A stretch of 64,000 nt of DNA from Aeromicrobium yanjiei (GTDB lineage Bacteria > Actinomycetota > Actinomycetes > Propionibacteriales > Nocardioidaceae), in NCBI RefSeq assembly GCF_009649075.1, contig NZ_CP045737.1:3100001-3164000 (forward strand), in the 5' to 3' direction. The first letter of the stretch is position 1. Each line of letters starts with the position of its first letter. The notes beneath the pieces were generated by a model. It worked only from the letters and a program-made list of their open reading frames with translations. It searched no databases and was not told the origin of the DNA. Positions 1 to 64,000 of this stretch are shown here, in pieces. The translations under genes and the position numbers were made by a program.

Positions 1-522
1 GCTCAGGACGACGTGGCGCTGGGGCTCGGCCTTGAACCGGCTGTGCCGGTAGGCGAAGCCGCAGTCGGCCGCCGCGAACGTGCGGACGCGGCGATCGTAG
101 CGGTCGTAGGCGCGCACCGACGCGATGGTCTGGGCGACCTCCTGACCGTACGCACCGACGTTCTGGATCGGCGTCGCGCCGGTCGAGCCGGGGATGCCGG
201 ACAGCGCCTCGACACCGACCCAGCCCTCCTGGACCGCGCGGGCCACGAGATCGTCCCAGGGCTCCCCCGCCGCGACCGTGACCATCGCGCCGCTGCACGC
301 ATCGACGTCCACCGTGACGCCGCGGGTCAGCACCCGCACGACGGTGCCGTCGAATCCCTCGTCGGCGACGACGAGATTGCTCCCGCCCGCCACGAGCAGC
401 AGGGGGTCGGCGGCCTCGTCCGCGATCCGTACGGCGTCGACGAGGTGGTCCTCGGTGGTCGCGTCGATCACGGCCCGCGCGGGGCCGCCGAGACGAAGCG
501 TCGTCAGCTCGGCCAGGTCCAT
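1..522 (-). CDS. murB: UDP-N-acetylmuramate dehydrogenase MurB (partial, C-terminus off left edge)
   Basis: MurB reduces UDP-GlcNAc-enolpyruvate to UDP-MurNAc with NADPH and FAD, in cytoplasmic peptidoglycan precursor synthesis. The visible 174 residues begin MDLAELTTLRLGGPA, the usual MurB N-terminus. They contain the FAD-binding stretch LLVAGGSNLVV (about residues 46-56), then LSGIPGSTGATPIQNVGAYG (about 115-134), the typical MurB signature with GIPGS and QNVGAYGQE. The frame is still open at the left edge, so roughly the C-terminal half is missing. The ATG at 520-522 fits the family N-terminus. It lies downstream of rpmG on the same strand with a gap of about 107 nt. Confidence 0.96.
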   Translation of the reverse strand, partial: MDLAELTTLRLGGPARAVIDATTEDHLVDAVRIADEAADPLLLVAGGSNLVVADEGFDGTVVRVLTRGVTVDVDACSGAMVTVAAGEPWDDLVARAVQEGWVGVEALSGIPGSTGATPIQNVGAYGQEVAQTIASVRAYDRYDRRVRTFAAADCGFAYRHSRFKAEPQRHVVLS

Positions 523-629
523 GGCCGCGACGCTAGCAGCGCGGGGCGAGGCCGCTGCGGGACGGTCGGGGAACGACGAAGGCCCCCACGAGCCGAAGCA
601 GTGGGAGCCGTCGTGCGAAGGACCTGAGG

Positions 630-800
630 TCAGCGCGTCTCGCGGTGCGTCTGGTGCGTCTTGCAGCGCGGGCAGAACTTCTTGAGGTCGAGACGATCGG
701 GATCGTTGCGACGGTTCTTCTTCGTGATGTAGTTGCGTTCCTTGCACTCGGTGCAGGCCAAGGTGATCTTGGGACGAACGTCTGAGCTCTTGCTGGCCAC
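630..800 (-). CDS. rpmG: 50S ribosomal protein L33
   Basis: This gene of 56 codons encodes a small basic protein starting (GTG) [18 protein letters not shown] and ending HQTHRETR. It carries two CxxC pairs (C16/C19 and C43/C46), so it is the zinc-binding (C+) form of L33, a protein of the 50S subunit. GTG is taken as the start because AGAGG lies just upstream and the next residues match L33 N-termini. It sits immediately downstream of tRNA-Met and tRNA-Thr on the same strand, an arrangement common in actinobacteria. It is too short to stand out among longer overlapping frames but the identification is firm. Confidence 0.95.
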
Positions 801-852
801 GGGGTGCCTCTTCTGATCGATGATGCTGGGGTCTTGCCTGTGCAGTTTGCGG

Positions 853-926
853 TAGCTGGGGCGGGACTCGAACCCGCGACCCCACGATTATGAGTCGTGT
901 GCTCTAACCACCTGAGCTACCCAGCC
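853..926 (-). tRNA. tRNA-Met (CAT), elongator type
   Basis: The minus strand folds as a cloverleaf of 74 nt. It has acceptor GGCTGGG, D-arm GTAGCTCAG, anticodon stem CACGA/TCGTG with loop CTCATAA (anticodon CAT), and T-arm GCGGGTTCGAGTCCCGC. The CCA end is not fully encoded. The body resembles actinobacterial elongator tRNA-Met rather than the initiator. tRNA-Ile2 with a modified C34 also has a CAT anticodon, but the overall sequence and the neighbourhood (tRNA-Thr, rpmG) favour Met. Confidence 0.93.
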
Positions 927-980
927 GCGACGGGCACGAGTTGCCTCGTGCCCGACGGACTCTTCATGTTGCGAGTCCTG

Positions 981-1053
981 AGCCCCTTTACGGAATCGAA
1001 CCGTAGACCTTTTCCTTACCATGGAAACGCTCTGCCGACTGAGCTAAAGGGGC
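981..1053 (-). tRNA. tRNA-Thr (GGT)
   Basis: A cloverleaf of 73 nt lies on the minus strand. It has acceptor GCCCCTT/AAGGGGC, D-arm TAGCTCAGTCGGCAGAGC, anticodon stem TTTCC/GGAAA with loop ATGGTAA (anticodon GGT), and T-arm ACGGTTCGATTCCGT. No CCA is encoded. It stands 54 nt upstream of tRNA-Met, with rpmG following, and the three are probably co-transcribed. Confidence 0.95.
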
Positions 1054-1126
1054 AAGCCGACAAGCAAAGATACCCGGTCGCACCCCCAGACACGAAATCG
1101 GGGGTACCTGGTGCAGGATGATCGCC

Positions 1127-1654
1127 ATGACAGCCCGCCATCCCAACGGTTTCCGGTTCAGCGACGAGTTCATCAACCGGTGGACCAGGCTGCTCGTCAT
1201 CGCGCTGTTCGTCATCACGGGAGCCGGAATCGCCCTCGGCGTCGCGAGCGATGCGGACGGCGCTCCGGGCTGGTTGGGCGCGGCTGCCGCGGTGGTGCTG
1301 GTGCTCGGCGTCGCCGGACCGATCATCGCCTCCGCGGTGCTCGGGGGCGAGGCGATCCGCCGGGGCGGGGGTGTCATCGGGGCGCTGTTCGCCGGCGGCC
1401 TGCTCGCCGGGGCGAGCGGAGCGGCTCTCGAGATCCCGTGGCTGATGTGGGGCGGCGGCATCGTGCTCGCGCTCGGCATCGTGGGCTTCTGGGTCATCGG
1501 CTGGATCGCGAAGGTGCCGATGTACATCGGCCTGCCCGGCGCCCACGGCAAGGTGATCCAGCGCGAGGACGACCGGCCCGAGGACCTGTTCGGAGGGGAC
1601 GACCCCCGCTTGAGGGTCAAGCGCCCGCGGCGAGGGGGCACCGACGCGAGCTGA
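1127..1654 (+). CDS. Small multi-spanning membrane protein, unknown function
   Basis: The predicted protein has 175 residues with about four hydrophobic segments (roughly residues 18-38, 47-70, 80-100, 107-130) and a basic, charged cytoplasmic-looking tail ending KRPRRGGTDAS. I do not recognise a named family. An in-frame ATG nine bases earlier (1118) is possible. I prefer 1127 because CAGGAT ends 7 nt before it, which would serve either as a leaderless -10 box or as a weak Shine-Dalgarno site. The gene is divergent from tRNA-Thr and convergent with the small gene that follows. Confidence 0.7.
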   Translation: MTARHPNGFRFSDEFINRWTRLLVIALFVITGAGIALGVASDADGAPGWLGAAAAVVLVLGVAGPIIASAVLGGEAIRRGGGVIGALFAGGLLAGASGAALEIPWLMWGGGIVLALGIVGFWVIGWIAKVPMYIGLPGAHGKVIQREDDRPEDLFGGDDPRLRVKRPRRGGTDAS

Positions 1655-1664
1655 GGCAGCCGCC

Positions 1665-1964
1665 TCACCTCCCTGCGTCGACCGCCGCCCCGCTCATGTG
1701 CAGGACCTCGAGCGGCGTGACCGTCGGCTCGCCCGGTCGGTCCGCCGCCAGGACCGTGTCGACAGCCGGGTGGATCCGCTCGTCGAAGGCCGCGGCGCAC
1801 GCCTCGACCGACTCCCACACGTCGATGTAGCGCAGGCCGCCGTCGGGCCTGCGGACGCACAGGTGGACGAGGCTCCCGGCCAGCGGCTCGGGTCCGATCT
1901 CGGCGAGGATCCTCTCGTACGTCGGCAGGTCGATCGGGACGTCCTGCGTGTAGGCGTGCACCAT
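1665..1964 (-). CDS. Small conserved-looking protein, unknown function
   Basis: The protein has about 99 residues starting MVHAYTQDVPIDLPTYERIL. It contains a pattern (RRPDGGLRYIDVWES, then a helix with AFDERIHPAV) that resembles small dimeric alpha-beta barrel proteins of the monooxygenase/ABM kind. This assignment is a guess from the pattern. The ATG at 1964 is chosen because GAGG lies 8 nt upstream; a GTG nine bases earlier is the alternative. The gene is divergent from the TetR gene across 63 bp, so that repressor may control it. Confidence 0.65.
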   Translation of the reverse strand: MVHAYTQDVPIDLPTYERILAEIGPEPLAGSLVHLCVRRPDGGLRYIDVWESVEACAAAFDERIHPAVDTVLAADRPGEPTVTPLEVLHMSGAAVDAGR

Positions 1965-2014
1965 GGCCGCCACCTCATCTCGTTTGATCCGAACTGGTTT
2001 CGGGTGAATCCTGT

Positions 2015-2027
2015 TACGGTGTCACCG
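2015..2027 (+). promoter_or_regulatory. Probable leaderless -10 box and short palindrome before the TetR gene
   Basis: TACGGT (2015-2020) lies 7 nt before the ATG at 2028, as expected for a leaderless actinobacterial promoter. It overlaps the odd palindrome CGGTG-T-CACCG at 2017-2027. That placement would suit an autorepression site for the TetR protein, but the palindrome is short and could be chance. Confidence 0.35.
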
Positions 2028-2720
2028 ATGACCGAGCCCGTCAAGACCCGCCCCTATCGCTCCGCCCTGCGCGCAGAGCGCTCCGAGCGCACCCGCGAGG
2101 CGGTGCTGGACGCCGCCCGGGACCTGTTCACCACGACCGGCTACGCCGGCACGACCGTCCGCGCGATCGCCGACCGTGCGGGCGTCAACCCCGACACCCT
2201 CTACGCCGCGGTCGGGCGCAAGCCGCAGATCATGCTCGCACTGGTCGAGTCCGCGCTGTCCGGGCAGAGCGAGCCCGTCTCCGCACAGGAGCGGGACTAC
2301 GTGAAGGCCATCCGTCAGGCCGAGCGCGCGACCGAGATGATCGACCTCTATGCCGCCGCGATCACGGCGATCCAGGTGCGCCTCGCGCCGATCCATGCGG
2401 CGCTGCAGGTGGCCGCCCTGACCGACAGCCACTGCGCCGACGTGTGGCGCCAGGTGGCCGAGCGCCGTGCCGCGAACATGATGCTGCTGGCCCAGGACCT
2501 GCGGGCCACGGGCGAGCTGCGCGGCGACCTCAGCGATCGACGGGTCGCCGACGTCATCTGGAGCATGAACGCCGCGGAGTACTGGGACCTGCTGGTCGTC
2601 CAGCGCGGCTGGTCACCCGAAGAGCTCCGCACGTGGCTCGCGGACGCCTGGAAGCGGTTGCTGCTGAGCGATCAGACGACCGCAGCGGCCAGCCGGGAGG
2701 GCCAGCGGGGGCCCTCGTAG
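2028..2720 (+). CDS. TetR/AcrR-family transcriptional regulator
   Basis: The protein has 230 residues. The N-terminal TetR DNA-binding domain is at residues 17-75 ([19 protein letters not shown], then [20 protein letters not shown] as the helix-turn-helix). A helical C-terminal domain, presumably ligand-binding, shows no recognised ligand signature. The start has no good ribosome-binding site but has TACGGT 7 nt upstream, so the mRNA is probably leaderless. It is divergent from the small gene at 1665-1964, its most likely target besides itself. Its 3' end overlaps the end of pyrD by 49 bp on the opposite strand. Confidence 0.88.
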
Positions 2721-3697
2721 ATGAATCCTGTGTAGCCCTGCACCAGGTCGGCGCCCGCGGCCATCCGTGCACGTACGTCATCCGGTGTCGTGACCCCGCC
2801 GACGCTGATGAGCGCCAGCCGGTCCCCCACGCGCGCTCGCAGCCGGACGAGGACCTCGGTGGACCGCTCGGCCAGGACCGGCCCCGAGAGACCTCCGGCG
2901 CCCGCGGCCTCGATCGTCGCGCGGTCCGTGCGCAGCGACTCGGGGCGGGCGATCGTCGTGTTGGTGGCGCTGATCCCGTCCAGGCCCAGCTCGACCGCGA
3001 GGTCCGCGACCGCGTCGACGTCCGCGTCGGCGAGGTCGGGCGCGATCTTGACCAGCAACGGCACCCGTCCGGACGGGTTGCGGTCCGCGACGTCCTTGAC
3101 GGCCGCGAGCAGCGGGCGCAGCTCGTCGACGGCCTGGAGGTCGCGCAGCCCCGGCGTGTTGGGCGAGGAGACGTTGACCACGAGATAGCTCGCGTACGGC
3201 GTCAGCAGCCGTGCGCTCTCGACGTAGTCCGCCACGGCGTCCTCGGGCGGGGTCACCTTGGTCTTGCCGATGTTGACACCGATCACGGCGTCGCGGCCGG
3301 CCTTCGTGCGGCGCAGGCGGTGCAGCCGCGAGGCCACCTCCGCGGCGCCCTCGTTGTTGAAGCCCATCCGGTTGATGATCGCGCGGTCCTCGACGAGGCG
3401 GAACAGCCGCGGACGGGGGTTGCCGGGCTGCGCCCGCGCGGTGACCGTGCCGATCTCGACGTGGCCGAAGCCGAGTGCGAGCAGCCCCGGGACGGCACGG
3501 GCGTTCTTGTCGAAGCCGGCCGCCAGCCCGAAGGCGTTGGGGAACTCCAGGCCCATCACGGTCCGCGGAGCGTACGTCTGCGGCAGCGCGAGCCGGGTCG
3601 CGAACCGGCCGGCGCGAATCGCCGCGAAGCCACGCTCGTGGGCCTTCTCAGGATCCATGGAGCGGAAGACGGCGTCGAAGAAGGCGCGATAGACCAC
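2672..3697 (-). CDS. pyrD: Dihydroorotate dehydrogenase (quinone), class 2
   Basis: PyrD oxidises dihydroorotate to orotate with FMN and passes electrons to membrane quinone in pyrimidine synthesis. The protein of 341 residues starts [20 protein letters not shown], the N-terminal helix that binds the membrane in class 2 enzymes. It contains [40 protein letters not shown], the catalytic-serine region [15 protein letters not shown], and the FMN/phosphate motifs NTTI and ISVGG. The GTG start at 3697 matches family N-termini. The 3' end runs 49 bp into the convergent TetR gene. Confidence 0.96.
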
Positions 3698-3717
3698 GTC
3701 GCCAGCGTATCGGCCCC

Positions 3718-4278
3718 TCACCCTCGGGCCAGCACGTCCAGCCTGAAGTCCTCCTCGATGTGCTCGACGACCCTGACCAGGCCGTCGCACTCGACGATCT
3801 CGCGGTGCGCCTGGTCGCCCGTGCACGTCGCGGCCTCGAAGGGGTGCCGCCAGTGCACCAGGACGAGGTGCCCGTCCGGTGCCAACGTGTCCATGACGTG
3901 CGCGAGCACCTGCACGCGGCCGCTCGCCGACAGGTAGTAGAGCAGCTCGGACAGCACCACCAGGTCGAGCGGGCCGGTCGGCCAATCGTCCGGCACGGAC
4001 TGCCGCTCGAACTGCACGTGGGAGCCGGGCACCCGCGTCCTGGCGCGGTCCAACGGGGCCGACACCGGATCGGTCGCGAGGAGGGTGTCGCACCGCCCCG
4101 CGAGCATCTCGGTCAGCGTGCCGATCGAGCAGCCCGGCTCGAAGCCGTGGCCGTACCGCTCCCGCGGGAGGCTCGCGACGGTCAGTGCGTGCTTGCGCCG
4201 CTCGTACTCGCGCTCCGCCAGCTGCCACGGATCGCTCGACTCCGCGTACAGGCCCTCGAAATAGTCTGCCGAGGTCAC
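3718..4278 (-). CDS. SAM-dependent methyltransferase, NodS-like fold
   Basis: The protein of 186 residues starts (GTG) [17 protein letters not shown]. It has a Rossmann-type SAM site: [14 protein letters not shown] (motif I, about residues 46-59), [13 protein letters not shown] (about 68-80) and [13 protein letters not shown] (about 104-116). The DPW start and GCSIGTL motif resemble NodS/SAM methyltransferases that act on small molecules, but the substrate cannot be told. AGGGGG precedes the start. It lies 20 nt upstream of pyrD on the same strand, so the two may be co-transcribed. Confidence 0.85.
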
Positions 4279-4363
4279 GCGGCCACCCCCTTGCGGCTAC
4301 GTCGAACTGCCGGCTCTGCGCGGCCGGCACACCCACACCATGCCATCTCCGGGCACGGCGTGC

Positions 4364-4774
4364 CTAGTCGCTGCCGAGCCGCTCCTGGGCCATGGTCCGC
4401 ATGGTGTCGGCGAAATCGGCGTCGTGCTCGATGAGCTCCTGCAGCGCGTCCTCACCCAGGCGCACCGCCGAGATCTGCGACGAGGCGACGACCGAGGCGT
4501 TGCGAAGGCGGTGGTTGACGAGGGCGATCTCGCCGAAGACGGCGCCGGGCCCGAGGGTCGCCAGGGTCTGACCGCCCTTGCGGATCTCGACCGTGCCGTC
4601 GAGCACGATGTACGCGGAGTCGGCCGGCGTCGACTCCATGATGATCGACCAGCCTGACGGGATGTTGACCTGCGTCCCGACCGTCGCGATGCGGGTGATC
4701 GCGTCGCTGTCGAAGTCGGTCACCCGGGTGAGGCGGTCCACGACCTCGGGGTCGGCCTTGGGCTTGCGGAGCAT
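4364..4774 (-). CDS. Stand-alone cyclic nucleotide-binding domain protein
   Basis: The protein of 136 residues consists almost only of a CNMP/CAP-type beta-roll. It includes IPSGWSIIMESTPADSAYIV, then TVEIRKGGQTLATLGPGAVF and GEIALVNHRLRNASVVA, where the phosphate-binding cassette GEIALVNHRLRNAS (about residues 89-102) keeps the conserved Glu and Arg. No helix-turn-helix or catalytic domain follows, so it probably acts as a cAMP sensor or adaptor. AAAGGA lies 6 nt before the ATG. It is divergent from the adenylate cyclase gene across a palindrome, which suggests a paired cAMP producer and reader. Confidence 0.88.
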   Translation of the reverse strand: MLRKPKADPEVVDRLTRVTDFDSDAITRIATVGTQVNIPSGWSIIMESTPADSAYIVLDGTVEIRKGGQTLATLGPGAVFGEIALVNHRLRNASVVASSQISAVRLGEDALQELIEHDADFADTMRTMAQERLGSD

Positions 4775-4824
4775 GGGAGTTCCTTTCGTCGCGGCGCGGC
4801 GCGCCGTGAGATGTCGGATGCTTT

Positions 4825-4862
4825 GCCACACGGTAACCGCCGTCACGGCTACCTTGTGTGGC
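4825..4862. promoter_or_regulatory. Near-perfect 38-bp palindrome holding two divergent -10 boxes
   Basis: The stretch reads GCCACAC-GGTAACCG-ccgtca-CGGCTACC-TT-GTGTGGC. The outer 7-bp arms (4825-4831 and 4856-4862) match perfectly. The inner 8-bp arms differ at one base, and TT is unpaired. TACCTT (4850-4855) lies 7 nt before the cyclase GTG on the plus strand. TACCGT is found at the mirror position for the divergent CNMP gene. It could be a shared operator placed over both divergent promoters. Confidence 0.55.
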
Positions 4863-6455
4863 GTGAGCGAGCGTTGGAGCATCGACCGGCTGCTCGGTCC
4901 GCCGGACCAACCCGCAGGACGGCTGCGCGTCCGGGTCCAGCTCCTCCTCACGACACTGCTGATCCTGACCAACGTCATCGGCGCCGCGATCGTCTTCGGC
5001 CTGACCTTCCTCATCACCCCCGGGGGCGGGCCGGACGCGTCCTATCTCGCCGCGCTGGCCATCGCGGTCCCGGTCTACGTCGCGACCGCCGTCGTGGTCG
5101 GGGCCACCCTCATCACGGTGGGCGCGCTGCGGGCGCTGCGCTGGGTCCGCGAGGACGACGTCCCGACCCCGCAGGAACGCCGCACGGCCCTGCGCATGCC
5201 GTGGCGCATGACGCTGATCCAGCTCGGCCTGTGGTTCTGCGCCAGCGTCGTGTTCACGGTCATCGCCCTCGTGATGCAGCCCGAGGCTGCGCTCAGCGCG
5301 CTGTTCGCGGTGGGCATCGCCGGCGTCGTGGTCAGCGCGATCGCGTACCTGATCACGGAGTTCGTCCTGCGGCCCGTCGCGGCCCGCGCCCTCGCCGGAC
5401 GGGCCGCCCACGACGAGCTCGGCGTGGGAGTGGAACGCAAGATGGTCGTCTTCTGGTGCCTCGGCACCGCCTCCCCCGTGCTGGGGCTGGTCGTCGCGTC
5501 GGTCATCGCCCTCACCCGCGACGACATCGACATCGACCGCCTCGCGTACGTCATCCTCGGCCTGGCCGCCGTCGTCCTCGTCTTCGGCCTCCTGGTCACG
5601 GTGCTCAACGCGCGCTCGATCGTCGCACCCATCGAGTCGGTGCAGGCCGCCCTCTCGCGGGTCGGCGACGGCGACCTGGACGTCGAGATCCGCGTCGACG
5701 ACGGCACCGAGCTCGGCCTGCTGCAGTCCGGCTTCAACGAGATGGTGCACGGCCTGCGCGAGCGCGAGCAGATCCGTGACCTGTTCGGCCGGCACGTGGG
5801 GCACGCGGTCGCCCGCGCCGCGACGACCGGACGTGTCGAGCTCGGCGGCGAGACCCGGATCGTGTCCGTCCTGATGATCGACCTGGTCGGCTCCACGTCG
5901 TACGCGACGAACCGTCCGCCGGCCGAGGTCGTGGACATGCTCAACCGGTTCTTCGCGATCATCGTTGAGGAGGTCGACCGGCGCGACGGCCTCGTCAACA
6001 AGTTCATGGGCGATGCGGTGCTCGCGATCTTCGGGGCTCCTGCGGACCTGCCCGACCACGCGACCGCCGCACTCGAGGCCGCGCGGGTCATCGCGGGCCG
6101 CATCGCGCGCGAGATGCCCGAGATCGGCGCGGGCATCGGGGTCTCCACGGGTCAGGTCGTCGCCGGCAACGTGGGTGCCCGGTCCCGTTTCGAGTACACC
6201 GTGATCGGCGACGCGGTGAACTCTGCCGCGCGGCTCGAGGAGCTCGCCAAGGACGTGGACGGCGGCGTCCTGGCGGCTGCGGCGAGCCGGGAGGCAGCGG
6301 GCCCGGCCGAGCAGGAGCACTGGACCGAGCACGACCGCATCGTGCTGCGGGGGCGAGCCGAGCCGACGTCGACCGTACGACTCGCGGACCCGGTCAGTGC
6401 GGCCGATTCCCCCTACGCCGCCAAGCAGCAACGAGCATCCGAGCCGGTCGAGTGA
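4863..6455 (+). CDS. Membrane adenylate cyclase, class III (6TM-HAMP-cyclase)
   Basis: This enzyme makes cAMP from ATP. The 530 residues show about six hydrophobic segments (24-50, 60-90, 115-135, 140-165, 195-215, 225-250) and a HAMP linker (about 250-305). The class III catalytic domain (about 330-500) follows. Metal ligands D340 (VLMIDLVGS) and D384 (KFMGDAV), adenine-selecting K380 and D450 (VIGDAVNSAAR), and catalytic N453 and R457 are present. The domain should therefore be active on ATP rather than GTP. GTG is the only plausible start and has TACCTT 7 nt upstream (leaderless). It is divergent from the single-domain cAMP-binding protein. Related architectures occur as membrane cyclases of mycobacteria. 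Confidence 0.93.
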   Translation: MSERWSIDRLLGPPDQPAGRLRVRVQLLLTTLLILTNVIGAAIVFGLTFLITPGGGPDASYLAALAIAVPVYVATAVVVGATLITVGALRALRWVREDDVPTPQERRTALRMPWRMTLIQLGLWFCASVVFTVIALVMQPEAALSALFAVGIAGVVVSAIAYLITEFVLRPVAARALAGRAAHDELGVGVERKMVVFWCLGTASPVLGLVVASVIALTRDDIDIDRLAYVILGLAAVVLVFGLLVTVLNARSIVAPIESVQAALSRVGDGDLDVEIRVDDGTELGLLQSGFNEMVHGLREREQIRDLFGRHVGHAVARAATTGRVELGGETRIVSVLMIDLVGSTSYATNRPPAEVVDMLNRFFAIIVEEVDRRDGLVNKFMGDAVLAIFGAPADLPDHATAALEAARVIAGRIAREMPEIGAGIGVSTGQVVAGNVGARSRFEYTVIGDAVNSAARLEELAKDVDGGVLAAAASREAAGPAEQEHWTEHDRIVLRGRAEPTSTVRLADPVSAADSPYAAKQQRASEPVE

Positions 6456-6614
6456 CGCACTGTCAGAACCCGCCAACCGATTCCTGAAAGCGCCCACACC
6501 CAGGCCCTCTTCGTGAGAGGGTGACACCAATTCAGAATCGTGAACTGCGCGCAACTGCTCGAGAGCTTGGCTGCCGACCACGACACCCTCTGGCCTCTCC
6601 GAGAAGAAGTGAGC

Positions 6615-7321
6615 ATGAAGAGATTCCTCGTGGTCTTCGCGATCGTTACGTGCCTATTGGCCGCCCCCCCCAAGCAAGTTCCGCGGCGAAGTCACGAGGC
6701 GATCTCGTCGTAATTGGAGACTCGATCTCAGACGCGGCGTTCTTCAAGACACTGGGCGGGAAGCCCGATCAGATGTGGTGGGCAAAGCTCGGCCGTAAGA
6801 CGCGAACCACTCCCCGCGTGTACGCCGAACGCGGGTCGGGATACACCCGGCCCGGCAAGTGCGTCACCACAACAATTGGCCAACGCATCGGCCGCAAAGC
6901 CATGGCCACGCGGATGAACAAGGCCAAGATCGTGGTCATCGCCGCAGGCGTGAACGACTACCGCAAGTGCGTTTTCCGGGCCGATGGCACCTACTATCTC
7001 GCCCCGACATCTGGCGAGGAAGTCGAGGAGGCGATCTCCGCGGCCTTCGATGAGCTTGACGCTGCGGTCACCTACGAAGCGAAGGTGATCATCACGGCTC
7101 CGTACGGGTCCCGCCCCGAGCTCAAGCAGTACCGGGAACGTCTTGTCAGATCACTCCGGGCGCACTCCGAAGAGCACGGCTTCCAGTATGTTGACACCGC
7201 GCACGGCACCCTCTGGGGCAAGTCCAAGTCCAGGGACCGCATCCATCCCACCGCGAAAGGCATGCAGCGCCTCTATCGCGACATCTACATGAAAAGCAAC
7301 CTCCGCAAAAGGTTCCGGTAG
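6615..7321 (+). CDS. Exported SGNH/GDSL hydrolase, frame broken at a C8 run
   Basis: From ATG 6615 the frame gives a clean signal peptide (MKRFLVVFAIVTCLLAAPP) but meets a stop at 6711. The hydrolase domain lies in another frame ending at 7321. It carries GDS (VVIGDSIS), GVND (AAGVNDYR) and DRIHP (the Asp/His block), so the SGNH catalytic elements are intact. The switch occurs at eight Cs (6664-6671). One more C would join the halves as LLAAPPQASSAAKSRGDL, a normal signal-peptide junction. Either one base is missing from the assembly or the tract varies in length. A GTG at 6521 in the hydrolase frame would avoid the break but gives no signal peptide. G+C is visibly lower than in neighbours. 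Confidence 0.72.
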
Positions 7322-7360
7322 CGCCAGGACCGCACGGCCATCCGGGTAACCTGTGAAGTC

Positions 7361-7375
7361 GTTGACAAGGTCAAC
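7361..7375. promoter_or_regulatory. Palindrome GTTGAC-aag-GTCAAC
   Basis: A perfect 6-3-6 inverted repeat lies 27 bp before the start of the small gene at 7402. It includes a TTGACA hexamer (7362-7367) that could act as a -35 box. A regulator bound here would overlap that box. No terminator-like tail is present, so an operator is more likely than a terminator. Confidence 0.3.
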
Positions 7376-7401
7376 TGCGAGGTTGCGCCGAGGAGCACCA
7401 C

Positions 7402-7578
7402 ATGAGCAAGTACCAGATCCGCGACGCCCAGGGCGAGGTCCTCGCCGAGGACACCTTCGACACCTTCGACGACGCCAACGTGTGGGCGACCGAGCAGGAC
7501 GCCGAGCCCGGCTGGACGATGTTCCAGCAGATGGGCGGCGACTGGGTGCCGGCCCGCCACGACCCGCTGCCCGACTAG
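7402..7578 (+). CDS. Small acidic protein of 58 residues, unknown
   Basis: The frame starts MSKYQIRDAQGEVLAEDTFD and ends ARHDPLPD. AGGAG lies about 7 nt before the ATG, codon third positions are almost all G or C, and the composition is acidic with two tryptophans near GWTMFQQMGGDW. I do not recognise the family. It lies 31 nt upstream of the coiled-coil protein gene and might be co-transcribed with it. The strong ribosome-binding site and codon bias make a real gene likely despite its size. Confidence 0.65.
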   Translation: MSKYQIRDAQGEVLAEDTFDTFDDANVWATEQDAEPGWTMFQQMGGDWVPARHDPLPD

Positions 7579-7609
7579 CAGCGGTCCGGTCGGTGGGACG
7601 ATGCTCGCC

Positions 7610-8539
7610 ATGACCGATGACTCGAGGTCGTGGGAGATCGCCCGGCGGCTGTACGCCCTGCCGCGCGCGGACTTCATCCCTGCACGCAACGCCGAGGCCC
7701 GCGAGCTGAAGGGCTCGGACGGCGACCTCGCCCGCGCGGTCGCCACGTGGGGCAAGCCCACCGCCGCCGCCGACCTGGTCAACCGGCTGGTCCGGGCCCG
7801 GGCCGACCTGGTCGACGAGGTCGGCGAGCTCGGCCGGCGCCTGCGATCGGCCCAGCGCCGCTCCGAGGCCGCCGAGCTCCGGGGCCTCGACCAGGAGCGG
7901 CGCGCACTCGTCGGCCGTGCGGTCGACGCTGCACGAGCCGTCGCCGAGGACGGTGACGGCCACGCCACCGACGCCACACTTCGCGATGTCGAGCAGACGG
8001 TCTGGGCGGCCGTCGTGGACGCCGGCGCCTTCGCCGCGTTCCGGGCCGGCGTCCTCGTGCGCCCGATGGCGCCCGGCGGCTTCGGCGAGGTCGACGTCTC
8101 CGCGTCCTCGGCGCTGCCCGTCGAGGCGGACGAGAGCGCAGAGGACACCGCGCCGGTGCCGCCGCGGGCCCGCCCCGCCGCCGCGCAGAAGACGGAACCG
8201 CCCCGGCCGCCGTCCCCCACCCCCGAGCAGCTGGCGGCCCGCCGCAAGGCGCGCAAGGACCTCGACGCCGCGGCCCAGGACCTGGCGGCCGCGCAGCAGG
8301 CGTCCGAGGAGGCCGCCCGTCTCGCCGAAGAGTCCGAGCACCGCGCCGAGGACCTGCAGCGCGAGCGCGACGAGCTGCGCGAGCGGCTCGCCGATCTCGA
8401 GCGCGAGGCGCGCGAGAGCGTCCGCCTCGCGAAGGAGCAACAGGCCGCGCTGCGCACGGCCGAGCGCGAGCGTCGTACCGCGGTCGCCCGGCACGAGCGA
8501 GCACAGCGCCGTCTCGAGCAGGCCGAGGACGTCCGCTGA
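7610..8539 (+). CDS. Coiled-coil protein, unknown function
   Basis: The protein has 309 residues. An N-terminal helical region (about 1-165, starting MTDDSRSWEIARRLYALPRA) has several Arg/Asp-rich helices. A proline-rich acidic linker (about 165-205) follows, then a long charged Ala/Glu/Arg coiled coil to the end (about 205-309). There is no membrane segment or signal peptide. I do not recognise a family. An in-frame ATG at 7601 is the alternative start; GACGAT ends 7 nt before 7610, resembling the leaderless pattern of neighbouring genes. Confidence 0.75.
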   Translation: MTDDSRSWEIARRLYALPRADFIPARNAEARELKGSDGDLARAVATWGKPTAAADLVNRLVRARADLVDEVGELGRRLRSAQRRSEAAELRGLDQERRALVGRAVDAARAVAEDGDGHATDATLRDVEQTVWAAVVDAGAFAAFRAGVLVRPMAPGGFGEVDVSASSALPVEADESAEDTAPVPPRARPAAAQKTEPPRPPSPTPEQLAARRKARKDLDAAAQDLAAAQQASEEAARLAEESEHRAEDLQRERDELRERLADLEREARESVRLAKEQQAALRTAERERRTAVARHERAQRRLEQAEDVR

Positions 8540-8555
8540 TTCGAGTCGACACCGG

Positions 8556-8581
8556 GTTTGACCGCCGGGTCAGCGGGGTAC
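8556..8581 (+). promoter_or_regulatory. SigB/SigF-like promoter GTTT-N16-GGGTAC
   Basis: GTTT at 8556-8559 and GGGTAC at 8576-8581 are separated by exactly 16 bases, matching the established SigB/SigF consensus of actinobacteria (GTTT, about 16 bp, GGGTA). The same arrangement precedes katE. Transcription would begin only a few bases before the ATG at 8592. Confidence 0.6.
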
Positions 8582-8591
8582 TCGCGCCGCC

Positions 8592-8762
8592 ATGATGACG
8601 ATGTTGGGCGCCATGACGACCACACCGGTCCTGATCACCGCGGAGATCGCCTCCGGCCTCGGGGCCGCCATGTCCACGACCCTGGGCCGCCCGGGTCGCG
8701 AGCGCCGCTCCTGGCTGCGGCCCGCGCACCACGTCCTGCCGGCGACTGGACGCACCGCATGA
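8592..8762 (+). CDS. Small protein of 56 residues, unknown (tentative)
   Basis: The frame starts MMTMLGAMTTTPVLITAEIA and ends in a basic tail (RPGRERRSW ... GRTA). Its stop overlaps the next start (ATGA at 8759-8762), as expected for a translationally coupled pair. Third codon positions are G/C rich. There is no good ribosome-binding site, but the SigB/SigF-like promoter places the transcript start just upstream of the first ATG. It could instead be only a leader for the following gene. Confidence 0.4.
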   Translation: MMTMLGAMTTTPVLITAEIASGLGAAMSTTLGRPGRERRSWLRPAHHVLPATGRTA

Positions 8763-8986
8763 GCGACGAGACGCCTTCCCCCATCCAGCCGAGCGTCGAA
8801 GAGGTCGACGCCGAGGTCCGCGCCAAGCTGACCGGCCAGAGCGTGTCCGACATCGCCCAGCAGGCCGAGAGCGCCTACGCGACGATCAACGTACGGCTGA
8901 CGGGCGAGCAGCTCGCGGACTACGCCGACGCGGTCAGCAACGGCGCGGCCTTCGACATCACGCAGGCGGTCGAGCGCTCGTCCTGA
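8759..8986 (+). CDS. Small protein of 75 residues, unknown
   Basis: The protein starts MSDETPSPIQPSVEEVDAEV and is acidic. Its second half looks helical (LTGQSVSDIAQQAESAYATI, then LTGEQLADYADAVSNGA). There is no membrane segment or known motif. The start overlaps the stop of the 56-residue frame. The 3' end overlaps the opposite-strand DUF7218 gene by 67 bp. The upstream SigB/SigF-like promoter suggests stress control. Confidence 0.6.
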   Translation: MSDETPSPIQPSVEEVDAEVRAKLTGQSVSDIAQQAESAYATINVRLTGEQLADYADAVSNGAAFDITQAVERSS

Positions 8987-9177
8987 GCCTCGGGCACCGT
9001 CCATTCCTCGTACGACCCCGACTCGCCGCCCTTGCGGGCGACGGAGGACTTCGAGCGTCCCTTCTGCGCGGCGGCGTTGGAGATCCGGGCCGCCTTCTCC
9101 TTGGACGCGCCCTGTTCGCGGAGCTCCTCGTACATCTCGGGCTTCTTGAGGCTCGGGGCCTTGTCGTCCTTCGGCAT
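8920..9177 (-). CDS. DUF7218-like small basic protein
   Basis: The protein of 85 residues starts MPKDDKAPSLKKPEMYEELREQGASKEKAARISNAA in two parts: a Lys/Arg-rich helix with EELREQGASKEKAARI, and a flexible GRSKSSVARKGG region. A tail with YEEWTVPE follows. This order matches small DUF7218-type proteins of actinobacteria, some related to Rho-N/SAP-like nucleic-acid-binding stubs. GAGGAG lies 5-6 nt before the ATG. GGGTAT (9222-9227, minus) upstream is a SigB/SigF-like -10, with a weak -35. Confidence 0.75.
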   Translation of the reverse strand: MPKDDKAPSLKKPEMYEELREQGASKEKAARISNAAAQKGRSKSSVARKGGESGSYEEWTVPEAQDERSTACVMSKAAPLLTASA

Positions 9178-9221
9178 CGCACTCTCCTCGTCGTGTCGTG
9201 GCCGCTGTCGTGGTGTCGGGC

Positions 9222-9254
9222 ATACCCGGTTTCAAGCCGGGGCACTCAGGGCAC
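9222..9254. promoter_or_regulatory. Overlapping face-to-face SigB/SigF-like promoters
   Basis: On the plus strand GTTT (9229-9232), 16 bp, GGGCAC (9249-9254) precedes the SDR start by 9 bp. On the minus strand GGGTAT (9227-9222) serves the DUF7218 gene, with only a poor -35 match (GAGT) 16 bp upstream. The two would transcribe divergent genes from overlapping DNA. Confidence 0.4.
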
Positions 9255-9263
9255 CTGAACGAC

Positions 9264-10133
9264 ATGACTTCTGACAACGGATCCACCCAGTTCCCCGAGC
9301 AGCAGCAGACCCCTCCCGGCCGGACCGACGCGATGGATCCGCTCCCCGACCACGGCGAGGAGAGCTACCGCGGCACCGGACGACTGAACGGCCGCCGCGC
9401 CCTCATCACCGGCGGCGATTCAGGCATCGGCCGTGCGGTCGCGATCGCCTACGCCCGTGAGGGTGCCGACGTCGCGTTCACCTACCTGGCCGAGGAGCAG
9501 GACGACGCCGACCAGACCAAGGCGCTCGTCGAGGCCGAGGGTCGTACGTGCCTCGCGATGATCGCCGACCTGCGCGAGCGCGAGACGTGCGACCGGGTGA
9601 TCGAGGAGACCGTCGCGGGCCTCGGCGGCCTCGACATCCTGGTCAACAACGCGGGCTACCAGATGGCGCGCGAGTCGAGCCTCGCGGAGATGACCGACGA
9701 GAACATCGAGCGCACCTATCGGACCAACCTGTTCCCGGTCCTGTGGCTCGCCCGTGCCGCCGAGCCGCACCTGGCCGCGGGCTCGTCGATCATCAACAAC
9801 TCCTCGATCCAGGCCTTCGACCCGTCGGTGACGCTGCTGGACTACGCGTCCTCCAAAGCCGCGATCAACAACCTGACGGTCAACCTCGCGGCTCAGCTCG
9901 GCCCCAAGGGCGTACGCGTCAACGCCGTCGCACCCGGTCCGATCTGGACGCCGCTGCAGCCTGCGACGCAGTCCCCCGAGAAGGTCGCCCACCTCGGTGA
10001 GGAGACACCGCTCGGCCGTGCGGGGCAGCCCGCCGAGGTCGCCCCCGCGTTCGTGTTCCTCGCCTCGGAGTCCGATGCGAGCTATGTCTCGGGCACCGTG
10101 CTCGGCGTGACCGGCGGCAAGGCGGTGTTCTGA
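9264..10133 (+). CDS. SDR-family oxidoreductase, general-stress type (YghA/GsP39-like)
   Basis: The protein has 289 residues with an N-terminal extension rich in Gln and Pro before the SDR fold. Nucleotide binding is by ALITGGDSGIGRAVAIAYA (about residues 44-62), followed by NNAG. The active site has Ser (SSIINNSSI) and YxxSK (LLDYASSKAA), and VNAVAPGPIWTPL closes the loop. The long N-terminus with PLPDHGEESYRGTGRLNGR is typical of the YghA/YdaD general stress group. The ATG at 9264 lies just after a SigB/SigF-like promoter. A short proline-rich frame and katE follow. Confidence 0.9.
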   Translation: MTSDNGSTQFPEQQQTPPGRTDAMDPLPDHGEESYRGTGRLNGRRALITGGDSGIGRAVAIAYAREGADVAFTYLAEEQDDADQTKALVEAEGRTCLAMIADLRERETCDRVIEETVAGLGGLDILVNNAGYQMARESSLAEMTDENIERTYRTNLFPVLWLARAAEPHLAAGSSIINNSSIQAFDPSVTLLDYASSKAAINNLTVNLAAQLGPKGVRVNAVAPGPIWTPLQPATQSPEKVAHLGEETPLGRAGQPAEVAPAFVFLASESDASYVSGTVLGVTGGKAVF

Positions 10134-10136
10134 GTG

Positions 10137-10268
10137 ATGAGCACCTCACCCGACCGCCCCCTGGCCACGCCGCGTCCCGGCGATCCGGACCACCAGCCCA
10201 ACGATCCCGAGGTCGAGGGCAACCCGGTGACCCATCCGAACCCGGCGGAAGCGCCGCCGAGCGACTGA
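10137..10268 (+). CDS. Proline-rich small protein of 43 residues (tentative)
   Basis: The frame starts MSTSPDRPLATPRPGDPDHQ and ends NPAEAPPSD. It begins 3 bp after the SDR stop, so it could be translated by coupling. It is acidic, disordered-looking and Pro/Asp rich, with no recognised family. The position between two stress genes and the high G+C at third positions support it, but a frame of this length could also be chance. Confidence 0.4.
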   Translation: MSTSPDRPLATPRPGDPDHQPNDPEVEGNPVTHPNPAEAPPSD

Positions 10269-10273
10269 GTCGG

Positions 10274-10299
10274 GTTTGCGCGGCTCCCTTGTCGGGTAC
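10274..10299 (+). promoter_or_regulatory. SigB/SigF-like promoter of katE (GTTT-N16-GGGTAC)
   Basis: GTTT (10274-10277) and GGGTAC (10294-10299) are 16 bp apart, the same as in the promoter at 8556. Transcription would begin near 10306, giving a leader of about 30 nt before the katE ATG. KatE-type catalases are known general-stress genes, which agrees with this promoter class. Confidence 0.65.
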
Positions 10300-10335
10300 C
10301 TCGCCACTCAACGCACGTACGCACGACAAGGGAGC
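10283..10335. repeat. 12-bp perfect inverted repeat spanning the katE promoter and ribosome-binding site
   Basis: GCTCCCTTGTCG (10283-10294) is repeated inverted as CGACAAGGGAGC (10324-10335), with 29 bp between. The left arm occupies the -35/-10 spacer and the right arm contains the AAGGGAG ribosome-binding site. Since the left arm lies upstream of the predicted transcript start, the repeat would act in DNA, for example as paired operator sites, rather than as an RNA hairpin. Confidence 0.6.
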
Positions 10336-10338
10336 AGC

Positions 10339-12627
<2,289 letters not shown>

Positions 12628-12635
12628 GTGAATCG

Positions 12636-12683
12636 AACCCCGCTGGGCCTGACGTTTCTGCGTCAGGCCCAGCGGGGTTTGTC
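12636..12683 (+). terminator. Intrinsic terminator after katE
   Basis: A 19-bp perfect stem (ACCCCGCTGGGCCTGACG with its complement, plus one A/T pair) closes a loop TTTCTG, and the sequence continues TTGT. It lies 9 nt after the katE stop and may also serve the convergent small membrane protein gene from the other side. Confidence 0.85.
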
Positions 12684-12999
12684 ATTCCCCGCGCTGGTGC
12701 GGGGGTGGTGAGCGGAGGACGGGGCCCGGTGAACCCGGCAGGTTGAACTCGCCACCCGCGCGCCAGCGCCTGATGCCGCGCCCCACGCGCAGTCCGCCGA
12801 AGATCATGAGCCACGTCGGCAGAACGTACGAAAACAGATTGGCGCCGACAGAGAGGCTCCCGAACGCGTTGAGAGCCCCCAGGACCACAAATCCCAGCCC
12901 GAACCATGCGCTATTGGTGAAGACGCGCTCCTCCCGGCGCTCGCGCGCCTCCTCGGCGTCGTACACCCAGCGCTGCCACCACGTCCGCTTGCGAGTCAC
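12682..12999 (-). CDS. Small two-spanning membrane protein
   Basis: The protein has 105 residues. A charged N-terminus (VTRKRTWWQRWVYDAEEARERREE) is followed by two hydrophobic segments (about 32-52 and 58-76) joined by a short loop, then GLRVGRGIRRWRAGGEFNLPG and a Pro-rich tail. It resembles small 2TM-domain proteins of actinobacteria with no known function. GTG at 12999 is preferred because the sequence upstream loses protein-like character. It shares the hairpin terminator region with katE. Confidence 0.68.
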   Translation of the reverse strand: MTRKRTWWQRWVYDAEEARERREERVFTNSAWFGLGFVVLGALNAFGSLSVGANLFSYVLPTWLMIFGGLRVGRGIRRWRAGGEFNLPGSPGPVLRSPPPHQRGE

Positions 13000-13199
13000 G
13001 ACTGCCCCGTCCCTCGTGCGTCGTGCGACCGGCCCATCGATACCTGCTCTGTCCCCATGGGCGCCCCTCGATCGTGTGAGTAGAGGCTGGCGCACGGCTC
13101 TGGGCGGCGCAACATTTCGCCGTATGTCGGTCAGCCGGGGCGACGCCTTTGACGCGGTCGCGAGGCCGACCTCATGAGGTCGGCGTCTAGGGTAGGTCC

Positions 13200-13805
13200 G
13201 TGAATTTCTCCCCGCGCGCCCTCTCGTCTGCGCTGGCCGTGGTCGGCGCCAGCCTGGTGCTCGGGGGCCTGACCTCGTGGGCACAGGGCGTGCTGCCGGA
13301 TGCGCTCGAGTCTTTCGCCAACTCACCATCCGGCTGGACGGCGCTGACCGCACTGCTCGTCGCCGCGACGCGGCCGTCGCTGACTCGAGGCGCGGTGCTC
13401 GGAGTGGCCTCGTTCGTTGCGCTGGTGCTGGGCTACACCGTCGCCTCCGAACTGCGCGGGCTCACCTACGACCCGGCGTTCTGGAGCGTGGTCGGCATCA
13501 TCGCCGGCCCATTCGTCGGCATCGCGGCCGCCGCGGTCGTGGGCCCCCACGCCACCCGCGCCGCGCTCGGCGCGGGCGCCCTCGCGGGTGTGCTGATCGC
13601 GGACGGCATTTACGGGCTGACCGAGGTCAGCTCCAGCACCAGCCCGTTCTACTGGACCCTGTGCCTCGTGGCCGGTGCAGCCTTGATCGCAATCATGGCC
13701 ACCCGCTTGCGCACGTCTGCCGCCGCGGCAGGCGTCGTCGCCAGCGCCGTGGGGGCCACCGGCGTGCTGAGCGTGGGGTACGTCGTCCTCAACGGGGTGT
13801 ATTGA
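13200..13805 (+). CDS. DUF6518-type membrane protein
   Basis: The protein of 201 residues has about six hydrophobic segments (8-30, 45-60, 65-85, 95-115, 120-140, 150-195), many glycines and no extended loops. The layout fits the DUF6518 family. TAGGGT lies 6 nt before the GTG start, a leaderless pattern. A gap of about 200 nt separates it from the divergent membrane protein gene; I see nothing else in that gap. Function is unknown. Confidence 0.72.
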   Translation: MNFSPRALSSALAVVGASLVLGGLTSWAQGVLPDALESFANSPSGWTALTALLVAATRPSLTRGAVLGVASFVALVLGYTVASELRGLTYDPAFWSVVGIIAGPFVGIAAAAVVGPHATRAALGAGALAGVLIADGIYGLTEVSSSTSPFYWTLCLVAGAALIAIMATRLRTSAAAAGVVASAVGATGVLSVGYVVLNGVY

Positions 13806-13864
13806 CCCCGCAACGGCCTGCCTCGTGCGGGCGGCTGCTCGACGCCATCAGCGCCAGGACGTCG

Positions 13865-14239
13865 TCAGTTCTTCAACAATGCGAACGTAGCCAGCGCATG
13901 CACCAGTGACTTGCCATCCTGCTCAACGTCCGCCTCGCACACAACGAGACTGTCCCCGCGCTTGCGCACCTGGGCTGTGACGACGAGCCGACCGGGCTCG
14001 CCAGGGTGCAAATAGGTGAGCGTGAGCTGACTGGTGACAGGGCTCTCGCCCTCGACGGCACCTCGGATGGCTGCGCCCATCGTCGCGTCGACCAGAGTGG
14101 CAAGCAGGCCCCCGTGAATAGTGCCCGCCGCGTTGAGGTGCCGGTCATCGGCATCCAAGGTCAGCGTCGCCCGCCCGTCACCTGAGTCGGGAGAATTGGC
14201 GCCGATCGTCGACATGAAGTTGTGCTTGTTGTCAGTCAC
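13865..14239 (-). CDS. PaaI-family hotdog-fold thioesterase
   Basis: The protein of 124 residues has the hotdog signature LNAAGTIHGGLLATLVDATMG (HGG followed by Asp in the long helix, about residues 40-60), then SQLTLTYLHPGEPGRLVVTA and ADVEQDGKSLVHALATFAL. Such enzymes hydrolyse acyl-CoA or phenylacetyl-CoA thioesters; the substrate is unknown. GTG 14239 gives the usual family length; an ATG 30 bases upstream would add unrelated residues. It is divergent from the VOC gene and convergent with the DUF6518 gene. Confidence 0.86.
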   Translation of the reverse strand: MTDNKHNFMSTIGANSPDSGDGRATLTLDADDRHLNAAGTIHGGLLATLVDATMGAAIRGAVEGESPVTSQLTLTYLHPGEPGRLVVTAQVRKRGDSLVVCEADVEQDGKSLVHALATFALLKN

Positions 14240-14346
14240 GAGAGGTCTGTTACCCCCGGCTCCACACATGATTCACGCGACGTTCGCTCCGCGATGCCGG
14301 ATGTAGAAGGGTTGTCGACGATGCGCGGGTGAGTAAGGTGCCGCGT

Positions 14347-14784
14347 ATGCCCATCAAGCTGGAGAACGTCGGCATTGCCGTCCGCGATCTCGAGGCGGCG
14401 ATCGCCTTCTTCACGGACCTGGGGCTCACCGTCCTGGGCCGTGACACCGTCAGTGGAGACTGGGCTGACACTGCCGTCGGTCTCGACGGCAACCATGCCA
14501 GGATCGCCCTGCTGCAGACGCCGGACGGCGAAGGCCGGCTCGAGCTCTTCGAGTACATCCATCCCGACGCGATCGAGACCGAGCCCACCCAACCCAACGA
14601 GATAGGCATGCACCGCGTCGCCTTCTCGGTCGATGACATCGACGCAGCCCTCAAGATCGCTGCGCGCCACGGCTGCCATCCGCTGCGGGGCGTGGCTACC
14701 TACCGGGACCTCTACAAGCTCTCCTACGTCCGCGGCCCCAGCGGCATCCTCGTCATGCTCGCGGAGGATCTCACCAAGACGTGA
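14347..14784 (+). CDS. VOC/glyoxalase-family protein
   Basis: The protein of 145 residues has two beta-alpha-beta-beta-beta modules. The first is KLENVGIAVRDLEAAIAFFTDLGL and the second is GMHRVAFSVDDIDAALK with GPSGILVMLAEDL. Candidate metal ligands are His in GMHRVAF and the two Glu of RLELFEY and LAEDL. Lactoylglutathione lyase, dioxygenase and epimerase members share this fold, so the reaction is not assigned. TAAGGT lies 7 nt before the ATG (leaderless); a GTG at 14329 is an alternative start. Confidence 0.8.
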   Translation: MPIKLENVGIAVRDLEAAIAFFTDLGLTVLGRDTVSGDWADTAVGLDGNHARIALLQTPDGEGRLELFEYIHPDAIETEPTQPNEIGMHRVAFSVDDIDAALKIAARHGCHPLRGVATYRDLYKLSYVRGPSGILVMLAEDLTKT

Positions 14785-14790
14785 ACTCGG

Positions 14791-16206
14791 TCAGGTGCGC
14801 CTTCTCCGGGAGAGGAGCACGAGGGGTATCGCGATGAGGATGATCCCGATGAGGAAGCAGACCGCTGCCGCTGCGAAGAGCGAGACCCCGATCACTGCGA
14901 TGATCGGGAACTTCGCGCCGATCGACGCGTCCACCGCGACGGCCGGCCTGGTGTCGGCGTTCATCACCACGAAGGTCCAGTCACCGCCGGAGGGTTTCCA
15001 CGTCAGGTCGAGCCGCCCCGACCCGCTGGCGGTGGCGTCCCAGAAGTCCTCCGACTGCGGCGGAGCAGGGAGGACGGTCCCGGGCTGGTGGCGGAAGACC
15101 GGCTTGCCGTCGTGCAGGTCGACGAAGATGTCGTGCGGGACGTCGGCAAGGTAGCGCCGGACCTCCTCGGTGGGCCCCACCCCGACGAAGAGGTCACGGC
15201 CCGTGAGCGAGCGCACCTCGAGCTTCGTCTCACCCAGGATGTTGTCCGGGAGGACGCTCTCGGGCCCGTCGCCCAGGTCGAGGTTCTCGGAGGTGATCGC
15301 GGCAGCCGAGCTGGTGAGCACCTTGGTGTCGCTCATCAAGAACTCGTCGTCGTCCTCGAGGCTCACATCGAGGACGGCCAGCGCGGCGCCGCCTGCGAAG
15401 AGGGCCAGGCTCGTGGCGAGGGCGACTGACCCAGCGACTGCTGAGAGCACCTTGGGGAGGGTCCAGTCCTTCGTCCTCGCCCCGTCATGCTCCCCCTCGG
15501 CCGTTACGGCAGCTGACGCCGCATCCACGTGCTCGGGCTCGGGCTCGGGCTCGGTACCGCCCTGGTCGAGCGCGAACGGGGGGTAGCGGTCGGTCATGAG
15601 CAGGACGTAGGCGGCGAGCCGGTAGACCCACCTGTGCAGGCCCATGACGAAGTCGAAGATTCCCGCGGGATAGTGACGACGGAAGAGCAGGACCACGGCC
15701 GCCACCAGGACCAGCACCCCGATGAGCCCCACCTGGGGCGTCCACGGAAGGTCGCTGTCGGTGGAGTAGGTCCCTACGCCGACGAAGAGCCCGACCACCA
15801 GGTAGTGCGGGATCGCGAGCAACCACCACTTGACCAGGACGAGGCCGCGGGAGAGGCGCTCGGGTCGCGGCAACACCAGACGCGCGGGATAGCTGGGGTC
15901 GTCACGCAGCGAGAACGGTGGGTAGCGGTCGGTCCCCAGCGCCCCGTACCCGTAGAAGCTCACGCGCCAGGACCAACGGAGCACCCCGACGTTGAAGTCG
16001 AAGAGCGCACGCGGGTATCTCCCCGTCACCAGGATCGCGAAGAAGGCCAGGAAGGTGAACACGCCGACTGTCAGCCACAGAAAGAACAGCACGATGTAGT
16101 GCGGGATGAGCAGGAGCCACTTGACCAGCCAGAGCGCCCGACTCGCCTGGTCCAGGTTTCCTTCGAGACGCAAGGGATGGATGACGGTGGCTGAGTCCGT
16201 GGCCAT
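14791..16206 (-). CDS. Membrane protein with two DUF4389 units
   Basis: The protein has 471 residues. Two similar units follow one another (about 10-110 and 115-215). Each has the pattern LVKWLLLIPHYIVLF or LVKWWLLAIPHYLVVG, then GRYPRALFDFNVGVLRW or HYPAGIFDFVMGLHRW, and DRYPPFSL or DRYPPFAL, as in DUF4389 proteins. An acidic linker with PEPEPEPE, a transmembrane segment (about 260-285), a large outside-facing domain (about 290-430) and a C-terminal transmembrane helix with an RRRRT tail follow. GAGGAA precedes the ATG. Function is unknown. The 226 bp upstream, before the divergent HNH gene, holds nothing recognised beyond that gene's promoter. Confidence 0.85.
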   Translation of the reverse strand: MATDSATVIHPLRLEGNLDQASRALWLVKWLLLIPHYIVLFFLWLTVGVFTFLAFFAILVTGRYPRALFDFNVGVLRWSWRVSFYGYGALGTDRYPPFSLRDDPSYPARLVLPRPERLSRGLVLVKWWLLAIPHYLVVGLFVGVGTYSTDSDLPWTPQVGLIGVLVLVAAVVLLFRRHYPAGIFDFVMGLHRWVYRLAAYVLLMTDRYPPFALDQGGTEPEPEPEHVDAASAAVTAEGEHDGARTKDWTLPKVLSAVAGSVALATSLALFAGGAALAVLDVSLEDDDEFLMSDTKVLTSSAAAITSENLDLGDGPESVLPDNILGETKLEVRSLTGRDLFVGVGPTEEVRRYLADVPHDIFVDLHDGKPVFRHQPGTVLPAPPQSEDFWDATASGSGRLDLTWKPSGGDWTFVVMNADTRPAVAVDASIGAKFPIIAVIGVSLFAAAAVCFLIGIILIAIPLVLLSRRRRT

Positions 16207-16432
16207 GGTTCCTCGATTGCCTAGATGGGCATGGGGGGTTTCCTAGGAGAAGCCTCCGCACCCGGTGGCGGAGTCACCAGAGGCCTCCGGCCACGAGTCC
16301 CGGGAGGCTAAGGTCCCGGGCGCAACGGATGACAAACCGGCGGTGGGGCCGCAGGATCTCGGTGTCCACACCGCGTTGAAAGACCCCGCGGTCGCAGGAA
16401 GGAGTGTCAGTGGGCACCCCTAGATTTGAGGT

Positions 16433-17617
16433 ATGGCCACCAGCACAGCACCGACGACAGAGGATCTGTCCGACGTCGTGCGCTGGCAGGCCCGAGCCGA
16501 GGCGTACGCGATCGGCCGGATGGTCGACTATCGCGACGCGGAGATGGCACGGACTGCACTGATCGAGTCGTCGCTGCGGCGCAAGATCGAGCGATCCGCG
16601 ATCGCGCTGACGATCGGCGAGGCGACTGGGATGTCGGAGGCGCAGATCCACCTACGGCTGTCGATCGCCGACCGCGTGCGCGAGAAGACGCCCCTCGTGT
16701 GGGAGGCATTCGTCGACGGGCTGATCGACTTCTCTCGGCTCCGCGACATCAGCGCGACCATCGAGAAGCTGCACCGCGAAGAATCCATCGCCCGCCTCGA
16801 GAGTCGGGTCATCGGCTACGCGACCAGCCACACCGGCGCCGAGCTGCGGCAGTGGCTGCGCCGGTTCGTCCAGCGTGTCGAGGCCGACCTCGCGATTGAA
16901 CGGGCCGAGACCGAACGCGCCGACCGGCACGTGACGGTCACTCACGGGGATGACTCGATGTCCTGGCTCAACGCCTACCTGCCGTCCCACCAGGCAGCCG
17001 CCATCGAAGCCCGCCTTCGCAAGGACACTCGCAAGCCGGTCGAGCCCGATGACGACCGCACGGTCGCTCAGCGCGAGGCGGACCTGCTCGTCGCTTGGTG
17101 CACCAGCTCGGACGCCGCCACCTCAGCCGTTGACGCGAACATCGCGGTCACCGTCGGGGCAGACGTCCTCGCCGGTGCGACACCGGGGTTCGCGGAGTCG
17201 ACCGACGGGGCCTGGGCTGTCCCGGCCCCTTGGCTTGCCGAGGTGATTGCGACCGGGAGCACGTTCTGGCACCGCATCGTCGTCGACCCGGTCACCGACG
17301 ACGTCCTTTCGCACGAATATGTTGGCCGGTTCGCACCCGACACCCTCGCGGTTGCCCTGCAGTTCCTGCACGGGGTCTGCCAGGCACCCGGCTGCAGGGT
17401 GCCCTCGGGGCGGTGCGATCTCGACCACCGAATAGCCCACCCGGTTGGTCCCACCAGTGGCGACAACATGGGACCGCTGTGTCGAAGACACCACAACCTC
17501 AAGAGCCACGGCCTGCTCCACTGGTCGACCAGCCCACCGCAACCACCACCCGAGCCCCTCGTCATCGAGCTCTACCCACCGACGCCCTCCATCGAGATGG
17601 AGTACGTCGCGGCCTGA
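16433..17617 (+). CDS. HNH endonuclease with DUF222 domain
   Basis: The protein of 394 residues has an N-terminal DUF222-type helical region (about 20-290). The C-terminal HNH nuclease motif follows at about 316-362: CQAPGCRVPSGRCDLDH, then TSGDNMGPLCRRHHNLKSHG with paired cysteines and histidines for zinc and metal. Families of this kind (13E12-repeat-like) are abundant in actinobacterial genomes, often in several copies and sometimes in mobile settings. TAGATT lies 6 nt before the ATG (leaderless). No repeats or integrase are seen beside it. Confidence 0.9.
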   Translation: MATSTAPTTEDLSDVVRWQARAEAYAIGRMVDYRDAEMARTALIESSLRRKIERSAIALTIGEATGMSEAQIHLRLSIADRVREKTPLVWEAFVDGLIDFSRLRDISATIEKLHREESIARLESRVIGYATSHTGAELRQWLRRFVQRVEADLAIERAETERADRHVTVTHGDDSMSWLNAYLPSHQAAAIEARLRKDTRKPVEPDDDRTVAQREADLLVAWCTSSDAATSAVDANIAVTVGADVLAGATPGFAESTDGAWAVPAPWLAEVIATGSTFWHRIVVDPVTDDVLSHEYVGRFAPDTLAVALQFLHGVCQAPGCRVPSGRCDLDHRIAHPVGPTSGDNMGPLCRRHHNLKSHGLLHWSTSPPQPPPEPLVIELYPPTPSIEMEYVAA

Positions 17618-17782
17618 CCCGAGCCGGACCGCGGATACACGGACCCACCAGTCCGTACCAGGATCTGTGGGGCCCGCTGTGCACACCTCCGCCCGCTGTG
17701 ACCATGTGCGTGTGCGAAAGTCAGGCCGTGACAGGCACCAAGCAACTGCAACACCTCGGCCTCCTTTTCGAGGAGCGGGCAC

Positions 17783-18331
17783 ATGGTTGAGCAGAACGAG
17801 CATCCCCGACCGCGGCGCCAGCGAGGCAGGCGCATCAAGCGCGCAGCAGACGCCGAGACGGACGGCCAGCACTCCGGCCCGCCCCGCACCGAGCTCGAGA
17901 CGGCGAGCCGGCTCACGAACTTTCTGCACGGCGACGACCGCGACAACAGCCCCGCGGTCCCGACGGGTTGGTCGGTGGTCAACCTCCTGCCCGCCCGATC
18001 CGTCCTCACCAACGGGAACCTCCACATACGACGACGTGGTCGGCTCTTCGCGACGATCCCTGCGCACACCATCAGCTCCTTCGCGCAGATCCCGTGGGTG
18101 CCGGGCCCGGTCAGCGAGTTTCCCGCGGTCGAGATGTGGGTCGTGGGCCATGACGGGAGGCCGCTCGCCGTGGTCCCGTGGGACACCCGGCTCGAGCGGT
18201 AGGTCAGGGAGGCGGGACTGCCCGTCCGACGCTTCGCCCACAGCGTCGACCGTGACGTCATCGCACGCGTCTGGGCCGAACGCCCCACCCGTGCGGTGGC
18301 CGTTCACGTCGACCCTGCTGCTCGAGCCTGA
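17783..18331 (+). pseudogene. Unknown protein gene interrupted by an in-frame TAG
   Basis: ATG 17783 (GAGGAG 7-8 nt upstream) opens a frame that ends at TAG 18200-18202 after 139 residues. The same frame then reads on for 42 more codons to TGA 18329-18331 with the same codon bias (VREAGLPVRRFAHSVDRDVI ... VAVHVDPAARA). The whole would be a 182-residue protein with a basic N-terminus and a folded-looking second half (IRRRGRLFATIPAHTISSFA, EMWVVGHDGRPLAVVPWDTR). I do not recognise the family. A nonsense mutation, a sequencing error or amber readthrough could each explain it. The 165 bp upstream holds nothing recognised. Confidence 0.55.
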
Positions 18332-18337
18332 CCCACG

Positions 18338-19930
18338 TCAGCGCAGCAGTCCGCCTGTCGCCCGCCGGACGCGCGAGTGCGCCAGCGCGGCACGGGCAGC
18401 GTTCATCCCCGGCCCGCCATGCACGCCTCCGCCCGGGTGCGCCGAGGCCGAGCCGAGATACAGCCCGCGGATGGGGGTCTCGGCGCGGCCGAGCCCCGGC
18501 ACCGGACGGAAGACCAGCTCCTGGTGGAGCTGCGAGGTGCCACCGTTGATGGCACCACCGATCAGGTTGGCGTCCGCGTGCTCCAGCTCGTGCGGACCCA
18601 TGACCCGTCGGCTGAGGATCTTGCTGCCGAAGCCCGGCGCGAGTCGCTCGATGCGCGCCTGCATGCGGTCGGCGAAGCGCTCGCAGTCGTCGCGGTCCCA
18701 CGTGCCCCGGATGCCTTCGTCGCCGCCGTCGGCGAGCGTGTCCTGCGGGACGTGGGTGTACGCCCACAGCGACTCGGTGCCGGCGGGTGAGCGCGACGGG
18801 TCCGTCGTGGTCATCTGCCCCGCGAGCATGAACGGGTTCGCCGGGATGACGCGTGCGGACACCTGGCCGAGCGCCTCGGTCATCTGCTCGACGGAGTCCG
18901 CGACGTGGAACGTGCCGGGGTCGTGGGGCGGGCGGGACGCCCACGGGACCGGTCCGTCCAGCGCCCAGTCGACCTTGACCGTCCCGGGGTCGAGCTCGAA
19001 CGAGCGCATCGACTTCATGGTCCGCGTCGGGAGGTCCTCGTCGATGACGAGCCCGCCGTAGAGGTGAGGTGCCACGACGTCCGCGACGACTGCGCGGCGG
19101 GCGACGTACCGCTCGCCGGCGGCGAAGACGGCGGTGGCGCGCCGGTCGGTCACCTGGATCCTGGTCGCCTCGGCCGACAGCACGATCTCGCCGCCCAACG
19201 ACTCGAAGCGTCGCGCCAGGGCGTGGGCGAGCCCGCCCGCGCCGCCCTCGGGGGCCGGGAACCCGACGGTCTGCCCGAGCATCGACATCAGGACGCCCAT
19301 GAGGCCAGAGCCGGGGGCGTTCAACGGGATGTCGGCGTGGCCGGCGTTGCCCGCGATGATCAGGCGGGGGCCGACGCCACCGAAGCGCGCTCGACCGAGA
19401 TCGCTCGCGGGAGTCAGCATCGTCTTGACGAAGTCGAGGCCACCCACGCTGCGGAGCCGGGCCAGCGCACCGACGCCATGACGGACGGGCGGGAACGGCG
19501 ACAGCAGGGCCTTGACCATCTGGTCGCCGATGCGGTCCCACTGCCCGCACAGCTCGAGCCAGGCATCGCCGTCCCCGGGATGGGCCTGCTCGAAGAGGTC
19601 CGCGGTCACCGTCCGGTCGCGGTGCAGCATCGCCCAGCTGCCGTCGGGCAGCGGGTGACCCAGCACGGCCGGGGAGTGCCGCCAGCGCAGACCGTGGTCC
19701 TCCAGGTCGAACGAGCGGATCGTCGGGGAGGCGTGGGCCAGCGGATAGAACGCGCTGAAGGTGTCGTGGACGAAGTCGGGGTGGACGTCGCGCGAGCTCT
19801 TGACCGCGCCGCCGACCTCCGCCTGCGCCTCCAGGACGACGACCGACCAGCCCTGGTCGATCAGGTGGTTGGCTGCGACCAGCCCGTTGGGGCCGGCCCC
19901 GATGACGACCGCGTCGTAGCTTGTGCTCAT
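18338..19930 (-). CDS. FAD-dependent oxidoreductase, phytoene desaturase/PYROXD2-like
   Basis: The protein of 530 residues starts with the dinucleotide-binding motif AVVIGAGPNGLVAANHLIDQ (about residues 8-27), with an acidic end of strand 2 (VVLEAQAEVGG). It ends with a C-terminal FAD motif (GLYLGSASAHPGGGVHGGPG, about 487-506). This is the phytoene-desaturase/PYROXD2 type of flavoprotein. No carotenoid genes are nearby, so carotenoid desaturation is not implied. It is last in a tight operon: its ATG overlaps the SDR stop by 4 nt, behind the zinc ADH and SRPBCC genes, suggesting one oxidative pathway. Confidence 0.9.
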   Translation of the reverse strand: MSTSYDAVVIGAGPNGLVAANHLIDQGWSVVVLEAQAEVGGAVKSSRDVHPDFVHDTFSAFYPLAHASPTIRSFDLEDHGLRWRHSPAVLGHPLPDGSWAMLHRDRTVTADLFEQAHPGDGDAWLELCGQWDRIGDQMVKALLSPFPPVRHGVGALARLRSVGGLDFVKTMLTPASDLGRARFGGVGPRLIIAGNAGHADIPLNAPGSGLMGVLMSMLGQTVGFPAPEGGAGGLAHALARRFESLGGEIVLSAEATRIQVTDRRATAVFAAGERYVARRAVVADVVAPHLYGGLVIDEDLPTRTMKSMRSFELDPGTVKVDWALDGPVPWASRPPHDPGTFHVADSVEQMTEALGQVSARVIPANPFMLAGQMTTTDPSRSPAGTESLWAYTHVPQDTLADGGDEGIRGTWDRDDCERFADRMQARIERLAPGFGSKILSRRVMGPHELEHADANLIGGAINGGTSQLHQELVFRPVPGLGRAETPIRGLYLGSASAHPGGGVHGGPGMNAARAALAHSRVRRATGGLLR

Positions 19931-20874
19931 GCGGCCCTCCCGGTGACCGATCTGGCCAGGGCGACCGCGTTGCGGGCGATCCCGGCGATGGGGTTGCCGA
20001 GCGACCCGGTGAGGCCGTTGCCCGCCTCGCGGGACTGCAGGACGTTGCCCTCGGTCGGGGCCACCGGCGACGTGCGGTCGGTGGCCGCCAGCCGGAACAG
20101 CGGGCCGACCATCAGGTCGTAGAGCGCCGGCATCCCGGAAAAGCCCAGCTGCATCACCCTGTTGGACAGATTGACCTGGGTCCGGGCGCGCGGGTGGTCC
20201 AGCTGTCGCAGGGCGACCCGGGCGACCTTCTCGGGCGAGGACACCGGCGGGGGCGGTCGGCCGAGGAATCCGTCGTACGCCGCCGCCTGCTGGTAGATCG
20301 GAGTGTCGACGCCGCCCGGGGAGACGTACGCGATGTGGACGTCGCGCAGGTCACGGTTCTCCAGCTGCAGCTGGCGGGCCAGCGCCCGGACCCCCCACTT
20401 GCTGAGGACGTAGGGGCTCATCGAGGGGACGCCGATGTGCCCGATCACCGAGCCCAGCACCACCAACGTCCCGGCCTCCTGCCGACGCAGCACCGGCAGC
20501 ACGTGGCGGGCGACGTTGATCGAGCCGGTCAGGTTGGTGCGCACCACCCCGTCGAAGACGTCGGCGGGCACCTCCTCGGTGCGGCCGTACGCAACCACCC
20601 CGGCGCAGTGGATGACCGCGTCGAGAACCGGGTGGGCCTGCTGCACCTGCTCGATGCAGGCGGCGACGGCGACGTCGTCCCCCACGTCGGTCGGCACCAC
20701 CATGGCCGATGCGGCCCCGCGCGACCGGCACTCGGCCGCGACCTCCTCGAGGGAACCGGCCCCCCGGGCGACGAGCACCAGGTGGTCGCCTGCGTCCGCA
20801 GCCCGCAGGGCCGTGGCGCGGCCGCAGCCGCTCGAGGCGCCGGTGACGAGGATGACGCGCGGACCGGTCGTCAT
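19927..20874 (-). CDS. SDR-family NAD(P)-dependent oxidoreductase
   Basis: The protein of 315 residues has the SDR cofactor motif ILVTGASSGCGRATALRAAD (TGxxxGxG, about residues 8-27), the HCAG loop, catalytic Ser (LGSVIGHIG) and YVLSK (SPYVLSKWG). A C-terminal extension (about 240-315) contains PPPPVSSPEKVARVAL and a hydrophobic tail. This layout is typical of longer actinobacterial SDRs. Its start overlaps the ADH stop and its stop overlaps the FAD oxidoreductase start (ATGA both times), so the three are translationally coupled. Confidence 0.9.
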   Translation of the reverse strand: MTTGPRVILVTGASSGCGRATALRAADAGDHLVLVARGAGSLEEVAAECRSRGAASAMVVPTDVGDDVAVAACIEQVQQAHPVLDAVIHCAGVVAYGRTEEVPADVFDGVVRTNLTGSINVARHVLPVLRRQEAGTLVVLGSVIGHIGVPSMSPYVLSKWGVRALARQLQLENRDLRDVHIAYVSPGGVDTPIYQQAAAYDGFLGRPPPPVSSPEKVARVALRQLDHPRARTQVNLSNRVMQLGFSGMPALYDLMVGPLFRLAATDRTSPVAPTEGNVLQSREAGNGLTGSLGNPIAGIARNAVALARSVTGRAA

Positions 20875-22052
20875 GGCTTGAGCACGACCTTGATGCAGCC
20901 GTCCTGCTTCTTCTGGAACATCTCGTACGCGCCGGCCGCCTCGGCCAGCGGCAGGCGGTGCGTCGCCAGCGACTCGGTGCCGAGCACGTCGGCGTCCTTC
21001 TGCAGGACCTTGACGATGTCGTCGGTCCACCGCTTCACGTGACACTGGCCCAGCCGCATCGTGATGCCGCGGTCGAACATCTCCATCATCGGCATCGGGT
21101 CGATCTCGCCGCCGTAGACGCCACTGACCGAGACCGTGCCGCCGCGGCGCACGGACTTGATGGCTGCCGTCAAGGCTGCCACCCGGTCGATCGCGAGCCG
21201 GTCGATCACCGGCTTGGCGACCGCCGAGGGAAGCATCCCTGCGGCGGTGATCGCCTTCTCCGCCACCGGGTTGCCGTGCGCCTCCATGCCGACGGCGTCG
21301 ACGGTCCCGTCGGCCCCGCGGCCTTCTGTCAGGTCCAGGACTGCGGACGGGACATCGTCGACAGCGTCGAGGTCGATGACGTCGAAACCCCACTGACGGG
21401 CCAGCTCCAGTCGCTCGGGCACCCGGTCGATCCCGATGACCCGCACGCCGGCGTCCTTCGCGATGCGGGCGGTCATCTGCCCGATCGGCCCAAGGCCGAA
21501 CACGGCGAGAGTCTGCCCCTCGGCGACGTCCGCGAACGCGAAGGCCTGCCAAGCGGTCGGCAGGACGTCCGAGACATACAGGTAGCGCTCGTCCGGCACC
21601 TCGTCGGGAACCTTGATCGGCCCGAACTGGGCCTGCGGCACCCGCAGGTACTCGGCCTGGCCGCCGGGGACCGCGCCGTACAGATCGGTGTATCCGAACA
21701 GCGACGCGCCCTTGCCGTACTGCGTGTTCTGCGTCGTCTCGCACTGGGCGAACAGTCCGCGTGAGCACATCCAGCAGTGGCCGCACGAGATGTTGAACGG
21801 CACCACCACGCGATCACCGACCTGGAGGTCACCGGCCTCGGGGCCGACCTCCTCCACGATGCCCATCGTCTCGTGGCCCAGCACGTCGCCGGGGTGGAGA
21901 TACGGTCCGAGCACCTTGTACAGATGCAGGTCCGAGCCGCAGATCGCCGTCGACGTCACCTTGATGATCGCGTCGTTCGGCTGCTCGATGCGCGGATCCG
22001 GGACGTCCTCGACGGAGACGTTCTCGGTGCCCTGCCAGGTCAGTGCCTTCAT
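20871..22052 (-). CDS. Zinc-dependent alcohol dehydrogenase (MDR, formaldehyde-dehydrogenase-like)
   Basis: The protein of 393 residues belongs to the medium-chain dehydrogenases. It has catalytic zinc ligands in ICGSDLH and GHETMGIVEEVG, the structural-zinc cluster CGHCWMCSRGLFAQC, and the NAD motif VFGLGPIG. The length and the MKALTWQG start match the glutathione-independent formaldehyde-dehydrogenase-like branch. The substrate is not known. AAGGAG precedes the ATG. A related enzyme is encoded at 36363-37505. It is the second gene of the SRPBCC-ADH-SDR-FAD operon. Confidence 0.92.
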   Translation of the reverse strand: MKALTWQGTENVSVEDVPDPRIEQPNDAIIKVTSTAICGSDLHLYKVLGPYLHPGDVLGHETMGIVEEVGPEAGDLQVGDRVVVPFNISCGHCWMCSRGLFAQCETTQNTQYGKGASLFGYTDLYGAVPGGQAEYLRVPQAQFGPIKVPDEVPDERYLYVSDVLPTAWQAFAFADVAEGQTLAVFGLGPIGQMTARIAKDAGVRVIGIDRVPERLELARQWGFDVIDLDAVDDVPSAVLDLTEGRGADGTVDAVGMEAHGNPVAEKAITAAGMLPSAVAKPVIDRLAIDRVAALTAAIKSVRRGGTVSVSGVYGGEIDPMPMMEMFDRGITMRLGQCHVKRWTDDIVKVLQKDADVLGTESLATHRLPLAEAAGAYEMFQKKQDGCIKVVLKP

Positions 22053-22065
22053 GCCGTGCTCCTTG

Positions 22066-22506
22066 TCAGGACGCGGGGCGGTTCTCCGCGATGTAGGCGA
22101 GGCGGCGGAGCGTCTCGGTGTTGCGCCACTTGAGCGTGAGGCCCTTGATCGGCTCGGGGACGAGGACTCCGGGTCCGGCCACAGCCTGCTCCCGGATCTC
22201 GACCTCGGTGTGGGCACCGGAGGGCTTGAGCTCGATGACGACCTCCGCCTCCCCGATCGGCCAGCCGCGTGCCCGCAGCCGGATCATCCGCTGGGGGTCG
22301 ACCTCCAGCACCTCGCTGTTGTCGTCGATCAGCGCGGGCCAGACGCCCACCGAGTGGTGGATCAGGCTGCCGACGGCGGGCCAGCTCTCGTCCACGTCAC
22401 GCACGCGCGAGGCACCCACCACCCACAGCGGGTACGTCCAGCCGTCGGCCAGCACGTTCCAGACGTTCTCGGGCGAGGTGTTGATGATGCGAGTGTTGAC
22501 GCTCAT
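22066..22506 (-). CDS. SRPBCC-family protein (START/polyketide cyclase fold)
   Basis: The protein of 146 residues starts MSVNTRIINTSPENVWNVLAD and continues TYPLWVVGASRVRDVDESWP. This is the opening strand, helix and WVVG/R pattern of SRPBCC hydrophobic-ligand proteins, with later VVIELKPSGAHTEVEI. Members bind or transfer lipophilic molecules; no catalytic residues are evident. It is the first gene of the oxidoreductase operon, 13 nt before the ADH. A GGGTAA box lies about 10 nt upstream of its start. Confidence 0.85.
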   Translation of the reverse strand: MSVNTRIINTSPENVWNVLADGWTYPLWVVGASRVRDVDESWPAVGSLIHHSVGVWPALIDDNSEVLEVDPQRMIRLRARGWPIGEAEVVIELKPSGAHTEVEIREQAVAGPGVLVPEPIKGLTLKWRNTETLRRLAYIAENRPAS

Positions 22507-22516
22507 GGGTGGGGAC

Positions 22517-22541
22517 TTACCCCTCGACGCGCGGCGTAACC
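22517..22541 (-). promoter_or_regulatory. Possible SigB/SigF-like promoter of the SRPBCC-ADH-SDR operon
   Basis: On the minus strand GGTT (22541-22538), 15 bp, GGGTAA (22522-22517) stands 10 bp upstream of the ATG at 22506. The -10 fits the SigB/SigF consensus; the -35 (GGTT for GTTT) is one base off. Confidence 0.35.
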
Positions 22542-22542
22542 T

Positions 22543-23415
22543 CTACCCCTCGAGCTCAGCCAGGATCGGAGCGATGCCGTCGACGATCTCGCGGGCGAGA
22601 TAGCCCGTGCGACCGTGCTGGACGGACAGCCGCTGGCCGGCGGCGGCGTGCACGTAGACGCCCCAGCTCGCCGCCTGCGCCGGCTCCGCACCGCGGGCGA
22701 GCAGACCGGTTATCACGCCTGCGGCCGCGTCGCCGCTGCCGGAGGTGCCAAGACCCGAGTCCGCGGTCTCCTCGCGCCACACCGAGCCGCTCGGGTCCGC
22801 GACGTGCCCGAACAGGGAGACCACGCAGTCGTACGTGCGGGCGATCTCGATGGACTCCTCGTCGAGGTCGTCGTTCAGGTCGCGGTCGAGCAGGCGCGCT
22901 CCCTCGCCGGTGTTCGGGGTGAGCACCGGGTGGACCTTGCGCCCCTGCAGCAGAGAGCGGCGCTGCGACAGCGCTCCCAGGGCGTACGCGTCGACGACCA
23001 GCCGGGTGTCGGGCTCGATCACGTCCATCACCGCCTCGAGCAGGGCGCCGGTCTCGTCGATGTCGACCAGGCCCGGGCCGATCAGGACCACGTCGGCGCC
23101 GCGGACCAGGCCCTCGAGCTCCTCGTCCATCTGACCGCGCACGGCCCCGCGCTCGGTCTCGGGGAGGCCGACGACCAGCGCCTCGGGCACCGCGATGCTG
23201 AGGGCCGCCGCGGTGCTCTCGGTCGTCGCGAGCTGCAGCTTGCCGGCCCCGGCCCGCAGCGCGGCGATGCCGGCCAGGAGCACGGCGCCGGGGGTCGAGC
23301 GGGAGCCGCCCAGCACGAGCACCGTGCCGCGGGAGGACTTGTCGCCCTCGGGACGGGGCAGCGGCCAGGACCGCAGCCGTCCGGGGGTGAGGGTCACTGC
23401 TTGGTCATCGCTCAT
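22543..23415 (-). CDS. nnrD: ADP/ATP-dependent NAD(P)H-hydrate dehydratase
   Basis: The enzyme repairs damaged NAD(P)HX with ADP or ATP. The 290 residues show the CARKD/ribokinase-like fold: GTVLVLGGSRSTPGAVLLAG (about 29-48), DVVLIGPGL, the anion-hole region LVVDAYALGAL, VLTPNTGEGARLL in place of the common TPHxGE, and GLGTSGSGDAAAG (Asp of the GTGD-type motif). The N-terminal epimerase domain of the two-domain form is absent. Its first 11 bp overlap the end of the phosphatase gene upstream on the same strand. Confidence 0.88.
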   Translation of the reverse strand: MSDDQAVTLTPGRLRSWPLPRPEGDKSSRGTVLVLGGSRSTPGAVLLAGIAALRAGAGKLQLATTESTAAALSIAVPEALVVGLPETERGAVRGQMDEELEGLVRGADVVLIGPGLVDIDETGALLEAVMDVIEPDTRLVVDAYALGALSQRRSLLQGRKVHPVLTPNTGEGARLLDRDLNDDLDEESIEIARTYDCVVSLFGHVADPSGSVWREETADSGLGTSGSGDAAAGVITGLLARGAEPAQAASWGVYVHAAAGQRLSVQHGRTGYLAREIVDGIAPILAELEG

Positions 23416-24130
23416 CGGCCGGATCCTCCTTGGTGGGTTCGGCTGCACTGTCGTCCTGCACGTGCGACACGTCGTTGAAGGTCTCGCGGCGCCAGGCGCC
23501 GCGGCCACCGGTCCAGCTGCTGAGGGACGCATTGCCGATCGGCGACTTGGCCGCCTCCTCGATCAGCGCGGGCTCCTCGAGGTCTTCCAGGACGTAGCGG
23601 ACGAGGGTCACCACGACGTCGTGCGCGAACAGCAGGACCCTGCCTCCGGGGTGGTCCTGCTCGATCTCGCGGAGGACGGCCCGGAGCCTCAGGGCCACGT
23701 CCGCCCAGGACTCGCCGCCCGGCGGACGGTAGTAGAACTTGCCGTGCCGGGTGCGGCGCTCGGACTCGGCCGGGAAGGAGGCACGGATCCCCTGCGCGGT
23801 GTGCAGGTCCAGCACGCCGAGGTCGCGGTCGCGCAGCCGCTCGTCGACCCGACGAGGGACGCCGAGCCCCTCCATCGCGATCTCCGCGGTCTGCCGCGCG
23901 CGCAGGAACGGCGAGGTGATCACCAGATCGGGCCGCTCATCGGTCGGCAGGTCATGCATTCGCCGGGCGAGGCTCTCCGCCTGACGCCGGCCGAGATCGG
24001 ACAACGGCACGTCGGCCTCGCGCTCCGCGACGTCGATCAGGTCCAGACCGTCACGCGCCGCCGATGTGGCTGCCACGTTCGCGGTGCTCTCGCCATGCCG
24101 CACCACACCGATCCACAGTTCGTCCCCCAT
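23405..24130 (-). CDS. Histidine phosphatase family protein
   Basis: The protein of 241 residues has the phosphoglycerate-mutase-like active site VVRHGESTAN (His/Arg, about residues 9-18), LSDLGRRQAESLA, SPFLRARQTAEIA and the second catalytic His in LLFAHDVVVTLVRYVL. Conserved Glu and Arg are in place. The substrate is unknown. The last 11 bp overlap the NAD(P)HX dehydratase start, so translation is coupled. A strong terminator for the upstream operon lies between it and the DUF3618 gene. Confidence 0.9.
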   Translation of the reverse strand: MGDELWIGVVRHGESTANVAATSAARDGLDLIDVAEREADVPLSDLGRRQAESLARRMHDLPTDERPDLVITSPFLRARQTAEIAMEGLGVPRRVDERLRDRDLGVLDLHTAQGIRASFPAESERRTRHGKFYYRPPGGESWADVALRLRAVLREIEQDHPGGRVLLFAHDVVVTLVRYVLEDLEEPALIEEAAKSPIGNASLSSWTGGRGAWRRETFNDVSHVQDDSAAEPTKEDPADER

Positions 24131-24167
24131 GCGTCCACACCCTCGTCGTCGTTGGTGCTCCGCACGT

Positions 24168-24211
24168 ACCCGCGTCGGCGACTTCCATGCCTGTCGGTCG
24201 CCGACGCGGGT
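24168..24211 (-). terminator. Intrinsic terminator after the manganese-catalase operon
   Basis: ACCCGCGTCGGCGAC (24168-24182) and its exact complement (24197-24211) form a 15-bp stem with a 14-nt loop, 11 nt beyond the DUF3618 stop. No U-run follows, which is common in high-GC actinobacteria. Confidence 0.7.
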
Positions 24212-24222
24212 GGCGGTGGTGA

Positions 24223-24771
24223 CTACGAGACGTCGTTGCGGACGCCCTCGGCGGCCGACTGTCCCTCGTCCTTGACGTGCTGGGCGGACTGGGTGGCCGT
24301 GTCCTTCACGTCGGAGGCGGCCTCGGCGGCCTTCCCCTTCATGTCGTCGCCGACCTCCTGTGCCACCGACTTCGCGTGGTCGACCAGGGGCTGGCCCTGC
24401 TCCTTCGCGGTGTCGACGGCCTGGTTGGCGAGCTTGGCCTCGGCGTTGCTGGCGGGCAGCAGCGACGAGACGAGCCACCCGGCACCGAACGCGATGAGTC
24501 CGGCGGCGAGGGGGTTGCCCTCGGCCCGGCGCGAGACGGAGCCGGCCGTGTCCGACAGGCTGCCGACCGCGGACCCCGAGGCGTCCGACGCCGAGCCGGC
24601 CACCCCCATCACGCTGTCCTTGGCACCGGTGATCCGGCCCTTGACGCTGTCGACGCGACGGCCCACGACCCGACTCGGGCTGACCCGGTCGGCGAGGGCG
24701 TCGAAGTTGCGCGACAGATCCTCACGCGTGCTCTCGATGTCTTGCTCGATCACTTCTGGTTCTTTGCCCAT
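24223..24771 (-). CDS. DUF3618 domain protein
   Basis: The protein of 182 residues starts MGKEPEVIEQDIESTREDLS. The pattern IEQDIESTREDLSRNFDALA is the DUF3618 signature. A hydrophobic segment (about 87-103, AAGLIAFGAGWLVSSLL) follows a helix rich in SASDASGSAVG. The C-terminal half is an Ala/Lys/Glu amphipathic helix resembling LEA or stress proteins. It is the last gene of the five-gene run behind the manganese catalase. Its start overlaps the end of the upstream holin-type gene by 22 bp. Confidence 0.88.
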   Translation of the reverse strand: MGKEPEVIEQDIESTREDLSRNFDALADRVSPSRVVGRRVDSVKGRITGAKDSVMGVAGSASDASGSAVGSLSDTAGSVSRRAEGNPLAAGLIAFGAGWLVSSLLPASNAEAKLANQAVDTAKEQGQPLVDHAKSVAQEVGDDMKGKAAEAASDVKDTATQSAQHVKDEGQSAAEGVRNDVS

Positions 24772-25154
24772 TGGACATCCTCCTTGAGGGTTTCTTGAGT
24801 CCGGTCGAGTGCCGGGTTGACGGTCTTCATCTGTGCGCGACCCATCACGGCGAGGACCGCCGCGCCGATGGCCCACACGGCGAACACGATGAGGGCGGCC
24901 CACTGCAGGTCCATGCCCTCGCCGAGCAGGAACATCACGCACAGCGACAAGAAGAGCAGCGCGAAGTAGCCCGCCACGGCCGCTCCGCCGAGCAGCCCGG
25001 CCCCCTTGCCGGCCTTGGCGACCTCGGCCTTGGCCTCGGTCTTGGCCAGGTCGAGCTCGGAACGGACCATGTTGCTGAGGTCCGAGGCGATCTCGCCGAC
25101 GATGTCACCGATCGACCGCGGGTCCTCGGCGGTCGGAGGCGTCTGCTCCGTCAC
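24750..25154 (-). CDS. Phage-holin-family-like membrane protein (holin superfamily III / DUF1469)
   Basis: The protein of 134 residues starts (GTG) TEQTPPTAEDPRSIGDIVGE. An amphipathic helix (LSNMVRSELDLAKTEAKAEV, about 27-46) and two transmembrane segments (about 52-75 and 82-105) follow. The sequence ISDLSNMVRSELDLAK-like plus two TM helices matches the Phage_holin_3_6 / DUF1469 family. Despite the name these are chromosomal envelope proteins and there is no phage context here. The gene overlaps both neighbours. Confidence 0.85.
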   Translation of the reverse strand: MTEQTPPTAEDPRSIGDIVGEIASDLSNMVRSELDLAKTEAKAEVAKAGKGAGLLGGAAVAGYFALLFLSLCVMFLLGEGMDLQWAALIVFAVWAIGAAVLAVMGRAQMKTVNPALDRTQETLKEDVQWAKNQK

Positions 25155-25858
25155 TGTCGGCCCCCGGTGTTCTGACCGCCCGGCGCGAAGTCCGAGCTGG
25201 TGATGGGGTCGCCGGTCGGCGGCGCGTACGTCGGGGCGGGCGTCGGCGTCGCCGCAGGCGTCGCTGTCGGTGCCGACCCGGAGTCCGGCGTGGCCTTCGC
25301 GCCGCGGGTCAGACGCCCTGCGAGGACGCCGACCACGGCGGAGCCGGCGAGGAAGGCAGCCGGACGGCGACGGGCGAACCCGCGCACGTCCTCCACCAGG
25401 TCCATCGGCTGGCGACCTTCCAGGTGTGCGCTGAGCTGGTGGGTCTTGTCGGCCAGCTGCTGCGCGATGCCGGTGACGGTGCCGTTGGCGTCCGAGCCGG
25501 TGACCATGCTGTCGAGCTCGTCGGCCAGCTCGCCGAGCTTGGTCGCGAGACCCTTCAGCTGGGTCTTGGACTGCTCGTCGACCTGGCTCTTGAGGTCCGC
25601 CAGCAGGTCGGCGGCCTTGTCCTTGGCCTCCGAGGCGACCTTGGTCGCCTCTTCCATCGCCGTGTCCGCGACGCTCGAGGCGTGCTCGGACGCGCTGCCG
25701 AGAGCCTCCTGCGCGGTCTCCTTGGCCGACGACCCGGATCCGGTCGTGGACGTGAGACCCGTGTCGTGGGCGAGCTCGTCACCGATCGGCGACGAGGACT
25801 CCGGCAGATCTGTGCTGGTTGCGAGAGGGTTGGTCTCTCCGTACGAGGGTGTGGTCAT
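25151..25858 (-). CDS. YtxH/LEA-like helical envelope protein
   Basis: The protein of 235 residues has an acidic Ser/Thr-rich N-terminus (1-50) and a long Ala/Glu/Lys helix (about 50-155, with EKDKAADLLADLKSQVDEQS-like repeats). A short hydrophobic segment (about 170-187, RRPAAFLAGSAVVGVLAG) and a Pro/Thr-rich tail follow. The helix plus ARRRPAAFLAGSAVVG pattern resembles stress-induced YtxH/gas-vesicle-associated helical proteins. The function is unknown. ATGA-type overlap joins it to the next gene, and it lies 28 nt after the small membrane protein gene. Confidence 0.78.
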   Translation of the reverse strand: MTTPSYGETNPLATSTDLPESSSPIGDELAHDTGLTSTTGSGSSAKETAQEALGSASEHASSVADTAMEEATKVASEAKDKAADLLADLKSQVDEQSKTQLKGLATKLGELADELDSMVTGSDANGTVTGIAQQLADKTHQLSAHLEGRQPMDLVEDVRGFARRRPAAFLAGSAVVGVLAGRLTRGAKATPDSGSAPTATPAATPTPAPTYAPPTGDPITSSDFAPGGQNTGGRQ

Positions 25859-25886
25859 GCGTCCTCCGTGTTGATGTGGTGGTGCC

Positions 25887-26081
25887 TCACCCGTGGGCCA
25901 CGGGTGAGCGGAGCCGGGCTTCGTACGTCGTCAGTCGCGCGAGCGAGCAACGAGCGCGGTAGACGCCGCATCCTGCGAGCGCGATCGCCATGACGATCCC
26001 CACGCCGCCGGCTGCGAGCAGCAGCGACACGAGGAGCGTCGTGACGAGAACGCTGAAGAAGCCGTCGCCCACCCGGCTCAT
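25887..26081 (-). CDS. Small membrane protein of 64 residues
   Basis: The frame starts MSRVGDGFFSVLVTTLLVSL and has one long hydrophobic stretch (about residues 8-40, possibly two short helices), then a basic tail with RCSLARLTTYEARLRSP. Its start overlaps the manganese-catalase stop (ATGA), so it is translationally coupled to it. It is not a known family to me. Its conserved place between catalase and the helical protein suggests a role in the same stress operon. Confidence 0.65.
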   Translation of the reverse strand: MSRVGDGFFSVLVTTLLVSLLLAAGGVGIVMAIALAGCGVYRARCSLARLTTYEARLRSPVAHG

Positions 26082-26941
26082 TTCAGGGCGTCCTTGGCCT
26101 TGTCGATCAGGCCTTTGGTCTCCATGAGCGGGTTGGTGCCGTACAGGCGGGGATCGCCCGGCGCCAGGTCGGTGTGCTCGCCGTGTGCCTGGATCAGCGC
26201 GCTCTGGAAGTCGCCGCGGCCGTCGGGGGCCGGGCCGCTGGCCCAGCGTCCCTCGGTGGCGGCCTCGCCGTCCGAGGCCTGGATGAACACGCGGGAGAAC
26301 TCGTCGAACTCCTCCTCCAGCGGGAACGCCTCGGGGACGGGCAGCCCGTCGAGGCCGTCGGCCTTGAGCTCCTCGATCGCCGACAGCCACTGCATCTGGT
26401 GCATGTGGTCGCGCGTCGTGAGGAAGCGGATGAGGTCCTTCATGCCCGGGTCGTCGGTCATGTGGAACAGGCGGGCGACCTGGAGCCGGCCCTGCATCTC
26501 GGCCGTGACGTTGAGGTGGAAGTCGGCCATGAGGTTGCCGCTCGCCGTGACGTACGCGCCCGACCACGGGATGCCGTTGCTGTCGTGCGGGTAGGCGCCG
26601 CCGCCGTTGACGATGGTGTGCTGCGGGTTCTGGTGACCGAACTCGGCCGCCTGCGTCGAGCCCGTGGTGTCATCGGCGGCCATCGGGGGCGCCTTGTCGA
26701 GCAGCTGGTCGATCGCGGTGACGATCATCTCGACGTGGCTGAGCTCCTCGGTGCCGATCGCCATCAGCATGTCCTTGTACTTGCCGGGCAGACGGGTGTT
26801 CCAGCCTTGGTAGAGGTATTGCATCGCGACGGTCATCTCGCCCCACTTGCCGCCCAGCACCTCCTGGAACTTCCGGGCGAACGCGGGGTCCGGCGCCTCA
26901 GGGCGCGCAGCGAACTGGGGTGCCTTCTGGTGCGTGAACAT
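26078..26941 (-). CDS. Manganese (non-heme) catalase
   Basis: A dimanganese catalase of 287 residues that disproportionates H2O2. The ligand set is complete and sits at the same numbers as in the Lactobacillus plantarum enzyme: E35 (KWGEMT), E66 and H69 (GTEELSH), E148 (AEMQ) and H181 (DHMHQM). The rest is the four-helix bundle and the C-terminal tail with DPRLYGTNP. It leads a run of five same-strand overlapping genes (small membrane protein, helical protein, holin-like, DUF3618). A GGGTAG box with GTCT 16 bp upstream is a SigB/SigF-like promoter. Confidence 0.95.
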   Translation of the reverse strand: MFTHQKAPQFAARPEAPDPAFARKFQEVLGGKWGEMTVAMQYLYQGWNTRLPGKYKDMLMAIGTEELSHVEMIVTAIDQLLDKAPPMAADDTTGSTQAAEFGHQNPQHTIVNGGGAYPHDSNGIPWSGAYVTASGNLMADFHLNVTAEMQGRLQVARLFHMTDDPGMKDLIRFLTTRDHMHQMQWLSAIEELKADGLDGLPVPEAFPLEEEFDEFSRVFIQASDGEAATEGRWASGPAPDGRGDFQSALIQAHGEHTDLAPGDPRLYGTNPLMETKGLIDKAKDALK

Positions 26942-26989
26942 CTACGACTCCTCGGGTCTCGGGCGCTGTGTGCTCCCGGTAGAGACCAC

Positions 26990-27015
26990 CTACCCGACCC
27001 CACGCGACCTGAGAC
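26990..27015 (-). promoter_or_regulatory. SigB/SigF-like promoter of the manganese-catalase operon
   Basis: On the minus strand GTCT (27015-27012), 16 bp, GGGTAG (26995-26990) lies about 48 bp upstream of the catalase ATG. The -10 is near consensus and the -35 has one mismatch. The remaining intergenic bases up to the sigma-factor gene hold the palindromic terminator below and nothing else recognised. Confidence 0.45.
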
Positions 27016-27067
27016 ATCTTTTTCTCTGCAATTCCCAGCAGTAGTTGCCACTTTCGGCAGGGGTCAA

Positions 27068-27093
27068 CCCGGTCGGGCCTAGGCCCGACCGGG
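27068..27093 (-). terminator. Perfect 26-bp palindrome, probable terminator of the sigma-factor gene
   Basis: CCCGGTCGGGCCT is followed immediately by its complement AGGCCCGACCGGG. On the minus strand it lies 60 nt beyond the sigma-factor stop, where a terminator is expected. The tail TTGACC is only weakly U-rich. Confidence 0.55.
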
Positions 27094-27153
27094 GTGTGGG
27101 AGGAGATCGTCTCGGCCGCCCTCAGCGACTCCTCGTGGCAGTCGTCGTCACCG

Positions 27154-27933
27154 TCATCCGGCCTTCGCCGTCTGCTCGACGTCCATGTCGTCGATCGCGA
27201 GCCGCAGGCGCGTCAGGACGCGGCGCAGCTCGCGCGAGACCTGGACCTGGGTCTTGCCCAGCCGGTCGGCGATCTGGCGCTGCGTCAGGTCCTCGAAGAA
27301 TCGCAGCCGGAGCAGCTCTCGCTCCTGCAGGCTCAGATCGGCGCACGCCCCGGCCGTGGCCAAGCGCTCCTCGGCGAGGACGAAACCGCCGTCCTCGACC
27401 GCGACGTCGAGTCCGCCCGCAGTGTCATGGCCCGGCACCGGCGCGTCGAGCGAGGTCGGCGTGAAGCAGCTGCGGGCCGCCGCGGCCTCCTGCACCTCGG
27501 CGGGCGAGACCCCGAGGTGCTCGGCAAGAGTCGCGACGGACGCGGCCCCGTCCATGTGCTGGAGGTGAATCGTTGCCGCCGACAGGCGCGCCTGCAGCTC
27601 CTGGACCGAGCGGGTCGGGCGGATCGTCCAGCACGAGTCCCGGAAGTACTTCTTGATCTCGCCGAGCACCGTGACCGAGGCGTAGCCCAGGAACGATCCA
27701 CGGCCGGGCTCGTACCTGCGTATCGCCCCGAGGACAGCAGCGTCGGCCACGGCTCGGAGGTCGTCGAGCTCGGCGCCGCGGTTGGCGTAGCGGTGGGCGA
27801 TGCCCCACGCGAGCGGCCGGCAGCGGGTGATGACCTCACCCTCGAGCAGCTCTCGCCTGGCGTGGTCCGACGCCACCTGGGCGTCGACCACGAGGGAGCA
27901 GAGGTCAGCGTCGTCGTGGATGGTCTGGATCAT
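27154..27933 (-). CDS. SigB/SigF-type alternative sigma factor
   Basis: The protein of 259 residues is a sigma-70 group 3 factor. Region 2 spans about 30-110 (RCRPLAWGIAHRYANRGAEL, DLRAVADAAVLGAIRRYEPG, then SFLGYASVTVLGEIKKYFRD). Region 3 follows (about 110-170). Region 4 is at about 200-250 (LSLQERELLRLRFFEDLTQR, then a helix-turn-helix QRQIADRLGKTQVQVSRELR). The FEDLTQRQIADRLG and VLGEIKKYFRD signatures are those of the SigB/SigF stress family. It stands among stress genes that carry GTTT-N16-GGGTA-type promoters. No anti-sigma gene (RsbW) is adjacent. Confidence 0.94.
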   Translation of the reverse strand: MIQTIHDDADLCSLVVDAQVASDHARRELLEGEVITRCRPLAWGIAHRYANRGAELDDLRAVADAAVLGAIRRYEPGRGSFLGYASVTVLGEIKKYFRDSCWTIRPTRSVQELQARLSAATIHLQHMDGAASVATLAEHLGVSPAEVQEAAAARSCFTPTSLDAPVPGHDTAGGLDVAVEDGGFVLAEERLATAGACADLSLQERELLRLRFFEDLTQRQIADRLGKTQVQVSRELRRVLTRLRLAIDDMDVEQTAKAG

Positions 27934-28000
27934 GGCGCGTCCTGGAGAGTTCGCAGGTACCGGCTCATGTCTAACCGTGGACGGCTGGTTGCTCCGTCAG

Positions 28001-28016
28001 GGGGGTGCGTACCCCC
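28001..28016. promoter_or_regulatory. Palindrome GGGGGT-gcgt-ACCCCC
   Basis: A perfect 6-4-6 inverted repeat lies in the region between the sigma-factor gene and the small stress-gene frames, 68 bp upstream of the sigma-factor start. It could be an operator or be chance in a G-rich stretch. Confidence 0.25.
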
Positions 28017-28128
28017 ACCCGGCACAGTTCAACCGGGTGTGATCGAACCGACTTCGGACCCTGTCCCCGCGGGGACGCCTTGGGTAGGACGGAAGACGTC
28101 CCCCACCCGCCGACCCGAGGAGGCACCC

Positions 28129-28215
28129 ATGAAGTCGTTGAGCGTCCAGTCGCGCCGCATCGAGCACCTCCCCCTCTTCACCCGTGGGGAGGATCCGTCG
28201 ACGTCCCGGGCATGA
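28129..28215 (+). CDS. Small peptide of 28 residues (tentative)
   Basis: The frame starts MKSLSVQSRRIEHLPLFTRG and ends EDPSTSRA. GAGGAGG lies 6 nt before the ATG, the strongest ribosome-binding site in this region. A GGGTAG box lies about 40 bp upstream. It is basic, with no membrane segment, and I recognise no family. A peptide gene or a translated leader for the following frames are both possible. Confidence 0.45.
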   Translation: MKSLSVQSRRIEHLPLFTRGEDPSTSRA

Positions 28216-28257
28216 GCGCCCGCCACCACTCCCGCCTCCCGGCTGATCGGGGCCCCG

Positions 28258-28470
28258 ATGTTCCTCATGCTCTACACGCTCATCGCCCTGGCGCTCAGCG
28301 CCCTCGTGACCACTGCGCTCGTCATCCTGATCGGTGACCTCATGGAGCGGCGGCGCGACCCACGCCGCGGACTCCCGACCTACCGGCGGATCCGACGCGA
28401 CACCCACACGGCGCTCGACCTGTGCCGTCGGGCGCTTCGCCGCGACCGGGCCGGCACCCCCGACGACTGA
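28258..28470 (+). CDS. Single-span membrane protein of 70 residues
   Basis: The protein starts with a hydrophobic helix (MFLMLYTLIALALSALVTTA, extended to LVILIG, about residues 1-28), followed by a strongly basic cytoplasmic tail (ERRRDPRRGLPTYRRIRRDT ... RRALRRDRAG). The codon bias is strong. No ribosome-binding site is clear. Its position before the GAF-ANTAR gene suggests the same operon or a neighbouring stress unit. Function is unknown. Confidence 0.55.
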   Translation: MFLMLYTLIALALSALVTTALVILIGDLMERRRDPRRGLPTYRRIRRDTHTALDLCRRALRRDRAGTPDD

Positions 28471-28475
28471 CCCTC

Positions 28476-28500
28476 GATTCAAGGTGGCGAACCCGGGTAC
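28476..28500 (+). promoter_or_regulatory. Possible SigB/SigF-like promoter of the GAF-ANTAR gene
   Basis: GATT (28476-28479), 15 bp, GGGTAC (28495-28500) lies 27 bp upstream of the start at 28528. The -10 matches the consensus; the -35 has one mismatch and the spacing is one base short. Confidence 0.35.
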
Positions 28501-28527
28501 GGGGGGCGAGATCAGTGAGGAGACCAC

Positions 28528-29211
28528 ATGGACGTCGCACGCATGCTGGCCGACATGGCCCTCGAGCTGGAGCAGGACGGCAACCCCACCACGATGCTCG
28601 ACCGTGTCAGCCACTACGCCCGGCTGGCCGTCGGTGCCGAGGATGCCGGGATCATGCGCGTGCGGAGTCGGAAACTGGTCGAGACCCCCTCCGCGACGTC
28701 CTCCCGGGTCGACCAGGCCCACCAGCTGCAGGCGGCCTTCGACCAGGGCCCCTGCCTCGATGCGATCAAGGGACGCGCGACCTATCGCTCCGATGACGTG
28801 GCAAGCGATCTGCGGTGGCCCCAGTGGGGGCCGGCCAGTGCCGAGCTCGGGATCCGGTCGACCGTCGGCGTCCGGCTCGCCACCCGCGAGCGCGGCTTCG
28901 GATCGCTCAACGTGTACGCGGACCGGCCGAGTGCGTTCACCCCGGCGGACGAGCAGATCATCGAGCTGCTCGCGGCCCACGCGACGGCCGCCTATTCCGC
29001 GGCCGATCGTGCCGAGGGCCTGTCCAGCGCCCTCGACTCGCGCACCACGATCGGGCAGGCCCAGGGCATCTTGATGCAGAAGTTCGACATCGGCTCCGAT
29101 GCCGCCTTCGACTTCCTCAAACGGATCTCCCAGCACGAGAACAAGCGCCTGCACGCGGTGGCCGAGGCCATCGTCGTCCAGACCGATTCGAACGCCCGCC
29201 CCACCGACTGA
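28528..29211 (+). CDS. GAF and ANTAR domain regulator
   Basis: The protein of 227 residues has a GAF sensor domain (about 20-155, with TMLDRVSHYARLAVGAEDAG, QGPCLDAIKG and FGSLNVYADRPSAF). A C-terminal ANTAR RNA-binding domain (about 160-215) contains TIGQAQGILMQKFDIGSDAA and FDFLKRISQHENKRLHAVAE. ANTAR proteins bind tandem RNA hairpins to prevent transcription termination. GTGAGGAG lies before the ATG. A SigB/SigF-like box stands upstream, which links it to the stress genes. The signal sensed by the GAF domain is unknown. Confidence 0.92.
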   Translation: MDVARMLADMALELEQDGNPTTMLDRVSHYARLAVGAEDAGIMRVRSRKLVETPSATSSRVDQAHQLQAAFDQGPCLDAIKGRATYRSDDVASDLRWPQWGPASAELGIRSTVGVRLATRERGFGSLNVYADRPSAFTPADEQIIELLAAHATAAYSAADRAEGLSSALDSRTTIGQAQGILMQKFDIGSDAAFDFLKRISQHENKRLHAVAEAIVVQTDSNARPTD

Positions 29212-29220
29212 CCGGATGGG

Positions 29221-29724
29221 TCACCCGGCCCGCATGCCCGCCGACCTGCGGACCAGCACCGGGACCGCCGCGAGCACCCCGACCGCGATCGCAGCCCACG
29301 GGACCCACCGGTCGTACGTCCATCCGAGCGCGTGGTCCAGCGAGAGGTCGCCGGGTCCGGTCAGCACCAGGACCGCCGCGACGCACGCGTACACGAGCGC
29401 GACCTCGTAGCCGCCGAGGTGCGCCCACAGGCCCTTCGAGAAGTTCGCGGCCGCCGCGACGATCATGGTGCCGATCGCCACCGCCCCGCCCAGCGGGGTG
29501 AGCAGCCCGAGCGCGAGAAGGGTGGCGGCCACGGTCTCGGACACGCCGGCCATCAGCACCATCGGACGTCCCGGGCGGAAGCCGAGCGTCTCGAACAGCG
29601 CGCCGGTCCCGGCCACGCCCATCCCGCGGAACCATCCCAGCAGCTTCTGGGCGGCGTGCCCGAGGAGCAGCAGCGCGATCAGCAGCCTCAGGACGAGCAG
29701 TCCGAGGTCGAGCGTCTCGGTCAT
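29221..29724 (-). CDS. DoxX-family membrane protein
   Basis: The protein of 167 residues has about five hydrophobic helices and the DoxX pattern LLVLRLLIALLLLGHAAQKL, then GWFRGMGVAG, with GLLTPLGGAV. DoxX-like proteins often accompany thiosulfate or quinol oxidation or oxidoreductase operons, but the role is generally unknown. Its ATG overlaps the dioxygenase stop (ATGA), so it is the last gene of the CaiB, lyase, dioxygenase, DoxX run. Confidence 0.9.
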   Translation of the reverse strand: MTETLDLGLLVLRLLIALLLLGHAAQKLLGWFRGMGVAGTGALFETLGFRPGRPMVLMAGVSETVAATLLALGLLTPLGGAVAIGTMIVAAAANFSKGLWAHLGGYEVALVYACVAAVLVLTGPGDLSLDHALGWTYDRWVPWAAIAVGVLAAVPVLVRRSAGMRAG

Positions 29725-30578
29725 GACCGTTGCAGCACGAAGTCGAACTCCGCCGTGACGAACGGACGGTCGAAGGAGGTGCCGTCGGGGGCCGTGCCGC
29801 CCGTGTGCGTCGTGAACGGGGTGATCAGCGCCTCCTTCGTGCCGAACACGACGTCGGAGTCGATGTAGCGGGTGCCCTCCTCGAAGATGTGCGTGACGAG
29901 CCGCTCGTAGCCGTCCTCCTCGAGCAGGAAGTGGATGTGCGCGGGCCGGTAGTGCGCGATCTGGGTCCGTGAGATCAGGTCGCCGACCGGGCCGTCCATC
30001 GGGATCGAGTAGCCGAGCGGGACGATGCTCCGCACGCAGTAGGTCCCGTCGTCACGGGTCGCGAACTTGGCCCTCAGGCGGGCCTCGTCGAGATCGGCGA
30101 TCTGCGACTCGTACAGGCCGTCGGCGTCCGCCTGCCACACGTCGAGCACGGCACCGGCGATCGGTGAGCCGTCGACGGACCTGACCGTGCCGGTCACGAA
30201 GAACGGCACCCCCTCGATCCCGTCCGACATGTCGTGGCCGTACGGGAGCGTCGGCGAGCCGTCGATGTGGAACGGCCCGAGCACCGTGGCGGGGGTCGCC
30301 GCATCGTCGAAGCGGTGGTTCATCTGCACCACGAGCATGCTGAGACCCAGGACGTCGGAGGCCAGGATGAGCTCCTCGCGCTTCTCGTCGCTGATCTGGC
30401 CCGCCCGGGTCAGCCACTGCATCGCGGCCATCCACTCGTCCTCGGTGAGCCGGACCTCGCGCGCGAAGTCGTGCAGGTGCTGGACCAGTCCCGCCATCAG
30501 CTCGGCCAACCGCGGGGACTCGGCCGTGCCCCAGCGCTGCGTGGCCAGCTCGGTGATGTTGTCCTCAGTCGCGAACAT
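29721..30578 (-). CDS. Intradiol ring-cleavage dioxygenase (hydroxyquinol/catechol 1,2-dioxygenase type)
   Basis: The enzyme cleaves a catechol-type ring between the hydroxyls with Fe(III) and O2. The 285 residues have an N-terminal helical dimer domain (about 1-95) and the ferric site Y156 (DGLYESQ), Y190 (LGYSIPMDG), H214 and H216 (RPAHIHF). ATG 30578 has GGAG 9 nt upstream. It is a clear relative of the dioxygenase at 50256-51152 (same motif order, same spacing of ligands), yet lies in another operon, with a CoA-transferase and a citryl-CoA-lyase-like enzyme. Specificity cannot be fixed. Confidence 0.92.
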   Translation of the reverse strand: MFATEDNITELATQRWGTAESPRLAELMAGLVQHLHDFAREVRLTEDEWMAAMQWLTRAGQISDEKREELILASDVLGLSMLVVQMNHRFDDAATPATVLGPFHIDGSPTLPYGHDMSDGIEGVPFFVTGTVRSVDGSPIAGAVLDVWQADADGLYESQIADLDEARLRAKFATRDDGTYCVRSIVPLGYSIPMDGPVGDLISRTQIAHYRPAHIHFLLEEDGYERLVTHIFEEGTRYIDSDVVFGTKEALITPFTTHTGGTAPDGTSFDRPFVTAEFDFVLQRS

Positions 30579-31380
30579 CGGATTCTCCGTTCTCGGGTTC
30601 GACAAAGACGGCGTTGTTCTCGATCAGCAGGTAGGCATCCATCGCCATGGGCCGCCGGCGCTCCTCTGCGATCTGGCCCAGCAGGCCGGCCGTGCGCGCC
30701 AGCAGGGCGAAGCCCCGCAGCAGCTCGACCGGCAGGTCGAGGTCCGCCAGCGCCGCCCCCACGACACCCGCGCCGTTCAGCACGAGGCGCCGGCCGAGGA
30801 TCTCGGGGTGCACCCGACCGATCGCGAGGAACAGCCGCAGGTGAGGACCGTAGGTCCCCTCCTCCTGGGCGATCCGCACCAGCGCAGGGGTCCGCGGGTC
30901 CTCGTCCTTGTGCACCGGGTGCCCCAGGCCGGGGATGATGGCCTTGCGGGCGCGCTCGCGGGTGACGACGTCCCGCGCCACGGCGTCCCACTCCTCGTCG
31001 GTGCCCGGTTGCGTCTCGAGAGCGTGGATCTCGCGGTCGAGGAACTGGCCGCAGTCTTCGGTGACGCCGAGGAAGCGCGATCCCCCGCCCAGCAGGCCCG
31101 CTGCGAGAGCGCCCTGCAGGGAGTCCGGAGCGCTCAGGTACGTCATGCGGGCCGCGATCGCCGTCGGGGTGAAGCCGTGGTCGGCGAGGGCGAGCAGGCA
31201 GGCGTCGAACACGCGGACCTGGCCCGGCGTGGGGCGCTGCTGGGTCACGAGCCAGAACGCCATCTCGCTGAACCCGACCTGTCCCATCAGCTCGGTGCCG
31301 AGATCGTGTCCCAGCAGCGAGATCGTGGACGTGGTCGACATGCCCAGCGAGGTGGGGAAGGACGGCACGGAGTCGGTCAT
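30565..31380 (-). CDS. Citryl-CoA-lyase-like enzyme (short citrate synthase fold)
   Basis: The protein of 271 residues is a short citrate-synthase-family protein (full synthases are about 370-430). It has LLGHDLGTELMGQVGFSEMA, then IIPGLGHPVHKDEDPRTPAL (the GHxVxxxDPR active-site region with His and Asp, about residues 151-169) and GLLGQIAEERRRPM near the end. Families of this length are annotated as citryl-CoA lyase, which splits citryl-CoA into acetyl-CoA and oxaloacetate. Close relatives may act on other acyl-CoAs, such as citramalyl-CoA. The stop overlaps the dioxygenase start by 14 nt and its start overlaps the CaiB stop (ATGA). Confidence 0.82.
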   Translation of the reverse strand: MTDSVPSFPTSLGMSTTSTISLLGHDLGTELMGQVGFSEMAFWLVTQQRPTPGQVRVFDACLLALADHGFTPTAIAARMTYLSAPDSLQGALAAGLLGGGSRFLGVTEDCGQFLDREIHALETQPGTDEEWDAVARDVVTRERARKAIIPGLGHPVHKDEDPRTPALVRIAQEEGTYGPHLRLFLAIGRVHPEILGRRLVLNGAGVVGAALADLDLPVELLRGFALLARTAGLLGQIAEERRRPMAMDAYLLIENNAVFVEPENGESDVRD

Positions 31381-32528
31381 CGGGGTCCCCTCGCCCAGGC
31401 GCGGATGTCGTCGCCGTGCTGGTCAAGGTCGGGCGGCGCCAGGTCGTAGCGCGCTGCGTCGCGGGAGAACGTGATCGGGTTGCGGATGCTGGGCACGGCG
31501 CCCTCGCCCACCTCGACCACCGGATCGAGCCCCAGCGACCGGGCGAACTCGACACCCTCGGCGATCGTGTTGATCGGTCCGGCCGCGACTCCTGCCTGCA
31601 CGAGCGCCTCGAACCACTCAGCCTTGGTCCGCTCCCCGAGCCGGGCCTCCAGCAGCGGCCGGAGCTCGTCCCGGTTGGCGGTCCGGTCCTGGTTGGTCGC
31701 GAACCGCGGGTCGTCCGCGAGCTCGGGCGCCCCGAGGGCCGCGCACAGCTTGACGAACTGTCCGTCGTTGCCCGCGATGATCACGATGTCGCCGTCGGAC
31801 GCCGGCAGCGGCTCGTACGGGAACAGGCTCGGGTGGGCGTTGCCCATGCGGTGCGGCACGGTGTCCCCCGCGGCGTACGCGCCGGTCTGGTTGACCAGCC
31901 CGCTCATCGCCGACGAGAGCAGGTTGACCTCGATGTGCTGCCCGTGCCCGGTGGACTGTCGCGCGTGCAGGGCGGACAGGACACCTATCAACGCGTGCAT
32001 CCCGGTCATCACGTCGAACACCGAGATGCCCGCTCTGTACGGGGGCCCGTCGGGCGAGCCGGTGAGGCTCATGAGCCCCGAGATCGCCTGCACCATCAGG
32101 TCGTAGCCCGGGATGTGCGCGCCGTCGCCCGCACCGAACCCGCTGATCGAGGCGTAGACCAGCTCGGGGTTGCCGGCCGCGACCGTCTCGTAGTCCAGAC
32201 CGAAGCGTGCGAGACCGCCCGGTTTGAAGTTCTCGACCATGATGTCCGCCCGTGCGGCGATCTCCCGCGCGACGTGGAGGTCCTCCTCCTGGCGCAGGTC
32301 GAGTGCGATCGAGCGCTTGTTGCGGTTGATGCTCAGGTAGTAGGTGGACTCGTCCCCCCGGGTCGGCGGCATCCAGGTGCGGGTGTCGTCGCCCTGCGGG
32401 CCCTCGATCTTGATGACGTCCGCGCCGAGATCGGCCAGCAGCATCGTGGCGTAGGGACCGGCGAGGATGCGGGAGAAGTCGGCCACGACGAGGCCGCTCA
32501 AGGGCCCTCCGGACGGGCTGGCTGCCAT
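31377..32528 (-). CDS. CaiB/BaiF-family (class III) CoA-transferase
   Basis: The enzyme of 383 residues would move CoA between acyl-CoA and a free carboxylic acid. Visible are GLVVADFSRILAGPYATMLL (about 12-31), ADVIKIEGPQGDDTR, YYLSINRNKRSIALDL, and the presumed catalytic Asp172 in GISVFDVMTGMHALIG. AAGGGA lies 6 nt before the ATG at 32528; the longer frame upstream is unrelated. It is the first gene of the leftward unit and divergent from the amidohydrolase gene. It probably supplies the acyl-CoA substrate of the citryl-CoA-lyase-like enzyme. Confidence 0.92.
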   Translation of the reverse strand: MAASPSGGPLSGLVVADFSRILAGPYATMLLADLGADVIKIEGPQGDDTRTWMPPTRGDESTYYLSINRNKRSIALDLRQEEDLHVAREIAARADIMVENFKPGGLARFGLDYETVAAGNPELVYASISGFGAGDGAHIPGYDLMVQAISGLMSLTGSPDGPPYRAGISVFDVMTGMHALIGVLSALHARQSTGHGQHIEVNLLSSAMSGLVNQTGAYAAGDTVPHRMGNAHPSLFPYEPLPASDGDIVIIAGNDGQFVKLCAALGAPELADDPRFATNQDRTANRDELRPLLEARLGERTKAEWFEALVQAGVAAGPINTIAEGVEFARSLGLDPVVEVGEGAVPSIRNPITFSRDAARYDLAPPDLDQHGDDIRAWARGPR

Positions 32529-32544
32529 AGGGTTCCCTTCGATT

Positions 32545-32591
32545 ACGGACGAGTGTCCGTTCAATGTGCGCGACAACCCGTCCCTTGTCAA
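32545..32591 (-). promoter_or_regulatory. CaiB promoter with operator ACGGAC-gagt-GTCCGT
   Basis: On the minus strand a consensus TTGACA (32591-32586), 17 bp, and CACATT (32568-32563) place the start of transcription inside the perfect 6-4-6 palindrome at 32545-32560. A bound repressor or activator would sit over the start site. The palindrome matches a second copy at 32661-32682 in consensus RCGGAC-N4-GTCCGY. Confidence 0.5.
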
Positions 32592-32615
32592 GACGGATTT
32601 CTCGCGCCTCACCCC

Positions 32616-32682
32616 TTGACATGTGATACAGGCCACAGGAAATATGGACGGATCATTCCCGCAGCGGACAGACGTCCGCTGC
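32616..32682 (+). promoter_or_regulatory. Amidohydrolase promoter region with operator GCAGCGGAC-agac-GTCCGCTGC
   Basis: A consensus TTGACA (32616-32621) faces right, but its -10 partner is poor (AAATAT at 18 bp). A perfect 9-4-9 palindrome fills 32661-32682, 16 bp before the amidohydrolase start. The core GCGGAC-N4-GTCCGC matches the palindrome at 32545-32560. IclR-family proteins bind such dyads, and an IclR gene is encoded at 34217. Confidence 0.5.
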
Positions 32683-32698
32683 CGCTCGAGAGGCTGCC

Positions 32699-34180
32699 AT
32701 GACCCCCTCCACCGCGCCGATCACACCCGACTCGGTCGGCGACCGCGCCCTCGTCTTTCGCGGTGCCACGATCCTCACGCTCGACGACGGCGGGACGATC
32801 CTGAACGATGCCGACCTGCTGGTGGTCGGCGAGCGCATCGAGGCCGTCGGCCCCCAGCTCGCGGTGCCCGACGGCACGATCGAGATCGATGCGCGCGGCG
32901 GCATCCTCATGCCCGGCATGATCGACACGCACCGCCACATGTGGCAGACCGCGATGCGCGGCTACGGCGCGGACTGGACCCTGACGCAGTACTTCGTCTG
33001 GTACTACCTCGAGCACGGCAAGATCTTCCGCCCCGAGGACGTCTACGCCGGCAACCTCCTCGGCGCCCTCGAGGCCCTCGACGCCGGAGTCACCACCACC
33101 GCCGACTGGGCCCACGGCATGATCACCCCCCAGCACGCGGACGCCGCGATCGATGCCCTGGAGGACACTCCCGGTCGATTCGTGTTCGGCTACGGCAATC
33201 TCCACGCCGGGCCCTGGGAGTGGTCCACCAGCCCCGAGTTCAGGGACCTGCACGCACGCCGGCTGGACGGCAAGGGCGACATGCTGGGCTTCCAGATCGC
33301 CTTCGACGTCACCGGCGACCCGACCTTTCCCGAGAAGGCAGCCTTTGAAGTGGCCCGCGAGATGGGCGCCCCGGTCACGACGCACGCGGGGGTGTGGGGG
33401 GCGACCAACGACGACGGCATCCAGCTGATGCACGACCACGGGTTCATGACGCCCGAGACCGTCTACGTCCACTCGGCCTCGCTGGAGCACGACTCCTACC
33501 AGCGGATCGCGGCGACGGGCGGCTCGGTGTCCGTCGCGACCGAGAGCGAGCAGAGCGCCGGGCAGGGATATCCCCCCACCTGGGTGCTGCGCTCGCACGA
33601 CATCCCGGTGTCGCTGTCGATGGACACCAGCGTGTGGTGGAGCGCCGATCTCTTCAGCGCGATGCGCTCGACGCTTGGCGCCGACCGGTCACGCATGCAC
33701 CTCGAGGCACATGCCCAGGAGGAGACCGTGACCCACAGCCACCTGCGTGCCGAGCAGGTCGTGCGATGGGCGACCCGCGGCGGCAGCCAGGCGCTCGGCC
33801 TCGACCACGCGGTCGGCAGCCTGGAGCCCGGCAAGAAGGCCGACGTGGTGCTGATCAAGAACGACCGCTCTCCCGCGATGTTCCCGATCCTCAACCCGTA
33901 CGGGCACGTGGCGTTCCAGGCGCAGCGTGCCGACGTGCACACGGTGTTGGTCAACGGACGGGTCGTCAAGAGCGAGCACGAGCTCGTGGGGGTCGACCTG
34001 GACAAGGCGAGGCGTGCAGTCGACGAGAGCGTGGAGTACCTGCGCTCCACGTTGGGCGAGGAGGCCTGGCAGCAGGGCATGAACCCCGACATCCCGGAGT
34101 CCACGGTCCTCGACAACCCGTACACCTACACTGATCACCGCGACGCGTCCACGCACGACCGCGTCGGGGACCAGGTGTGA
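32699..34180 (+). CDS. Metal-dependent amidohydrolase (TRZ/ATZ, cytosine-deaminase-like)
   Basis: The protein of 493 residues has the amidohydrolase TIM barrel with the metal ligands H78 and H80 (DTHRHMWQ), H229 (TTHAGVW), H258 (VYVHSAS) and D309 (SMDTSVWW), and a C-terminal LEPGKKADVVLI segment. The family hydrolyses aminated or halogenated rings (s-triazines, cytosine, guanine) and other substrates. This member differs from well-known deaminases in the region after H80, so I give no substrate. It is divergent from the CaiB unit and is followed after 36 bp by the IclR gene. Confidence 0.9.
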   Translation: MTPSTAPITPDSVGDRALVFRGATILTLDDGGTILNDADLLVVGERIEAVGPQLAVPDGTIEIDARGGILMPGMIDTHRHMWQTAMRGYGADWTLTQYFVWYYLEHGKIFRPEDVYAGNLLGALEALDAGVTTTADWAHGMITPQHADAAIDALEDTPGRFVFGYGNLHAGPWEWSTSPEFRDLHARRLDGKGDMLGFQIAFDVTGDPTFPEKAAFEVAREMGAPVTTHAGVWGATNDDGIQLMHDHGFMTPETVYVHSASLEHDSYQRIAATGGSVSVATESEQSAGQGYPPTWVLRSHDIPVSLSMDTSVWWSADLFSAMRSTLGADRSRMHLEAHAQEETVTHSHLRAEQVVRWATRGGSQALGLDHAVGSLEPGKKADVVLIKNDRSPAMFPILNPYGHVAFQAQRADVHTVLVNGRVVKSEHELVGVDLDKARRAVDESVEYLRSTLGEEAWQQGMNPDIPESTVLDNPYTYTDHRDASTHDRVGDQV

Positions 34181-34216
34181 CGGCAGCACCGACGAGTCGA
34201 GAGGGGACGACGGGCA

Positions 34217-35020
34217 GTGGTGACACGAGGCACGGGGCCGGACTTCATCGAGTCGGTCGCTCGCGGCTTCGACGTCGTCAAGGCCTTCACCCCCCAGTGC
34301 CCCACCCTCACCCTGTCGGAGGTGGCGGCGCGCACCGAGCTCTCCCGGCCGACGGCACGGCGGATGCTCCTCACGCTGATCGAGCTGGGGTACGTCCGGG
34401 AGTCCCAGACCGGCTTCTCCTTGACCCCCCGGGTGCTCGACCTCGGCCTGACGTACATCCAGGCCCACGGGCTGTGGGACCTGGCCCGACCCCATCTCGA
34501 GTCGCTCGTGACGCAGACCCACCAGTCCTCGTCGATCGCGCAGCTCGACGGCTCGGACATCGTCTACGTCGCGCGGGTCGCCGTGCCCAAGATCATCTCG
34601 CTCGCCGTCTCGATCGGCACCCGGTTCCCGGCCACCTCGACGTCCCTCGGGCGGATCATGCTGGCCGATCTCAGCCCGGCCGAGCTCGAGGCGACGTTGT
34701 CCCAGCCGAGTCGCTCGGGCATCGAGCCGCGGTACGTGCCGGGCGAGGACGAGCTGCAGGCGATCCTCTCCCAGACCCGGGCCCGCGGCTGGGTGCTGAC
34801 CGACGAGCACCTCGCCGGGGGCATCCGCTCGATCGCGGCGCCGATCCGCGACGGGAGCGGGGCCGTGATCGCAGCGGCCAACGTCACGGTCCATGCGGCA
34901 GAGGTCTCGGTCGAGGCCCTGACCGACGACTTCCTGCCGCTGTTGATCCGCACGGCCGGAGACATCAGCGCCGACGTCGCGCGGATCGACCAGATCCCCC
35001 GGGTCATCGCACCGCGCTGA
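34217..35020 (+). CDS. IclR-family transcriptional regulator
   Basis: The protein of 267 residues has an N-terminal winged helix-turn-helix (about 12-75; DFIESVARGFDVVKAF, LTLSEVAARTELSRPTARRM) and a C-terminal effector domain (about 95-260, with SIAQLDGSDIVYVARV, GTRFPATSTSLGRIML and GGIRSIAAPIRDGSGAV). PcaR/PobR-type members control aromatic acid catabolism. Starts at GTG 34217 and 34220 are equally possible. It follows the amidohydrolase on the same strand and is the likely ligand of the two RCGGAC-N4-GTCCGY palindromes between the divergent units. Confidence 0.9.
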   Translation: MVTRGTGPDFIESVARGFDVVKAFTPQCPTLTLSEVAARTELSRPTARRMLLTLIELGYVRESQTGFSLTPRVLDLGLTYIQAHGLWDLARPHLESLVTQTHQSSSIAQLDGSDIVYVARVAVPKIISLAVSIGTRFPATSTSLGRIMLADLSPAELEATLSQPSRSGIEPRYVPGEDELQAILSQTRARGWVLTDEHLAGGIRSIAAPIRDGSGAVIAAANVTVHAAEVSVEALTDDFLPLLIRTAGDISADVARIDQIPRVIAPR

Positions 35021-35023
35021 ACC

Positions 35024-35767
35024 TCAGGCGATGTCGGCGGCGCGCGCCGCTGCCGACGCCTCGGCCGCTCCGCCCGTCCACGGCACGCCGTGCCCCGTGA
35101 GCACGACCCGGGCGCCGGAGGCACCGATGCGCGTGAGCGACCCCTTCGCTGTGGCGGCGTCGTGCGTCCCGCCGCGACCCACGACCCGCGGTCCGGTGCG
35201 TCCCGAGTAGGGATCGAGCGTCACCAAGGCGTCCCCCGTGAAGATCACGTCGTGCGACGGCACGTGCAGTGCACAGTGCCCGTCGGTGTGCCCGGGCGTG
35301 TGGATCACGGTCGGCCGACCGGGCAGGTCCAGCGTCTGGCCGTCCACGAGCGCGTGGCTGGGCTCGACGCCACGCACCCGCAGCGCGCCGGCCGCGGCCA
35401 TGCTCGACAGGTGCGGCACCGAGCGGGGGTGGAGGAAGGGATAGGCCAGCCGGGGACGCCCCGGGCGGTAGCGGTACGGGTGACGCACGATCCGCTGGTC
35501 ACCGGGGTGCACCCACACCGGAACGCCGTGCTCCGCGACCGCGCGCGCCAGGATCCCGACGTGGTCGAAGTGTCCGTGGGTCAGCACGAATCCGGCGACA
35601 TCGTCCCAGCCACGGCCGATCCGGTCCAGGACCTGCGTCGTCTCGTCCCACATCCTCGGCAGGCCGGCGTCCACGATCGTCACCGCACCACCGTCCTCCA
35701 GGACGTACAGGTTGGTGCTCGCGACCGCGACCAGGTGCACGCCGGGCACGACGTCCATCGTGATCAT
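35024..35767 (-). CDS. Metallo-beta-lactamase-fold hydrolase
   Basis: The protein of 247 residues has the HxHxDH site (LTHGHFDH; H64, H66, D68, H69) and later conserved His and Asp in TPGHTDGHCALHVPSHD, FTGDALV and LTGHG. This is the hydrolase form of the MBL fold, likely dinuclear zinc. The substrate is unknown. The start at 35767 overlaps the stop of the upstream gene (ATGA); a Met three codons in (35758) is an alternative. It is convergent with the IclR gene with a gap of 3 bp. Confidence 0.9.
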   Translation of the reverse strand: MITMDVVPGVHLVAVASTNLYVLEDGGAVTIVDAGLPRMWDETTQVLDRIGRGWDDVAGFVLTHGHFDHVGILARAVAEHGVPVWVHPGDQRIVRHPYRYRPGRPRLAYPFLHPRSVPHLSSMAAAGALRVRGVEPSHALVDGQTLDLPGRPTVIHTPGHTDGHCALHVPSHDVIFTGDALVTLDPYSGRTGPRVVGRGGTHDAATAKGSLTRIGASGARVVLTGHGVPWTGGAAEASAAARAADIA

Positions 35768-36351
35768 GCGGAGCCGTCCGGACGCCTTCTCCCCCGGGCC
35801 AGGCGGCGCAGCGCCCGCACGGCTACCGTCCCGGTGACGACCCAGGGCCCGGCCACGAGGATCGGGTCGATCCACTGGTGTCGCGTGTCGACCCGATGGC
35901 CCGCGCGACGTGAGGCGAGGCCGTGGTGGGTGAGCTCGGAACGGATCCCGGTCTCGGTCAGCGGGTTGTCGGGGCGGGTGGTCAGCAGCGAGCGCAGGTG
36001 GCTCTCCACCGCGTCCACCCGGTCCGCGCCCAGCAGCAGGAGCCAGTGCGCCGCGCGCGCCTCGCTGAACCGGGCGTACGAGTAGCGGCGGATGACTCCG
36101 GACAGCCCGCGCAGCGGGGCCGAGGTGCCGAACACCGGCGGGAGCATGCCGTGCTCGATCGACCGCTCGCGGAAGCCGTGCGACTCCTGGCGCTCGGGGA
36201 ACTCCCAGTGGGCACCGGAGTCGAGATCGCGCCGCTCCTGCGGAAAGGCCGGACGGTCGGCGGGATCCAGGTCGACGCCCCACCCGGGGATCTGGGCGCG
36301 CAGCTCGTCGCTGGTCCGGGCGAGCGGCGGCTTCTGTGCGGTGTAGGTCAT
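35764..36351 (-). CDS. Conserved-looking cytoplasmic protein, unknown
   Basis: The protein of 195 residues starts MTYTAQKPPLARTSDELRAQ. It has a WGVDLDPADRPAFPQERRDL stretch, then HWEFPERQESHGFRERSIEH and RRYSYARFSEARAAHWLLLL. A hydrophobic segment near 164-180 (WIDPILVAGPWVVTGTVAV) and a basic C-terminus suggest membrane association. I do not recognise a family. GAGAGG lies 7 nt before the ATG. It is coupled (ATGA) to the MBL gene, and lies 11 nt downstream of the zinc ADH gene. Confidence 0.78.
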   Translation of the reverse strand: MTYTAQKPPLARTSDELRAQIPGWGVDLDPADRPAFPQERRDLDSGAHWEFPERQESHGFRERSIEHGMLPPVFGTSAPLRGLSGVIRRYSYARFSEARAAHWLLLLGADRVDAVESHLRSLLTTRPDNPLTETGIRSELTHHGLASRRAGHRVDTRHQWIDPILVAGPWVVTGTVAVRALRRLARGRRRPDGSA

Positions 36352-36362
36352 GACGGCACCTC

Positions 36363-37505
36363 TCAGCTCGGGACGATGACGGGCTTGATGACGTTGTCGA
36401 GCTTGGCCGAGAAGATGTGATAGCCCTCGGCGATGTGCTCGAGCGGGATGTGGTGGGTGATGATGTCGCTCGGCTTCAGGTGCCCGTTGCGGATGTGCTC
36501 GAACAGGCGGGGCCACTGCCGCTTCGCGGGGCACTGGTTCATGTTGAGCGTCAGGCCCTTGTTGAGCGCGTCACCGAACTTCACGGCGCTGAACATCGGA
36601 CCGTACGCCCCCATGACCGAGACCGTGCCGCCCTTGCGCACCGAGTCGATCGCCCAGTTGAGGGCGATGGGCGATCCGCCCTGCAGCTTGAGCTTGGCGG
36701 ACGTCACGTGCTGGAGCAGGTTGCCGTCGGCCTCCGCGCCGACCGCGTCGATCACGACGTCCGCGCCGAGATGGCCGGTCGTCTTCTTCATCTCCACCAC
36801 GATGTCCTGGTGCTCGGCGAAGTTGAACGTCTCGGCGTGGGCGAACTCGCGGGCCTTCTCGAGCCGGTAGTCCAGGTGGTCGATCACGATGACCCGTCCC
36901 GCCCCCATGAACCACGCGGACTTGGCCGCGAACAGGCCGACCGGTCCGGCACCGAACACCACCACGGTGTCGCCCTCGACGATGTCACCGAGCTGGGCGC
37001 CGAAGTATCCGGTCGCGAGCGCGTCGGTGCACAGCAGCGCGTCCTCGTCGTCCATCCAGTCCGGGATGCGGGAGGGGCCGACGTCGGCGAACGGCACGCG
37101 CACCAGCTCGGCCTGGCCGCCGTCGTAGCCGCCGCACGTGTGCGAGTAGCCGTAGATGCCGCCCACCGCGGTCGCGTTGGGATTGACGTTGTGGCAGTTG
37201 GAGTAGAGGCCGCGCGCGCAGAAGTAGCAGGACCCGCAGTAGACGTTGAACGGCACCATCACCCGGTCACCCGGGGACAGGTTCTCGACCGACGGGCCGA
37301 CCTCCTCCACGATGCCGATGAACTCGTGGCCGAACGTGTGGCCGACCCGCGTGTCGGGCATCATCCCGTGATAGAGGTGCAGGTCGGATCCGCAGATCGA
37401 CGCCATCGTCACGCGGACGATCGCGTCGTTGGGGTGCTCGATCCTCGGGTCCTGCTTCTCCTCGACGCGGACCTTGTAGGGCCCCCGGTAGACCATTGCC
37501 TTCAC
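36363..37505 (-). CDS. Zinc-dependent alcohol dehydrogenase (MDR), paralogue of the ADH at 20871
   Basis: The protein of 380 residues has catalytic zinc ligands (ICGSDLHLYHG; GHEFIGIVEEVG), structural zinc CGSCYFCARGLYSNC and the NAD site VVFGAGPVGLFAAKSA. It has the same overall plan as the enzyme at 20871-22052 (both carry ICGSDLHLY, RGGTVSV-type and GGxIxP segments). The GTG start has AAGGAG 6 nt upstream. GGGTAT and GTTC 15 bp apart lie upstream (SigB/SigF-like promoter). The MBL-fold and unknown-protein genes follow on the same strand. Confidence 0.92.
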   Translation of the reverse strand: MKAMVYRGPYKVRVEEKQDPRIEHPNDAIVRVTMASICGSDLHLYHGMMPDTRVGHTFGHEFIGIVEEVGPSVENLSPGDRVMVPFNVYCGSCYFCARGLYSNCHNVNPNATAVGGIYGYSHTCGGYDGGQAELVRVPFADVGPSRIPDWMDDEDALLCTDALATGYFGAQLGDIVEGDTVVVFGAGPVGLFAAKSAWFMGAGRVIVIDHLDYRLEKAREFAHAETFNFAEHQDIVVEMKKTTGHLGADVVIDAVGAEADGNLLQHVTSAKLKLQGGSPIALNWAIDSVRKGGTVSVMGAYGPMFSAVKFGDALNKGLTLNMNQCPAKRQWPRLFEHIRNGHLKPSDIITHHIPLEHIAEGYHIFSAKLDNVIKPVIVPS

Positions 37506-37553
37506 GAGTCGCTCCTTCTCCCGGGTCCCGGGGCCTTGGACGTTGCGGTGCCA

Positions 37554-37578
37554 ATACCCCGAAGTCGGGTGCGTGAAC
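37554..37578 (-). promoter_or_regulatory. SigB/SigF-like promoter of the zinc ADH operon
   Basis: On the minus strand GTTC (37578-37575), 15 bp, and a perfect GGGTAT (37559-37554) lie about 50 bp upstream of the GTG at 37505. One -35 mismatch and a spacing one base short of the katE and 8556 promoters. Confidence 0.45.
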
Positions 37579-37593
37579 ACCTCGTCGCAGGGA

Positions 37594-38289
37594 TCAGCTC
37601 TGCGTGTGCAGCAGCACGCCGACGCCGAGGCAGTGCGCCGCGAATGCCGCGACCGTCAGGCTGTGGAAGACCTCGTGGTAGCCGAAGAACGCGGGCGAGG
37701 GGTCCGGCCGCTTCGTGCCGTACACGACCGCACCTGCGGTGTAGAGCAGACCGCCTGCGGTCAGGAGGAAGAGCACCGTCGGCGATGCGGCGTCGACGAA
37801 GTCGCCTGCGAAGATGACCGGCGCCCAGCCGAGGAGCAGGTAGAGCGGGGCGTTGGACCAGCGCGGAGCGTCGACCCAGAAGATCTTGAACGCGATGCCG
37901 AGCGCTGCGCCACCCCACATCGTGGCCAGGAGGATCGCGGCACGCTGCTCCGAGAGCAGCATGAGCGCGAACGGCGTGCTGGACCCCGCGATGAGGACGA
38001 AGATGTTGGCGTGGTCGATGCGCTTGAGCAGGCGCATGTGGCGCGGCGACCACGTCCCGGTGTGGTAGACCGCGCTGCAGGTGAACAGCAGCAGCGCGCT
38101 CACCATGTACACCGCGACGCCGAGACGGTCGCGGGTGCTGTCGGCCACGACCAGCATGCCGAGGAGGGCGATGAAGGCAAGAGGTGCCGTCGCCGCGTGG
38201 AGCCATCCGCGCAGGCGCGGCTTGATCTCGGCGACGGTGTCGACCAGCTGGTCGTGCATGGTGCTGGGGACATGACGCGTGTGGGACAT
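37594..38289 (-). CDS. trhA: Hemolysin III family / PAQR membrane protein
   Basis: The protein of 231 residues has about seven hydrophobic segments. It carries PAQR residues: RGWLHAATAPLAF near the start, TCSAVYHTGTW (His in the second helix), RIDHANIFVLIAGSSTPF (Asp/His of the third helix) and FGYHEVFHSLTVAAFAAH (paired His of the last helix). These metal-binding His and Asp place it in the hemolysin III/PAQR family. Members have roles in lipid homeostasis or possible ceramidase-like chemistry. A strong hairpin terminator separates it from the gene upstream. Confidence 0.9.
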   Translation of the reverse strand: MSHTRHVPSTMHDQLVDTVAEIKPRLRGWLHAATAPLAFIALLGMLVVADSTRDRLGVAVYMVSALLLFTCSAVYHTGTWSPRHMRLLKRIDHANIFVLIAGSSTPFALMLLSEQRAAILLATMWGGAALGIAFKIFWVDAPRWSNAPLYLLLGWAPVIFAGDFVDAASPTVLFLLTAGGLLYTAGAVVYGTKRPDPSPAFFGYHEVFHSLTVAAFAAHCLGVGVLLHTQS

Positions 38290-38317
38290 CGCGGCTTCCT
38301 TCGGATGGATGGACGAG

Positions 38318-38352
38318 GCGGGCCGGCGTCTCCAGGAGAGACGCCGGCCCGC
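38318..38352 (-). terminator. Hairpin terminator between the 38367 gene and the PAQR gene
   Basis: GCGGGCCGGCGTCTC (38318-38332) and its perfect complement (38338-38352) make a 15-bp stem with a 5-nt loop. It lies about 14 nt past the stop of the minus-strand membrane protein gene. No U-run. Confidence 0.65.
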
Positions 38353-38366
38353 ACTAGGGATGTGGC

Positions 38367-38882
38367 TCAGTTGCCGGAGTGCGTTCCGTCGTTCGTGCGG
38401 TGGTCGCCGTCCTGACGGTGCTCGATGTCGCCCTCGGGCTCCATCGCGAGCAGGAACGAGCCGACGGCCCAGACGAGGGCGCCGATCAGACCGACGTACA
38501 CGCCGATCTCGGTGTCGAAGCCGGCCTTGCGCTCAGCGCCGCCGGGAACCTCGAGCAGGTAGGACAGGGACAGACCGGTGGCGGCGATGCCCGCAGCCAT
38601 CGAGGACAGGGACAGTCCGCGGTGCTGGCGACGGGTCGCACGCTTCGCGGCGTACAGCAGGGCTGCGGCGAAGCCGATGCCCAGGTAGGCCGTGAACGGG
38701 ATGACGGTGTCGGCCTCGTAGCCGCTGAAGCTCTTGTCATCGGTGTTGATCCAGGCGAGGAACGTCGCGATGACGAAGATGACGACACCCGCGGTCGCGA
38801 TGTACGCACCCTTGGGGTCCGCGCGGTGCGGATCGTAGGTGTGGGCCCGGTTGGCGTTTGATGTGTTGCCGTGACTACTCAT
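38367..38882 (-). CDS. Four-spanning membrane protein, unknown
   Basis: The protein of 171 residues starts MSSHGNTSNANRAHTYDPHR and has about four hydrophobic segments (28-46, 62-80, 92-112, 125-147). The N- and C-termini are hydrophilic, the latter with an acidic and His-rich tail (EPEGDIEHRQDGDHRTNDGTHSGN, residues 148-171). I do not recognise the family. A short palindrome TCTCAG-N6-CTGAGA (38924-38941) lies 42 bp upstream of the start and could be an operator. It is divergent from the flavoenzyme gene. Confidence 0.72.
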   Translation of the reverse strand: MSSHGNTSNANRAHTYDPHRADPKGAYIATAGVVIFVIATFLAWINTDDKSFSGYEADTVIPFTAYLGIGFAAALLYAAKRATRRQHRGLSLSSMAAGIAATGLSLSYLLEVPGGAERKAGFDTEIGVYVGLIGALVWAVGSFLLAMEPEGDIEHRQDGDHRTNDGTHSGN

Positions 38883-39008
38883 GAGTAGGAGATACCTGCT
38901 GGGACGAGCTCTATTCATCTGGCTCTCAGGTTGGGCTGAGAACTGGGTCACACCCCCCGATGCGTACAGTCGTCCCACCGCCTTGCCCGCTGTCTCGAAG
39001 GATGCCTC

Positions 39009-40340
39009 ATGTCGCAGCTGCACGAAGCCCGCTCCACGACCGGCGCCCCGCCCGCAGAAGGGGTCGGTCGCTCCCGTCAGAGCGCGATCTACCGCGAGGG
39101 CGTGCTGGGCCGCCGGCCTGCGGTGCCGACGGACTTCGCCGAGCTGGAGCGGCGGGCCGCGAAGGCGTCCTCGGCCAAGGCGTGGGCGTACGTCGCGGGC
39201 GGCGCCGGCGAGGGCCGCACGATGCGCAACAACCGGGCGGCGTTCGACCGCTGGGCCGTGGTGCCGCGGATGGCCCACGGGCAGGCGACCCGGGACCTGT
39301 CCGTCGACCTGTTCGGCACCCGACTGCCGACGCCGCTGCTGCTGGCCCCGGTCGGGGCCGGTCAGCTCATCGATCCCGACTGCGACCTGCACGTCGCGAG
39401 GGCGGCTGCCGCCACCGGCGTGCCGTACGTCTTCACCAACCAGGGCGGCACCCCGATGGAGGAGACCGCCGCGGCGATGGGCGGCGGGCGGCACTGGATG
39501 CAGCTCTACTGGAGCACCGACGAGGGCCTGGTCGACAGCCTCATCACCCGCGCGGAGGCCAACGGGGCGGAGGCACTGGTCGTCACGTTGGACACGACGC
39601 TGCTGGGCTGGCGGCCGCAGGACCTCAACCTGGGGTCCTTGCCGTTCGCGCAGGGCAAGGGCATCGGCCAGTACACGTCCGACCCGCGGTTCCTGCAGAT
39701 CGTCCGCGAGCGCATCGCGGCCGCCAAGAGCTCGGGGACCAAGCCCGACACGACGATCACGCTCGGGGCCGTCAAGTCGCTCATCTCGATGACCCGGCAG
39801 CACCCCGGGACCTTCTGGTCCAACCTGCGCTCGCCCGAGCCGCGGGCGTCCGTCGAGGCGTTCCTGGACATCTACTCCAATCCCGGACTGAGCTGGAGCC
39901 ACCTCGAGACCCTGCGGGAGCGCACCCGGCTGCCCGTCGTGCTCAAGGGGATCCTGCATCCCGACGACGCCCGTCGGGCGTTCGACCTGGGCGTCGACGC
40001 GATCGTGGTCTCCAACCACGGCGGACGTCAGGTGGACAGCTCGATCGCCTCGCTCGACGCGCTCATCGCGGTGCGCGAGGCGATCGGCCCCGAGCCGACG
40101 GTCCTGTTCGACAGCGGCATCCGCACCGGGGCTGACGTCTTCATGGCGCTGGCCCATGGGGCGGACGCGTGCCTGCTCGGTCGGCCGTACATGTACGGCG
40201 TCGCCCTGGCCGGTCAGGCCGGAGCCGAGGCCGTGATCTCCAACGTCCTCGCCGAGCTCGACCTGACGATGGCCCTCACCGGTGCGACCCAGGCCCGGGA
40301 CATCTCCCCGGACCTGGTCGTGGCCAACCCGTCGCGCTGA
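39009..40340 (+). CDS. FMN-dependent alpha-hydroxy-acid oxidase (lactate 2-monooxygenase type)
   Basis: The protein of 443 residues has the glycolate/lactate oxidase TIM barrel. It has LLLAPVGAGQL, FTNQGGTP and WMQLYWSTDE, then the active-site segment VVLKGILHPDDARRAFDLGV, followed by VVSNHGGRQVDSSIASLDAL (catalytic His of SNHGGRQ) and the phosphate-binding DSGIRTGADVFMAL and LLGRPYMYGV. The order and the long loop around TSDPRFLQIV fit the lactate 2-monooxygenase group (lactate + O2 to acetate and CO2), though it is longer than usual (about 390) at the N-terminus. Electron flow to O2 is presumed. It ends 6 bp from the convergent mnhG. Confidence 0.88.
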   Translation: MSQLHEARSTTGAPPAEGVGRSRQSAIYREGVLGRRPAVPTDFAELERRAAKASSAKAWAYVAGGAGEGRTMRNNRAAFDRWAVVPRMAHGQATRDLSVDLFGTRLPTPLLLAPVGAGQLIDPDCDLHVARAAAATGVPYVFTNQGGTPMEETAAAMGGGRHWMQLYWSTDEGLVDSLITRAEANGAEALVVTLDTTLLGWRPQDLNLGSLPFAQGKGIGQYTSDPRFLQIVRERIAAAKSSGTKPDTTITLGAVKSLISMTRQHPGTFWSNLRSPEPRASVEAFLDIYSNPGLSWSHLETLRERTRLPVVLKGILHPDDARRAFDLGVDAIVVSNHGGRQVDSSIASLDALIAVREAIGPEPTVLFDSGIRTGADVFMALAHGADACLLGRPYMYGVALAGQAGAEAVISNVLAELDLTMALTGATQARDISPDLVVANPSR

Positions 40341-40346
40341 GCCCGG

Positions 40347-40712
40347 TCACGGCTCGCCGCGGGAGGGCCCCTCGTAGTCGTCGTTCGCGAGGTCGTTGAC
40401 GACGAGGTCGTCCACCCGCAGCTGGCCGGCACGGTAGGACGCGCGGGCGACCATGTGGTTGGCGACGGGTGTCGTGAGCATCTGGAACAGCCCGATCAGC
40501 ACGAGCAGGCCGATCGTGCCGGGGTCCCGCAGCCGCAGCCCCAGGCCGAGCAGCATGAGGAGCAGGCCGAGCACCTGCGGCTTGGTCGCGGCGTGCATGC
40601 GGCTGAGCAGATCGGGCAGCTTCAGGACGCCGACCGCGGCGATGAGACCCAGCAGCGCGCCCAGCAGGAAGCACACCGCGGCAGCGGCGTCCGCGACGTC
40701 GGTCCAGCTCAC
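40347..40712 (-). CDS. mnhG: Na+/H+ antiporter subunit MnhG (MrpG)
   Basis: The protein of 121 residues has three transmembrane segments (about 10-32, 40-62, 65-85) and the MnhG pattern VGVLKLPDLLSRMHAATKPQ (about residues 27-46). It is the last gene of the mnhA-C-D-E-F-G operon. The multisubunit antiporter exchanges Na+ or K+ for H+ across the cell membrane. The stop-start overlap with mnhF is 4 nt. Confidence 0.95.
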   Translation of the reverse strand: MSWTDVADAAAAVCFLLGALLGLIAAVGVLKLPDLLSRMHAATKPQVLGLLLMLLGLGLRLRDPGTIGLLVLIGLFQMLTTPVANHMVARASYRAGQLRVDDLVVNDLANDDYEGPSRGEP

Positions 40713-40987
40713 GAGGGGTCCTCCTCGATGTCGTCACTGCCTTGGGTGAACCGGGCGATGCTGACCGAGCCCACGAACCCCAGGAGGGTCAGCACCAGCA
40801 GGAGCGGCAGGGTGAAGGTGTGCCGGCCGTACGCCGCCTCGATCGCGAGGCCGCAGATGCCGAGGGCGACGAAGACGTCCAGGGCCACCGCGCGGTCGAG
40901 CACCGTGGGCCCCATGGTCATCCGGGCGACAGCGCACACGGCACCGATGAGCAGCATCGCTGCCGCGATGAACAGGGCGATCGTCAT
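40709..40987 (-). CDS. mnhF: Na+/H+ antiporter subunit MnhF (MrpF)
   Basis: The protein of 92 residues has three transmembrane segments and the MnhF motif MGPTVLDRAVALDVFVALGI (about residues 25-44), with a short acidic tail DDIEEDPS. The ATG at 40987 overlaps the mnhE stop (ATGA) and the stop overlaps the mnhG start. The longer frame upstream is not part of it. Confidence 0.95.
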   Translation of the reverse strand: MTIALFIAAAMLLIGAVCAVARMTMGPTVLDRAVALDVFVALGICGLAIEAAYGRHTFTLPLLLVLTLLGFVGSVSIARFTQGSDDIEEDPS

Positions 40988-41571
40988 CGGGCTCCTCCCG
41001 GGACGGGCGTGGCGTCGTCGAGATGATCGACGTGATGGCCCAGGGCACGGACGAGCCGGGCCTCCTGGTCGAGGACCCGCTGGCGGAAGTGGTCGGCACC
41101 GGCCTCGTCCCCGACGTCGAGGACGTGCAGGAACAAGGTGTGCGTCGAGCGGCGGGCCTCGATCACGATGCTGCCGGGAATCAGGCAGGTCATCTCGGCC
41201 ACCACGGTGAGGACGAAGTCCGACGGGGTCCGCAGGTTCACCGCGACGACCGCGTTGCGCGGCGGCCGGGAGGGCCGCACCACGACCCAGGCCACCTGCA
41301 CGCTCGACACGATGACGTCGATCGCGAACCGGACGACCAGCCACACCAGCGCCACCGGACGCACGCGCACGTCGAGCCGCAACGGCGGCAGGGGGAACAC
41401 GAAGCAGGCGATCACCGCGACGACGAAACCGCCGAGGACCGTCAGGACGGAGATGTGGCCCCAGAGCACGACCCACACGAGGGTCAGCCAGAGCAGGACG
41501 GGCAGCTGCAGCGACCGGTAGCGAGCAGGGCGGACCTGCCCGTTGCGACGGGTCTTCAGCTTGGGGCTCAT
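40984..41571 (-). CDS. mnhE: Na+/H+ antiporter subunit MnhE (MrpE)
   Basis: The protein of 195 residues has a basic N-terminus, three hydrophobic segments (about 25-42, 45-62, 75-95) and the MnhE core LRTPSDFVLTVVAEMTCLIPGSIVIEA in two parts (residues 112-138). FLHVLDVGDEAGADHFRQRV follows. The C-terminal 35 residues are hydrophilic and longer than in Bacillus. It is coupled by overlaps to mnhD and mnhF. Confidence 0.93.
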   Translation of the reverse strand: MSPKLKTRRNGQVRPARYRSLQLPVLLWLTLVWVVLWGHISVLTVLGGFVVAVIACFVFPLPPLRLDVRVRPVALVWLVVRFAIDVIVSSVQVAWVVVRPSRPPRNAVVAVNLRTPSDFVLTVVAEMTCLIPGSIVIEARRSTHTLFLHVLDVGDEAGADHFRQRVLDQEARLVRALGHHVDHLDDATPVPGGAR

Positions 41572-43262
41572 CGGCTGCCCCCGTCCAGGACGGCCTCGAG
41601 GTAGGGGGTGCGCTGCATGAGGTCGGTCGCGGCTCGGTCGGTGTAACCGAACATCGGCCCGGCGACGAGCGTGAAGACCACGCTGAAGCCGATCAGCGCG
41701 GCGGTGGGCAGCACCATCGAGCGGGGCAGCCGCTCGGGCAGTGCGCCGTCCCGCAGCAGCTGGTAGAGGTCACGGTCCGGCGCGTCCTCGTCGCGCACCT
41801 GACGCGCCTCCTCGAGGTCCGAGGTCGCGTACGCCGTGCCGCCGGAGTGGACGTGCCCGCGGTGGCGGACCATCGTGACGGTCGGGTGCAGCGCATCGGC
41901 CTCCTCCCCGGGGCTCGGGAGCGCCTGCGCGGTCTCGTGCGCCTGCTCGGGCGTGCGCCAGAACGCGATCGCCCAGGTCTTGGCCACTGCGTACAACGTC
42001 AACAGGCTCGTGACGACACCGCCGATCACGAGGGTCACGGCGAGCGGGGTGCCCACGTCGAGCCCTGCCTGGAGCAGACCGATCTTCCCCAGGAAGCCCG
42101 ACAACGGCGGGATCCCGGCCAGGTTCATGGCAGGCACGAAGAACAAGATGGCCAGCACCGGGGAGAGCCGGGCGAGGCCGCCCAGACGCAGCAGCGAGGT
42201 GCTGCCGGCCCGACGCTCGATGAGGCCCACGACCAGGAAGAGGGCGGTCTGGATCGTGATGTGGTGCGCGACGTAGAAGACCGCTCCGGAGACTCCCGCC
42301 TCGGTGGCCAGGCCGATGCCGAAGATCATGTAGCCGATGTGGCTGACGAGGGTGAACGAGAGCATGCGCTTGATGTCGGACTGCGCGATCGCGCCCAGGA
42401 TGCCGATCACCATCGTGATGAGCGCTGCCCACATCAACAGGTTCGTCAGAGGGCTGTCCGGGAACAGCAGCGTCTGGACGCGCAGGATCGCGTAGACGCC
42501 GACCTTGGTGAGCAGTCCTGCGAACACGGCCGTCACCGGCGCGGGAGCAGTCGGATAGCTGTCGGGGAGCCACAACGAGAGCGGGAACACTGCCGCCTTG
42601 ACCGCGAACGTCACGAGCAGCAGCAGCTGCAGGGTGAGGCTGACCGAGTCGGGCAGGTCCTGGATGCGTTGCGCGAGCTGGGCGAAGTTGAGGCTTCCGG
42701 TGGCCGCGTACACCGCGGCGATCGAGATCAGGAACAGCGAGGACGACAGCATGTTCACGACGACGTAGATCGTCCCGGCCCGGATGCGGGTCTCGGTGCC
42801 GCCCAAGGTCAGCAGCACGTAGCTCGCGAACAACAGCATCTCGAAGCTGACGAAGAGGTTGAACAGGTCGCCGGCGAGGAAGGCGTTGGAGACGCCGGCC
42901 ACCAGCACCAGGAACGTCGGGTGGTAGATCGAGACCGGCGCCTCCCGCTCGTCGCCGGTCATGCCCTGACCGATCGAGTAGATGAGGACCACGAGCGTGA
43001 CGACCGCGGAGACCAGGAGCATCAGCGCGGAGAGCCGGTCGGCGACGAGGCTGATGCCCAAGGGCGGCGTCCAGGCGCCGAGCCAGGTGACCTGCGGCCC
43101 GTACTGATCGGCCCGGTACAGGAGCACCGCGGCGATCACGACCACGGCGACGAGCACCGCGAAGCTGACCCACCGCTGGGCCTTCGGCCAGCGGGACAGC
43201 ATCAGCGTCGCGCCGGCTCCGAAGAGCGGCAGGATCACGGGCAGCGGGACCAGGTAGTTCAT
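41568..43262 (-). CDS. mnhD: Na+/H+ antiporter subunit MnhD (MrpD)
   Basis: The protein of 564 residues is a complex-I-like proton channel subunit (NuoM/N relative) with about 14 transmembrane helices. It has the conserved lysine helix VTFAVKAAVFPLSLWLPDSY (about 210-230), Glu in FVSFEMLLFASYVLL (about 136-150), and AQSDIKRMLSFTLVSHIGYM (lysine helix). A hydrophilic, His-containing insertion (about 438-512, with MVRHRGHVHSGG) separates the last helices. It overlaps mnhC and mnhE by 4 nt. Confidence 0.95.
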   Translation of the reverse strand: MNYLVPLPVILPLFGAGATLMLSRWPKAQRWVSFAVLVAVVVIAAVLLYRADQYGPQVTWLGAWTPPLGISLVADRLSALMLLVSAVVTLVVLIYSIGQGMTGDEREAPVSIYHPTFLVLVAGVSNAFLAGDLFNLFVSFEMLLFASYVLLTLGGTETRIRAGTIYVVVNMLSSSLFLISIAAVYAATGSLNFAQLAQRIQDLPDSVSLTLQLLLLVTFAVKAAVFPLSLWLPDSYPTAPAPVTAVFAGLLTKVGVYAILRVQTLLFPDSPLTNLLMWAALITMVIGILGAIAQSDIKRMLSFTLVSHIGYMIFGIGLATEAGVSGAVFYVAHHITIQTALFLVVGLIERRAGSTSLLRLGGLARLSPVLAILFFVPAMNLAGIPPLSGFLGKIGLLQAGLDVGTPLAVTLVIGGVVTSLLTLYAVAKTWAIAFWRTPEQAHETAQALPSPGEEADALHPTVTMVRHRGHVHSGGTAYATSDLEEARQVRDEDAPDRDLYQLLRDGALPERLPRSMVLPTAALIGFSVVFTLVAGPMFGYTDRAATDLMQRTPYLEAVLDGGSR

Positions 43263-43693
43263 GCGCCCTCCTCCGTCACTTCGTCGTCGTCCTGGCCGCC
43301 GGTGGCCAGGTCGTGGCTGTCCGAGGCCTCGTCAGCAGCCGCGAGACGGCGGATCGAGGCGTCCTCGACGTCGTCCTGGACGTCGTCGTTGGCATTCAGC
43401 TGCCAGCTGCGGTAGGCCATCGCGAGCAGGAACGCCGTCGTGGCCAGGGCGATCACGATCGCCGTCAGCACCAACGCCTGGGGCAGCGGGTCCGCCATGT
43501 CGGCCACGTCGGTCTTGCCCTCGATCGGGGCGTCGCCCGCGCGTCCCCCGGCGATGAGGAACAGGATGCTCACGCCGTTGCCCATGAGGAGCAGGCCCGC
43601 CAGCACCCGGGTCAGGCTCCGCTCGAGGATCAGGTAGACGCCACACCCGATGAGCGCGGACGCCGTCAGGATCAAGCTCACGTTGGTGCTCAC
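43259..43693 (-). CDS. mnhC: Na+/H+ antiporter subunit MnhC (MrpC)
   Basis: The protein of 144 residues has three transmembrane segments and the MnhC/NuoK-like pattern GVYLILERSLTRVLAGLLLM GNGVSILF, read in two parts (about 18-47), then PLPQALVLTAIVIALATTAF. NuoK relatives carry the conserved Glu of that helix. The C-terminal 30 residues are acidic. It is coupled to mnhA and mnhD by ATGA-type overlaps. Confidence 0.94.
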   Translation of the reverse strand: MSTNVSLILTASALIGCGVYLILERSLTRVLAGLLLMGNGVSILFLIAGGRAGDAPIEGKTDVADMADPLPQALVLTAIVIALATTAFLLAMAYRSWQLNANDDVQDDVEDASIRRLAAADEASDSHDLATGGQDDDEVTEEGA

Positions 43694-46566
43694 AGGCGGA
43701 CCTCCTGCTCGGCGGCGCGTTCCTCGCGCAGGATCTGACGGTCGATCCGGGCGCCGAGGGCACGCAGCAGGTCGAGCACCAGACCCACCACCACCAGGTA
43801 GACCCCGATGTCGAAGAAGGTCGACGTGACGAGGTGCAGCTCACCCAGGACCGGCACCTCGAGGTCGATCAACGCGCTCTGCAGCACGGCACCCCCGAAG
43901 GCGAGCGGCGCGAGGCCCGAGGCGGCCGCGATGAACAGGCCCGTGCCCATCAGGACGCCGGCGTCGATCGGTGCGGCCTCGTCCAGCTCGTACCGCCCGC
44001 CCGCGAGATAGCGGACCATCAGCGCCAGACCGGTCACCATGCCGGCCGCGAATCCGCCACCGGGCAGGTTGTGACCCGCGAGGAGCAGATAGATCCCGAA
44101 GACGATGAGCACGGGGAACAGCAACCGGGCCACGACCTCGAAGATGATCGAGCGACGGTCCGGCGGCAACGTCCTCGGCCCCGGCAGCCACACGCGCCGC
44201 CCCGGAGCGGTCGGGATCTTGTCGACGGACGCGGGGTACGGGATGTCGTACACGCGGCGGATGCCGGACATCCGCGTGTCGAGGAAGATCAGGCTCGCCA
44301 CACCGGTGGCCGCCGCGACCAGCACGGAGATCTCCCCGAGCGTGTCCCACGCCCTGATGTCGACGAGGATCACGTTGACGATGTTGTGGCCGCCACCGAA
44401 CTCGACGACCTCGTCCGGATAGCGCTTCGAGATCGGGTCCGCGGTGCGGGAGCCGGTCGTGACGAGCATGACCAGGGCGACCGTGGCGCCGACGGCCGCA
44501 CCCAGCGCCATGCGCAGGTAGCGACGCGGCGACAGGGGGCGATCGGTGAAGTGCGACGGCAGCCGCCGCAGCACCAGCACGAAGATGACCAGGCTGGTCG
44601 TCTCCACGAGGACCTGGGTGAGGGCGAGGTCCGGCGCGCCGTGCAGGACGAACAGCATCGCCGTGCCGTAGCCGGTGACGCCCACGAGGATGACCGCCCG
44701 CAACCGTCGGCGCGACCGTGCCGCGAACAACGCCGCCAGCACGATGATGACGCCCACGACCGCCTGCGCGGGGGTGTCCCAGCGCACCACCTCGATGGGC
44801 TCGTCGAGGGCCATGAGCACAGCGGTGCCAGGGAGAAGCAGCACCACCAGGAGGATGATCGCGAGGTACGCCGCGACGGAGCCTCGCTGGGTCAGGCCGG
44901 TGGTCTCCACCGCGAGACGGTCGACCGTGCGCATCACGATCCGGTAGCCGTCGTCGGCGGTCCAACGCGGCGACACGGCGGTCTGCAGCCGGCCGAAATC
45001 GGCCCGGCGCCAGAAGATCGCGACACCGAGGACGACCGCGACGACCGAGAACGCCAGCGGCAGCTCGAAGCCGTGCCAGAGGGCGAGCTCGGTGTCGTGC
45101 GAGCCTTCTGGGAACTGGTGCGTGTACGGCTCGAACGCGTGAGTCAGCGCCGGCCCCGCGAAGCCCAAGGCGATCGTGAGCGCGGCCAGGACCACGGGGG
45201 CGAAGAGGAAGCCGCGCGGCGTCGGCGCGAACAGCGTCTCGGGCGCGTCGGCCTTGTGGGCGAACGCACCCCAGAGGAACCGCACCGTGTAGGCCACGGT
45301 GAGCACGGTGCCAAGGATCACGCCGATCAGGACGAGGACGGCCGCGAGCGGGGAGAGATCGGCCCGGTCGTGGGAGGCGTCCAGCAGGGAGCCGAAGACG
45401 CTCTCCTTGGCGACGAAGCCGAGCAGGGGCGGCAGCCCGGCCATCGACGCCCCCGCGACCAGGGCGGTCACGAACAGGACGGGCGCGGACTTCCCGACGC
45501 CCGACAGCAGGCGCAGGTCACGCGTCCCGGCCTGGTGGTCGATGATGCCGACCACGAGGAACAGGGTCGCCTTGAACAACGCGTGGGCGAGCAGCATCGC
45601 CACGCCGGCGAGCGCCGCTGCCCTCGTGCCCACGCCGAACACCACGATCAGGAAGCCGAGCTGGCTCACCGTGCCGTAGGCGAGGAGGAGCTTGATGTCG
45701 TACTGGCGCAGGGCGCGCCATCCGCCCAGCAGCATCGTGCCGATGCCGAGCACGAGCACCATCTCGTGCCACCCCGCGATGCCGGCGAACGCCGGCGAGA
45801 GCAGTGCGACGAGGTAGACGCCGGCCTTCACCATGGACGCGGCGTGCAGATAGGCGCTGACGGGGGTCGGGGCGGCCATCGCGCCCGGCAACCAGAAATG
45901 GAACGGGACCAGGGCCGACTTGCTGAGGGCACCGACCAGGAGCAGGGCGACCGCGACCGCAGCGGCCGTTCCGGTGGGCGGGTCCGCGAGGATCTCGCTG
46001 ATGCGATGCGTCCCGGCGTCCTGGCCGAGCACGAGCATGCCCACGAGCATCGCCAGGCCGCCCAGCGTGGTGACGATGAGCGCCTGCATCGCGGCCTGGC
46101 GGCTGGCCCGCTTGGCCGGGTCGCTGCCGATCAACAGGTAGGAGAAGACAGTGGTCAGCTCCCAGAACACGTACAGGACCAGCAGGTCGTCACACAGGAC
46201 GAGTCCCAGCATCGAGCCCGCGAACGCCACGAAGGTGCCCGCAAAGGACGGCAGTGCGGGGTCGTCGTCGGAGAAGTACCAGGCGCAGTAGCCGAGCACC
46301 AAGGCCCCGATGCCCGTCACGATCAGCGTCATGAGCCATTGCAACGCTCCCATGTGGAACGCCAGCTCGACGCCGAGGCTGGGCACCCAGCTGAGCACGG
46401 TGGTGGGGCCCTCGCCGTCCCGGACGCTGCCGGTCTGGCTGAGCGCCCAGCCGAAGCTGACCAGTGGGACCACAGCGAGAACGAGGAACGCTCGGCTGCG
46501 AAGCACGGAGATGAGCCACGGAGCGATCGCTGCAGCCAGGAAATGTGCGGCGATCAGCGGGATCAA
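43690..46566 (-). CDS. mnhA: Fused Na+/H+ antiporter subunits MnhA-MnhB
   Basis: The protein of 958 residues joins MnhA (NuoL-like, about 1-790) to MnhB (about 815-950). The N-terminal part has Glu/Lys proton path segments FVFWELTTVFSYLLIG-like (residues 133-148), KSALVPFHFWLPGAMAAPTP and LLLAYGTVSQLGFL, then MnhA C-terminal helices. The MnhB part reads SIIFEVVARLLFPVLIVFGI, LLLAGHNLPGGGFAAGMVTG and later helices. The start is TTG at 46566, chosen because GGAGGAG lies 8 nt upstream. The fusion is common in actinobacteria. It heads the operon; no promoter was assigned. Confidence 0.95.
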   Translation of the reverse strand: MIPLIAAHFLAAAIAPWLISVLRSRAFLVLAVVPLVSFGWALSQTGSVRDGEGPTTVLSWVPSLGVELAFHMGALQWLMTLIVTGIGALVLGYCAWYFSDDDPALPSFAGTFVAFAGSMLGLVLCDDLLVLYVFWELTTVFSYLLIGSDPAKRASRQAAMQALIVTTLGGLAMLVGMLVLGQDAGTHRISEILADPPTGTAAAVAVALLLVGALSKSALVPFHFWLPGAMAAPTPVSAYLHAASMVKAGVYLVALLSPAFAGIAGWHEMVLVLGIGTMLLGGWRALRQYDIKLLLAYGTVSQLGFLIVVFGVGTRAAALAGVAMLLAHALFKATLFLVVGIIDHQAGTRDLRLLSGVGKSAPVLFVTALVAGASMAGLPPLLGFVAKESVFGSLLDASHDRADLSPLAAVLVLIGVILGTVLTVAYTVRFLWGAFAHKADAPETLFAPTPRGFLFAPVVLAALTIALGFAGPALTHAFEPYTHQFPEGSHDTELALWHGFELPLAFSVVAVVLGVAIFWRRADFGRLQTAVSPRWTADDGYRIVMRTVDRLAVETTGLTQRGSVAAYLAIILLVVLLLPGTAVLMALDEPIEVVRWDTPAQAVVGVIIVLAALFAARSRRRLRAVILVGVTGYGTAMLFVLHGAPDLALTQVLVETTSLVIFVLVLRRLPSHFTDRPLSPRRYLRMALGAAVGATVALVMLVTTGSRTADPISKRYPDEVVEFGGGHNIVNVILVDIRAWDTLGEISVLVAAATGVASLIFLDTRMSGIRRVYDIPYPASVDKIPTAPGRRVWLPGPRTLPPDRRSIIFEVVARLLFPVLIVFGIYLLLAGHNLPGGGFAAGMVTGLALMVRYLAGGRYELDEAAPIDAGVLMGTGLFIAAASGLAPLAFGGAVLQSALIDLEVPVLGELHLVTSTFFDIGVYLVVVGLVLDLLRALGARIDRQILREERAAEQEVRL

Positions 46567-46638
46567 CGAATGCTCCTCCAGGTTGGGCCGGGGGTGTCCA
46601 GTCTAGTGGTTCGCCTCCAGCCCCCCTTCGGCTGCACC

Positions 46639-49600
46639 TCAGGCGCCGTCGAGGTCCGCGAAGTGGTGCAGCTCGGCCGTCACGCGCAGGCCCTGCTGGT
46701 CATCGACCGTCCAGGCGTCGCACAGCTGGTCGACGATGGCCAGCCCTCGGCCCCGCAGACCCGCGCGCGTCAGCTCGAGCGCCTGCAGCTCGGCGGACTT
46801 GCCGCCGTCGCAGACGCTGATGCGCAGCACGTCGTCCGCGATGCACCACGAGACGTCGAGCGTGCCGGCCGAGCTGGGGCGTCCGTGCTCGATGCCGTTG
46901 GCGGCGAGCTCGCCCAGCACGAGCTCGGCGTCCAGGACGAAGCCGGGACGGAATCCGAGCCGTTCGAGCTCCTCCACCATCTGGTGGCGTGCGACGCGGG
47001 CACTGCTGGGGTCGAACGGCAGGCTCAGGCTCGTGCACGGGTCGTCGCTCGCGTGCCGGTGCGGTGCGGGCACGCGGCAGGTCTCCTCGGTCGGGACGCC
47101 CTCGGGCAGCCGGACCGGGCCGGCCTGCTCGGGGCGGGGCCGGTCCTGGGGGTGCAGCCGGACGGCCACGAGGGCGACGTCGTCCTCGGGCTGCTCCGGG
47201 AGCATCCGGGCGAGGAGCTCGTCGCACAGCTCCTCCTGCTCCAGACCTGCCGCGACGAGCTCGGCCAGAACGGCCTGGAGCTCGGCCACGCCCTCGTCGA
47301 GCCCCTGGCCGCGCCGCTCGACGAGGCCGTCGGTGTAGAGCAGGACCGTGCACCCTCGAGGGAGCTCGACGACCGCCTCGGTGCGTGACGTCTCGGGCAC
47401 CAGGCCGAGGAGCAGATCGGCCCGCTCGGGCCAGAGCGCGGTGACCGTCACGTCGGCCGGGCTGCTCGTGAGGTCGCCCTCGCTCGTCTCGGGTGTCTCG
47501 GGCGCCTCGGGGTGCACCGCGACGAGCGGCGGCGGGTGCCCCGCGTTGGACCAGCGCAGCCTCGTCACGCCGGCCTGACGCTCCTCGGAGGTCTGCTCGA
47601 ACCGCGCCACGACCGCTGTCGCCATGGTCTCGATCTGCAGGGTCTGCACCGCTTCGTCGACGCGGCGCAGCACCTCGGCCGGTCCCGCGCCGGTCGTCAC
47701 GGCCACTCCCCGCAGGAGGCTGCGGAGCTGACCCATGGCGGCGGCCGCCGCGGTGTCGTGCCCCACCACGTCCCCGATCACGATGTTGGTGGCACCGCCG
47801 GTCTGCAAGAAGGCGTCGTACCAGTCGCCACCGACCTGCGCGACCTCCGCCGACGGCTCGTACCGGACCGACACGTGCAGGTGGTCGGGCTCGGGCGGGG
47901 CCGTCATGAGGCTGCGCTGCAGCCCTTCCGCCAGGTCACGCTGCTCGGCGTACAGGCGCACGTTGTCCAGCGCCACCCCGGCGCGGCCGGCGACGTCCAC
48001 GAGATCGGCGATGTCCTCGGGGCTGAAGCTGCCCTCGTCCTTGAAGACGGCCAGCAGGCCGATCGTGCGCTCGCGGCCCCGCAGCGGCAGCACCAGCACC
48101 GAGGAGGGGGCCAGCTGGAGGTAGAGATCGCGGGCCTCTCCGGGGGCAAGGACCGCGGCCACCGCCGCGGTCGCGTCCTGGTCCACCACGACGGCGCGGT
48201 TGTCGCGGACCGCCCGGGCGAGGAAGGAGTCGTCGCCCAGTGCCGGGAGACGCACCTCGAGATAGCGCTCCACGAGCCGGCGGGCGTCCGGGTCGGCGTG
48301 CCAGCCGGCGACGTCGCGGAGCCCCCGCCGCCAGGCCTCCCGGTCGCCGGGGGGTGCCGTGCGGGTCCTGGACTGCGGCGTCGAGTAGTCGACGAGCGTG
48401 ACGGTGCTCCAGTCGGCCCACGGCCCGACCACGACCTCCGCGAGGTGCGCGAACGCGAGCTCCTGGTCGCGGGTCCCGGTCAGGAAGTCGGTGATGCTCG
48501 AGAGCAGCTTGGCTCGTTCGACGGCGCTCTCGGCCCGTTCCTGGGCGCGCCGGCGCTCGGTCACGTCGACGAAGTAGACGGCGAGCCCGTCGGGCGCAGG
48601 CCAGCCCCGCACCTCGTACCAGCGGTCGAGCGGCGGCGGGTAGTACGCCTCGAACTCGACCGGCTCGCCGGTCTCGACCGCGCCGCGGTAGCTGGCCTCG
48701 AAGTCGCTGCCGACCGCATCGGGGAACAGGTCCCAGATCACGCCGCCGAGGATCGGGGAGCCGATGTCACCGAGGAGCCGGTTGGCCTCGGAGTTGAGGA
48801 ACGTGAAGCGCCAGCTCGGGTCGAGCTGGAAGAACGCCATCGGCATGGCCTCGAGCAGCCGGGCGACCCGCGCCTCGCCCTCCTGGACCGCTGTCGTGTC
48901 GTACGCAGCACCCACCAGACGGACGGCCACGCCGTCGGGCCCTGCGAGGGCCCGGCCCCGTGCGGCCACCCAGCGGACGGTGTCGTCCGAGCGCACGATC
49001 CGATACTCCGCGACGTACGTGCCGCAGGTCGTGATCGCGGTCGAGAGCGCCTCCGCCACCCGGTCACGGTCGTCCGGGTGGACCAGCTCGTTGAACGACT
49101 CGATGTCGCGGCCGAAGGTCGTCTCGTCGATGCCGAACAGGTCCATGAGCTGCTCGTCCCAGCGCAGCTCGCCCGTGGTCAGGCTCCAGTCGAACGCGCC
49201 CACACCGGCCGCGTCGACCGCCAGCTGCCACACGAGCCGCTCGTCCTCGTGCTCCTCGGCGAGCACCGCGAGGTGCAGCTCGGTCACCGCCGAGGTCGCG
49301 AGCTGTTCGAGCACCTGCAGGTCCTGCTCGGACCAGGTGCGCGTACCCGGGCCGTAGACGCACAGCGCTCCGACGCTCTCGCCCCGCACCACGAGCGGCA
49401 CACCGAGATAGGAGCCGATCTCGCCGGAACGGACGGCCGACAGGTCACGCACCCGCTCGTCGTTCGCCGCGTCGCCGATCATGAGCGCCGCTCCGGTCCC
49501 GGCGGTGAGGGTGCACATCGAGTCGTCCGCCGGGGTCTCGACACCGATCGACTCCAGCGAGGCGCCCACGGCGCCCACGACCGTCTGCACGTGGGAGATC

Positions 49601-49767
49601 AGCGAGACGTGCGCCGACGGAGCGCCCAGCAGGCGTGCCGCGAGGGCGGCGATCTGGTCCAGTGCAGCCTGGTCACGCGCCGCGGCAGCCAGCTGGCGGA
49701 CGAGATCCTCTCGCGCCCGTGCGTCGCGTCCCGGCCTCGCCACGGACGTCACGTCCTCGGCCCACAT
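46639..49767 (-). CDS. Multidomain SpoIIE-type phosphatase with GAF, PAS and HATPase domains
   Basis: The 1042 residues read, in order, GAF (about 30-165), PAS (180-295, with FGIDETTFGRDIESFNELVH), PAS (305-415), GAF (425-600), a PP2C/SpoIIE phosphatase (620-850) with metal-binding aspartates in GGDWYDAF, GDVVGHD and PEDDVALV, and a C-terminal RsbW-type HATPase domain (900-1035) with GELAANGIEHG and GRGLAIVDQL. This is the RsbU/RsbW kind of module that controls SigB/SigF-type sigma factors through an anti-anti-sigma factor. The sensor domains would read light, redox or small ligands. It is 72 bp downstream of mnhA. Upstream on its strand lies a TAGGAT box. Confidence 0.92.
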   Translation of the reverse strand: MWAEDVTSVARPGRDARAREDLVRQLAAAARDQAALDQIAALAARLLGAPSAHVSLISHVQTVVGAVGASLESIGVETPADDSMCTLTAGTGAALMIGDAANDERVRDLSAVRSGEIGSYLGVPLVVRGESVGALCVYGPGTRTWSEQDLQVLEQLATSAVTELHLAVLAEEHEDERLVWQLAVDAAGVGAFDWSLTTGELRWDEQLMDLFGIDETTFGRDIESFNELVHPDDRDRVAEALSTAITTCGTYVAEYRIVRSDDTVRWVAARGRALAGPDGVAVRLVGAAYDTTAVQEGEARVARLLEAMPMAFFQLDPSWRFTFLNSEANRLLGDIGSPILGGVIWDLFPDAVGSDFEASYRGAVETGEPVEFEAYYPPPLDRWYEVRGWPAPDGLAVYFVDVTERRRAQERAESAVERAKLLSSITDFLTGTRDQELAFAHLAEVVVGPWADWSTVTLVDYSTPQSRTRTAPPGDREAWRRGLRDVAGWHADPDARRLVERYLEVRLPALGDDSFLARAVRDNRAVVVDQDATAAVAAVLAPGEARDLYLQLAPSSVLVLPLRGRERTIGLLAVFKDEGSFSPEDIADLVDVAGRAGVALDNVRLYAEQRDLAEGLQRSLMTAPPEPDHLHVSVRYEPSAEVAQVGGDWYDAFLQTGGATNIVIGDVVGHDTAAAAAMGQLRSLLRGVAVTTGAGPAEVLRRVDEAVQTLQIETMATAVVARFEQTSEERQAGVTRLRWSNAGHPPPLVAVHPEAPETPETSEGDLTSSPADVTVTALWPERADLLLGLVPETSRTEAVVELPRGCTVLLYTDGLVERRGQGLDEGVAELQAVLAELVAAGLEQEELCDELLARMLPEQPEDDVALVAVRLHPQDRPRPEQAGPVRLPEGVPTEETCRVPAPHRHASDDPCTSLSLPFDPSSARVARHQMVEELERLGFRPGFVLDAELVLGELAANGIEHGRPSSAGTLDVSWCIADDVLRISVCDGGKSAELQALELTRAGLRGRGLAIVDQLCDAWTVDDQQGLRVTAELHHFADLDGA

Positions 49768-49887
49768 GGCGCTCCCCTCTCAGTGCTCGTGCCCGGAGCG
49801 ACACAGGCGGCCCAAGTACTGCGAATCCTAACGTCGAGCCGGGTCGCGCGGCGGTCCAGGCTCCTGTCGGGGCCGTAGGCTCGGCCC

Positions 49888-50259
49888 ATGACGTCCCCCA
49901 CGGAGACCACTGTCCGCGACCTCGAGCGCCGCCGGTTCGACCTGATCGTCGCCGAGGAGTGGGAGGACTTCGCGGCGCTGTGCGACGCGGAGCTGCGCTA
50001 CGTCCACTCCAGCGGCATCATCGACACGCGCGACTCCTATCTCGAGAAGCTGCGCGGCGGCTACTACGACTACCACCGGGTCGACAGCTCGATCGAGAGC
50101 ATGATCGTCACGCCGGACCTCGTCCTCGTCCGCGGCACCATGGCCGCCGACCTGCGGGCAGGCGACCGGGAGATCAGCCTCGACAACGTCATCGTCTCGG
50201 CCTGGGTCCGACGGGACGACGCCTGGCTGCTCGCGACCCATCAGTCCACACCTGCCTAG
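49888..50259 (+). CDS. NTF2-like (SnoaL/DUF4440) protein
   Basis: The protein of 123 residues is a small cone-fold protein. It begins [20 protein letters not shown] and has [20 protein letters not shown], then [20 protein letters not shown] and [20 protein letters not shown], the usual DUF4440 order. Members are ketosteroid-isomerase-like binding or accessory proteins. TAGGCT lies 6 nt before the ATG (leaderless). The stop shares CTAG with the stop of the convergent dioxygenase gene. Confidence 0.85.
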
Positions 50260-51152
50260 ACCTCCGCGGGTGCCAGGACGATGTCGAAGGCCACTCGCGA
50301 CCAGGACGCGTCGCCGAGCTCACGCCCGTCCGGCGTGGGGGTCCCGGCCGGCTGCTCGACGAAGTCCTTGACCAGCGAGTCCTTCACGCCGAACACGCTG
50401 TCGCTCGCGAGCAGCTCGTCACCGCGCACGAAGATGTGCGTCACCAACGTCCGGCAGCCCTCGGCGCCCACCATGAAGTGCAGGTGCGAGGCCCTCATCG
50501 GGGAGCGCCCGGTCGCGGCGAGCATCGCCCCCACCGGCCCGTCGTGCGGGATCGGGTACGGCGTCGGGGTCACCGCCCAGAACCGGAAGGATCCGTCGTC
50601 GTCGCTGAACAGGTGCGCACGTCCCGCGACCCGGTCGTCGGTGTACTGGACGTCGTAGAACCCGTCCTCGTCGGCCTCCCAGACCTCGATCCGCGCGCCG
50701 GCGATCGGCCGGCCGTCGATGTCGGTGACCGTCCCCTCGACCCAGCAGGGCTGGCCGGACGCACTGCCGGCGATGTCCCCGCCGAGCTCGACGTGCGGTG
50801 AGTCCTCGACGAAGAAGGGGCCGAAGACCGTGGCCTCGGTCGCGTCGCCGTACGCCTCGTTGTTGATCGCGATGGTCTGCATCGACGCGCCGAGCGTGTC
50901 CGACAGCAGGATGAACTCCTGCCGGCGATCGTCGGTGATGTGCCCGACTGCGGTGAGGAACTCGATGGCCTGCAGCCACTCCCGCTCCGTCAGCCTGACG
51001 TCCCGCAGGAACGCGTGCAGGTGCCGCACGACCCCCTGCATCAGCTCTTTCAACCGCGGCTCGGGCGTCCCGTCGAAGGACGCGAGGACCAGCCGGACCA
51101 GCTCCTCCTCGCGGTGACGCTGCTCGTCGGACACCTGCATCTCTGTGGTCAT
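50256..51152 (-). CDS. Hydroxyquinol 1,2-dioxygenase
   Basis: An intradiol dioxygenase of 298 residues, cleaving hydroxyquinol to maleylacetate. Ferric ligands Y166 (GFYDVQY), Y199 (TPYPIPHDG), H223 and H225 (ASHLHFM) correspond to the set known for the Nocardioides (Arthrobacter) simplex enzyme. An N-terminal helical domain spans 1-95. Placement next to maleylacetate reductase and an FAD monooxygenase makes the assignment firm. ATG 51152 has AAGGAG 10 nt upstream and overlaps the reductase stop. It differs from its paralogue at 29721-30578 in context. Confidence 0.93.
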
Positions 51153-52204
51153 CGCGGCTCTGCTCCTTCCCACGCTGCGTGCAGCAGCGCGGTGACGTTC
51201 TCGACGGTGACGGGGGTGGGATTGTCCGCGGGCGCGGCCTCGACCACGGCGCGGGCGGCCTGGTCGATGCCCGCCTCCGGCATCCCGTAGTCGCGCAGCG
51301 CTCGGGGCGCATCGACGCGTTCACGCAGCGCGGCCAGCCCGGCGACGGCGTTGTCGCTGCCGAACGAGGTGGCGATCCGTGCTGCGGCGCGCGGGGCCGC
51401 AGGGGCGTTGAAGGCGAGCACGTGCGGGAGCACGACGGCGTGGGTCTGGGCGTGCGGGAGGTCGAACATGCCGCCCAGGACGTGGCAGATCTTGTGGTGC
51501 AGGCCCGATCCGGCCGAGGCGAAGGCGACGGCCGACAGGTACGCGCCGTAGAGCGCCTGCTCGCGCCCGTCGATGCTGCGGGGATCGGCCTGGATCGCGG
51601 GGAGCCCCTCGTCGAGGGCGCGGATCCCCTCCACCGCGAGGGCGGCGTTGATCGGATCGGCCCGGGGCGCCCACATCGAGTCGATGCAGTGCGCGAGGGC
51701 GTTCAGGCCTGAGGCGATGCTCATGTCCGCCGGGAGCGACAGCATCAGGGAGGCGTCGTAGACGACCGTCCGCGGCAGCACCCGGTCGTCCACGCCGGTC
51801 GTCTTCCTCGACGACTCGGTCATGCCCCAGACGTTGGTGGCCTCCGAGCCGGCGTACGTGGTGGGGACCGCGACGATCGGGATCCCCGACGTGAGGGCGA
51901 CCGCCTTGGCCAAGCCCGTGGTCGAGCCCCCGCCGACGCTCACCAGCAGGTCGGCGCGGTGCTCTGCCGCGACCTGCCTCGCGCGGTCCGCGACGTCGGT
52001 CGGCACGTGCATCACGACCTCGTCGTGCTGCACGACGACGGGCAGGTCGGCGGTGATCGTCTCGGCCAGCTCGCGCTCGTCCGCACCGGCGACGACCATG
52101 ACGCGTTCCGCGCCGATCAGCCCCACCTCGGCGGCGAGGCTCTCGCGAGCACCGCCGGACGCGAATCGGACCCGTTGGCCCAGCGTCTCGTGGTCGAACC
52201 GCAT
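51149..52204 (-). CDS. Maleylacetate reductase
   Basis: The protein of 351 residues belongs to the iron-type alcohol dehydrogenases and reduces maleylacetate to 3-oxoadipate with NAD(P)H. It has [20 protein letters not shown] (nucleotide site, about residues 88-107), [20 protein letters not shown], and the metal region [20 protein letters not shown] (about 237-256) with the later VLPHVLAF. In this family the residues that bind metal in other Fe-ADHs are partly replaced, which fits the maleylacetate reductase branch. It lies between the monooxygenase (2 bp) and the dioxygenase (overlap). Confidence 0.93.
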
Positions 52205-52206
52205 GC

Positions 52207-54003
52207 TCACGCCTCGCGCGAGAGGATCGCGGTGAACGCCTCGCGCAGCACACCCTCCGGATCGTCCGCGAGCTCGGTGGACCGCCAGCAGATGTGCTTG
52301 TCGGGGCGCACCAGGAGCGCACCGCTCTCCTCGACCTCGCGCAGCCGCGACCAGTCGAAGTACAGGTCCGTGACCTCCTGCCCGGGACCGATCACGACAG
52401 TCCTGACGGGCAGCCCCAGCTCGCGACCGACCGCCTCCAGCGCGGGCTCCCAGGCCGATCCGGCCACACCGGTCACCAGCGTGAACCGGTCGTACGGCGC
52501 GAGGTCCATCATCGCGATCTTGTGCCGGTGGTCGCCGACCCACGCATGCGGAAGGTGGGAGCCGGGGACCGTGGAGACCTGGTAGTACAGGTCCGGGTCG
52601 CGCTCCGGCTCGGGCAGCGTGGAGCCGTCCGACATGATCGCGGACGAGGTGTAGAACTGTCCCAGCTCGACGCCGTGCGCGTTGAACTCGTAGTTCTTGA
52701 TCGCCATGGCCTTGACGAGGGCCGCGCGCTTCGCCGCACCCTCGGGGGTGTTGGCCTTGCGCTCCTCGATCTGCTCGACCATCTCCTGCTCGGTCCTGGC
52801 GTCCGTGACGCCGAGGGCCACGAACAGGTCCGCGAACTCGCGACCGGACTGGTTGGCCCGCTTGACGATCCGCTCCGCGACCGGTGCCCGCTCGGTCGAG
52901 TACGTGTCGAGGAGGGCCGACCCGGCCTGCCCCCGGAGCACCGCGGCGATCTTCCAGGCGAGGTTGTAGGAGTCCTGGATCGACGTGTTCGAGCCCAGCC
53001 CGTTGCTCGGCGGGTGACGGTGGATCGCGTCGCCCGCGCAGAAGACCCGCCCCTCCTGCAGGTGCGTCGCGTAGACCTCGTTGTTGCCCCACAAGGACGT
53101 TCCGGTGATCTCGACGTCCAGCTCGGGCATGCCGAGGAGGTTGCGGACGATCTGGATCGCGGCCGCCTCGTCGACGACCGGCGGCTCCTGGGTGATGTCG
53201 AAGCCCCACACGATCAGCCACTCGTTCCACGGGCGCACCATGCGGACCAGACCTGCGCCGATGCCACCGACGTTCGACCCGGGCTGGATGACCCAGTACA
53301 GCACCGAGGGGCGGTGGCCCACGAGCTCGGCGATGTCGGCCTTGAAGGTGATGTTCATGGACCCCGCGATGTCCATCGAGCCGACGAGCGGCAGGTCGAT
53401 GTCGGCGGCGACCTTCGACCGGGCGCCGTCCGCGCCGATCAGGTACTTCGCCCGGATCGTGTACGCGTGGCCGGTCAGCCGATCGACGACCGACACGTCC
53501 ACCCCGTCGGCGTCCTGCACGTGCGACACGTACTCGGTGGAGAACTGCGTCTGGGTGCCGCGCATCGTCGCGTTCTTGACCAGGATCGGCTCGAGGTACG
53601 TCTGCGGGATGTCGACCGTCAGGCACGGCGACGCGAGCTGGTAGTCGGCCTCGCGGTCCGCTCCCGTCCCCCACGTCCGGATGCGCCCGATCTCCTCGCC
53701 CGCGATGGACGTGCAGAAGACGGTGTCGCCCACCAGTCCGTGCTCGGTCGCGTCCGCGAGCACCTGGTCGTCGATGTCCATGTCCCGGAAGATCTCCATC
53801 GCGCGCTGGTTCGTGATGTGCGCCCGCGGGGTGTTGGCCGTCCAGCGGTACTTCGTGATCATGATGTTGGGGATGCCGAGGGTCGACAGGAACAGCGCGG
53901 CCGACGACCCGGCGGGCCCCGAGCCGACGATGAGCACATCGGTCTCGATCACGGACGAATCGGGCAGGGCGGTCATCTGCTGACCGTCGTCGAACACGGG
54001 CAT
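52207..54003 (-). CDS. FAD-dependent aromatic monooxygenase (resorcinol hydroxylase/PheA type)
   Basis: The protein of 598 residues has the FAD-binding motif VLIVGSGPAGSSAALFLSTL (about residues 23-42), the DG motif LIGADGARSKVAA, and the second FAD region VFCAGDAIHRHPPSNGLGSN. A C-terminal thioredoxin-like domain, as in phenol hydroxylases, begins near 440. This plan is that of the one-component hydroxylases that make hydroxyquinol from resorcinol or related phenols. The start at ATG 54003 has GAGGTGA 4-5 nt upstream; a GTG at 54063 would add 20 residues. It is 117 bp downstream of the AraC gene. Confidence 0.9.
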   Translation of the reverse strand: MPVFDDGQQMTALPDSSVIETDVLIVGSGPAGSSAALFLSTLGIPNIMITKYRWTANTPRAHITNQRAMEIFRDMDIDDQVLADATEHGLVGDTVFCTSIAGEEIGRIRTWGTGADREADYQLASPCLTVDIPQTYLEPILVKNATMRGTQTQFSTEYVSHVQDADGVDVSVVDRLTGHAYTIRAKYLIGADGARSKVAADIDLPLVGSMDIAGSMNITFKADIAELVGHRPSVLYWVIQPGSNVGGIGAGLVRMVRPWNEWLIVWGFDITQEPPVVDEAAAIQIVRNLLGMPELDVEITGTSLWGNNEVYATHLQEGRVFCAGDAIHRHPPSNGLGSNTSIQDSYNLAWKIAAVLRGQAGSALLDTYSTERAPVAERIVKRANQSGREFADLFVALGVTDARTEQEMVEQIEERKANTPEGAAKRAALVKAMAIKNYEFNAHGVELGQFYTSSAIMSDGSTLPEPERDPDLYYQVSTVPGSHLPHAWVGDHRHKIAMMDLAPYDRFTLVTGVAGSAWEPALEAVGRELGLPVRTVVIGPGQEVTDLYFDWSRLREVEESGALLVRPDKHICWRSTELADDPEGVLREAFTAILSREA

Positions 54004-54120
54004 CCGGGTCACCTCTCGTCGTGCTCGCTGCTCGCGGGCGTCCCGATCAGTGTCCTGCGTCACATGCGGCCGGCGCGGGTGTCGGCCCGATCACGTCGCA
54101 AACCTGAACTAGTGGCGGAA

Positions 54121-55089
54121 TCAGGAAGGGCCGGAGGCCGCGCGCGCTGCCGTGGCGTCGCGGCGGACGTCGGAGGCGCGCTCGGAGAAGCGGAGCACGA
54201 AGGCGTTGGAGAAGTGCGTCGCCGAGGCGAAACCGCAGTGATGAGCGATCTCGGCGATCGTCATGGAGGCTGCGGCGGGCTTCTCCAGCAGGGCCCTGGC
54301 GACGTCCAGGCGCCGCGCCAGGATGTAGCGCGGCACGCTGATGCCGTCGGCGGCGAACACGCGCGACAGGTGCCGGGCGCTGATGCCGATCGCGTCGGCG
54401 ACCCTCGTCGCCGACAGGGTCGGATCCGCGATCCGTCCCTCGATGAACGCCTTGGCCGCGGCCCGGTGGGCGGTGTTCAGGTCGTCCCGGGCCCCGGAGG
54501 CCAGCACGGAGACCAGCTCCAGGATCGTCTGCTCGTCGGGCGGCACCAGGTTGTGGGGGCGGGTCGCCCGATTGACGTGGCGCGCGAGCGCGGCCGCGTG
54601 GGCGTTGCCGCGCTTGCCGAAGTCGAAGACCATCGGATCGGTCAACGACCTCGCGCCCGCCACCTCGTCGAAGATCGAGCGCGGCATCTTGATGACCAGC
54701 TCTTCCAGACCCCGGGAAAAGCCCCGCATGAACGCCTTGTCGGCGTCGCACAGGAGCAGCTGGCCGGGCCGCACGGTGCGCACCCCGTCCTCGGAGTAGA
54801 AGAACGCCTCACCCACGAGGCTGAAGTACATGACCACGGAGTCGGAGGGACGGCGACGGATGAGGTCGGCGTCGCGCTCCACGACGTGCGACGTGCCCAC
54901 CACGCGAGCCAGCCCGATCGAGTCCAGCTGGACGTTGGTCTCGGTCGCCTCGAGCTGGGACGCCTCGAGCGTGCGGCACCGCAGCCCGATCAGGGCGTCG
55001 GCGTTGTGGTCCTCCCACAGCTCGATCCGCTCCTGGTCGGGCAGGCCCACCGTCGAGAACTCGATCGGGCCCGCTGTGACGTGCGTCAT
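54121..55089 (-). CDS. AraC-family transcriptional regulator
   Basis: The protein of 322 residues has an N-terminal AraC_binding_2 (cupin-like) domain (about 20-195, with RRRPSDSVVMYFSLVGEAFF and VRPGQLLLCDADKAF). The C-terminal AraC DNA-binding domain (about 215-315) has two helix-turn-helix motifs, LSATRVADAIGISARHLSRV and MTIAEIAHHCGFASATHFSN. TAGTCT lies 6 nt before the ATG and includes the livM stop codon, so it has its own leaderless promoter. It is placed between the transporter and the catabolic genes and is their likely regulator. Confidence 0.92.
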   Translation of the reverse strand: MTHVTAGPIEFSTVGLPDQERIELWEDHNADALIGLRCRTLEASQLEATETNVQLDSIGLARVVGTSHVVERDADLIRRRPSDSVVMYFSLVGEAFFYSEDGVRTVRPGQLLLCDADKAFMRGFSRGLEELVIKMPRSIFDEVAGARSLTDPMVFDFGKRGNAHAAALARHVNRATRPHNLVPPDEQTILELVSVLASGARDDLNTAHRAAAKAFIEGRIADPTLSATRVADAIGISARHLSRVFAADGISVPRYILARRLDVARALLEKPAAASMTIAEIAHHCGFASATHFSNAFVLRFSERASDVRRDATAARAASGPS

Positions 55090-55098
55090 ATCGGGAGA

Positions 55099-56133
55099 CT
55101 ACTCGACCGACCGGCCACGGCGTACCTGAAATGCCACCGGAAAGAGCGAGAACCGGCCCCGCGAGATCAGGCTCCAGACGCCCCGCGGAGCGGCCAGGAC
55201 GATCACGATCGCCACGACCCCGAGTGCGACCAGGTACCACGTGCCCTGCTGGGCCAGCTGCTGCTGCAGGACGAAGAAGATGACCGCCCCGATGATGGGT
55301 CCCTCGATCGTCCCGATCCCGCCGATCACGACGATGAAGATCATGAACGCGCTGTAGTTGACCGAGTAGATCGAGTCCGGGGCCACCCGCAACGTGTTGA
55401 TCGCGATGAGCGCCCCCGCGAGCCCCGCACCTGCGGACGACAGGACGTAGACGATCCGCTGCGACCGACGCACCGAGACGCCCAGGCTCGCCGCGGCGGT
55501 GGGGTCGTCCCGGATCGCCAGCAGCGCCAGGCCCATGCGCGACCTCATGAGCAGGTACGTCCCGACGACCACCAGCACCGCGAGGGTCAGGCCGAGCCAG
55601 TAGACCGTCGCGACCCGGTCGGTCCGGTCCACCCCCCTGAACGCCTCGAGCGACAGCCCCGAGCCGCCGCCGAGAGCGTCGATCTGGGTCGTCACGAGCT
55701 TGAACACCTCGGCCACGACCCATGTGCCGATCGCGAAGTATCCGCCGACCAGCCGAAACACGAGGAACGACGTGGGCAGCGCCAGGGCCGCGCACACGAC
55801 ACCGGCCAGCAGCACCGCCGCGAGCAGCGGGACGCCGAGCTGGTCGGCCACGTAGACGACCCCGTAGCCGCCCGCACCGACGAAGGCCTGCTGGCCGATG
55901 GAGACGAGTCCGCCGTAGCCGGCCAGCAGGTTCCACGTGGTCGCCATGATGATCAGGACGAACAGGCCCACCAGGTCGGACAGGGCACCCAGGGAGACGT
56001 TGTAGGGCACCCAGAGGGCCAGGAACAGCACCCCGATCGCCAGGCCGGCCAGGCCGAGGAGCGCACGTCGTCCGCCGCGATCCACGTGCGGAGCAGCGGC
56101 GTCGTGGGTCGGTGTCGGCGCGGTCGTGGTCAT
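55099..56133 (-). CDS. livM: Branched-chain-type ABC transporter permease LivM
   Basis: The protein of 344 residues has about nine transmembrane helices and the LivM signature with NLLAGYGGLVSIGQQAFVGA (about 68-87), GGYFAIGTWVVAEVFKLVTT and the EAA-like loop SSLDLLR-type segment RDDPTAAASLGVSV. It pairs with LivH as the transmembrane part of a Liv-type importer. The start overlaps the livH stop (ATGA). The neighbours suggest an aromatic acid or phenol substrate rather than amino acids. Confidence 0.93.
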   Translation of the reverse strand: MTTTAPTPTHDAAAPHVDRGGRRALLGLAGLAIGVLFLALWVPYNVSLGALSDLVGLFVLIIMATTWNLLAGYGGLVSIGQQAFVGAGGYGVVYVADQLGVPLLAAVLLAGVVCAALALPTSFLVFRLVGGYFAIGTWVVAEVFKLVTTQIDALGGGSGLSLEAFRGVDRTDRVATVYWLGLTLAVLVVVGTYLLMRSRMGLALLAIRDDPTAAASLGVSVRRSQRIVYVLSSAGAGLAGALIAINTLRVAPDSIYSVNYSAFMIFIVVIGGIGTIEGPIIGAVIFFVLQQQLAQQGTWYLVALGVVAIVIVLAAPRGVWSLISRGRFSLFPVAFQVRRGRSVE

Positions 56134-56999
56134 GCGGTCACCATCTTCGGCATCAGTCCACTGGGTCGGAAGGCGAGCACGGCGAGGAAGACGAGGTGTC
56201 CCACCAGCACGCCGTACGCGGGGTCGATCTGGGCGCCGACGGTCTGCGCGACCCCCAGCACCAGGCCGCCGAGCAGGGTGCCCCAGAGCGAGCCGAGCCC
56301 GCCGATGATCACGGCCTCGAAGGCGAAGATCAGCACCAGGTCGCCGTAGCCCGGCGTGAACTGGGTGCTCATCCCGATGAACGCCCCGGCGAGGGCGACG
56401 CTGCCGACCGCGATGGCCGTGGCGAGGGCGTACAGGTGACGGTCGTCGATGCCCATGAGCTGGGCGGCCTCTCGGTCGTCACTCGTCGCCCGCATGGCCC
56501 GCCCGACGCGCGTCCTGGCGAGGAACAGCTGGATCCCGGTGATCACCACGACTGCGACGACGAGGGTCAGCAACGAGAAGACACCGATGGACAGCCCCGA
56601 GACGATTCGGATGCTCGCGGTGCCGAGGTCCCCGATGCCGATGCTGCGGGAGTTGGCGCTGGCGGTCTCCTGCAGGACGTTGACGATGATGACGGCCAGG
56701 CCGAACGTCACGAGCAGGGGCGCGAGCTCGCCGCGGGACAGGGCAGCGTTGAGCAGCCCGCGCTGCAGCGCGTACCCGACACCGGCCGCGACGGCCACGG
56801 CCAGCACGAGGGCCAGGACGAGCGGGACGCCGAGGCTGTCCACCAGGAACAGCACGACGTACGCCGCGGCGACCGCCAGGGCCCCGTGCGCCAGGTTGAC
56901 GATGCGCATGACGCCGAAGATGAGCGACAGGCCGCACGCGAGCAGGGTGTACTGCCCGCCGAGCAGGAGCCCCTGGACGAGGGCGTTGATCCAGTCCAT
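56130..56999 (-). CDS. livH: Branched-chain-type ABC transporter permease LivH
   Basis: The protein of 289 residues has eight or more transmembrane helices and the LivH pattern GLLLGGQYTLLACGLSLIFG (about 10-29) and RIVNLAHGALAVAAAYV. The EAA-like cytoplasmic loop is RAMRATSDDREAAQLMGIDD. The start lies 1 nt within the livF stop (TGATG). It works with LivM, LivF, LivG and the binding protein. Confidence 0.93.
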   Translation of the reverse strand: MDWINALVQGLLLGGQYTLLACGLSLIFGVMRIVNLAHGALAVAAAYVVLFLVDSLGVPLVLALVLAVAVAAGVGYALQRGLLNAALSRGELAPLLVTFGLAVIIVNVLQETASANSRSIGIGDLGTASIRIVSGLSIGVFSLLTLVVAVVVITGIQLFLARTRVGRAMRATSDDREAAQLMGIDDRHLYALATAIAVGSVALAGAFIGMSTQFTPGYGDLVLIFAFEAVIIGGLGSLWGTLLGGLVLGVAQTVGAQIDPAYGVLVGHLVFLAVLAFRPSGLMPKMVTA

Positions 57000-57709
57000 C
57001 AGCGGGCCTCCAGACCGAAGTAGGCCGCTGCCACGTCGTCGCGGGTGACCGTGGCGGCCGGAGCCTCGAGCACCGTCCGCCCCTCGAGGAGGCACTGGAC
57101 GTGATCCGCGACGGCGAGCGCCTGCGAGACGTCCTGCTCGACGAGCAGGACCGTCGTGCCGCGTGAGCTGATGACCGGCAGGGCCTGGTAGATGTCCTTG
57201 ACGACGACGGGCGCCAGGCCGAGGGACACCTCGTCGAGCAGCAGCAGGCGCGGATTCGCCATGAGGGCACGGCCGATCGCGGTGGCCTGCTGCTCCCCGC
57301 CGGACAGGTGGGTGCCGATGCGGCCCCGGCGCTCCGCGAGCAGCGGGAACGCCTCGAACACCGAGGTGAGGTTCCAGGGGCCGGGTCGCCGGCTGTAGCC
57401 GCCGACCTGCAGGTTCTCCTCCACGGTGAGCGACTTGAAGATGCGGCGGCCCTCCGGGACGAGGGAGATCCCCGCGGCGACCCGCTCGTGGGGCGCCGTG
57501 CCGGCCAGGTCGTGCCCGCCGAAGCGGACGGCTCCTGCCGATGCGCCGAGCAGTCCGGACACCGCCTTCAGGAGCGTCGACTTCCCCGCTCCGTTGGCGC
57601 CCATCATGGCCAGCGTCTCGCCCTCGTCCAGGGTCAGGGAGATGCCGTGGATCGCCTGGAAGTCGCCGTAGTGGACGTCCACCGACTCCAGGTCGAGCAG
57701 CGCGGTCAT
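56999..57709 (-). CDS. livF: ABC transporter ATP-binding protein LivF
   Basis: The protein of 236 residues has Walker A GANGAGKST (about residues 38-46), the signature LSGGEQQATAIGRAL (about 137-151), Walker B LLLLDEVSLGLAP and the switch His replaced by Gln in LLVEQDVSQAL, all typical of LivF-type subunits (LVEQ). The length is the family norm. The start overlaps the livG stop (ATGA-like). Confidence 0.94.
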   Translation of the reverse strand: MTALLDLESVDVHYGDFQAIHGISLTLDEGETLAMMGANGAGKSTLLKAVSGLLGASAGAVRFGGHDLAGTAPHERVAAGISLVPEGRRIFKSLTVEENLQVGGYSRRPGPWNLTSVFEAFPLLAERRGRIGTHLSGGEQQATAIGRALMANPRLLLLDEVSLGLAPVVVKDIYQALPVISSRGTTVLLVEQDVSQALAVADHVQCLLEGRTVLEAPAATVTRDDVAAAYFGLEAR

Positions 57710-58467
57710 CGGGTCTCGTCCTCCGGCTCGGGGATGCTGCCGAGGTACACCTCGGTCACCTCCGGGCTGCGCATCACGGCGTGCGGGTCGCCGGTCGCGA
57801 CGACATCCCCCATGGCCAGGCACATGAGCCGGTCCACCACCTGCAGGAGCGCGTGCACGATGTGCTCGATCCAGATGATCGCCATGCCGGAGTCGCGCAG
57901 CCGGGCGATGACCTCGATCAGCTCGGGGAGCTCGCGGTCGGTCAGGCCGCCCGCGATCTCGTCGAGCAGCAGCAGCCGGGGCGAGGTCGCGAGGGCACGG
58001 GCCAGCTCGAGCCGTTTGCGGTCCAGGAGCCGAAGACTCCCCGCCTGGACGTTCTCGACGTGCGCCAGGCCTGCGGTCGCGATGGCCTCGTGGGCGCGCT
58101 CGTACGCGGCACCGCGCCGGCTCTGGCCCGCGAAGGTGGCGCCGACCAGCACGTTCTCGAACACGGTCAGCCCGCCGAAGGGACGCGGGATCTGGTGCGT
58201 GCGGGCGATGCCGCGCCGGCCGCGCGCCGCCGCGTCCAGCGAGGTCACGTCGTGCCCGTCGAGGATGATGCTCCCGGCGTCCGGGCGCTGACCGCCGTTC
58301 ACGAGGTCGAGGAGCGTGGACTTGCCCGCACCGTTCGGGCCGACCACCCCCAGCACCTCCCCCGCGCTGACGTGGAAGGAGACGCTGTTGGCGGTCGTGA
58401 CCCGACCGAACCTCTTGGCCAGGCCCTCGGCCCTCATGAGCGGAGCGGTCCCCGCGGAGGTGCTCAC
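57706..58467 (-). CDS. livG: ABC transporter ATP-binding protein LivG
   Basis: The protein of 253 residues starts (GTG) STSAGTAPLMRAEGLAKRFG and has Walker A GPNGAGKST, Q-loop IARTHQIPRPF, a signature region read as GSLRLLDRKRLELARALA in place of the canonical LSGGQ, Walker B LLLLDEIAGGL and switch His in IIWIEHIVHAL. The lost LSGGQ with LLDRKRLELARAL is notable but occurs in LivG-like proteins of the aromatic-transport type. The GTG overlaps the substrate-binding-protein stop. Confidence 0.93.
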   Translation of the reverse strand: MSTSAGTAPLMRAEGLAKRFGRVTTANSVSFHVSAGEVLGVVGPNGAGKSTLLDLVNGGQRPDAGSIILDGHDVTSLDAAARGRRGIARTHQIPRPFGGLTVFENVLVGATFAGQSRRGAAYERAHEAIATAGLAHVENVQAGSLRLLDRKRLELARALATSPRLLLLDEIAGGLTDRELPELIEVIARLRDSGMAIIWIEHIVHALLQVVDRLMCLAMGDVVATGDPHAVMRSPEVTEVYLGSIPEPEDETR

Positions 58468-59729
58468 GGGAGCGGCTCGGCCTTGCCGCCCAGCGGGACC
58501 TCGGGGGCGAGCTTGTTGGACACGACCACCAGGTCGTACGGGTGATCCGTGCCCGGCCGCCACTGGCCGCCCGCGAGCGGCGTCTTGGCGACGTACGGCG
58601 GGATGCCCGAGTCCTTGCCCCAGGTGACCTCACCGACGACGGTCGGCACCGACAGGGACTTCATGGCCCCGATGATCGCGTCGGAGTCGGTCGAGCCGGC
58701 CTCCTTCACCGCGGCTGCGGTCACCTCGAACAGTGCGTGGGCGAAGCCGAGGGGCTGGGTCCACTGCTGTCCGGTCTTCTTCTCGTACGCGTCCGCGAGC
58801 TCCTTGGCGCTCTGGCCGGTCAGCGAGCTCTTGTACGGCGCGGTCGGGGTCCACCAGACCTCGCTGGACAGGTTCGTCGCGATGTCGCCGAGCGCCTCGA
58901 CCGAGGACGGGAACAGCAGCGCCTTGCCGATGGTCGCGACCTTCGGCTCGTAGCCCTGCTGCTTGGCCTGCTTCCAGAACGTCGTGAAGTCCGGCGGGAT
59001 CGGGACGCCGAGCAGGATGTCGCTGCCCTTGAACGCGGAGATCTGGGCCGAGAAGTCCTTCGTGCCGTTCGCGTAGTTGCCGGGGTCCTTGATCGTGACG
59101 CCGGAGTCCTTGGTGAGCGCCGGGAAGTTCGCGCCCCAGGCCTGACCGTCCGGATCGTTGGGGAACATGCCGCCGGCCTTGCCGTTGTTGTCGACCTGGC
59201 TCCAGATGTCGGAGTAGACGGCCGCGACGTCCTCCAGGCCCCAGAAGAAGTGATAGCTGTACTTCAGGTCGGCCGGCTTGTCCCCGCTGCGGATCGCGAA
59301 GGGCTGCCAGGGCGCGACGGTCGTGATGCAGGGCACCGAGTTGGCCTCGCACTGCTCGGACACCGGGTTCACGATGTCGGGGGTCGAGGAGGCGATCACG
59401 ACGTCGACGTCGTCGCTGTTGATGAGCTGCGAGGCGACCTCGCCGGCACGCGTGGAGTCGCTCTGCGCGTCGCGCACGACGATCTCGACGTCGTACGTGT
59501 CGCCGCCGACCTTCAGCGGGTTCTCCTTGAAGTACGACTTCATCTCGTCGACCACGAAGGTGTTCGCCTCACCGAACGGCGCCGAGGCCCCCGTCGTGGT
59601 CGACACGAAGCCGATCTTCAACGTCTTGTCGCTCTCGGCGTCCCCTCCGCCCACCGAGCCCGAGCAGGCCGAGAGCGAGACCGCCATGACGGCCGCTGCC
59701 GCCGGGACGAGCGTGCGTGAGATTCTCAT
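58464..59729 (-). CDS. Liv-type ABC transporter substrate-binding lipoprotein
   Basis: The protein of 421 residues begins with a lipoprotein signal (MRISRTLVPAAAAVMAVSLSAC, lipobox LSAC at residues 19-22) and a Gly/Ser linker. The periplasmic-binding-protein type I domain follows (KTLKIGFVSTTTGASAPFGE at about 36-55). It belongs to the Leu/Ile/Val-binding superfamily that also includes aromatic-compound receptors. AGGAGG lies 5 nt before the ATG. It is the first gene of the five-gene transporter run, ahead of livG. Confidence 0.94.
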   Translation of the reverse strand: MRISRTLVPAAAAVMAVSLSACSGSVGGGDAESDKTLKIGFVSTTTGASAPFGEANTFVVDEMKSYFKENPLKVGGDTYDVEIVVRDAQSDSTRAGEVASQLINSDDVDVVIASSTPDIVNPVSEQCEANSVPCITTVAPWQPFAIRSGDKPADLKYSYHFFWGLEDVAAVYSDIWSQVDNNGKAGGMFPNDPDGQAWGANFPALTKDSGVTIKDPGNYANGTKDFSAQISAFKGSDILLGVPIPPDFTTFWKQAKQQGYEPKVATIGKALLFPSSVEALGDIATNLSSEVWWTPTAPYKSSLTGQSAKELADAYEKKTGQQWTQPLGFAHALFEVTAAAVKEAGSTDSDAIIGAMKSLSVPTVVGEVTWGKDSGIPPYVAKTPLAGGQWRPGTDHPYDLVVVSNKLAPEVPLGGKAEPLP

Positions 59730-59903
59730 GGAACCCTCCTGAAACCGTGTGCCGTGATCGTCGACGACGTGCAGAGCCTCTGCGGCTCACAGTCTGTGAC
59801 GTGCGTCATGGCCCGTGGCGGATTGCGCACGATTCCGGGCACATCTGCGAACGGATGGCCGTTTTGGCGGCCCGTCAGGGCGGGTTCGGGCGGCGGAGAC
59901 GAC

Positions 59904-59942
59904 TCAGGCCCTGACCAGCAGTGTGTGCTGGTCAGGGCCTGA
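59904..59942 (-). terminator. Hairpin terminator downstream of tRNA-Tyr
   Basis: TCAGGCCCTGACCAGCA (59904-59920) and its perfect complement (59926-59942) form a 17-bp stem with loop GTGTG. It follows the tRNA-Tyr 3' end by 7 nt on the minus strand. The tail GTCGTCTCC is weak in U. The other bases between it and the substrate-binding-protein gene hold nothing recognised. Confidence 0.75.
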
Positions 59943-59949
59943 TCTCCCG

Positions 59950-60031
59950 TGGCAGGTGCAGGGTTCGAACCTGCGTAGGCTGAGCCGTCTGATTTACAGT
60001 CAGATCCCTTTGGCCACTCGGGCAACCTGCC
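59950..60031 (-). tRNA. tRNA-Tyr (GTA)
   Basis: A class II tRNA of 82 nt. The acceptor is GGCAGGT/ACCTGCC, the anticodon stem is TCTGA/TCAGA with loop CTGTAAA (anticodon GTA), the variable arm is CGGCTCAGCCTAC-type, and the T-arm is GCAGGTTCGAACCCTGC. No CCA is encoded. A strong terminator follows. Confidence 0.95.
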
Positions 60032-60075
60032 GGGGTGTTGCCGGGGCAACGACAAGCAACACTATCGCAGGCGTT

Positions 60076-60095
60076 TAGTCTGAGAGAAATCAGAC
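60076..60095 (+). promoter_or_regulatory. Palindrome GTCTGA-gagaaa-TCAGAC overlapping a TAGTCT box upstream of yajQ
   Basis: TAGTCT (60076-60081) may be the -10 box of the yajQ gene, 43 bp before its start. A perfect 6-6-6 inverted repeat (60078-60095) covers the expected start of transcription. It could be an operator. Confidence 0.35.
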
Positions 60096-60124
60096 CCACC
60101 GCAACGCTTCAGGAGCACCCCTTC

Positions 60125-60616
60125 ATGGCCGACTCATCCTTCGACATCGTGAGCAAGATCGACCGTCAGGAGGCCGACAACGCGCTGAACCAGGCGGTCA
60201 AGGAGATCCAGACCCGCTACGACTTCAAGAACACCGGCGCCGAGATCAAGTGGAGCGGCGAGTGGGGCGTCGAGATCACCGCGAACGCCGACGAGCGCGC
60301 CCTCGCGGTGCTCGACGTGTTCAAGGACAAGCTGATCAAGCGCGGCATCTCGCTCAAGTCGCTGGAGGAGGGCGAGCCCCGCCAGTCCGGCAAGGACGTG
60401 AAGATCAACTGCACGTTCGGCGAGGGGATCAGCCAGGAGCAGGCCAAGAAGGTCTCCAAGCTCATCCGCGACGAGGGCCCCAAGGGCGTCAAGGTGCAGA
60501 TCCAGGGCGACGAGCTGCGGGTCACGAGCAAGAAGCGCGACGACCTGCAGGAGGTCCAGCAGCTCCTCAAGGGCGCCGACCTGGACTTCGCCGTCCAGTT
60601 CACCAACTACCGCTGA
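60125..60616 (+). CDS. YajQ-family nucleotide-binding protein
   Basis: The protein of 163 residues starts [20 protein letters not shown] and contains [56 protein letters not shown] and [20 protein letters not shown], the standard YajQ order of two ferredoxin-like halves. YajQ proteins bind nucleotides, and c-di-GMP binding is reported for some, with a regulatory role. The ATG 60125 has AGGAG 9-10 nt upstream. It is convergent with nuoN across the two tandem hairpins. Confidence 0.95.
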
Positions 60617-60637
60617 CCGGCCCCGGGGCGGACGCAA

Positions 60638-60679
60638 GATGAGGGTTTCCGGTAGCTGCGGCTACCGGAAACCCTCATC
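60638..60679. repeat. Long hairpin, copy 1 (19-bp perfect stem)
   Basis: GATGAGGGTTTCCGGTAGC and its exact complement flank a 4-nt loop TGCG. The copy begins 21 bp after the yajQ stop. A second copy with the same ends follows 64 bp downstream. The two may terminate both convergent genes, but neither has a clear U-run on the plus strand beyond CGTT. Confidence 0.7.
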
Positions 60680-60701
60680 GTTCGTCGCCGCCGGGACGGA
60701 G

Positions 60702-60743
60702 GGTGAGGGTTTCGGGCAGCAGGAGCTGCCGCAAACCCTCATC
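60702..60743. repeat. Long hairpin, copy 2
   Basis: The same 19-4-19 layout as copy 1 with the outer TGAGGGTTT/AAACCCTCA kept and the inner stem changed to GGGCAGC/GCTGCCG-type. Two central positions no longer pair, and the outermost pair is a G-U. It sits 17 bp from the nuoN stop. The conserved ends with a diverged stem suggest duplication or a repeated-palindrome family. Confidence 0.6.
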
Positions 60744-60760
60744 GTTGGTCCGCCGGAGGC

Positions 60761-62164
60761 TCAGGGGAGGTGGCGGAGCAGGAGGTCGGGCCAGGCGCTG
60801 AGGGCCAGGAGCGCGGCCGTGCCGATCAGCACCGTGGACTTGGCGACGCGCACCGACACCGGTGGGGACGGGCTGACGTACGCCTCGCCCACCGGTCGGT
60901 CGCACAGCCGCACCACGAGGCGCAGGTAGTACGCGAGGCCCAGCATCACGTTGAGGCCCATCACGACCGCGAGCCAGACGTGGTCGGACTCGACGACCGG
61001 CCGGATCACGACGTACTTGGTCACCAGGCCGATCACGGCGGGCGGGAAGCCGGCCAGCACGAGCGCCGCGACGACCAGCGGTATGCCCATCCACGGATCG
61101 GTGCGGGCCATGCCCCTCAGCTCGTCGAGGCTCGTGCTCCCCCGCAGCCGCAGCACGACCGAGAGCGCCGCGAACGCCACCAGGTTGGCCAGGGCGTAGA
61201 CCGCGAGGTACTGCACCGGAGCCGTCAGGCCCTCGCGCGACAGCACCGCGACGGACGGGGCGATGAGGAAGCCGGCCTGCGCGATCGACGACCAGGCGAG
61301 CAGGCCGATCGCATCGTCCTGCCGCAGGGCCCCGAGGTTGCCGATCGTCATCGTGGCGGCCGCGACCACCGCGAGCACCGGCTGCCACGACGCGTACGCG
61401 TGCGGGAGCGCGACGTTGACCAGGATCAGCAGCGCACCCAGCGCGGCGGCCTTCGAGACCGTCGAGAGGAAGCCCGCGACCATGACCGAGGCCCCCGCGT
61501 ACGCATCGGGGACCCACGCGTGGAACGGCACCGCACCGAGCTTGAACAGCAGGCCGACCAGGGTCAGCACGACCGCCACCGCGACGACGCCCTCGGGCAC
61601 CTCGGGCCGGGCCAGCGCGTCGCGGATCTCGTCGTAGTCCATCGACCCGGTCACCCCGTAGAGCAGCGAGATGCCCATGAGGGTGATCGCGGTGGAGACG
61701 ACCGACGCGAGGAAGAACGTCCACGCCGACCGGATCGCGACCCGGTCGCCCTGGCGCAGACCGACCAGGGCGATCGACGGCAGGGAGAGCAGCTCCAGCG
61801 CGACCACCAGCGTCACCAGGTCGCGCGCGGACACCATCAGCACGCCGCCCGCGGCGGCACTCATCAGCAGGAAGTGGAACTCCCCCGGCGGCATCGCGGT
61901 CTCGAAGTTCATGATGTTGGCCGCGACCACGACGAACAGCGTCCCGACCAGCACGATCGCCGTCAGCGCGAACGTGTAGCTGCCCAGGTCGTCGCGGTAC
62001 GCGTGCGCGAGCACGCCGGCGCCCACGAGGGCGGCCGCGGCCGGCAGCTCCGGGCCGTTCCAGGTGCGGCGGGGGAAGAACGCGTCGACCAGCAGCGCCA
62101 CGAGGGCGCCGGCCATGACGAGCACGGCAGGGGCGACGAGATGCCAGTCGACAGGAATGTTCAT
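60761..62164 (-). CDS. nuoN: NADH-quinone oxidoreductase subunit N
   Basis: The protein of 467 residues is the NuoN proton-pumping membrane subunit of complex I, with about 14 helices. It has Glu and Lys helix segments LVVALELLSLPSIALVGLRQ and VLTLVGLLFKLGAVPFHAWV, and RQDDAIGLLAWSSIAQAGFL. The C-terminus AWPDLLLRHLP is close to the norm. ATG 62164 overlaps the nuoM stop (ATGA). It is the last gene of the nuo operon and ends 17 bp from hairpin copy 2. Confidence 0.96.
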   Translation of the reverse strand: MNIPVDWHLVAPAVLVMAGALVALLVDAFFPRRTWNGPELPAAAALVGAGVLAHAYRDDLGSYTFALTAIVLVGTLFVVVAANIMNFETAMPPGEFHFLLMSAAAGGVLMVSARDLVTLVVALELLSLPSIALVGLRQGDRVAIRSAWTFFLASVVSTAITLMGISLLYGVTGSMDYDEIRDALARPEVPEGVVAVAVVLTLVGLLFKLGAVPFHAWVPDAYAGASVMVAGFLSTVSKAAALGALLILVNVALPHAYASWQPVLAVVAAATMTIGNLGALRQDDAIGLLAWSSIAQAGFLIAPSVAVLSREGLTAPVQYLAVYALANLVAFAALSVVLRLRGSTSLDELRGMARTDPWMGIPLVVAALVLAGFPPAVIGLVTKYVVIRPVVESDHVWLAVVMGLNVMLGLAYYLRLVVRLCDRPVGEAYVSPSPPVSVRVAKSTVLIGTAALLALSAWPDLLLRHLP

Positions 62165-63588
62165 CGGGCGAAGGACCTCGTGAAGGGCTCGAACAGGTCA
62201 AGGAGCGGCCCCGGCCACAGGCCGAGGACGACCGCGGCGACGACGAGCGTGCCGAGCACGGCCACCTCACGGCGATCCAGGTCGCGGTCGCCGTCGTGGG
62301 GCACGGGCTCCCCCTGGGCCAGCAACCTGATCGCCCGCGTGAAGTACGCGGTCGTCAGCGCGATGCCGAGCAGCGCCAGGCCCAGCGCGGTCCAGGCGAC
62401 CGGCCGGGTGAGCACGTCCCCGATCTCGTACGCCGCGCGCAGCGACAGCAGCTCGCCCCAGAAGCCCGCGAGCCCCGGCAGTCCCAGGCTCGCGACCGCG
62501 GCCAGGACGAAGGTGACCGCGAGCCAGGGCGTACGCGCGTAGAGCCCGCGGCCGATCGCGGCCATCGAGGCCGAGCCGAAGCGGTCCTTGAGCGATCCGG
62601 CCGTGAAGAACAGCAGCCCCGTCACGACACCGTGCGCGACGGAGCCGAAGACGGCCGCCGCGAGGCCCACCTGGCTCTGCGTCGAGATCGCGATGACCAC
62701 GAAGCCCATGTGCCCGATGCTCGAGTACGCGATGAGGCGCTTGAGGTCGTCCTGCGCGTAGCAGGCGAGCGCGGACCACACGATGCCCAGCGCGCCCGCG
62801 ATCGCGAGGTAGGGGGCGACGTCGTCGAAGCGCAGGAGCAGGGGGCTGAACAGGATCAGCCCGTACGTGCCGAGCTTGAGGAAGACCGCCGCGAGCAGCA
62901 CGGAGCCGACCGTCGGGGCCGCGCTGTGGGCCCCAGGCAGCCAGGTGTGCAGCGGGACGACCGGGGTCTTGACCGCGAACCCGAGCGTCACCAGGACTGC
63001 GGCCGCCAGCGACCCCGAGGCCGCGTCGTCGACCTGCAGCGACCCGCCGTCGAGGCCGATGGCCACGATGCCCACCAGCAGCAGCCCGGAGCCGGAGACC
63101 GTGAAGAGCAGGAACCGGGTCGCAGCCGTCCTGGCCCCCGCGGCCTCGTCGCCCCACCAGGCGATGACGAACCACATGGGGATGAGCGCGAGCTCGAAGA
63201 ACACGAAGAACAGCAGCAGGTCGAGCGAGCTGAACACGCCGAGGGACGAGGCGCTGATGACGAGCACGAGCCCGACCAGCGCCGGCGCGGCGTCCCGCGC
63301 GACCAGCCACAGGCAGCACAACAGGCCGATCGCCGCGGTCATCAGCAGGAACGGCCACGAGACGGCGGTGACCCCCAGGTGCAGCCGGGCACCGACCGGC
63401 TCGATCCACGGCTCGTCGACCTCGCCGGAGACGACGTCGCGGCCCTCCCACACGAGCGCGTACAGGACGAGCGAGACGGTCATCGCCGCCGCTCCGGTCC
63501 ATGCGGCCACCGGACCTGAGAACCTGGCCCGGCCGATCAGGAGCACCAGCCCGACGACGGCGGGCACGAGAAGAGCGACGACGATCAT
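62161..63588 (-). CDS. nuoM: NADH-quinone oxidoreductase subunit M
   Basis: The protein of 475 residues is the NuoM membrane subunit of complex I. It carries the Glu helix LFFVFFELALIPMWFVIAWW (about 107-126), lysine helix LVTLGFAVKTPVVPLHTWLP and the second lysine/His region AQDDLKRLIAYSSIGHMGFV. The start at ATG 63588 overlaps the nuoL stop (ATGA); the longer frame upstream is not part of it. Confidence 0.96.
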   Translation of the reverse strand: MIVVALLVPAVVGLVLLIGRARFSGPVAAWTGAAAMTVSLVLYALVWEGRDVVSGEVDEPWIEPVGARLHLGVTAVSWPFLLMTAAIGLLCCLWLVARDAAPALVGLVLVISASSLGVFSSLDLLLFFVFFELALIPMWFVIAWWGDEAAGARTAATRFLLFTVSGSGLLLVGIVAIGLDGGSLQVDDAASGSLAAAVLVTLGFAVKTPVVPLHTWLPGAHSAAPTVGSVLLAAVFLKLGTYGLILFSPLLLRFDDVAPYLAIAGALGIVWSALACYAQDDLKRLIAYSSIGHMGFVVIAISTQSQVGLAAAVFGSVAHGVVTGLLFFTAGSLKDRFGSASMAAIGRGLYARTPWLAVTFVLAAVASLGLPGLAGFWGELLSLRAAYEIGDVLTRPVAWTALGLALLGIALTTAYFTRAIRLLAQGEPVPHDGDRDLDRREVAVLGTLVVAAVVLGLWPGPLLDLFEPFTRSFAR

Positions 63589-64000
63589 GTCAGGACCACC
63601 CCGACGACCACGAGCACCAGCACGCCCGCAGCGACGAGCGTCGCATAGCGCTGCACGTTGCGGGACTGGGCGAGGCCGAGCACGTGGGATGCGCGTTCGG
63701 CCAGCCCCGCCCCCGCGCGGGGGTACGCGTCGACAGCCTCCTGGTCGAGGTCGACGACCGTGCGGGAGACCCCCCGCACGACCGCGGGCAGCCAGCGCGA
63801 CAAGGGCCGGTCGAGGCCGAGCTCGGCGGTCAGCGGGCCGATCTCGAGGTCGACGGACGCGCCCCTGCGCCACAGCAGCACGATCGTGCCGACGCCCGCG
63901 GCAGCGAGCGCGGTGGTCAGCAGGCCCGTCCCGAGATGGAACGGCTGGCCGATCGATAGCGCGAACGTCGCAACGGCCAATACGACCAGCGGGCCGGTCA
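63585..64000 (-). CDS. nuoL: NADH-quinone oxidoreductase subunit L (C-terminal part)
   Basis: The frame runs off the right edge, so only about the last 138 residues are visible. They hold hydrophobic segments and an amphipathic stretch with VVRGVSRTVVDLDQEAVDAY and LAERASHVLGLAQSRNVQRY, typical of the C-terminal part of NuoL (long horizontal helix and final transmembrane helix). The stop overlaps the nuoM start. The bulk of the gene, including the channel helices, lies outside the window. Confidence 0.9.
   Translation of the reverse strand, partial: TGPLVVLAVATFALSIGQPFHLGTGLLTTALAAAGVGTIVLLWRRGASVDLEIGPLTAELGLDRPLSRWLPAVVRGVSRTVVDLDQEAVDAYPRAGAGLAERASHVLGLAQSRNVQRYATLVAAGVLVLVVVGVVLT

Follow-up and report, generated by a model that had tools for sequence, protein, structure and literature searches.

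A dispersed family of long, often paired palindromes between genes in Aeromicrobium

Introduction

REPs are short intergenic palindromes that occur in tens to thousands of copies, with several families per organism, and are often paired (PMC3733652). According to that account, dispersed palindromes with a tag are known chiefly from proteobacteria, and a Y1 transposase is credited with many of them; CGTC REPs, which carry an unpaired CGTC tag and an 8–9 bp stem, have no dedicated transposase and set a precedent for REPs without one; one sentence mentions untagged REP-like repeats in M. tuberculosis and D. radiodurans, and the word Actinobacteria is absent from the main text (PMC3733652). REPINs are doublets of fixed spacing, and their partners were inverted in 93% of the 430 doublets described in one account (PMC3116915). 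Other known kinds of repeat or hairpin include MITEs, DNA uptake words, which number hundreds to thousands per genome (PMC2346458), and bidirectional intrinsic terminators. In M. tuberculosis, canonical intrinsic terminators are reportedly few (PMC10937400).

We analyzed a pair of long hairpins between yajQ and a nuoN-like gene in a window of 64,000 nucleotides (the whole stretch of DNA studied) from a genome that YajQ comparison places in Aeromicrobium. Like REPs of the GTAG and CGTC superfamilies, the family to which the pair belongs consists of many dispersed, often paired intergenic palindromes and is one of several families in the genus. It falls within REPs in the broad sense of dispersed extragenic palindromes: its 53 units form 25 clusters, and all 24 that were classified are intergenic. 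Its units of 56–58 nt are, however, larger than the 20–40 bp of a REP unit; they lack the unpaired GTAG end of GTAG REPs, having mirrored GGAC/GTCC ends instead, and in contrast to the tag and short stem described for CGTC REPs (PMC3733652) these ends are symmetric and mostly paired, on arms of about 26 nt. The untagged repeats of M. tuberculosis and D. radiodurans, one of which comes from the same phylum, are also dispersed tagless palindromes, a likeness of description and not of compared sequence. MITEs share the small size, non-autonomous dispersal and inverted-repeat structure, but the Aeromicrobium family has no demonstrated insertion-sequence partner or target duplication, PF01797 being the sole transposase family searched. 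A literature search naming Aeromicrobium returned no paper on such repeats, judged by title or text word, which does not prove them undescribed.

Organization of the hairpin pair

The initial annotation had reported two hairpins 64 bp apart with identical outer ends, paired throughout in copy 1 and mostly in copy 2. Both are present where it placed them (Table 1), and copy 2 has the same outer ends as copy 1 (TGAGGGTTT/AAACCCTCATC); its stem is broken by a two-base internal mismatch, with one G-T wobble further out. The 42-nt size given for each hairpin holds for the cores, but the real unit is longer, at about 58 nt. The two units form a direct repeat of 57 nt, 81% identical and 64 bp from start to start, which occupies the gap between the two facing stop codons, at 60616 for YajQ (DUF520) and 60761 for the NuoN-like protein. 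Relative to shuffled sequences, the fold z-scores were −8.70 for copy 1 and −5.35 for copy 2. Rfam microRNA-precursor models also matched the pair on both strands (best E 8.7e-6, 42.7 bits, below the gathering score of 197), and we rejected these matches as reflecting hairpin shape only. Elsewhere in the window, a short hairpin (GGCCCTGACCAGC...GCTGGTCAGGGCC, 59905–59941) adjoins a tRNA gene on the minus strand (59950–60031).

Table 1. Features of the yajQ–nuoN intergenic region (window positions).
Feature	Position	Strand	Basis
yajQ (DUF520)	60125..60616	+	Pfam PF04461; stop codon 13 nt from unit 1
Unit 1, imperfect palindrome of 58 nt with mirrored halves (GGAC end, GATGAGGGTTT arm, GGTAGC inner arm) about a 4-nt loop	60630..60687	.	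Sequence, fold, covariance-model match C2:3160631-3160686, 74.2 bits
Copy 1 core, perfect 19-4-19 stem-loop	60638..60679	.	Sequence, fold
Spacer separating units 1 and 2; units plus spacer give the 64-bp period	60688..60693	.	Sequence; junctions of this genome's 64-bp pairs
Unit 2, same family as unit 1, two-base internal mismatch	60694..60751	.	Sequence, fold, covariance-model match C2:3160695-3160750, 69.6 bits
Copy 2 core	60702..60743	.	Sequence, fold
nuoN-like gene (Proton_antipo_M)	60761..62164	-	Pfam PF00361; stop codon 9 nt from unit 2

A dispersed family of palindromes

Membership of a repeated palindrome family, one of the options in the initial annotation, was borne out when the genome was searched for further copies. 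The pattern TGAGGGTTT-N20-AAACCCTCA matched 14 times against none for its reversed control, and, when as many as 3 mismatches were allowed, GAGGGTTT-N20-AAACCCTC matched 57 times against 2. A covariance model built from 51 units was used to score 150 of the 3245 first-look candidates; 106 of them were matches (E ≤0.05), the two strands of the 53 units. The 25 clusters comprise 18 pairs, 3 singles, 2 triples and 2 quadruples, and the 28 unit-to-unit intervals fall at 64 bp (15 times), 74 bp (11 times), 71 bp (once) and 73 bp (once). The family unit is an imperfect palindrome of weak polarity whose invariant positions are mirror-symmetric.

In about 240 kb of sequence (the window plus stretches picked around units), we counted 51 occurrences of the arm GATGAGGGTTT or its complement, every one within a unit. 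This distribution bears on whether the units could be inverted pairs of DNA uptake words of the kind known from Neisseria and Pasteurellaceae, with which they share species-specific words, inverted pairing and a position at gene ends. Uptake words also occur inside genes. With none of the 51 occurrences outside a unit, in a sample itself chosen around units, we ruled this explanation out and assign it practically no probability.

Placement relative to genes

Gene calls came from a home-made codon-usage finder; 8 of 9 proteins searched against Pfam had a match. Coding regions make up about 91% of the sequence in question, yet every one of the 24 clusters classified is intergenic: 9 lie between convergent genes, 12 between codirectional genes and 3 between divergent genes, and a 25th cluster, found later, is convergent by the same gene finder. 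By intergenic length, convergent clusters are in excess (9 versus 3.2 expected, p 0.002) and divergent clusters depleted (3 versus 10.8 expected, p 0.0015), whereas by number of gaps the convergent excess is marginal (9 versus 4.8 expected, p 0.04) and there is no divergent depletion (3 versus 4.1 expected, p 0.79). The palindrome core lies within 60 nt of 26 of the 30 adjacent gene 3′ ends, and a 3′ end is the nearer gene end for 11 of the 12 codirectional clusters, by a narrow margin in two. Stretches from five other genomes yielded 59 clusters (26 convergent, 26 codirectional, 5 divergent, and 2 inside a called gene). One single unit (C2:1390650; L045:4641-4720) lies between divergent genes for DUF1801 and DNA polymerase III alpha, and after it come a small hairpin, CCCC...GGGG, and a run of T.

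This proximity to 3′ ends and convergent gaps, together with the very stable folds, is what would be expected if the hairpins served as bidirectional terminators or 3′-end protectors, halting RNA polymerase or blocking 3′ exonucleases from either side and held 3′ of stop codons by selection. Bidirectional intrinsic terminators are strong hairpins 3′ of two facing stop codons, as is the window pair. The Aeromicrobium hairpins nevertheless lack a U-tract, which mycobacterial polymerase is said to need (a requirement attributed to Czyz, 2014): among 106 strand-ends, one has a 6-nt stretch with at least 4 T in the 14 nt past the extended palindrome. A terminator search found no terminator-like site around the window pair. 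The three clusters between divergent genes also speak against a terminator role, two having Pfam-backed genes on both sides and the third one neighbor lacking a Pfam match. With the further evidence given below, we regard selection for termination or end protection as an unlikely account of the family, although a role in termination is possible as a by-product of the element.

Base pairing within and between species

The suggestion that kept pairing indicates selection did not stand up within the genome. Over 51 units and 26 pair positions, 77.8% of cells pair, compared to 81.0 ± 0.6% when the 3′ letters are shuffled among units, and all 500 shuffles paired at least as well as observed. The deficit persisted with one unit per cluster (24 units; 442 pairing cells versus 465.6 ± 6.4 shuffled), and the 31 units of genome G019 gave 590 pairing cells versus 628.1 ± 6.7 shuffled. 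Part of the deficit arises from an asymmetry between arms: modeling the arms as two types gave a better fit than re-pairing them at random, both in the genome studied here (15 shuffles) and in G019 (20 shuffles), where the asymmetry is located at a two-base internal mismatch (columns 19–20). Pairing would likewise fall if perfect long palindromes were avoided on account of their instability. A sister family (TGACGTTTC...GAAACGTCA) gave one co-varying position among 17 units of G013 (p 0.0055), with a total of 178 versus 170.4 shuffled, slightly above expectation and opposite to the family studied here, and a total below expectation (48 versus 58.0 shuffled) among 9 units of G020.

Between species, in contrast, the arms do change together. 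For 11 chosen units from 7 genomes, rows that were found with the structure model and hence lean to paired forms, the covariation score was 0.315, compared with 0.135 ± 0.022 in shuffles (0 of 500 reached it) and 0.017–0.086 with slid partners, and 37 cells were altered on both sides versus 17.8 shuffled. Two of the five measures, the number of co-changed pairs and of pair types, were unexceptional (reached by 52 and 87 of 500 shuffles). RNA pairing as a property conserved within the genome is rejected, the arms pairing below shuffles, while between species it is upheld on these 11 units. Taken together, the deficit within the genome and the co-change between species suggest a master palindrome that is altered as one piece from species to species, the copies inside a genome varying around it.

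The within-genome deficit counts against a terminator role, as does the balance of sense-strand wobbles in the 12 codirectional clusters, which show no consistent preference (more G-U in 7, more A-C in 4, and 1 tie; the summed 56:29 owes 22:1 to one cluster).

Presence and absence in a close relative

In the close relative G029, flanks could be placed for 18 clusters, one of them (2843843) through a single flank; the remaining 7 of the 25 were not comparable and are left out of the count. A unit was present at 10 of these sites and absent from 8, contrary to expectation for a required terminator. Among the empty sites is the yajQ–nuoN gap, where 8 bases part the two stop codons. The empty sites are too diverged for any target-site duplication to be read. 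Where the two genomes share a site, units in G029 are mostly single, and at 9 of these 10 sites its clear units are fewer than in the genome studied here. The site of cluster 1632166 holds a different tandem repeat in G029 (L271:8748-9144), with GAGGGGAG...CTCCCG-like units. Beside cluster 373274 (G000:C2 about 373500–373550, L015), a U-tailed hairpin of the ordinary terminator kind is kept in G029 (L280), where the repeats are missing, a further point against the repeats themselves acting as terminators.

The yajQ–nuoN pair looks newly gained, judging from these comparisons, because no family-1 unit was found 3′ of yajQ in the 28 related loci searched (of 80 found). The case for a gain in the genome studied here, as opposed to a loss in G029, applies to the yajQ–nuoN site alone.

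Distribution among relatives and sister families

The family model matched in 30 of 49 Aeromicrobium genomes (at least one match, E ≤0.01), with both-strand counts per genome reaching at least 115. In a search of 197 genomes of the bacterial family to which the genus belongs, with 28 candidates scored per genome, 52 had a match (E ≤0.001): 28 Aeromicrobium and 24 others. Nineteen of the others had 1–4 both-strand matches, and five, in four genera, had 8–27 among the 28 candidates scored for each. No copy matched in phage, plasmid or viral-contig records. PF01797, the REP transposase (Y1/RAYT) domain, was found in 0 of the 49 genus genomes while 5 of 14 control genomes were positive, and a RAYT was rejected as the mobilizer; in this the family departs from REPIN/RAYT systems, which have an IS200-like Y1 transposase.

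At least three further families with unrelated arms exist in Aeromicrobium. The TGACGTTTC family occurs in 18 of the 49 genus genomes, with 17 copies in G013 (four genomes have one control match each); TGTGACGCC...GGCGTCACA occurs in 4, with 9 copies in G033; and TCGGCACT...AGTGCCGA occurs in 7, with 8 copies in G008, although in two of these 7, G009 and G015, the match is far shorter and perhaps unrelated. In other species, palindromes of these families lie 3′ of yajQ (the TGACGTTTC type in L065 and L068, the TGTGACGCC type in L056 and the TCGGCACT type in L055), a recurrence that favors a terminator role; by eye, L059 and L061 have no long palindrome there. Two metagenome contigs have other palindromes 3′ of yajQ: a very long-armed one, seen by eye, in a Nocardioidaceae contig (L086:3487-3740), and one with different arms, CCCCAAGATTTGGC...GCCAAATCTTGGGG, in an Aeromicrobium contig (L069:3490-3575).

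The coexistence of families with unrelated arms in single genomes, such as G008 and G033, bears on whether a dimeric DNA-binding protein, of the nucleoid or roadblock kind and drifting in specificity between species, could bind the clusters as arrays of sites with a phase of 64 or 74 bp. Mirror-symmetric invariant positions, degenerate positions without co-variation inside the genome and two favored spacings 10 bp apart would suit such sites, as would the spacing in G019, which is 64 or 63 bp at 13 of the 18 loci retrieved. Each coexisting family would, however, need its own protein, unit numbers vary between close species, few clusters occupy the divergent gaps where promoters lie, and the half-site GATGAGGGTTT is confined to units in the sampled stretches. 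We consider protein-binding arrays quite improbable.

Pairs as units

In the 64-bp pairs of the genome studied here, the outer GGAC ends are kept in 24 of 30 cases versus 14 of 30 for the inner ends (p 0.015), and the 13 such pairs of G019 show the same difference more strongly (24 of 26 versus 10 of 26, p 8e-5); there is no outer/inner difference in the 74-bp clusters (12 of 14 versus 22 of 26). Like REPINs, then, these pairs are doublets of fixed spacing with a species-specific sequence population, and their better kept outer ends look as if the doublet were one element. Partner polarity compares less simply with the inverted partners of REPINs. By the two-arm model, polarity is the same in 13 of 13 G019 pairs and in 11 of 14 64-bp pairs of the genome studied here, with the yajQ–nuoN pair among the 3 of opposite polarity, though partner resemblance itself favors a call of "same"; by the best-scoring strand of model R1, partners are opposite in 8 of the 13 G019 pairs. 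The pairs may instead arise by local duplication, a possibility raised by the mostly single units of G029 at shared sites, and not be the moving unit.

Implications

We propose that the yajQ–nuoN pair probably represents a dispersed, non-autonomous DNA element of REP-like kind, of which it is one copy, a reading based on the species-specific imperfect palindromes, their coming and going between close species and their survival at gene ends. Copies would spread within the genome as hairpin-forming DNA, by means of an enzyme that would be supplied in trans and would not be a Y1 (RAYT-type) transposase. Insertions would survive mainly 3′ of stop codons and between convergent genes, where they would be tolerated, being harmful elsewhere, and an incidental influence of the hairpins on RNA 3′ ends is possible.

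More tentatively, and with doubt outweighing confidence, we suggest that Aeromicrobium and a few neighboring genera carry a RAYT-less mobile system consisting of families of 45–58-nt imperfect palindromes, often doublets with a fixed 64-bp period, whose arms are replaced in full between species yet remain complementary. If true, this would imply an enzyme that recognizes the hairpin and co-evolves with it.

Our findings also advise caution in calling hairpins between convergent genes terminators: the same gap may be empty in a close relative, and within-genome pairing is not what is kept. Several families in an actinobacterial genus in whose 49 genomes the Y1 domain was not found, along with fast turnover between close species, make Aeromicrobium a place to seek another route by which hairpin DNA spreads.
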